From: a virus
Length of the DNA: 25,158 bases
Virus record (IMG/VR): IMGVR_UViG_3300025108_000353
Location: 1 to 25,158 of that record
Reading direction: 5' to 3' (one strand)
Shown: one piece after another, positions 1-25,158 of the stretch
Position numbering within the stretch: position 1 is the stretch's first letter
How the letters are laid out: every line of letters begins with the position of its first letter
Made by a program: the position numbers and the translations under genes
Notes under the pieces: generated by a model
Told to the model about the DNA's origin: nothing
Database searches by the model: none
Seen by the model: only the letters and a program-made list of their open reading frames with translations

Positions 1-1
1 T

Positions 2-49
2 TCCTATACTATTATACTAGAATGTATTAAGATTTACGGTAATACATAG
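2..49 (+). CDS. possible 3' end of an upstream structural gene
   Basis: This frame is open from the left edge to a TAG at 47-49 and would encode 15 residues ending in CIKIYGNT. The other two forward frames close earlier, at 16-18 and 28-30. The stop would lie 9 bases before the next start and overlap its ribosome binding site, which matches the tight spacing elsewhere in the window. A late gene such as the coat protein would be expected here, but 15 codons are too few to identify anything and an open stretch this short can occur by chance. Confidence 0.35.
   Translation, partial: SYTIILECIKIYGNT
22..47. promoter_or_regulatory. inverted repeat just upstream of the first ribosome binding site
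   Basis: ATGTATTA at 22-29 is the perfect reverse complement of TAATACAT at 40-47, giving an 8-bp stem with a 10-base loop. It abuts the strong AGGAGG at 48-53 that serves the gene starting at 59. Two TATACT boxes (5-10 and 13-18) lie just before it and resemble a sigma70 -10 element, but no -35 element can be judged because the window begins here. It could be an mRNA hairpin affecting translation or a protein site. There is no T tract, so it is not a normal terminator. Confidence 0.35.
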
Positions 50-58
50 GAGGTTTTT

Positions 59-313
59 ATGAGATATAATTCAGTAGTTAACGTTTCAGCAAGAAATGCA
101 AATAAAAACGAAATATCTTTTAACGATAAATCATCCGCTTATATGTCTGGCGGAGCTGCTAAAAAGAAATATAAAAAAGGCGGTGCCGGACTTTATGCCA
201 ATATTCATGCTAAAAGACAAAGAATTGCGGAGGGTTCAGGAGAAAAAATGCGTAAACCAGGAGATAAAGGAGCTCCTGAAAAAGGTATTTTTGAAAAAAT
301 AGCGAGAGGATAA
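59..313 (+). CDS. small basic conserved phage protein
   Basis: An 84-residue, lysine- and glycine-rich protein with no membrane segment. The central and C-terminal part, with KKYKKGGAGLYANIHAKR followed by an EKMRKPGDKGAPE stretch, is a pattern I recognise from small genes of many marine phages; its function is not known to me. The start is fixed by AGGAGG at 48-53, five bases before the ATG. It sits directly before the neck gene at 318 with a 4-base gap, so it is probably a minor virion or assembly protein made with the neck proteins. The high positive charge would also suit binding to DNA. Confidence 0.7.
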   Translation: MRYNSVVNVSARNANKNEISFNDKSSAYMSGGAAKKKYKKGGAGLYANIHAKRQRIAEGSGEKMRKPGDKGAPEKGIFEKIARG

Positions 314-317
314 ACAT

Positions 318-1217
318 ATGGCTACTTCAGGAACTGTAGATTTTAATCTAAGTATAGCAGAAATTATTGAAGAAGCTTATGAACGTTGCGGTTTAGAATT
401 ACGTACAGGTTATGACGCTAAAACAGCACGTCGTTCTTTAAATCTTTTGTTTTCAGATTGGGCTAATCGTGGTTTAAATCTTTGGGTGGTAGAAGAAGTG
501 ACACAAACTATGGCACAACTTTCTACAACGTCTGCTATTACAGAATATCCTTTAGGAACAATTACTTTAACAGTAGCTGCTTCTGCAAATTTAACTATTG
601 GTGAAACCATTACAGGTTCTGTAAGCGGAGCTACTGCTAAGGTTATTACTAAACCTACAGCTACTACTATCACTATAACGGTGCCTGTAGGAACTTTTGT
701 AGCAACAGATGATGTTACAGGAAGCACTAGCGGAACAGTAACAGCAGTAACTACTGTTCCTAGTTTAACAGATACGCAAGCTACGGTAGATATCTTAGAA
801 GCGGTTATACGTAGAGATGGTTCTGATATATCGATAGGAAGAATAAGTCGAGGAGATTATCTTGCTATTCCTGATAAAACATCCCAGGGAAGACCTACTC
901 AATATTACATAGATAGACAAATAACACCTATTATTACTGTATGGCCTGCTCCAATTAACTCTACAGATCAATTAATATACTATCGTGTAAAACGCATTGA
1001 AGACGTAGGAACTTCACAAAACACTCCCGATGTTCCTTTTCGTTTTTTACCGTGTTTAGTTGCTGGTTTAGCTTATTATCTTGCAGTAAAACGTTCTCCT
1101 CAAAGAATAGGACTTTTAAAACAAATGTATGATGAAGAGTGGCAACGTGCTGCAGCAGAGGATAGCGAAAGAGTTGCTTTACGTTTAGTACCAACACAAC
1201 AGTCATTAAGGATTTAA
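318..1217 (+). CDS. putative neck/connector structural protein
   Basis: A 299-residue protein. The first 60 residues (IAEIIEEAYERCGLELRTGY, then an ARRSLNLLFSDWANRGLNLW pattern) are predicted helical and resemble the N-terminus of a widespread marine-phage structural protein often found next to head-tail adaptors. A Thr/Val/Ala-rich beta stretch at about residues 75-155 looks like an inserted beta domain. The C-terminal 140 residues resume a mixed fold with a PFRFLPCLVAGLAYYLAVKR pattern. A GAGAGGA ribosome binding site precedes the ATG. The position between small neck genes and the adaptor at 1725 supports a role in the head-tail connector or tail-tube base. No catalytic motif is seen. Confidence 0.55.
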   Translation: MATSGTVDFNLSIAEIIEEAYERCGLELRTGYDAKTARRSLNLLFSDWANRGLNLWVVEEVTQTMAQLSTTSAITEYPLGTITLTVAASANLTIGETITGSVSGATAKVITKPTATTITITVPVGTFVATDDVTGSTSGTVTAVTTVPSLTDTQATVDILEAVIRRDGSDISIGRISRGDYLAIPDKTSQGRPTQYYIDRQITPIITVWPAPINSTDQLIYYRVKRIEDVGTSQNTPDVPFRFLPCLVAGLAYYLAVKRSPQRIGLLKQMYDEEWQRAAAEDSERVALRLVPTQQSLRI

Positions 1218-1218
1218 G

Positions 1219-1725
1219 ATGCCTCGTTTTGCTAGTAATAAATACGCTAAAGGAATTTCAGACAGGTCTGGAAGAGAATATCCTCTTAAAACTATGATTT
1301 TAGAGTGGAATGGATTACTTGTAGGACCAGATGAGTTTGAGGCTAAACAACCTCAACTTAGTCCTCCACGTATTCAACCTGATCCGCAAGCTTTACGTAT
1401 TAGTCGTCCGGCGCGAACAGAACCGCCTGTAGAAGTATTATTAGGATTTAATCCTTTTCGTTCTGGTACAGCTGGTTCTACTACGATTACTATTACGCAA
1501 CCAGGACATGGTTTTTCTACAGGTGACATAACACGATTTCGTAATTCAGCACCTTTTGATGGTTTTTCTACGAGTATGATTGAGACAGCAAGCGGTTTTG
1601 CAGTTACGGTATTAACAAGTAGCACGTATACAATTACAGCAACAGGAGGTGAAACAGCAACTTCCGGAGATACGTTAGGCGGAGGCGGTGACGTTTCATC
1701 TGGACCTGTTACATTGGAGGCATAA
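1219..1725 (+). CDS. conserved phage structural protein with a GHG/FDG beta module
   Basis: A 168-residue protein. The N-terminal part (RSGREYPLKTMILEWNGLLV, then PDEFEAKQPQL) is a conserved block I recognise from many phage genomes without an assigned function. Residues 78-160 form a separate beta module with GHGFSTGD, FDGFST, STYTIT and a Gly-rich end. This module recurs in the large protein at 9018-11291, so the two proteins share a domain. The start codon lies one base after the previous stop region, and the stop overlaps the next ATG by one base (TAATG at 1723-1727). It is probably a minor neck or tail component. Confidence 0.6.
   Translation: MPRFASNKYAKGISDRSGREYPLKTMILEWNGLLVGPDEFEAKQPQLSPPRIQPDPQALRISRPARTEPPVEVLLGFNPFRSGTAGSTTITITQPGHGFSTGDITRFRNSAPFDGFSTSMIETASGFAVTVLTSSTYTITATGGETATSGDTLGGGGDVSSGPVTLEA
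1450..1698 (+). repeat. beta module, copy 1 (shared with the tail protein at 9018)
   Basis: Residues 78-160 of the protein at 1219-1725. Read against residues 102-180 of the protein at 9018-11291, both begin NPF, continue through a TITIT or IITVT strand, GHG, a D-x-x-x-F strand and FDG, and end in TY-strand, TSG or SSG, and GGG. This is homology at the protein level, not a DNA repeat. Confidence 0.65.
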
Positions 1726-2369
1726 TGGCATTTACATACACAACATTAAAAACAGCAATACAAGATTATACACAAAATTCAGAAACAACTTTTGTTAATC
1801 AGTTAAATACTTTTATAGTAAATGCAGAAGAACGCATTTTAAAAGAAGTACAGTTATCTGTGTTTAGAAAAAATTCAGAGGGCTCTACAAGTGCAGGTAA
1901 TCAATTTTTATCAAAGCCTACAGACTTTTTAGCTCCGTATTCTTTAAGTGTAAAAAACGGTTCTAATGTAGAGTTTTTACTTTATAAACAAGTAACTTTT
2001 TTACAAGATTATAACCCAGATAGCACAAGTACAGGAATGCCAGCGTATTATGCAGATTGGAACGACACAACTTTTTTATTGTCGCCTCCTCCTACAGGAG
2101 CTTATGATATGCAATTGCATTATTTTTATCGTCCTGACTCTATAACTACAGTCGCTAGTGGAGAAACATGGTTAGGCACAAACGCTTCTTTAGCTTTATT
2201 ATATGGTTCTTTAGTTGAAGCTTACACTTTTATGAAAGGTGAAGACAATTTATTGAAACTTTATAATGATCGTTATATGGAATCTCTTAATTGGCTTAAA
2301 AATCTTGGTGAAGGAGAAAACACTAGAGATTCTTATCGTTATGATGACTTACGAAGGGATGTTCAGTAA
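1725..2369 (+). CDS. head-tail adaptor, SU10-like family
   Basis: A 214-residue protein. The N-terminus (TLKTAIQDYTQN, then FVNQLNTFIVNAEERILKEV) and the central FLSKPTDFLAPYSLSV, plus a later PPPTGAYDMQLHYFYRPDSI, match the pattern of adaptor proteins that sit under the portal in short-tailed phages such as SU10; the length also fits. The C-terminus has a helix with ASLALLYGSLVEAYTFMKGE and a charged tail. GGAGG at 1716-1720 precedes the ATG, which overlaps the previous stop by one base. It would form a ring that joins the portal to the tail nozzle. I am fairly sure of the family but have not aligned it. Confidence 0.7.
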   Translation: MAFTYTTLKTAIQDYTQNSETTFVNQLNTFIVNAEERILKEVQLSVFRKNSEGSTSAGNQFLSKPTDFLAPYSLSVKNGSNVEFLLYKQVTFLQDYNPDSTSTGMPAYYADWNDTTFLLSPPPTGAYDMQLHYFYRPDSITTVASGETWLGTNASLALLYGSLVEAYTFMKGEDNLLKLYNDRYMESLNWLKNLGEGENTRDSYRYDDLRRDVQ

Positions 2370-2659
2370 TGTTTAAAGCAGATGGTACTGGCGATGTTGG
2401 TGGTGTAACAGTGATGACTTCAGAAAATGGAGGTCATAGTCCAGAACAAATAGCTGATTTAGCTTTAAATAAAATTATGATGGTAAGTGAAAACGCTCCG
2501 CCTGTCATACGGGATCAAGCGATAGCGCACAGAGAAAAGTTGAGAGAAATTCTTATTTATTATATGAATAAGATGGCACAAAGTGAAAGAACAACGCTTT
2601 GGGCATTGTTTAATAAACAAGGTCATGGTGATATGGCCGAAATTATAAGGAGATTGTGA
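2369..2659 (+). CDS. small conserved phage protein, mostly helical
   Basis: A 96-residue protein starting on a one-base overlap with the previous stop (TAATG). Residues 25-96 are predicted helical, with PPVIRDQAIAHREKLREILI and a C-terminal WALFNKQGHGDMAEIIRRL. This pattern is common in marine phage structural operons, where it has no assigned function. It has no signal peptide or membrane segment. Its place between the adaptor and the tail cassette suggests a virion or assembly role. Confidence 0.6.
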   Translation: MFKADGTGDVGGVTVMTSENGGHSPEQIADLALNKIMMVSENAPPVIRDQAIAHREKLREILIYYMNKMAQSERTTLWALFNKQGHGDMAEIIRRL

Positions 2660-2660
2660 A

Positions 2661-3170
2661 ATGGCAATTAATCAAGCAATGTGCGGCAGCTATAAAAAAG
2701 AAATTACGGTGGGTATTCATTTTTGGATGAGCCATTCTCGAACAGGTTCTTCTTCAATAGCGGCTGATACTTTTAAAATAGCAATGTTTACATCAAGTAG
2801 AACGGATGCTAATGAAGATTTAACAGGATATACAACGGCAAATGAAGTAAGTGGAACAGGATATTCAGCAGGTGGAGAAACTTTAGGAAGTGTAACATTA
2901 GGATTAGCTGATAATTCATCTTCTGTACCTACGGCATTTTTGGATTTTGCAGACACTACTTGGTCTTCATCTACTATTAGTAATGCAAGAGTTGCAGTAA
3001 TTTATAATTCTACATTAAGCACCGCAGGAACGGGCGGAACTGTTGGTCATGCAGCATATCCAACAGTTGCAGTATTAGATTTTGGGGGAAATAAATCTTC
3101 AAGTTCTGGAGATTTTACTATTCAGTATCCAGCTAATGATGCTAATAATGCGGTAATTAGAATAGCGTAA
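2661..3170 (+). CDS. small beta-rich tail-associated structural protein
   Basis: A 169-residue Ser/Thr/Gly-rich protein with alternating beta strands. It carries the pattern KKEITVGIHFW, DTFKIAMFTSSR, a GTGYSAGGETL core, then SNARVAVIYN and VAVLDFGGNKSSSSGDFTI, ending in VIRIA. I recognise this order of motifs from a widespread family of marine-phage structural proteins near tail fibres. AAGGAG at 2648-2653 precedes the ATG. It opens the fibre cassette that runs to 8895. Likely a tail decoration or fibre-base protein; no enzyme motif is present. Confidence 0.6.
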   Translation: MAINQAMCGSYKKEITVGIHFWMSHSRTGSSSIAADTFKIAMFTSSRTDANEDLTGYTTANEVSGTGYSAGGETLGSVTLGLADNSSSVPTAFLDFADTTWSSSTISNARVAVIYNSTLSTAGTGGTVGHAAYPTVAVLDFGGNKSSSSGDFTIQYPANDANNAVIRIA

Positions 3171-3171
3171 A

Positions 3172-4320
3172 ATGTCAACAGTTACCTATACTGTTACTGT
3201 TGCTAGTGCAGGTGGTGGTAACAAATATTTTATTAATGGTAACCAACAACCCTATTTAAATTTATTTGAAGGGGTAACGTATAAGTTTGACCAATCTGAT
3301 AGTTCTAATGGCAGTCATCCTTTACGGTTTTCTACTACTTCTGATGGAACACATGGCGGAGGTTCTGAATATACTACTAATGTAACAACTGCTGGTACAC
3401 CAGGAAGTTCAGGAGCCTACACACAAATAGTAATAGGAGGATCTACTCCTGATTTATATTATTATTGCACTAATCACTCAGGAATGGGCGGAAGTGTAAC
3501 AACCGAAGGTACTTTAAATGCTGGTTGGGGACGTTCTACATGGGGAAGTGGCCCTTGGAGTGAAGGATTTTTACCTGTAACCGTTTCTGCAAGTAGTGTA
3601 AGCGCAGCAAGTGCTATTGGTAGTCCTACTATTACGGCAGCGCAATCTATAACCGTTTCTGTAACAGGTGTTACAGCAGATGTATTTCCTGACGGAGGTT
3701 GGGGACGTTCTACATGGGGAAGTGGAGGTTGGGGTACGCCTATTGGTGTAACTGTAATTGAAGGTACAGGAACATCTGTCAGTGCTACCGCTTTATTAAT
3801 ATCTAGTTCTATAGCTAGTGTAACAACTATTGAAGGTGGCGGAATTACAGTAGGTGTAAGTTCTGGAGTTGAAGCTGTAGGGCAAACAGGAACGGCACTT
3901 GTTAGACAAGAATTAGTGTCGGTTACAGGTGTAAGTGCAACAACCACAGTATCTAACGTTGATGTAGGTTTAGGGTTTGGAGTAACAGGAGTTCAAGCAG
4001 CTTCTGCGTTAAGTAGTGTAACTGTGAGTGAAGGAACAGGCGTTACGGTTACAGCTACCTCTGTAAGTGCATCATCTACTATTAATAGTGTGTCTGTAGT
4101 AGAAGGTAGCGGCATAACAACTACAGTATCTGGTGTTCTTACAACATCCCATATTGGCACTGTTAACGTTCCTGATGTAATAATAGTAGCTACAGGAGTA
4201 AGTGCGCAAGGTTTAGTAGGTACGCCAACAGTTTGGTCCGAAATTATTCCAGGTCAAAATGCAGGTTGGACAGAAATAACAGATACGCAATCTCCAGGTT
4301 GGACAGAAATAGCAGCATAG
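3172..4320 (+). CDS. tail protein: cupredoxin-like domain plus repetitive beta stalk
   Basis: A 382-residue protein. Residues 1-115 look like a cupredoxin-type beta sandwich: FEGVTYKFDQSDSS, then SHPLRFS with His49, then DLYYYCTNHSGMGG with Cys99, His102 and Met105. This gives the His...Cys-x2-His-x2-Met ligand pattern of type 1 copper sites, with the short ligand loop known from amicyanin. Two near-identical Trp/Gly blocks follow (residues 117-132 and 175-190). Residues 133-355 hold degenerate Val/Ser/Thr/Gly repeats built on VTGVSA-type units. The C-terminus carries three spaced aromatic units: WSEI, GWTEI and GWTEI. It is the second gene of the fibre cassette. It probably projects from the tail. 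Copper binding is inferred and could have been lost in favour of a purely structural fold. Confidence 0.6.
   Translation: MSTVTYTVTVASAGGGNKYFINGNQQPYLNLFEGVTYKFDQSDSSNGSHPLRFSTTSDGTHGGGSEYTTNVTTAGTPGSSGAYTQIVIGGSTPDLYYYCTNHSGMGGSVTTEGTLNAGWGRSTWGSGPWSEGFLPVTVSASSVSAASAIGSPTITAAQSITVSVTGVTADVFPDGGWGRSTWGSGGWGTPIGVTVIEGTGTSVSATALLISSSIASVTTIEGGGITVGVSSGVEAVGQTGTALVRQELVSVTGVSATTTVSNVDVGLGFGVTGVQAASALSSVTVSEGTGVTVTATSVSASSTINSVSVVEGSGITTTVSGVLTTSHIGTVNVPDVIIVATGVSAQGLVGTPTVWSEIIPGQNAGWTEITDTQSPGWTEIAA
3523..3551 (+). repeat. 29-bp exact direct repeat, copy 1
   Basis: This segment and 3697-3725 are identical over 29 bases, starting GGTTGGGGACG and ending GGGGAAGTGG. Both are in the same reading frame and encode GWGRSTWGSG. 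The flanks diverge. A start-to-start spacing of 174 bp equals 58 residues, so a whole Trp/Gly plus stalk unit was probably duplicated. Confidence 0.9.
3697..3725 (+). repeat. 29-bp exact direct repeat, copy 2
   Basis: Second copy of the repeat at 3523-3551, encoding residues around 176-185 of the same tail protein. The identity at silent positions suggests a recent duplication, conversion, or selection on the DNA itself. Confidence 0.9.
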
Positions 4321-4329
4321 GAGAATAAA

Positions 4330-5724
4330 ATGGCTTCAACATTTTCAACAAATTACGGAATTGAAAAAATTACCACAGGAGAACAGTCAGGTACCTGGGG
4401 AACAACAACAAATTATAACGTAGATATATTAGATAGAATAGCTTCTTATACTTCTGTAGCATTATCAGATGCTTCAACAGCGACGTTAACAGTAAGAGCA
4501 GGCTCTCCTACTGATGGAGCTAATAATGTTCAAAATGGTATGTATAGAGTTATTAAATTTACAGGAACATTAAGTCAACATTGTACGATTACAGTAGCTC
4601 CGGCTACTACCACTGCGTTTTTTATGATTCAAAACGGTACTTCTGGCGGGTATAATATTCTTATGTCTCAAGGAAGTGGAGCAGCAAAAGTAACAATACC
4701 GAGCGCAAAAGCTAATATTGTTTATTGTGATGGTAGTGATGAGGTAATCTCTATTTCAGATAAATTAGATTTAGAAACCTTTGATAATATTTCTATTTCT
4801 GGAAATACTATTTCTAGTACAAACACTAATGGTAATATTGGGTTGTCTCCAAATGGAACAGGAGAAGTTGTTGTTGGAAATGGCTCTGCTACTGGTAAAG
4901 TATCAACAAGTGGTGCCTATGATTTAATTTTAGACACTAATGGAGGCACAAGTTCAGGATCAATCAGTATTACAGATGGGGCTGATGGAAATATTTCTTT
5001 AACTCCAAATGGAACAGGGGAAATAGCAGTAGGAAGCGGAAGTGCTTCTGGTAAAATATCTTCTAATGGTGCCTATGATTTAGAATTAGATACAAATGGA
5101 GGTACAAACTCAGGTGTAATTAAAATAGTAGACGCTGCAAACGGAAATATTGAACTAACTCCTAACGGAACAGGAGAAGTTGTTGTAGGAAGTGGTGCTG
5201 CTTCAGGCAAAATATCTTCTAGTGGCGCATTTGATCTTGAATTAGATACAAATGGTGGCACGAATTCAGGTTCCATTGTAATTACAGATGGAGCTAATGG
5301 CGATATTACTATAGCAACTAATGGAACAGGTGCAATTGACCTTTCAGATGATGTAGTAAAACAAGCACAAATGAAAGATTATGCGGAAACAGTTTATGCT
5401 AATGGTTCTAAAACAGGAGCATTTGATTTAGATTTAACAAATGGAAATGTTCAATCATTTACTGTAGGTAGTGGAACATTTAATGTAGGAATTACAAACT
5501 CTTTAGCAAGTCAATCTAATTCTTTAACTCTTATTATTACAAATGGTGGTGCCGGTACAGTTACATTTAAAGCTGGAGCTCATGGTGGAGGAGGAAATTC
5601 TGCTAAATGGGCAGGAGGCACTGCTCCTACATTAACAACTTCTGGGGTCGATGTATTAACTTTTACAACTTTTGATGGCGGATCTAATTACTATGGATTT
5701 GCTGCAGGATTGGCGATGGCATAA
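4330..5724 (+). CDS. tail fibre-like protein with three 52-residue repeats
   Basis: A 464-residue beta-rich protein. The N-terminus (NYGIEKITTGEQSGTWGTTT, then NVDILDRI) is the attachment-type domain I recognise at the start of many marine-phage fibre proteins. Residues 168-323 are three tandem 52-residue repeats, each with GNI-x-L-x-PNGTGE, a VGSGSASGKIS-like block, a GAYDLELDTNGGTNSG-like block and an ITDGA-like end; a partial fourth runs to about residue 340. Residues 355-464 form a C-terminal beta domain with QSFTVGSGTFNVGITNSLAS and a Gly-rich loop. GGAG precedes the ATG. Probably trimeric and exposed on the tail; receptor unknown. Confidence 0.65.
   Translation: MASTFSTNYGIEKITTGEQSGTWGTTTNYNVDILDRIASYTSVALSDASTATLTVRAGSPTDGANNVQNGMYRVIKFTGTLSQHCTITVAPATTTAFFMIQNGTSGGYNILMSQGSGAAKVTIPSAKANIVYCDGSDEVISISDKLDLETFDNISISGNTISSTNTNGNIGLSPNGTGEVVVGNGSATGKVSTSGAYDLILDTNGGTSSGSISITDGADGNISLTPNGTGEIAVGSGSASGKISSNGAYDLELDTNGGTNSGVIKIVDAANGNIELTPNGTGEVVVGSGAASGKISSSGAFDLELDTNGGTNSGSIVITDGANGDITIATNGTGAIDLSDDVVKQAQMKDYAETVYANGSKTGAFDLDLTNGNVQSFTVGSGTFNVGITNSLASQSNSLTLIITNGGAGTVTFKAGAHGGGGNSAKWAGGTAPTLTTSGVDVLTFTTFDGGSNYYGFAAGLAMA
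4831..5349 (+). repeat. tandem 156-bp (52-residue) repeats in a fibre gene
   Basis: Three complete in-frame units at 4831-4986, 4987-5142 and 5143-5298, then a decayed partial unit to about 5349. The period is exactly 52 residues in each step. The units are clearly homologous in protein but vary at many synonymous sites, so the array is not a very recent expansion. Confidence 0.9.
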
Positions 5725-8231
5725 TGAGTTTAGGAGCTAACAAACAAGCATTAATGGGTGCTGCTGGTGCATCTGGTGGTTCTGATGATTTCTATAGTTA
5801 CCAAATAGCTAATTCAGTTAGAATGAGTAAAAGTGGAGGTAGTACTTTAAAAATAACAGCGGGTACTCCTACAAGTGGCAAAACTTTTACTTATAGTTGG
5901 TGGTGGAAAAGATATAGTGTTACAGATACTGCCACGAATAGTACTAATGTTTTTACTGCTGGAACAGGTGGTGCTACTTATGTATTTTTCACATTTACTA
6001 ATGGCTCTACAATGCAAGCTAATTTTAATTTTACAGGTGGTAATTTTGGAGATAATCGTATAGAAACAGATATGTTGTTTAGAGATACATCAGCATGGTA
6101 TCATTGTGTTTTAAGATTTGACAGTACTCAATCAACAGCTTCAAATAGAGTTCGTTTATATGTAAATGGAGTAGAACCAACATATGCTGATGCTTCTGTT
6201 CAAACTGCTATAGCACAAGATGGAACTTACTCTTTTATGAATCAAAGTGGAGTAGTACAGTCTTGGGGTGGTCTTTCTGGTGTAGGTACGGGTTCTGAAG
6301 GTGTTGATGTTCAACTAGCAGACGTAATACTTTGTGATGGACAAAGTTATGCTCCAACTGAGTTCGGAGAAACGAAAAATGGAGTTTGGATTCCTAAAGA
6401 TCCAAGTGGATTAACTTTTGGTAACAATGGTTATTATCTCAAATTTACAAACAGTAGTGATTTCGGAGAAGATTTTTCTGGAAATAATAATGACTTAACG
6501 GCTGCAAATTTAGCAACACACGATCAAATGCTAGATACTCCAACCTTTGGTAGTTCTAATGGTGGTAATTATTGTACTATGAATCCTTTAAATAGTGGAA
6601 GTAATAATACATTTAGTGAAGGCAATCTTAAAGTAGTCAGTACTGGTGGTGGTTGTACTGCTCTTGGAACTATGTCTTTAGTAACTGGTCATAAATGGTA
6701 TTTTGAAGGAAAGTGTACGGGTTCTGGTAATAATTGGATAGGTATTATAGAAGAAAATGGTTATACAAATAGTGCTAATACAAATTCTTCTATAGCTGGT
6801 AGTGCAAGTTTTAATACATATCTATATGCACATAATGGTTCAATTTATTATGGTTCTAGTTCAACAGCTACAGGTGCAACTTTTTCAACAGATGATATAA
6901 TAGGTGTGTTAGTAGATTTAGAGTCTGCTACTAATACTATACAGTTTTATAAAAATGGTGCTGCACAAGGAAGTGCATTTAATTTAACTGGTACAGGCAT
7001 TAATTATACACCTATGTCTGATAGAGGTAGTAGTACTGGTAATGGTTTCTGGTTTAATTTTGGACAAGAAGGTACTTTTGGTACAGGTTCAGGTGGTGGA
7101 AATAGTGATGTTAATGGCTATGGCAGTTTTTATTATAATGATGGTGCTTCTGCTAAAGCAATATGTACAGGTAACCTTCCAATAGCAGATGCAATAAATC
7201 CTAGTGAAACTGATGACAATTATCCACAGAAATTGTTTGGTGCTAAAACATATACAGGTAATGGTAGTACAAATAATATAACTGGACTTGGTTTTCAACC
7301 TGATCTTACATGGATAAAAATAAGAAACACAGCTTCAAATGGTCCATTAGTAGATTCAAGCAGAGGTACAAATAAAATAATGTTTTCTCAAAATGATGAT
7401 TCTGAAGTAACAAGTGCAAACTTAACATCATTTGATAGTGATGGTTTTTCTTTAGCAGGAGGATTGGCTTCTTATGATGCTAATTTTAATGGCAATAGTA
7501 ATACTTATGCTTCGTGGTCGTGGCGTGCCAATGGGGGAACAACTAGCACAAATTCTACAGGTTCAATAAGTGTAACACAACAAGTTGATCCTAGTGGTGC
7601 ATTTTCTATTTCTACTTATAGTGGTGCAGGTGGAACTAAAACTATAGGACATGGATTAAGTGCTGCTCCAACTTTTGTTGTGGTTAAACAACGTAATGGT
7701 GCTAATAATTGGACAGTATATGCTAAAGGTGCAGGTAATGAAAAATATGCTTATATGGATAACGCTAATGCTTTTGGAGATTCCACTATATGGGCAGACA
7801 CAACTCCATCAAGCAGTCTTGTGTATCTAGGTGATGCTAATAATGTAAATCATAGTGGTAGAACTTATCTTGCTTATTGTTTTGCAGATATAGAAGGTTA
7901 TTGTAAATCAGGATCATACGTTGGCAATGGTAATGCAGATGGTTCATTTGTTTATACAGGATTCAGACCTGCATGGATTATGTGTAAAAGAGAAGATAGT
8001 TCAAGTTTTGGTAATTGGAGAATAATGGATAATGCTAGAGATCCAGATAATGTAGCAGATAAATCATTACTAGCTAATGATCATGGAGCAGAAGAAAGTG
8101 GTTCAAGTGATTATGTAGACCTGTTAAGCAATGGTTTTAAATTAAGAAATTCACAAAATTGGAACTCTAGTGGAACTTATATATACTTAGCAATGGCACA
8201 TAATCCATTTAAATACGCAGTAGCTCGGTGA
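5724..8231 (+). CDS. large tail adhesin: LamG-like, SPRY-like and C-terminal beta domains
   Basis: An 835-residue protein, the largest of the fibre cassette. Residues about 30-215 resemble a LamG/concanavalin-like sandwich (FTYSWWWKRY, AWYHCVLRFDST, NRVRLYVNG). Residues about 298-455 resemble a SPRY domain (HKWYFEGKCTGSGNNWIGI, DDIIGVLVDLESATNTIQF, YKNG). Residues about 505-835 form a C-terminal beta region with a doubled theme, GLGFQPDLTWIKIRN and TGFRPAWIMCKRED, separated by HGLSAAPTFVVVKQRNG; I associate this with a domain of unknown function in marine-phage fibres. The ATG overlaps the previous stop by one base. The multiple lectin-like folds suggest a glycan-binding receptor protein. No hydrolase motif is seen. 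Confidence 0.7.
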   Translation: MSLGANKQALMGAAGASGGSDDFYSYQIANSVRMSKSGGSTLKITAGTPTSGKTFTYSWWWKRYSVTDTATNSTNVFTAGTGGATYVFFTFTNGSTMQANFNFTGGNFGDNRIETDMLFRDTSAWYHCVLRFDSTQSTASNRVRLYVNGVEPTYADASVQTAIAQDGTYSFMNQSGVVQSWGGLSGVGTGSEGVDVQLADVILCDGQSYAPTEFGETKNGVWIPKDPSGLTFGNNGYYLKFTNSSDFGEDFSGNNNDLTAANLATHDQMLDTPTFGSSNGGNYCTMNPLNSGSNNTFSEGNLKVVSTGGGCTALGTMSLVTGHKWYFEGKCTGSGNNWIGIIEENGYTNSANTNSSIAGSASFNTYLYAHNGSIYYGSSSTATGATFSTDDIIGVLVDLESATNTIQFYKNGAAQGSAFNLTGTGINYTPMSDRGSSTGNGFWFNFGQEGTFGTGSGGGNSDVNGYGSFYYNDGASAKAICTGNLPIADAINPSETDDNYPQKLFGAKTYTGNGSTNNITGLGFQPDLTWIKIRNTASNGPLVDSSRGTNKIMFSQNDDSEVTSANLTSFDSDGFSLAGGLASYDANFNGNSNTYASWSWRANGGTTSTNSTGSISVTQQVDPSGAFSISTYSGAGGTKTIGHGLSAAPTFVVVKQRNGANNWTVYAKGAGNEKYAYMDNANAFGDSTIWADTTPSSSLVYLGDANNVNHSGRTYLAYCFADIEGYCKSGSYVGNGNADGSFVYTGFRPAWIMCKREDSSSFGNWRIMDNARDPDNVADKSLLANDHGAEESGSSDYVDLLSNGFKLRNSQNWNSSGTYIYLAMAHNPFKYAVAR

Positions 8232-8250
8232 TTAACAAAGGAGAAGAATA

Positions 8251-8895
8251 ATGTGGGCATTAGTAGACGATTCAAATAAAGTAACAAATGTTTATGGAGA
8301 GTTTCCTTCGAGAATTACCATAAACAATAGGAATTACGATAAAGCAGAATTAAATGCTATGTCTGATTCTGAAAAATTAGCAATAAAAATATATCCTGTT
8401 ACAGCAGCAGCAGAATTAAATAATAAATATTATATTTCTAATAACCCTACTTATGCTGTTGATGGGAATAAAGTAGTTGAAACAATAACAAAAGCAGCCG
8501 ATAGAAAACTAGATGATGAAGATGCTAAAGATGAAGATGGCAATCAACTTTTAAATGAAGATGGTTCTAAAACTATTAATTATGGATTAAAAACTTTAGC
8601 AAAAAACAAAGCAACTACACAAGCTAATGGATTGTTACAAGGGTTTGATTGGTTAATACAACGCAAAGTTACTGCTGATACGGCAATTCCTTCAGATGTG
8701 GTTACATATATGGCAGCAATAAGAACCGACCATAAGGCAATATGTGATGCTATTGATGGTGCTAGTGATATGAACGCTTTTATTGCATTGCATACTGATA
8801 CCTATAAAGAAGTAGATGGTAAGCAAGTTGTAGATGTTGTTGCAAGAGTAAATCGTTGGACTACAGATGCAAATGTAAAAAGTTATAGGAGATAA
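8251..8895 (+). CDS. putative tail-fibre accessory or assembly protein
   Basis: A 214-residue protein right after the large adhesin. The N-terminal 50 residues (MWALVDDSNKVTNVYGEFP, ending KLAIKIYPV) resemble the N-terminal domain of small proteins that follow fibre genes in many marine phages. A central segment (residues about 85-115) is acidic and helical, and the C-terminal 100 residues are helical with FDWLIQRKV and VNRWTTDANVKS. A strong AAGGAG precedes the ATG by 8 bases. The position immediately downstream of a fibre gene is typical of fibre chaperones such as T4 gp38 or the Tfa proteins, though I see no sequence match to either. It may instead be a minor virion protein. Confidence 0.5.
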   Translation: MWALVDDSNKVTNVYGEFPSRITINNRNYDKAELNAMSDSEKLAIKIYPVTAAAELNNKYYISNNPTYAVDGNKVVETITKAADRKLDDEDAKDEDGNQLLNEDGSKTINYGLKTLAKNKATTQANGLLQGFDWLIQRKVTADTAIPSDVVTYMAAIRTDHKAICDAIDGASDMNAFIALHTDTYKEVDGKQVVDVVARVNRWTTDANVKSYRR

Positions 8896-8898
8896 GTA

Positions 8899-9015
8899 AT
8901 GGCTTGGTTTAAAAAGCTATTTGAAAAAGTATTTGGAGCGCGATGTCAGTGTGCTCCTACGGTGGCTCCTAAACGCAAAAGAGGTCGCCCTAGAAAAATT
9001 AATGTAGGGAGTTAA
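8899..9015 (+). CDS. 38-residue microprotein with amphipathic helix and AT-hook-like tail
   Basis: An ATG with AGGAG 7 bases upstream (8887-8891) opens a 38-codon frame ending in TAA at 9013-9015, filling exactly the gap between two larger genes. The N-terminus MAWFKKLFEKVFGA would form an amphipathic helix with Trp3, Phe4, Leu7, Phe8, Val11 and Phe12 on one face. A Cys-x-Cys pair follows at residues 16 and 18. The C-terminus PKRKRGRPRKINVG contains the RGRP core of AT-hook DNA-binding motifs. I recall similar small genes in other marine phages but no function. Membrane contact, DNA contact or virion packaging are all possible. Confidence 0.7.
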   Translation: MAWFKKLFEKVFGARCQCAPTVAPKRKRGRPRKINVGS

Positions 9016-9017
9016 CA

Positions 9018-11291
9018 GTGCCTTTAGCGCGTATAGTATTTAAGCCAGGCGTTAATCGAGAAACTACTTCGTATGGTAGTGAAAACGGTTGGTATGATTC
9101 TGATCTTATTCGATTTCGTAAAGGTCGCCCAGAGAAAATGGGCGGATGGTCTCGTTTAAGCAGTACAGCTTTTCAAGGAACAGGCCGTTCTTTGCATGTA
9201 TGGGCAGCATTAGATAACTCTCAATTTATGGGTTTAGGTACTGAGTTTAAATTTTATATAGAACAAGGTGGTGGTTATAATGATATTACTCCTGTTCGTA
9301 AAACCGTAACATTAGGAACTAATCCTTTTTTAAGTACAGCAGGAAATGGTATTATTACAGTTACAGATGCCGGACATGGTGCGGTGGTTAATGATTTTGT
9401 AACTTTTAGTGGAGCAACAGCTTTTGATGGTTTAACAACATCAGATTTAAATAAAGAACAACAAATTACCCAGGTTATAGATGCGAACACTTATAAAGTA
9501 GACACAGGCGGAACAGCAAGTAGTGGTTCTACAAATGGTGGTGGTTCTTCTGTTACTGCGGAATATCAGATTAATACCGGTCTAAATACTGTGGTGTCAG
9601 GAACAGGATTTGGAGCAGGGTTTTGGGGCGGAGTTGTTTCTAGTTATTCGGCTACTACTTTAGCCTCTGGTATTTCTGATTCTGCTACTTCTATTCCTTT
9701 AACAAGTGCTACAGATTTTGAAGAAGCTTCTACTACACTTAATGGCGATATTACAGTTTTTAGTTCTTCAATTGTTTTAACAAGTGCCACAAGTTTTCCT
9801 GATAAAGGCACTATAAAAATAAACAGTGAGTATATTCGTTATGGTACAAAAAATTCTAACACTTTATCTGATTTAACAAGAAACTCTGATGGTTCTAGTA
9901 TAGCAGGGCATACAAGTGGAGATACGGTTACTTTTGTAGGTCTTATTAATATAGAAGATGAATTAATTTTATATACTGGAAAGACAGGAAACACACTAGA
10001 TGCAGGAGTTGTAAGAAGTGCAAGAGGAACAAGTAATGTTTCTCATAGCGGTGGTGTAGTTGTAAAAGAAGCTAATGATTTTGTAGGATGGGGAAGTCCT
10101 GCAACTACGACAGCCTCTACAGGTCAAAATATTAGATTGTGGTCACAAGACAATTGGGGTGAAGATTTAGCTTTTAGTGTGTACGATGGTACACCTTATT
10201 ATTGGGATAAGACATTAGGATTAACTGCTCGTGCTACAGATTTAGCATCCCAATCTGGTGCGTCAGATTGTCCTACTATAACACGACGTATAATGGTTTC
10301 CGGTGCGGACAGACATTTAATAGCTTTTGCTTGTAATGCTCAAAACGAAACTAATCAAGATTTATTACTGGTACGATGGTCTTCTCAAGAAGCACCATTT
10401 GATTGGACACCAACGGCTACTAATACCTCGGGTGCACAACGTATATCTTCTGGTTCTGAAATTATATCGGCACAAAAAACCAGACAAGAAATATTAATTT
10501 GGACAGATGCAAACTTACACGCTATGCGATTTGTAGGACCGCCTTTAACATTTGGTTTTACATTACTAGCAAGTAATGTATCTATAGTAGGTCCTAATGC
10601 GGTTACTACTGTAGGCGATCGTGTGTTCTGGATGGACAGAGAAAACTTCTATGCTTACACAGGCCGAATAGAAATAATACCGTGCACAGTATTACGTTAT
10701 GTGTTTGATGATATTAATCTTAATCAAAGCTTTAAGTTTTTTGCAGCTTCTAATCGTATGTTTGACGAAGTGTTTTGGTTTTATGTATCTTCAGGATCTA
10801 CAGAAATAGATCGTTACGCTAAATATAATTATACAGAAGGCACCTGGGATATAGGAAGTATGGTGCGTACTGCTTGGGTAGATTACAGTATTCATGATAA
10901 TCCAAGAGCAGCAGGATCTGCGGGTGGTAATGAATATATTTATATTCAAGAAACCGGAACAGATGCCGATGGAGAAGCAATGAATTCCTATATTCAATCT
11001 GCTGATTTTGATTTAGGTGATGGCAATGAGTTTATGTTTATTAACAGACTTATCCCTGACGTAGATTTAACAGGAACAGGAGCTACAGTAGATTATGTTG
11101 TTAAAACTCGTAATTTTCCTGGAAGTTCGTTATCCACAAATTCAACTAATGCTGTTACATCTTCAACAGATCAAAACTTTGTACGAGCCCGTTCACGTCA
11201 AGCAGTTATTCGTGTACAAAGCACAACAACCGATGTAGCATGGACACTAGGTGACTTACGATTAGACATACGACCAGATGGGAGACGCTAA
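9018..11291 (+). CDS. putative tail hub/nozzle or P22 gp10-like stabilisation protein
   Basis: A 757-residue protein starting at GTG (9018), with AGGGAG at 9006-9011. The N-terminus (MPLARIVFKPGVNRETTSYG, then WYDSDLIRFRKGRPEKMGGW) is the hallmark start of a large marine-podovirus tail protein family that I associate with P22 gp10-type stabilisation or tail-nozzle proteins. Residues 102-180 hold the GHG/FDG module also found in the 1219 gene. Residues about 205-350 hold repeated strand themes (ATSIPLTSATDFEE, SIVLTSATSFPDKGTIKINS). Residues about 360-757 have regular WS-, WTD- and FWMDRENFYAY blocks suggesting a beta-propeller. It would close the tail tube. No better start is seen. Confidence 0.6.
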   Translation: MPLARIVFKPGVNRETTSYGSENGWYDSDLIRFRKGRPEKMGGWSRLSSTAFQGTGRSLHVWAALDNSQFMGLGTEFKFYIEQGGGYNDITPVRKTVTLGTNPFLSTAGNGIITVTDAGHGAVVNDFVTFSGATAFDGLTTSDLNKEQQITQVIDANTYKVDTGGTASSGSTNGGGSSVTAEYQINTGLNTVVSGTGFGAGFWGGVVSSYSATTLASGISDSATSIPLTSATDFEEASTTLNGDITVFSSSIVLTSATSFPDKGTIKINSEYIRYGTKNSNTLSDLTRNSDGSSIAGHTSGDTVTFVGLINIEDELILYTGKTGNTLDAGVVRSARGTSNVSHSGGVVVKEANDFVGWGSPATTTASTGQNIRLWSQDNWGEDLAFSVYDGTPYYWDKTLGLTARATDLASQSGASDCPTITRRIMVSGADRHLIAFACNAQNETNQDLLLVRWSSQEAPFDWTPTATNTSGAQRISSGSEIISAQKTRQEILIWTDANLHAMRFVGPPLTFGFTLLASNVSIVGPNAVTTVGDRVFWMDRENFYAYTGRIEIIPCTVLRYVFDDINLNQSFKFFAASNRMFDEVFWFYVSSGSTEIDRYAKYNYTEGTWDIGSMVRTAWVDYSIHDNPRAAGSAGGNEYIYIQETGTDADGEAMNSYIQSADFDLGDGNEFMFINRLIPDVDLTGTGATVDYVVKTRNFPGSSLSTNSTNAVTSSTDQNFVRARSRQAVIRVQSTTTDVAWTLGDLRLDIRPDGRR
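9321..9557 (+). repeat. beta module, copy 2 (shared with the gene at 1219)
   Basis: Residues 102-180 of the tail protein at 9018. It runs NPF, IITVTDAGHG, DFVTFSGATAFDGLT, TYKVDTGGTASSG, GGGSS in the same order as residues 78-160 of the 1219 gene product. This copy has the classical form seen in marine-phage tail proteins; the 1219 copy has a longer Thr/Gly end. Confidence 0.65.
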
Positions 11292-11788
11292 TGCCTTTTA
11301 AATCAAAGAAACAAGAAACGTATTTAAAGATTAATGAGCCTAAAGTTTATAAGAAATGGAAAAGAGATTATAAGAACGGTGGAGTAAATCTTCAAATTCC
11401 AGGAGTAAATCTTAACATGACAGAAAGCGATGTTACAGCTACCGTGCAAGATGGTTCTACATGGGCACAAATAAAAAAACCTTTTAGTCAAAAAGGCGAT
11501 GCGTCTATTTTAATAGAACAAGAACTAAATGTTACTGACGACGGACGCGTTTCCTTAAAAGCTTGGGACAGAGAAGGTACTGGCGGAGCCGGAGCAGAAG
11601 TAACCTTTCAAAATGAAAATTTAAGTGTAACTGGTGGTAGAAGTAATAAAGAAAATTATGTAGGCGTTGAAGGACGTATTCCATTTAACGAAGGCGGTAT
11701 GGCAGGATGTCCTATGGACGGAGCAATAATGAAAGGTGGCACAAAAATTAAACCTGATCGTTATAAACACGGAAAGAAGGAAGTATAA
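11291..11788 (+). CDS. conserved small virion or assembly protein, MPFKSKKQ family
   Basis: A 165-residue protein. The N-terminus MPFKSKKQETYLKINEPKVY with KKWKRDY resembles a short basic helical domain found in many phage proteins of otherwise varied sequence. Residues 35-130 are beta-rich with no recognised fold. The C-terminus carries NEGGMAGCPMDGAIMKGGTK, a Gly/Met-rich tail of the type repeated in the neighbouring large structural proteins. The ATG overlaps the previous stop, and the stop overlaps the next ATG, by one base each. Function unknown. Confidence 0.55.
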   Translation: MPFKSKKQETYLKINEPKVYKKWKRDYKNGGVNLQIPGVNLNMTESDVTATVQDGSTWAQIKKPFSQKGDASILIEQELNVTDDGRVSLKAWDREGTGGAGAEVTFQNENLSVTGGRSNKENYVGVEGRIPFNEGGMAGCPMDGAIMKGGTKIKPDRYKHGKKEV

Positions 11789-11955
11789 TGGCACGATTAT
11801 TAAACAGTAGTTTTGCGGATGCACCGGAGCCTTATGACTCTATTGCGTGGCAAAGAATATTAAGAGATATTGAAATGGCCTTAACTTCTAAGGAAATGCC
11901 TGAAGTTATAGAAGGACAAGATGATTCCCGTTCAGTAGTTTGGTTTATGGAATAA
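11788..11955 (+). CDS. 55-residue conserved small phage protein
   Basis: This frame begins at ATG 11788, overlapping the previous stop by one base (TAATG), with AAGGAAG just upstream, and ends with TAA at 11953-11955, one base before the next gene. The product starts MARLLNSSFADAPEPYD, then has SIAWQRILRDIEMAL and an acidic segment, ending WFME. It is acidic, with a central helix. The layout leaves little doubt that it is a gene; I recognise the start pattern from other marine phages but know no function. Confidence 0.75.
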   Translation: MARLLNSSFADAPEPYDSIAWQRILRDIEMALTSKEMPEVIEGQDDSRSVVWFME

Positions 11956-11956
11956 A

Positions 11957-12277
11957 ATGGCAAATGCGTTTAAAAATATCGTTACAATACCTTCTGGCAC
12001 GTCAGATACCATAATATATACATGCCCAACAGCAACTCAGGCTATTGTAAAAGTTATAAATGTGTATAATAGTCATAGTGGGAGTGTTGTTGTTTTGAGA
12101 AAAATAACAGATACTTCGGCTTCGAAGACAGCTATTATAGATACACAAACATTAGCTGCTTCGGCAACCTCGTCCCTCACAGGTCCTTTTGTGTTAGAGG
12201 AAAGTGATACGCTTCTAGTAAATTGTGCAACCGGAAACGTTATAAATGTTTTCGCAAGTGTTTTGGAGGTATCATAA
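11957..12277 (+). CDS. small beta-sandwich structural protein
   Basis: A 106-residue protein with alternating strands: FKNIVTIPSGTSDTIIYTCP, TQAIVKVINVYNSHSGSVVV, SSLTGPFVLEESDTLLVN and NVINVFASVLEVS. It has no signal peptide and no charged active-site pattern. Small proteins of this shape are common in marine-phage tail regions, where they may be decoration or tail-collar proteins. It lies one base after the 55-residue gene, and its TAA touches the ATG of the next gene. Confidence 0.55.
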   Translation: MANAFKNIVTIPSGTSDTIIYTCPTATQAIVKVINVYNSHSGSVVVLRKITDTSASKTAIIDTQTLAASATSSLTGPFVLEESDTLLVNCATGNVINVFASVLEVS

Positions 12278-14443
12278 ATGCAGACTCAAACACCTAAATA
12301 CCAAGGAGAGCCATCTATTCAAGCTCTTGCCAGTGGGTTAGGAACTTTAGGACGGTACGGCGATGAATATATGGTTCACGCTGCTCACGGAGAAACCGTA
12401 GTTCCTGCGGAAATATTAGAAGCTAATCCTGAATTAAAAAATCAATTATTCCAACAAATGCGTTTAATGGGTATTAAAAACCCTAATCGTTATGTTGTAG
12501 GAAATTCTTTAAATTCTATTAACCCTTTAACAGGGCAACCAGAGTTTTTCTTTAAAAAAATATTTAGAGCTATTAAAAGAGTTGTAAAAAAGATAGCACC
12601 AATTGTTGTTCCTATAATAGGTAACATGATAGCACCAGGAATTGGTGGCCCCGTTGCTTCCGCTTTATATTCTAAAGCTACAGGTGGATCGTGGGGTGAT
12701 GCTCTAAAAAGCGCGGCTTTATCGTATGGCGCGTCAGCATTAGGTAGTGGTGTAAAAAGTCTTATAAATGCTCCTGCTGGTTCTGGTTTAAGTGGGTTTT
12801 TCTCTGGAGTAAAACAAGGCGCATTAGCTCCTTTTGACGCAGCAAGTAATTTATTTTCTAGTGGAGCAAACAATCCATTAGCACAAGGTATATTTGGTCC
12901 AAGAGGTATGGATTTAGCTTTTAAAAGCACAGGACAAACCTTAGGATCAAGTTTTGCACCAGGAGGAAACACATTTGAAAAGATTGCTGGTACAGTGTTT
13001 CCAAGTTATCAAACATTTGGCGGTGGACAAACTTTCCAAGGTAACCAACCTGTAACAGCAACTGAACAAAAAGCAACACAACTTTCAGGTGCCGGAACTG
13101 AACAATCACCTATTAATCAATCATTAAATCAATCTGTTACTACAAGTGGTGGTACAGATGTAAATCAAGCAAACACATTTAGTAATGTGGGCAGAGCAAC
13201 TGGAACTGGAACTGGAACTGGTACCGGAACCGGAACTGGTACCAATATTAATACGGACACCGGTGGAGGTTATCAACCTGGGCAGACCATGCAAGTAGGT
13301 GAGCAAGCACAAAAAGGAGTGTTTAGACCTGGCAGTGGTTATTCCGATGTTGCAGGAGGCAATGTAAATGTTGCTGGTGAAACGGTTGCAAGTGCAGCCG
13401 ACACAGGATCAACTTTAGGCAACGCTTACGATTGGATTAAAAGAAACCCATATTTAACAGCAGCAGCGGCAGCGGGTGGCGTGGGTCTTTATTATCTATC
13501 GCAAGAGGAAGAAGATCCAATGCCAGATAGAGAAGAATTGTTAAGAATGACAAATCCAGAAAGATTAGCTTATGAAGAATTTACACAATTAAGCGATGAA
13601 GAAAAACGCGGACAACGCGGTCATGATTTATTAAGACAGTCTGGTATTTCACCACGGTACACTCCTGAACAAATAGCTAACATTACAGGAATAGGTCTTG
13701 GAGACGCGCAAGATTTTTACAACAGAAATTATAGTACCAGTTTTGCAACAGGTGGTATAGGAACACTAAGCCAAAGCGGAACATTAGAGGAAGCAAACCA
13801 AAGAGCTTTACAAACAGGTGGAGAAGGATCTCCTTTTGTTCATAACAATCAAGCGTATAGAGCAAGTTCAGGTGGCGCACAAATGCAAGGAGCGCAAATG
13901 GAAGCTCAAGGAATGACAACTATGTCTCCTACAACGAGTGAATTAGGCACACCAACTCCTCCAACTCCTGTACAAACAGGTTTAGCTACCGTATCTGGTG
14001 GTCCAATAGGAATGATGAAACGAATAGCAGGCGGTGAAAATGTATCAGCATCTAGTAATAATGAAGGAATCATGACGGGCGGTGGAAACCCATTATTAGC
14101 ACGTATGATGGAACAACTGGCGCGAGAAGCTGATAAAAATCCACCTCGACAATTAAATATTGCCCCTGCACCTGATCAACCGCAACAACCTCCTCCTTTA
14201 ATAGCCCCTATTTATCAAGAAAATAACACAGGAAAAGCTTTAAAAGTAGTAGCAGGTATGGCTGGTGGCGGAGAAGTAGAAGGCCCTGGCACAGGAACCT
14301 CGGATAGTATTCCAGCTAACCTTTCCGACGGAGAATTTGTAATGACAGCCGAAGCCGTAAGAAATGCAGGCGGCGGAAATCGTAATCTAGGAGCAGCAAG
14401 AATGTACGATTTGATGAATAGATTTGAAAGGGGAATGGCATAA
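12278..14443 (+). CDS. large virion protein, putative internal or tape-measure-like
   Basis: A 721-residue protein with GGAGG at 12265-12269. Residues 26-47 (RYGDEYMVHAAHGETVVPAE) and the C-terminal SDSIPANLSDGEFVMTAEAV share a theme of Gly-Glu-x-Val with Pro-Ala, a motif I know from phage structural and tape-measure proteins. Residues 90-130 form a basic, hydrophobic, possibly membrane-active segment (FFKKIFRAIKRVVKKIAPIV onward). Residues 308-322 are a Thr-Gly repeat. Residues about 388-406 (NPYLTAAAAAGGVGLYYLSQ) form a second hydrophobic segment, followed by acidic residues. The mid and late regions are Gly/Gln/Thr-rich and probably flexible. It heads the group of four large late virion proteins, and membrane penetration is plausible. 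Confidence 0.5.
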   Translation: MQTQTPKYQGEPSIQALASGLGTLGRYGDEYMVHAAHGETVVPAEILEANPELKNQLFQQMRLMGIKNPNRYVVGNSLNSINPLTGQPEFFFKKIFRAIKRVVKKIAPIVVPIIGNMIAPGIGGPVASALYSKATGGSWGDALKSAALSYGASALGSGVKSLINAPAGSGLSGFFSGVKQGALAPFDAASNLFSSGANNPLAQGIFGPRGMDLAFKSTGQTLGSSFAPGGNTFEKIAGTVFPSYQTFGGGQTFQGNQPVTATEQKATQLSGAGTEQSPINQSLNQSVTTSGGTDVNQANTFSNVGRATGTGTGTGTGTGTGTNINTDTGGGYQPGQTMQVGEQAQKGVFRPGSGYSDVAGGNVNVAGETVASAADTGSTLGNAYDWIKRNPYLTAAAAAGGVGLYYLSQEEEDPMPDREELLRMTNPERLAYEEFTQLSDEEKRGQRGHDLLRQSGISPRYTPEQIANITGIGLGDAQDFYNRNYSTSFATGGIGTLSQSGTLEEANQRALQTGGEGSPFVHNNQAYRASSGGAQMQGAQMEAQGMTTMSPTTSELGTPTPPTPVQTGLATVSGGPIGMMKRIAGGENVSASSNNEGIMTGGGNPLLARMMEQLAREADKNPPRQLNIAPAPDQPQQPPPLIAPIYQENNTGKALKVVAGMAGGGEVEGPGTGTSDSIPANLSDGEFVMTAEAVRNAGGGNRNLGAARMYDLMNRFERGMA
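13199..13243 (+). repeat. hexanucleotide repeat coding for Thr-Gly
   Basis: Seven and a half copies of a six-base unit (ACT GGA, with ACC and GGT variants) encode TGTGTGTGTGTGTGT inside the 721-residue virion protein. Such short arrays change length easily by slippage but stay in frame because the unit is six bases. Confidence 0.9.
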
Positions 14444-15471
14444 TGGCTGAAGAAACACTCAGTACCAGTACGATACGGCAGGCCCCCTATCTCGAAGATG
14501 TTCAGAAACGAATACTTGAACAAGCAATGGCAAGAGGTGAAACACCTGTTGATATACCTGATATTCAAGTTGCAGGACTAGATCCTTATGCAACGCAAGC
14601 GTACGAAGCAGCAGGACGAATAGCTCCGGGTGGTATTGGTGATTATTTACCTTATTTAACTAAAGGTGCAGGCACTACAGATTTAGGATTGGCAACATTA
14701 CAAGATCAATACACAGGCATACCACAACAATTTACCGATGCAAGTACAGCAGCAAGCACGTCTTTTGCTGCACCGACCACGGCTCAATTAGAAGGATACA
14801 TGGATCCGTATGCTAAACTTGTAAGTCAAGATGCATTAGCAGAAATGAATCGTCAGGGACAATTAGCTGCTAATCAAATTCGTGCTAACCAAGTAGGTCA
14901 AGGGGCGTTTGGTGGTGCAAGAGGTGAGTTAGAATTAGCGGAATTGCAAAGAAATCTAACCGAACAGCAAGGCAGACGGTATTACGAAGATATGTCTCGA
15001 AACTTTACACAAGCACAAAATGCGTTTGCTAATCAACAGGCAAGACAACAAAACGCTGCTCAATTGATGGGTAATATAGGAGCACAACAAGGACAAACAG
15101 CAAGTAATTTAGCGCAAGGCATAGGACAATTTGGTTCTGCACAAACTAATTTAGGTCAGACAGCGCAAGGTTTACTATCTAATCAAACACAATTGTTGAG
15201 TCAATTTGGTACGCAAAACCAACAACAAGCACAAAGAGAATTAGATGCGGCACGTCAAACCGCTTTACAACAAGCGTATGAGCCTTTCCAACGTATCTCT
15301 TATACAAGTGATATCTTTAAACCTAATATAGGATCGGCTTCTTCTACTATTGGTATGAATGTTGCCCCATCACCAAGTCCATTCTCTCAATTCTTGGGAG
15401 CAGGAATTGCAGGATTAGGAATTAATAAGGCTTTAAATGATCCGTTTGGCATTTTGCCACCAGCACAGTAA
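14443..15471 (+). CDS. putative ejection (internal virion) protein 1
   Basis: A 342-residue, Gln/Ala-rich, largely helical protein. Its core (MDPYAKLVSQDALAEMNRQG, then ANQIRANQVGQGAFGGARGE, ELAELQRN) is a conserved pattern in internal or virion structural proteins of several podovirus groups. The C-terminus has a Gly/Ala hydrophobic stretch (FLGAGIAGLGINKAL). It is first of a run of three proteins of rising size, comparable in order to T7 gp14, gp15 and gp16. The ATG overlaps the previous stop. In T7, gp14 forms a pore in the outer membrane; that role here is inference from position and size order. Confidence 0.5.
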   Translation: MAEETLSTSTIRQAPYLEDVQKRILEQAMARGETPVDIPDIQVAGLDPYATQAYEAAGRIAPGGIGDYLPYLTKGAGTTDLGLATLQDQYTGIPQQFTDASTAASTSFAAPTTAQLEGYMDPYAKLVSQDALAEMNRQGQLAANQIRANQVGQGAFGGARGELELAELQRNLTEQQGRRYYEDMSRNFTQAQNAFANQQARQQNAAQLMGNIGAQQGQTASNLAQGIGQFGSAQTNLGQTAQGLLSNQTQLLSQFGTQNQQQAQRELDAARQTALQQAYEPFQRISYTSDIFKPNIGSASSTIGMNVAPSPSPFSQFLGAGIAGLGINKALNDPFGILPPAQ

Positions 15472-15480
15472 GGAATAGAA

Positions 15481-18264
15481 ATGCGTAGACCTGTACGATC
15501 ACAGAAAAAAGTAAGTAATAGAAAACTTTTTAATAATGGCGGCTTTCCTACTATGGGAGCACAAGCGCAGATGCCTAATCCTTTAAATGTAAACATGGGT
15601 GGTACGTTACCACAGGCTAATAATATTATGGCACCTAGTGGTATTCTTGCGTCTTCAACAGAGTTGTCTAATGCTGTGGGCGATCAAGCGTTAGCACAAA
15701 GTTTTGCTCCAACCGTAGGAATGAAATCCGGTGGTATAGCTAGTTTTGCTAACGGTGGCGGTAATACTAGTTTTCCAGGGCAACAACTTCAAGATTATAC
15801 TATGGAAGGATTAAATAAACTGTTAGGAGAGATAGGTGTTAGAGCTAAAAATGTAGGGGGACGTTTAGGTACTACTGCTAATTATTTGCAGTCTTATGTT
15901 CCTCCTGTTTTGGGTGGTAAAGCATTTACTCCTGCAGAACCTGTACCTGTAGAATCAACTATAGATGCTACTACTTATGGTGCACCTTTTGGTGTAACAA
16001 AAGATTTTGAATGGGAAACAGTTGATCCTGTAAATAATACTACAACGATAAAAGATTTTACTTTTGCAGATATTAGAGGCAATGATATTACAGCGCGAAA
16101 TTGGTTTAATGAACCTGCTTTTGTAACAGCTGATCGTCTATTTAAAATAAGAGGACCTGAAGTTGGTTTAGAAGGCGTAATTAAAAACATGGTAGATTCA
16201 TTACCTAATTTAGAAAATGAAATTGTAAGCATTTCTCAAGAAATTATAGCAAGAGACCCTAACATAGAAAAAGACGATTTACGTCAACAAGTGTCCGTTG
16301 CTCTTAAAACAATTACAGAAGGAAATAATCCAAGTATACAAAGAATTAAACAAGAAGGGGCCGCTAATCTTTATCAAGATACACAAGGGCAAGATACTAT
16401 AACTTTAGCAGAATCTATAGATGCTAATAAAACGCCTGTTGATGAAGTAATGGAACAAATGCAAGATGTAAGTGACTATGAAACACGGCCCATTGATGAT
16501 TCCATAGTAGGAGAAAACGAAATTGAAACCGATGTAGATCTTGCTGTGTCACGTTGGAAAGCAACAGGTTATGATAATAACTTTATTGAAACTTTACGTG
16601 GTGAAGGAAAAGATGACGCGTTTCTTTCTGAAGTTGTAGCAAGAAAAGAATTAGATTATGCAAGTCCTGAATTAGGAACTAAGTTTTACAAGGATTTAGA
16701 ATTGGGAGAAGAAGAAGCATTAAAAGTAGACATTCCAATACCAATACCAAAAGAAAAAGTAGATGAAACAGATGGTACTAGAGACAATATTAATATTATA
16801 GCGGAAAACGCTCAACAAGAAATAGAAAAACTTAACGAAAGAAACAAGGCACTAGCTAATAAACCAGCGACCGAAGCAAATGTTGTTGAAGCCGCGTCTA
16901 ATGCAGGCGAAGAAATATTTGTACAACAAGCTCGCGGTGACGAACAAGAAACTATAAATGAAACATTAGATAGGTTTGCTAAAGAATTTATGGACAGAAT
17001 GCCAGAGTTTAAAGGTAAAACCGAAAGCGAAAAAGGTTGGGATCTTATTATGTTAGGTTCGGCTATTATGGGCGGAACAAGTCCTAATGCTTTAACCAAT
17101 ATAGCTAATGGATTTTTAGCTACTGGAGATCGTTTTACAGAAGATGATAAAGCAAAAAGAGTTTACAACAATTCTATAGAAATGGGAGCTGCAAAATATT
17201 CTTTACAAAAATTAGCTACAATGGAAGCAAGAAAGTATGACGAATCTAAAACGCCACCTGAAATGTTTGTTGCTAATGAAAATGTAACGTATGATGGAAA
17301 AGAATACTCTGCAGGAGACGTTATTCCAATAACAATTACAGATCTTAAATCAAATGGCGTACCTTCCGGCGTTACTACTCCTGAATTGTACGCCGCTTCT
17401 GCTAAAATTGTTTCAGACTCTGCTAAAACACAAAATAAAATTTTAAGCGATTTAGTTAAATCCGGAACTATAACACAAGAAAACATGAACACACAAGCTG
17501 ATAACTATAAAAAAATAACAGCTGGTTACGAAGGAACTGTAGCGGGAAATCTTTATTTAAGTAATGCTATAAATTTATTTACAGAATATAGCAAGGAAAT
17601 TTCAGGAGCTGAAGGTGTTGTTTCAGATGTTAAAGATAAAGTAGATACTTTTTTTGGTGGAAGACTGTCAAAATGGTTTAAAAAAGGAACTGGAGGTCTA
17701 TCACTTTTAGACAAAGCAAAAAAAGAAGAAGATTGGGATAACATAGTAGACGGAGAGTATACAAATGCTAAACGTCAAATGTTTATATCTCAAGTAAAGT
17801 TAGCCTTCCAACAATTAATTCCTGCGGCTTTAGCAGGAGTTCAATCTGCAAATTCTATTTCTAATAGAGATGTTCAATTTTTAGCGGATGCTTTTATTGG
17901 CGGAGGAATATTAAATACTGCAGGAACTGCTTTATCTTTTAGTGACCCATCAACTATTTTATATCAATTAAATGCTACAAAAGATTTATTTGACAGAAAA
18001 GAAAAAGATTATTTGCAAGCTGCTGACACTCAATTTAAAATTTTACAGAGTTATTTTAAAACAGCTATTCCTAGTGAACCAGGGCAAGATCCTTATTTAA
18101 CTAAAGCCAGTTACTTTTTTCCAAGAATTAATCCTGCAAGTCCAGATTATATAGGAAATTACAAAGCAGAAAAAACAAAACAAAACCTTAGAAAAGATGG
18201 ATCTTTTAGAACTTTGCAAAAAGGCAAAATGGTTAATGGAATACAAGAATGGGATTTTAAATAG
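15481..18264 (+). CDS. putative ejection (internal virion) protein 2
   Basis: A 927-residue protein; AAGGAA near 15470 precedes the ATG. Residues 1-100 are Gly/Met/Asn-rich (FNNGGFPTMG, SGILASSTELSNAV, MKSGGIASFANGGG) and look flexible. Residues about 235-470 are acidic and helical. Residues about 495-580 (LDRFAKEFMDRMPEFKGKTE, then GWDLIMLGSAIMGG and a Lys/Arg-rich helix) form a conserved block I know from other marine-phage structural genes. Residues 600-927 are mixed helical, ending WDFK. By size and order it corresponds to T7 gp15 (747 aa), the tube-forming ejection protein. No enzyme motif is seen. Confidence 0.5.
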   Translation: MRRPVRSQKKVSNRKLFNNGGFPTMGAQAQMPNPLNVNMGGTLPQANNIMAPSGILASSTELSNAVGDQALAQSFAPTVGMKSGGIASFANGGGNTSFPGQQLQDYTMEGLNKLLGEIGVRAKNVGGRLGTTANYLQSYVPPVLGGKAFTPAEPVPVESTIDATTYGAPFGVTKDFEWETVDPVNNTTTIKDFTFADIRGNDITARNWFNEPAFVTADRLFKIRGPEVGLEGVIKNMVDSLPNLENEIVSISQEIIARDPNIEKDDLRQQVSVALKTITEGNNPSIQRIKQEGAANLYQDTQGQDTITLAESIDANKTPVDEVMEQMQDVSDYETRPIDDSIVGENEIETDVDLAVSRWKATGYDNNFIETLRGEGKDDAFLSEVVARKELDYASPELGTKFYKDLELGEEEALKVDIPIPIPKEKVDETDGTRDNINIIAENAQQEIEKLNERNKALANKPATEANVVEAASNAGEEIFVQQARGDEQETINETLDRFAKEFMDRMPEFKGKTESEKGWDLIMLGSAIMGGTSPNALTNIANGFLATGDRFTEDDKAKRVYNNSIEMGAAKYSLQKLATMEARKYDESKTPPEMFVANENVTYDGKEYSAGDVIPITITDLKSNGVPSGVTTPELYAASAKIVSDSAKTQNKILSDLVKSGTITQENMNTQADNYKKITAGYEGTVAGNLYLSNAINLFTEYSKEISGAEGVVSDVKDKVDTFFGGRLSKWFKKGTGGLSLLDKAKKEEDWDNIVDGEYTNAKRQMFISQVKLAFQQLIPAALAGVQSANSISNRDVQFLADAFIGGGILNTAGTALSFSDPSTILYQLNATKDLFDRKEKDYLQAADTQFKILQSYFKTAIPSEPGQDPYLTKASYFFPRINPASPDYIGNYKAEKTKQNLRKDGSFRTLQKGKMVNGIQEWDFK

Positions 18265-21200
18265 TGGGTCAAATTTCAATAACAACAGAAGACGGCCCTC
18301 AAATTATAAATATAGCGGGCGATGAACCTACACAAGAAGAACTTTTTTCAATTGAGCAACAATTTTTTTCTCAAGGACAGGCAGAAGAAGAAGTTGTAGA
18401 TGACACTACTCTTAAATTAGGAACTAAAGTTTTTAATGATGAACCAGAAACCGTTGCTCAAGGAACCGAAACTTCTAATGTTTCTGACGGTCCTACAAAC
18501 CCTGGAGAATTAACTTCTATAGGTTTTCGTTGGCGTTTTGGTAAAGCCGATAATCGTGAAGGAAAAATGCGAGTTATAGAGGAAACATTTGGCGAAGGTT
18601 CTGCTATTGAATTTGGTCCAGGAGATTACGGAATAGACTTAGATAGTATTACGGAAGAAATAAAAGAATCATACAAGTTACCTAAGTCTGGCACTATACG
18701 CGTAAATAAACCCGGATATACACATTTTGATTTAGTTAATTTGGGAGCAGAAATCCGTGGACCATTGGTTGCCTCAATGGTAGCTGCTCCTTTTACAGCC
18801 GGATTAAGTTTACCGTTAGCGGCAACTGCAATTGGTGGAGCAGCTCTTATAGGCAAAGGCGTTGATGAGTTACAAGAAGATCTTCAAGGCGTACAAGATC
18901 AAAAATGGCTTCCTGCTGGTAGTTTTTGGAAAGATGATTCTGTAGTTAAAGACATGTTAATAGAAGGCGTAATAATGGGAACAGGGGAGTTAATTTTACG
19001 TCCCGTGTTTAGTGCTATAGGAAGAGTAATTAAAGGCCCTGGACCTAAATACGAAACACAACGCGTAGATGACCTAATAGAAGAGGCAGCAAAAAAAGGC
19101 ACTGTTTTAGAACGTGCAACGGCAGAAAAAATAGCTTTAGAAGAACAACGTGCTTTAATAAAAAAAGAAATAGGTGAAGGCGCACGTCCTACTTTAGGCG
19201 ATGCTACAGGAAAAATGCTTGCTGATAGAACATTAGCTATTGCTGAAGCTATTTTTCCTAATAATGCAGCTCTTCGTCAAAACACTAAATATGTTAGAGA
19301 ATTAGTTAAAAAATTTAAAGCAGGGCAAATTAGCGAAACAGAATTAAAAGATAGTATAGACTCTAGTGTAGGTGAGATAGCTAAACAACTTAAAACATTA
19401 ATGAAAGATCCTAACACAGCAGTTATTCAAGCTAATAAAGAATTAAACAACGTAATAACAAAAGAAATAGATTTAGTAACAGATATTATTGAAAAATATG
19501 CTAAAGCTAATGCAAAATTTTCTACAGGAGAAGCTGAAGTTTTATTAAATAATCTTTCCCAAGTAGAAAGATTATGGAGATCAAGAGGAGGAGATCTGTA
19601 TAAAAATGCTTCTGATAGATTAGATAATGTAACGTTTCCTCTTGATTCTTTTAAAAGTATATTTAACAAACTAGACTCTCAACTATTTAAAGAAGCTCAA
19701 AAACCTGTAATGGGTTCAGAAACTATGAAAACATTAAGAGGAATTTTAGATAAAAATCAACAAATAGATGATTTAACATTACAATTATCAGGATTAAAAA
19801 CTGTAGGAAGACCTTCAGCAGAAAAAGCTGCTCAGATAAAATCTATAGAGGCACAACTAAAAACTCTTGGTCCTAAGACAAATTTATCTTATTCTCAATT
19901 AAATGAGTTGCGTAATAATTTACAAACTTTAAAAAGCACTGAAGCGGTGAGAGAAATTTCTTCAAACACAGGTCCTCTTCTTAAAGAGTTTACGGATGAA
20001 ATAACTAATCTTCTTACACGCGCAGAAACAGAAGGATTTAAAACATTAACTTCTAGAGGCGGTGCAAGACGTGCTGCTGGAGTAACCAATCAAACTATTG
20101 ATGCAGAACAAGCAGGTTTTCAAATGTTGCGCGATGCAAATAAATATTATGCTGATGGAGCTAAAGTATTTCTTAAACCGGAAATTGAAGCTTTAAAAGC
20201 TAATATTAATGCTGGTGGCACAGTAGATATGAGTAAAGTAGCAGAACTTCTTATACAGCCTGGAAAACCTTTATATTTAAAACAATTTTTAAATGCTCTT
20301 ACTTTTGCTGATGATGTGGGAACAAACCCAGTTCGTAATTTAAGTAAAAGTGTATTACAAGATTTAAAATCTTTAGCTGAAGTAGGAGACACTGCTGGTT
20401 TTAATAGTTTATTAAAAGAATCTGGTATTGATAAAAAACTTATTCAACCTTTTGAAAAATATGCAATTGAAGCGGTTAAACAAGGAAGAAAAGATGACAC
20501 TGCTTTTGTAAACATAACTTCTAATAAAGCTTCAATGTTAGAAAACATGATCCAACAAAACACTCGCGATCCTTTACTAAAAGAAGCATTTGTAGCAAAC
20601 CTTGCTAACCAATGGGTGCAAAACACTTTAGTTACAACAAGTAGTAAAGCAGCTGTAGATCCTGTAGGATTTTTTAATGCTTTTAGGATTCTTGGTCCTG
20701 AATTACAAAACACTTTATTTAAACCCGGCACTGTTAAAGCATTAAGAAATTTACAAGACGATGCTTTTTTATTGTCTGATAGAGAAGCATTAAGAAGTTT
20801 AAACGCTAGTAATATTAACCAAATAACAGCTAGAGAATTAGTAGAGACATTACAGAGAGAAGTAGCTACTTCTGAACAAATAGCCTCAAATACTTTAACT
20901 AAAGCTATGGCTACAGGAGAAATTGATAGTGTTCCTCAATTAGTTACAAAGTTATTAAAAAGTCCACAAGATTTTAAAAAATTTAAAACTGCTTGGGATA
21001 AATTACCTGCTAATGTAAACAGGCCAACTTTTGATCAAGTTATGAATGGTAATAATGGTATAAAACAAAATGCAATGGAAAGAATATTTAATGAAGCTTT
21101 TCCAGAAGGAATTAACACTACTACTTTGCAAAATGCTGAATTTGGAAATGCTCTTTTAAAAGCTATTAATAATAACGAAAGAGGTTTAATAGAAATATTT

Positions 21201-21854
21201 GGTGAAGGCAATGAAGCGTTAGGAAAAGGGTTTGTTAAAGATTTAAAATTATTTGGTCAACAAGCTATGCGAGCAACTACAAAATCTTATGTAGGAAAAG
21301 CAGGATTAGCAGCTGCAGCTTATGCCGCAGCTATTGGAGGTTCTGTTGCTGCTGCTATTTTTACAGGTGGCTTAGGATTAATTCCTATTGCAGCTGGTGC
21401 AGCTGCAATGGTAATTATGCCTCGTATTCTTCGTAGCAAAGGCGTGTTAAAACTTTTAACTAATCCTCGTACAAATGCAAGAATATACAATACAGCAAAA
21501 GAATTAGGTGTAGATGTAGGAGATAATAGATGGCTTATGTCTCAAGTTGCTCAAGAATCAGTGCCTTTACAATTACGTCAAACTATAAACACCATAGTAA
21601 GACAATTTTATCTTCAACAATATCAAGAAGCAACCAAAGACGCTTCAACAACAGCAGGTATATTAGCCAATCAAATAAATACACCTCAAGAAAACTCGGT
21701 AAGAGTTCCTTCAGCTTCAGAAACAATAGTTGAAAACGTAACACAACAAGATAGCGGAACCGATTTTCCTATGTATCGAGCGGCGACCCCTAAAGCAAAT
21801 TTAGAATTTTTAAGACAAATAGAACGAGAAAAACTTTTAGGATTACGTAACTAA
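18264..21854 (+). CDS. putative ejection (internal virion) protein 3
   Basis: A 1196-residue protein starting at GTG (18264), which overlaps the previous TAG by one base. The N-terminus (GPQIINIAGDEPTQEELFSI) is a conserved start in large virion proteins of several phages. Two hydrophobic segments are visible: about residues 160-200 (GPLVASMVAAPFTAGLSLPL onward) and 1012-1056 (AAAAYAAAIGGSVAAAIFTG onward, ending MVIMPRIL). Most of the rest is helical and charged, with possible coiled coils. It sits where T7 has gp16 (1318 aa), but I see no transglycosylase motif at the N-terminus. Membrane insertion during DNA entry would fit the two hydrophobic segments. Its stop overlaps the lysozyme start. 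Confidence 0.55.
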   Translation: MGQISITTEDGPQIINIAGDEPTQEELFSIEQQFFSQGQAEEEVVDDTTLKLGTKVFNDEPETVAQGTETSNVSDGPTNPGELTSIGFRWRFGKADNREGKMRVIEETFGEGSAIEFGPGDYGIDLDSITEEIKESYKLPKSGTIRVNKPGYTHFDLVNLGAEIRGPLVASMVAAPFTAGLSLPLAATAIGGAALIGKGVDELQEDLQGVQDQKWLPAGSFWKDDSVVKDMLIEGVIMGTGELILRPVFSAIGRVIKGPGPKYETQRVDDLIEEAAKKGTVLERATAEKIALEEQRALIKKEIGEGARPTLGDATGKMLADRTLAIAEAIFPNNAALRQNTKYVRELVKKFKAGQISETELKDSIDSSVGEIAKQLKTLMKDPNTAVIQANKELNNVITKEIDLVTDIIEKYAKANAKFSTGEAEVLLNNLSQVERLWRSRGGDLYKNASDRLDNVTFPLDSFKSIFNKLDSQLFKEAQKPVMGSETMKTLRGILDKNQQIDDLTLQLSGLKTVGRPSAEKAAQIKSIEAQLKTLGPKTNLSYSQLNELRNNLQTLKSTEAVREISSNTGPLLKEFTDEITNLLTRAETEGFKTLTSRGGARRAAGVTNQTIDAEQAGFQMLRDANKYYADGAKVFLKPEIEALKANINAGGTVDMSKVAELLIQPGKPLYLKQFLNALTFADDVGTNPVRNLSKSVLQDLKSLAEVGDTAGFNSLLKESGIDKKLIQPFEKYAIEAVKQGRKDDTAFVNITSNKASMLENMIQQNTRDPLLKEAFVANLANQWVQNTLVTTSSKAAVDPVGFFNAFRILGPELQNTLFKPGTVKALRNLQDDAFLLSDREALRSLNASNINQITARELVETLQREVATSEQIASNTLTKAMATGEIDSVPQLVTKLLKSPQDFKKFKTAWDKLPANVNRPTFDQVMNGNNGIKQNAMERIFNEAFPEGINTTTLQNAEFGNALLKAINNNERGLIEIFGEGNEALGKGFVKDLKLFGQQAMRATTKSYVGKAGLAAAAYAAAIGGSVAAAIFTGGLGLIPIAAGAAAMVIMPRILRSKGVLKLLTNPRTNARIYNTAKELGVDVGDNRWLMSQVAQESVPLQLRQTINTIVRQFYLQQYQEATKDASTTAGILANQINTPQENSVRVPSASETIVENVTQQDSGTDFPMYRAATPKANLEFLRQIEREKLLGLRN

Positions 21855-22324
21855 TGCCAATAGATCGTACCAAACTTGCTAATATGTTAATCCTTCATGA
21901 AGGTATGAAGTTAAAAGTGTACGATGATGCGACAGGAAAAAACCTTAGTAAAGGGGACGTGGCCCAGGGACACCCGACCATTGGCGTTGGTCGAAATGTT
22001 GCAGGCGATGGTTTAGGAATATCGGAAGAAGAAGCACGGTTCATGTTACATGCGGATATAGATCGTGTAGAACAGGAAGCTAAATCCTGGGATATTTATA
22101 ATGAACTGGATAGTACACGCCAGGCAGTCTTATTAGATATGCTATTTAATATGGGATTAACACGATTTAACCCTGACAAATGGCCGAAAATGTTTCAAGC
22201 TTTACAAGATAAAAACTGGGTAGAAGCTTCCAATCAAATGCGGTCAAGTGCTTGGGCAGCTCAAGTAAAGTCACGAAGCGAACGTTTGGCTAAGTTGATG
22301 GAATATGGAGTTTGGGTTGAGTAA
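21854..22324 (+). CDS. endolysin, T4-type lysozyme (GH24)
   Basis: A 156-residue protein that cleaves the glycan of peptidoglycan to lyse the host. It has the T4-lysozyme pattern: LHEGMKLKVYDD, HPTIGVGRN, FNMGLTRFNPDKWPKM and the C-terminal SAWAAQVKSRSERLAKLM. By comparison with T4 Glu11-Asp20-Thr26, the catalytic residues are Glu16, Asp25 and Thr42. The loop between Asp and Thr is longer than in T4. There is no signal peptide or membrane anchor, so it should need a holin to reach the wall. The start overlaps the previous stop by one base. Of the plus-strand genes, this has the surest function. Confidence 0.92.
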   Translation: MPIDRTKLANMLILHEGMKLKVYDDATGKNLSKGDVAQGHPTIGVGRNVAGDGLGISEEEARFMLHADIDRVEQEAKSWDIYNELDSTRQAVLLDMLFNMGLTRFNPDKWPKMFQALQDKNWVEASNQMRSSAWAAQVKSRSERLAKLMEYGVWVE

Positions 22325-22881
22325 TGATGAACAAATTATTAGCAATATTAATTGTAGCTATTTTTTTAGCTTTACTTACGTTATGTAGCACCGGATATGC
22401 ACAGACAAACACGGTGTCTTCTACATCATCCACGGTCAGTGGAACTACGACCGTAGATCGTACTCCTGGTACCGCTTCTGCGCCTAGTGTAGTTATTAAC
22501 AATCAAGATGTCTGTAGTTTTGCTGCTAGTGCTGCGTTACAAACACAAATCTTAGGTTTAGCCGGTGGTGGTTCTATAAGAGATTTAAATTGTGAAAGAC
22601 TTAAATTATCGAGAGCACTGTTTGCTATGGGTATGAAAGTTGGTGCTGTAGCCATGTTGTGTCAGGACGAAAGGGTGTTTGCGAGTATGGAAATGGCGGG
22701 TACACCGTGTCCGTATTATGGAAAAATTGGTTTAGAAGCTGCAAAAGGTTGGGCTGAAAACCCAGATAAAAGACCTGATTATGATAGATGGGTAAAAGAA
22801 AATGTTAAAGAAGAGGAGCTAGTGAATGATGAAAGTGCTTTGGGTATTTTTAGTGTTTTACTTATATTGCTTTTCCTCTAA
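22324..22881 (+). CDS. exported Cys-rich protein of the lysis block
   Basis: A 185-residue protein. Residues 1-26 are a Sec signal peptide (MMNKLLAILIVAIFLALLTL, cleavage likely after GYA); the Cys at 21 lacks a proper lipobox. The mature part has four cysteines (64, 90, 113, 129) in a conserved block: VCSFAASAALQTQILG, DLNCERLKLSRALF, GAVAMLCQDERVFASM and AGTPCPYYGKIG. I recognise this block from many marine and cyanobacterial phages, near lysis or tail genes; its function is unknown. Four Cys suggest two disulfides in the periplasm. The last 18 residues overlap the next gene in another frame and are hydrophobic. ATG 22324 overlaps the lysozyme stop; a second ATG follows at once. Confidence 0.65.
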   Translation: MMNKLLAILIVAIFLALLTLCSTGYAQTNTVSSTSSTVSGTTTVDRTPGTASAPSVVINNQDVCSFAASAALQTQILGLAGGGSIRDLNCERLKLSRALFAMGMKVGAVAMLCQDERVFASMEMAGTPCPYYGKIGLEAAKGWAENPDKRPDYDRWVKENVKEEELVNDESALGIFSVLLILLFL

Positions 22882-24409
22882 TGCTCAAATGCAAGATGAA
22901 AGCACAACTTCTACTTCTACTTCTGAAACAGAAATACAAGGTGATTTAGAAGTTACTACAACTACAACCACAACAACAACTATTGAAAATAAAACAACAG
23001 GCGATATATTAGACGGAGATACAGGTATCGTAGCCACTAGGTACGAGGGAGATATGGATCAGGATTGGGGGGGAATCGGATCTGCTAGTATGCTAAATTG
23101 TCCTTCACAGTTTAGTGGTGGTGGCAGGTGTGCTAAAGGCACGTCAAATACATTAACTACGTTTCAACAAAATATAAATATATCACAGTTTCATATAGAA
23201 GATGGGGGAGCGTTAAATTGGAATTTAGATGGTTGGCACTCACAATCTAATTCTTCTATGTATTTTGAATTAAAAGGTTATAATGACAATGTTTTATTAT
23301 GGACTGATAAAACAGATTTTGCTTACAACAACCATAATTCTAATACTTCTTACAATTATGCAGGTAACTATGATTTTGCAGGAGGATTGGATAAATTGTT
23401 TGTATCTGTAGGAGGAGCTAAAAATTATTATTTTGATAATGTAGAATTGTTAGTTAATTATAACTATATAACTACACAAATAACAGAAGAAATATTTTAC
23501 CAAATTATACAAACAGAAATTAATAATACAGCGACTAATATTTTAAATACCCCTGTTGTTACTACAAATGCAATAGATCCAGAACCTGTAACACCAGAAA
23601 TACCTGAGATAGCTATTATGACTATAGATCTACCTGATGTAGATTTAACTACTACTGTTGCACCTATAGAAATACAAACAATAGATGATGCTGGATTTAC
23701 ACCTACATTAAATGTTGGCGAACCTGTAGCAACAGTTGAAACTATTACAGAAGAAATACAAGAGGTTATGATAGTAGAAGTAGCACAACCAGAAACAACC
23801 CAGGTAGAATCACAGCCTGAACCTGAAATAGTAGTAGTTGAGCCCGAAACTGAACCTGAGAGCCCTTCTCAAGAAATTTCGTCCCCTGTAAATGAGCCAG
23901 GAGAACCTGTAGAGGAAGTTAAGGAAGAAGAACCTATCACAGAAACAACAGCGTCTGACGAGCCTGTAAACGAGCCTAAAGAGGAACCGAAAGAAATAGT
24001 TGAAGAAAAAACAGAAGAACCTGTCGAAGAGAAAGAAGTAGCAGAAAAAACAGAAACTGAAGAAAAAATAGAGGCCAAAGAAGAACCAAAAGAAGAAATT
24101 AAAGAAGCTAAAGCTGAAGATGAAAAGCCTACAAAAAAACAAGAAGCTAAACAAGAAAAAGCTAAAGAGATTATGCAAAGTTTTGATAGTCAATATGATG
24201 CCGTAGCACAATTAACAACATTAGCATTGGTTAATGCTCTGGGTGCAGACATTAAAACATATCAACAAGTGCCAACACAAGTGCAACCTACCTGGTATGA
24301 ATCAAAAGAAATATATGCAAATACTATGTTACAAGATCCTTTAGCAAATTATTTTGGCGTGAGAGATAGCTTGGTCTTTGAAAAAATGCTAGGAGCCCAA
24401 TATGAGTAA
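22826..24409 (+). CDS. exported envelope protein with beta domain and long Pro/Glu/Lys spacer
   Basis: A 527-residue protein. Residues 1-20 are a signal peptide (MMKVLWVFLVFYLYCFSSNA, cleavage after SNA). Residues 25-60 are a Thr/Ser linker. Residues 60-212 form a beta domain of jelly-roll style (RYEGDMDQDWGG, then NWNLDGWH, YFELKGYNDNVLLWTDKT, YFDNVELLVNYN) with a possible disulfide Cys91-Cys102. Residues about 325-447 are a low-complexity Glu/Pro/Lys region, first Pro/Glu, later Lys/Glu, reminiscent of periplasm-spanning spacers such as in TonB. Residues 448-527 are a conserved-looking C-terminal domain (FDSQYDAVAQLTTLALVNAL, DIKTYQQV, FEKMLGAQYE). GAGGAG at 22813-22818 sets the start. It overlaps the previous gene by 56 bp and the next by 8 bp. 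Function unknown; an envelope-spanning lysis or virion role is possible. Confidence 0.55.
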   Translation: MMKVLWVFLVFYLYCFSSNAQMQDESTTSTSTSETEIQGDLEVTTTTTTTTTIENKTTGDILDGDTGIVATRYEGDMDQDWGGIGSASMLNCPSQFSGGGRCAKGTSNTLTTFQQNINISQFHIEDGGALNWNLDGWHSQSNSSMYFELKGYNDNVLLWTDKTDFAYNNHNSNTSYNYAGNYDFAGGLDKLFVSVGGAKNYYFDNVELLVNYNYITTQITEEIFYQIIQTEINNTATNILNTPVVTTNAIDPEPVTPEIPEIAIMTIDLPDVDLTTTVAPIEIQTIDDAGFTPTLNVGEPVATVETITEEIQEVMIVEVAQPETTQVESQPEPEIVVVEPETEPESPSQEISSPVNEPGEPVEEVKEEEPITETTASDEPVNEPKEEPKEIVEEKTEEPVEEKEVAEKTETEEKIEAKEEPKEEIKEAKAEDEKPTKKQEAKQEKAKEIMQSFDSQYDAVAQLTTLALVNALGADIKTYQQVPTQVQPTWYESKEIYANTMLQDPLANYFGVRDSLVFEKMLGAQYE

Positions 24410-25037
24410 TGAAGTAGAATACAAAGGAATTAAAGTAAAAGGGGGTAAGCTATTATTGATATTCCCATTACTAGGTACAATAGGTGGAGCAATATGGGCA
24501 GGATTTGAAGGGTATGCCCGATGGGTTGCTATGGAAGACAAGATAGCAAATTACACAGCTCCTGATTTAAGTGGATTTCAAAAACAATTAAGCGATTTTA
24601 ATACAACGGTTAATGTGACAAATGAAAAAATAGAAAGTTTAGAAATTAAAATAGAAAACGAAATTACTAATATGAATACGTTGTTACAGTCAGAAATATC
24701 AACTGCATTAGAACTTGTGCAAGCGGCTCAAGGTGATGCTAGGGATATTCGTAATGAACTGCGTAAGGATATAAATCAAGTTATGGATGCTATAGCTAAC
24801 GTGGATAAGAGATCGAGAACCACGGAACAAGAAATACGAGGCAGTCAACGTACAGCAGAGAACGACGTAAGAACGTTGATACAGCACGCTGAGGATCGCT
24901 TTGACGGTAAGCGTACGGCTATAGAATCTGATGCTAATAGACGTAATGAAGCTATAGATGTCAAACTAAAAGAACTTGAAGATAGAATTATTAAACTTCT
25001 TGAACGTGCTCTTAATAATCCTCTTGCAGGACAATAA
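24402..25037 (+). CDS. single-pass membrane protein with long coiled coil
   Basis: A 211-residue protein. Residues 1-16 are polar with lysines, residues 16-36 are one membrane segment (KLLLIFPLLGTIGGAIWAGF), and residues 60-205 are heptad-rich, charged helix, probably a coiled coil. By the positive-inside rule the N-terminus is cytoplasmic and the coiled coil periplasmic. The length and topology match the T4 holin T (218 aa, one N-terminal segment, periplasmic domain) and also inner-membrane spanins. I know close relatives in other marine phages, where they are unnamed. AGGAG at 24391-24395 precedes the ATG. It is the last gene of the plus-strand array, and with an unexported lysozyme upstream, it is the best holin or spanin candidate. 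Confidence 0.55.
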   Translation: MSNEVEYKGIKVKGGKLLLIFPLLGTIGGAIWAGFEGYARWVAMEDKIANYTAPDLSGFQKQLSDFNTTVNVTNEKIESLEIKIENEITNMNTLLQSEISTALELVQAAQGDARDIRNELRKDINQVMDAIANVDKRSRTTEQEIRGSQRTAENDVRTLIQHAEDRFDGKRTAIESDANRRNEAIDVKLKELEDRIIKLLERALNNPLAGQ

Positions 25038-25069
25038 AATTGTGTTTATACTTGAGTTACCTTAGTTGT

Positions 25070-25091
25070 GAGCGCGACCCATCTCGCGCTC
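25070..25091. terminator. hairpin terminator between convergent units
   Basis: GAGCGCGA (25070-25077) pairs perfectly with TCGCGCTC (25084-25091) around a 6-base loop; the GC-rich stem stands out in A+T-rich sequence. Downstream on the plus strand is a weak T-rich run. It lies 33 bases after the last plus-strand stop and 2 bases after the stop of the minus-strand gene, so it probably ends transcription from both sides. Confidence 0.75.
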
Positions 25092-25093
25092 TT

Positions 25094-25158
25094 CTACTTA
25101 GCTTTACCCCAATTTTCACCGATTCCTACATCTATACGTGAAGGAACTTTTAATTCCG
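25094..25158 (-). CDS. 3' end of a family A DNA polymerase gene (partial)
   Basis: Read on the minus strand, the frame runs from the right edge to TAG (complement of 25094-25096) and encodes ELKVPSRIDVGIGENWGKAK. This matches the extreme C-terminus of bacterial and phage DNA polymerase I: E. coli ends VPLLVEVGSGENWDQAH and Taq ends with a VPLEVEVGIGEDWLSAKE pattern. The order Val-Pro-x-x-(hydrophobic)-x-Val-Gly-x-Gly-Glu-x-Trp-x-x-Ala is kept. The polymerase would replicate the phage genome. Only the last 20 residues are in the window, so the exonuclease and polymerase motifs cannot be seen. It converges on the late genes. Confidence 0.85.
   Translation of the reverse strand, partial: ELKVPSRIDVGIGENWGKAK

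Follow-up and report, generated by a model that had tools for sequence, protein, structure and literature searches.

Marine phages are already known to encode a cupredoxin, because plastocyanin (petE) is carried by cyanophages (PMC2984593). Cyanophage petE is a soluble metabolic gene, whereas the domain described here lies within structural proteins. Metal on phage tails also has precedents. Iron has been proposed at HxH sites of T4 gp37-type tail fibres (PMC11705849), held there by histidines and not by a globular cupredoxin, and YHYH domains of tail proteins have a predicted Zn site (PMC7824862, PMC7029224) that is distinct from the present domain. In lactococcal 936 phages, binding modules on Dit, tail tube and neck proteins bind host cells (PMC6669499). 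These carbohydrate-binding decorations are placed similarly to our domain but have another fold and no metal site; by analogy, they are the closest working model for its arrangement. Among open-access papers, we found none on cupredoxin or plastocyanin-like domains in virions.

We analysed a 25-kb IMG/VR fragment of a marine bacterial virus (25,158 nucleotides in full, hereafter the window), in which the open reading frame (ORF) at 3172-4320 on the plus strand encodes a protein of 382 amino acids. This protein begins with a domain folded like the blue copper proteins known from photosynthesis and respiration, here in the tail region of a virus, and it has the only cupredoxin copy in the window (Table 1). 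Upstream of its gene lie phrog_28581, a tail tube A/neck-like protein (phrog_2941) and phrog_644; downstream are tail fibre and virion structural proteins, a P22-type stabilisation-like protein, a DNA ejection protein and lysozyme. For the core genes, the closest cultured phages are distant, at ~30% identity; examples are HTVC023P and HTVC027P, both of Pelagibacter, and phage 023Pt_psg01, which also has a cupredoxin domain. Beyond the domain, the 382-residue protein contains two near-identical GWGRSTWGSGxW motifs (3523-3561 and 3697-3735), followed by Val/Thr/Ser repeats with a spacing of ~24 residues. Similar motifs also occur in other domain-bearing proteins of the fetched loci.

Table 1. 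Features of the window that bear on the cupredoxin-like domain and its exchange among structural genes.
Feature	Position	Strand	Basis and remarks
299-aa ORF	318..1217	+	Two ORFs (L029, L158) have an N-terminal cupredoxin followed by the C-terminal half of this ORF, at 41% identity; window copy without the domain
phrog_28581 structural ORF	1219..1725	+	75 domain-bearing ORFs match, cupredoxin usually C-terminal; window copy without the domain
Tail tube A/neck-like ORF, phrog_2941	1725..2369	+	5 ORFs with a clean cupredoxin insertion near residue 100; window copy without the domain
Cupredoxin-like domain, residues 1-110	3172..3501	+	AlphaFold2; Foldseek and VIA matches; confidence of the full-length model
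His49 codon, first predicted metal ligand, just before strand 51-54	3316..3318	+	193 of 201 distinct aligned copies
Tyr97 codon, sole non-ligand column invariant in the divergent set	3460..3462	+	24-sequence alignment
Cys99 codon, predicted thiolate ligand, end of the next-to-last strand (95-99)	3466..3468	+	Model and alignments
His102 codon, predicted ligand within the C-x2-H-x2-M loop	3475..3477	+	Alignments
Met105 codon, predicted axial ligand	3484..3486	+	Alignments
Remainder of the 382-aa protein, GWGRSTWGSGxW motifs and Thr/Val/Ser-rich repeats	3517..4317	+	Direct repeats; alignment A6
835-aa tail fibre/virion structural protein	5724..8231	+	6 domain-bearing ORFs match, cupredoxin internal; window copy without the domain

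To model the domain, AlphaFold2 was given a 39-sequence alignment of the window and locus proteins, and it returned a confident structure for residues 1-115 (mean pLDDT 93.4, pTM 0.87). The predicted strands span residues 3-13, 16-21, 28-30, 36-40, 51-54, 71-74, 83-87, 95-99 and 107-110. In the full-length model, pLDDT falls below 50 past residue 110 and the remainder is predicted to be beta-rich; together, the two models place the end of the confidently modelled domain at about residue 110. The top Foldseek matches in the PDB are mostly cupredoxins (E ~1e-3 for the best), beginning with rusticyanin and a three-domain Cu nitrite reductase and continuing with pseudoazurin, CueO, plastocyanin and amicyanin. 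VIA-align ranked first residues 24-134 of 2dv6_A (Z 9.5, rmsd 2.5 Å over 100 residues), which is the N-terminal cupredoxin domain of the three-domain Cu nitrite reductase of Hyphomicrobium denitrificans, followed by two-domain laccases and rusticyanin. As modelled, the beta-sandwich thus matches solved cupredoxins across the whole domain, in agreement with the cupredoxin strand pattern that a sequence-only reading of this DNA had claimed. Cupredoxins rank first in both Foldseek and VIA-align, and immunoglobulin (Ig) domains are absent from the list, an absence that does not amount to exclusion. The best structural matches, the 2dv6 N-terminal domain and rusticyanin, share only ~20% identity with the phage domain, and both are periplasmic electron-transfer proteins as opposed to part of a virion protein. 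Protein arginine deiminase entries returned by Foldseek were set aside for poor alignment (TM ~0.4, rmsd ~10 Å). Separately, beta-sandwich proteins of Marseillevirus LCMAC201 and Pithovirus LCPAC302 in BFVD match the domain fold (TM ~0.7, 24-26% identity).

His49, Cys99, His102 and Met105, the four ligands named in the sequence-only reading, are present at those positions, and in the predicted fold they occupy the places of type-1 copper ligands. His102 and Met105 sit in the loop that precedes the final strand (107-110), a cupredoxin-like arrangement, and the sequence has His, Cys, His and Met in the canonical order and loop of a putative type-1 copper cupredoxin. The same reading had likened the C-x2-H-x2-M loop to that of amicyanin, and the spacing is indeed identical. 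It is shared, however, by amicyanin and some Cu nitrite reductase cupredoxin domains, both recovered by profile match, and is therefore not an amicyanin hallmark. The phage domain differs from these proteins in having Pro after the first His, where amicyanin and nitrite reductase domains have Asn, and in lacking a signal peptide and any amine dehydrogenase or reductase context. Inspection by eye of the N terminus of the 382-residue protein (MSTVTYTVTVASAGGG) revealed no signal peptide, and its gene has phage structural genes as neighbours, in contrast to an exported amicyanin serving methylamine dehydrogenase.

Conservation of the four ligands was followed through successive collections of the family. 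All four were present in 86 of 86 copies from a first viral scan and in 48 of 48 copies from a scan of genome contigs. The seeds of both scans were partly of the form LYYYC..H and so held Cys99 and His102; this complete retention was therefore not accepted until the search had been rerun with residues 50-94 only. With that ligand-free seed alignment, 91 of 94 copies had all four ligands, the exceptions being a copy from which both His49 and Met105 have been lost, another truncated at a contig end and a partial match. Once cultured phages had been added and the profile iterated, all four ligands were present in 193 of 201 distinct aligned copies. Of 198 distinct copies with a length of 75 residues or more, 192 have the exact C-x2-H-x2-M motif, so that Cys99 and His102 are not freely replaced. 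The six that deviate comprise one loss of His49 and Met105, one contig-end cut, one C-x2-H-x3-M loop and three degenerate repeats with no complete site. Because copies were gathered with the family profile, these counts are biased towards sequences that keep its conserved residues.

The ligands also stand out against the rest of the domain. They are the four most conserved columns in a 117-sequence set (85% non-redundant), and in a divergent set of 24 sequences, most of them sharing 25-61% identity with the window, invariance is confined to five columns: His49, Tyr97, Cys99, His102 and Met105. This near-invariance exceeds chance and, as read from the alignments, the predicted type-1 copper site is intact and strongly selected. 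One ORF (L167, residues 134-242) has Asp in place of His49 and Leu in place of Met105 and keeps the Cys and second His, a possible site loss or sequencing error. In giant structural proteins of cyanomyoviruses, ligand-less degenerate repeats adjoin complete copies (L227, residues 844-928; L219, 781-859; L245, 498-593). Since these repeats partly match the profile despite lacking the ligands, the fold can probably form in the absence of the site.

Sequence searches connect the family to copper proteins through its divergent members. A Woeseiaceae member (24.1 bits) and a copy from P-SSM2 (21.3 bits) pass the curated cut-off of PF00127 (Copper-bind; 21.2 bits), whereas the window domain matched neither PF00127 nor any other Pfam copper family at E 10. 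A single-sequence PDB search with the window domain and an NCBIfam search with alignment A1 gave nothing useful. A PDB search with this P-SSM2 copy by itself returns Cupredoxin 1, auracyanin, rusticyanin and amicyanin. A profile built from divergent members (A4), whose alignment takes in one bacterial PF00127 protein, picks out Cu nitrite reductase (3e-5), plastocyanin (1e-4), amicyanin (0.005) and rusticyanin (0.007); in the top matches, the Cys, His and Met fall opposite known ligands. The phage-only profile A5 performed much more weakly, giving nitrite reductase at 5e-4 and then a mixture that included antibodies. Comparison by hhalign with a small template alignment of eight marine PF00127 proteins aligned the C-H-M region at a probability of 13.7% (A4) or 2.1% (A1). 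Profile A1 retrieved only antibody chains from the PDB; these matched at E no better than 0.19, by way of YYC-like and strand motifs, and were attributed to chance.

The domain is widespread, and the sequence-only reading was right that the pattern recurs in other marine phages. We found it in at least 596 IMG/VR stretches, in 156 phage records (mostly cyanophages, plus pelagiphages and methylophages) and in 47 contigs from genomes that are mostly marine, with some of the contigs evidently phage. Among copies from the first scan, 31 are N-terminal, 38 C-terminal and 17 internal; 76 of 81 loci have one copy and five have two, and P-SSM2 and P-HM2 yield up to four domain matches. Apart from the domain itself, the ORFs sort into 38 groups, between which no similarity was detected. 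In cultured phages, the domain-bearing proteins are annotated as tail fibre or virion structural proteins. Cultured carriers of the domain include Pelagibacter phage Baldr and Synechococcus phage Syn1.

Exchange of the domain is visible within the window's own gene set. Relatives have it fused to homologues of four or more further genes from the window's structural operon (Table 1), with fusion ORF counts of 75, 5, 6 and 2 that include some contigs fetched in both scans. Placement on a phage tail protein, as first read, thus holds for the 382-residue tail-region protein, but the domain is not peculiar to one protein and moves among many virion proteins. It is a mobile decoration exchanged among tail, neck and baseplate proteins. 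Within the operon, one cupredoxin module is swapped among several adjoining genes, namely the four domain-free ORFs of Table 1.

With the domain found in hundreds of marine phages and on many particle proteins, the particles probably bind copper or a similar metal. The reading we favour, and consider fairly probable, is that the domain is an exchangeable cupredoxin decoration of marine phage particles that binds a metal, probably copper, is displayed on the particle, is loaded after release and contacts the cell surface. Under this proposal, the domain would fold in the host cytoplasm metal-free, or with Zn or Cu(I), and would be displayed on the tail, on an exposed face of the particle. After release, it would take up Cu from the lysate or seawater. 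Bound metal may then lock the C-x2-H-x2-M loop and the strand ends into a rigid, protease-resistant module, and the locked module could make low-affinity contact with the host envelope during adsorption, by analogy with the carbohydrate-binding decorations of 936 phages. The adhesion role would follow from the same analogy; electron transfer would be possible but not required. If true, the classic cupredoxin redox fold would have gained a new use, as a recurrent and movable virion part whose copper site is intact, and phage particles would be an oceanic trace-metal pool beside the one proposed for iron. Phage databases currently label the domain tail fibre or unknown, and a test with one protein is feasible.

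The identity of the metal is where the first alternative enters. Free copper is held to extremely low levels in the cytoplasm, the compartment in which virion proteins fold, so that Zn or no metal is possible. The His2-Cys-Met site could accordingly take Zn(II) in the host cytoplasm purely as a lock on the fold, giving a zinc particle. We regard this as unlikely, although it accords with the assembly of phage proteins in a cytoplasm that is Zn-rich and poor in free Cu, with the uptake of Zn by recombinant azurin and with the lack of an apparent electron-transfer partner among the neighbouring genes. The invariant axial Met is typical of type-1 Cu sites, and zinc sites seldom need Met; moreover, the solved relatives, by sequence or by fold, are mainly copper proteins.

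A bolder version of the copper reading is that some of the most abundant marine phages have particles that are copper proteins, whose movable type-1 site makes their surface redox-active or able to capture copper, with consequences for adsorption or for survival in the ocean. We hold this to be a doubtful proposition. As an alternative explanation in its own right, the Cu site might perform chemistry or recognition itself: the virion could scavenge superoxide, exchange electrons with host surface or periplasmic proteins, or present Cu to host copper-uptake receptors, as has been proposed for iron in tail fibres. Such an activity would suit the complete type-1 site in more than 95% of copies, including the Met and a Tyr two residues before the Cys, and iron-in-tail proposals offer a parallel (PMC11705849). 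Yet the analysis turned up no partner, receptor or conserved patch on the surface, and the hosts are so diverse (cyanobacteria, SAR11, Methylophilales) that a single partner protein is unlikely. We consider this explanation improbable. That the domain is instead a metal-free Ig-like or carbohydrate-binding beta-sandwich, keeping the ligand residues for folding, is very improbable: some domain-bearing phage proteins are annotated as immunoglobulin-domain proteins, some members match CBM_4_9 weakly (under the curated cut-off where bits are shown) and ligand-less degenerate repeats of similar sequence exist, but the best solved structures are cupredoxins, the ligand columns outrank core residues in conservation and, where the site is missing, it is mostly lost whole and not piecemeal.

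For the favoured reading of a metal-binding decoration that contacts cells, a surface role is supported by the cellular homologues. Members from SAR86, Woeseiaceae and marine archaea are lipoprotein-like and combine the domain with cadherin, Ig-like, collagen or subtilase domains; from their sequences, they look like surface lipoproteins of marine bacteria and archaea. A 161-residue SAR86 lipoprotein (L113, 5854-6336) consists of a lipobox, a Gly-rich linker and the domain, which makes it a candidate free-standing copper protein. At the other extreme of size, two flavobacterial open frames of 7362 and 9219 residues (L205 and L206) each contain one copy of the domain.
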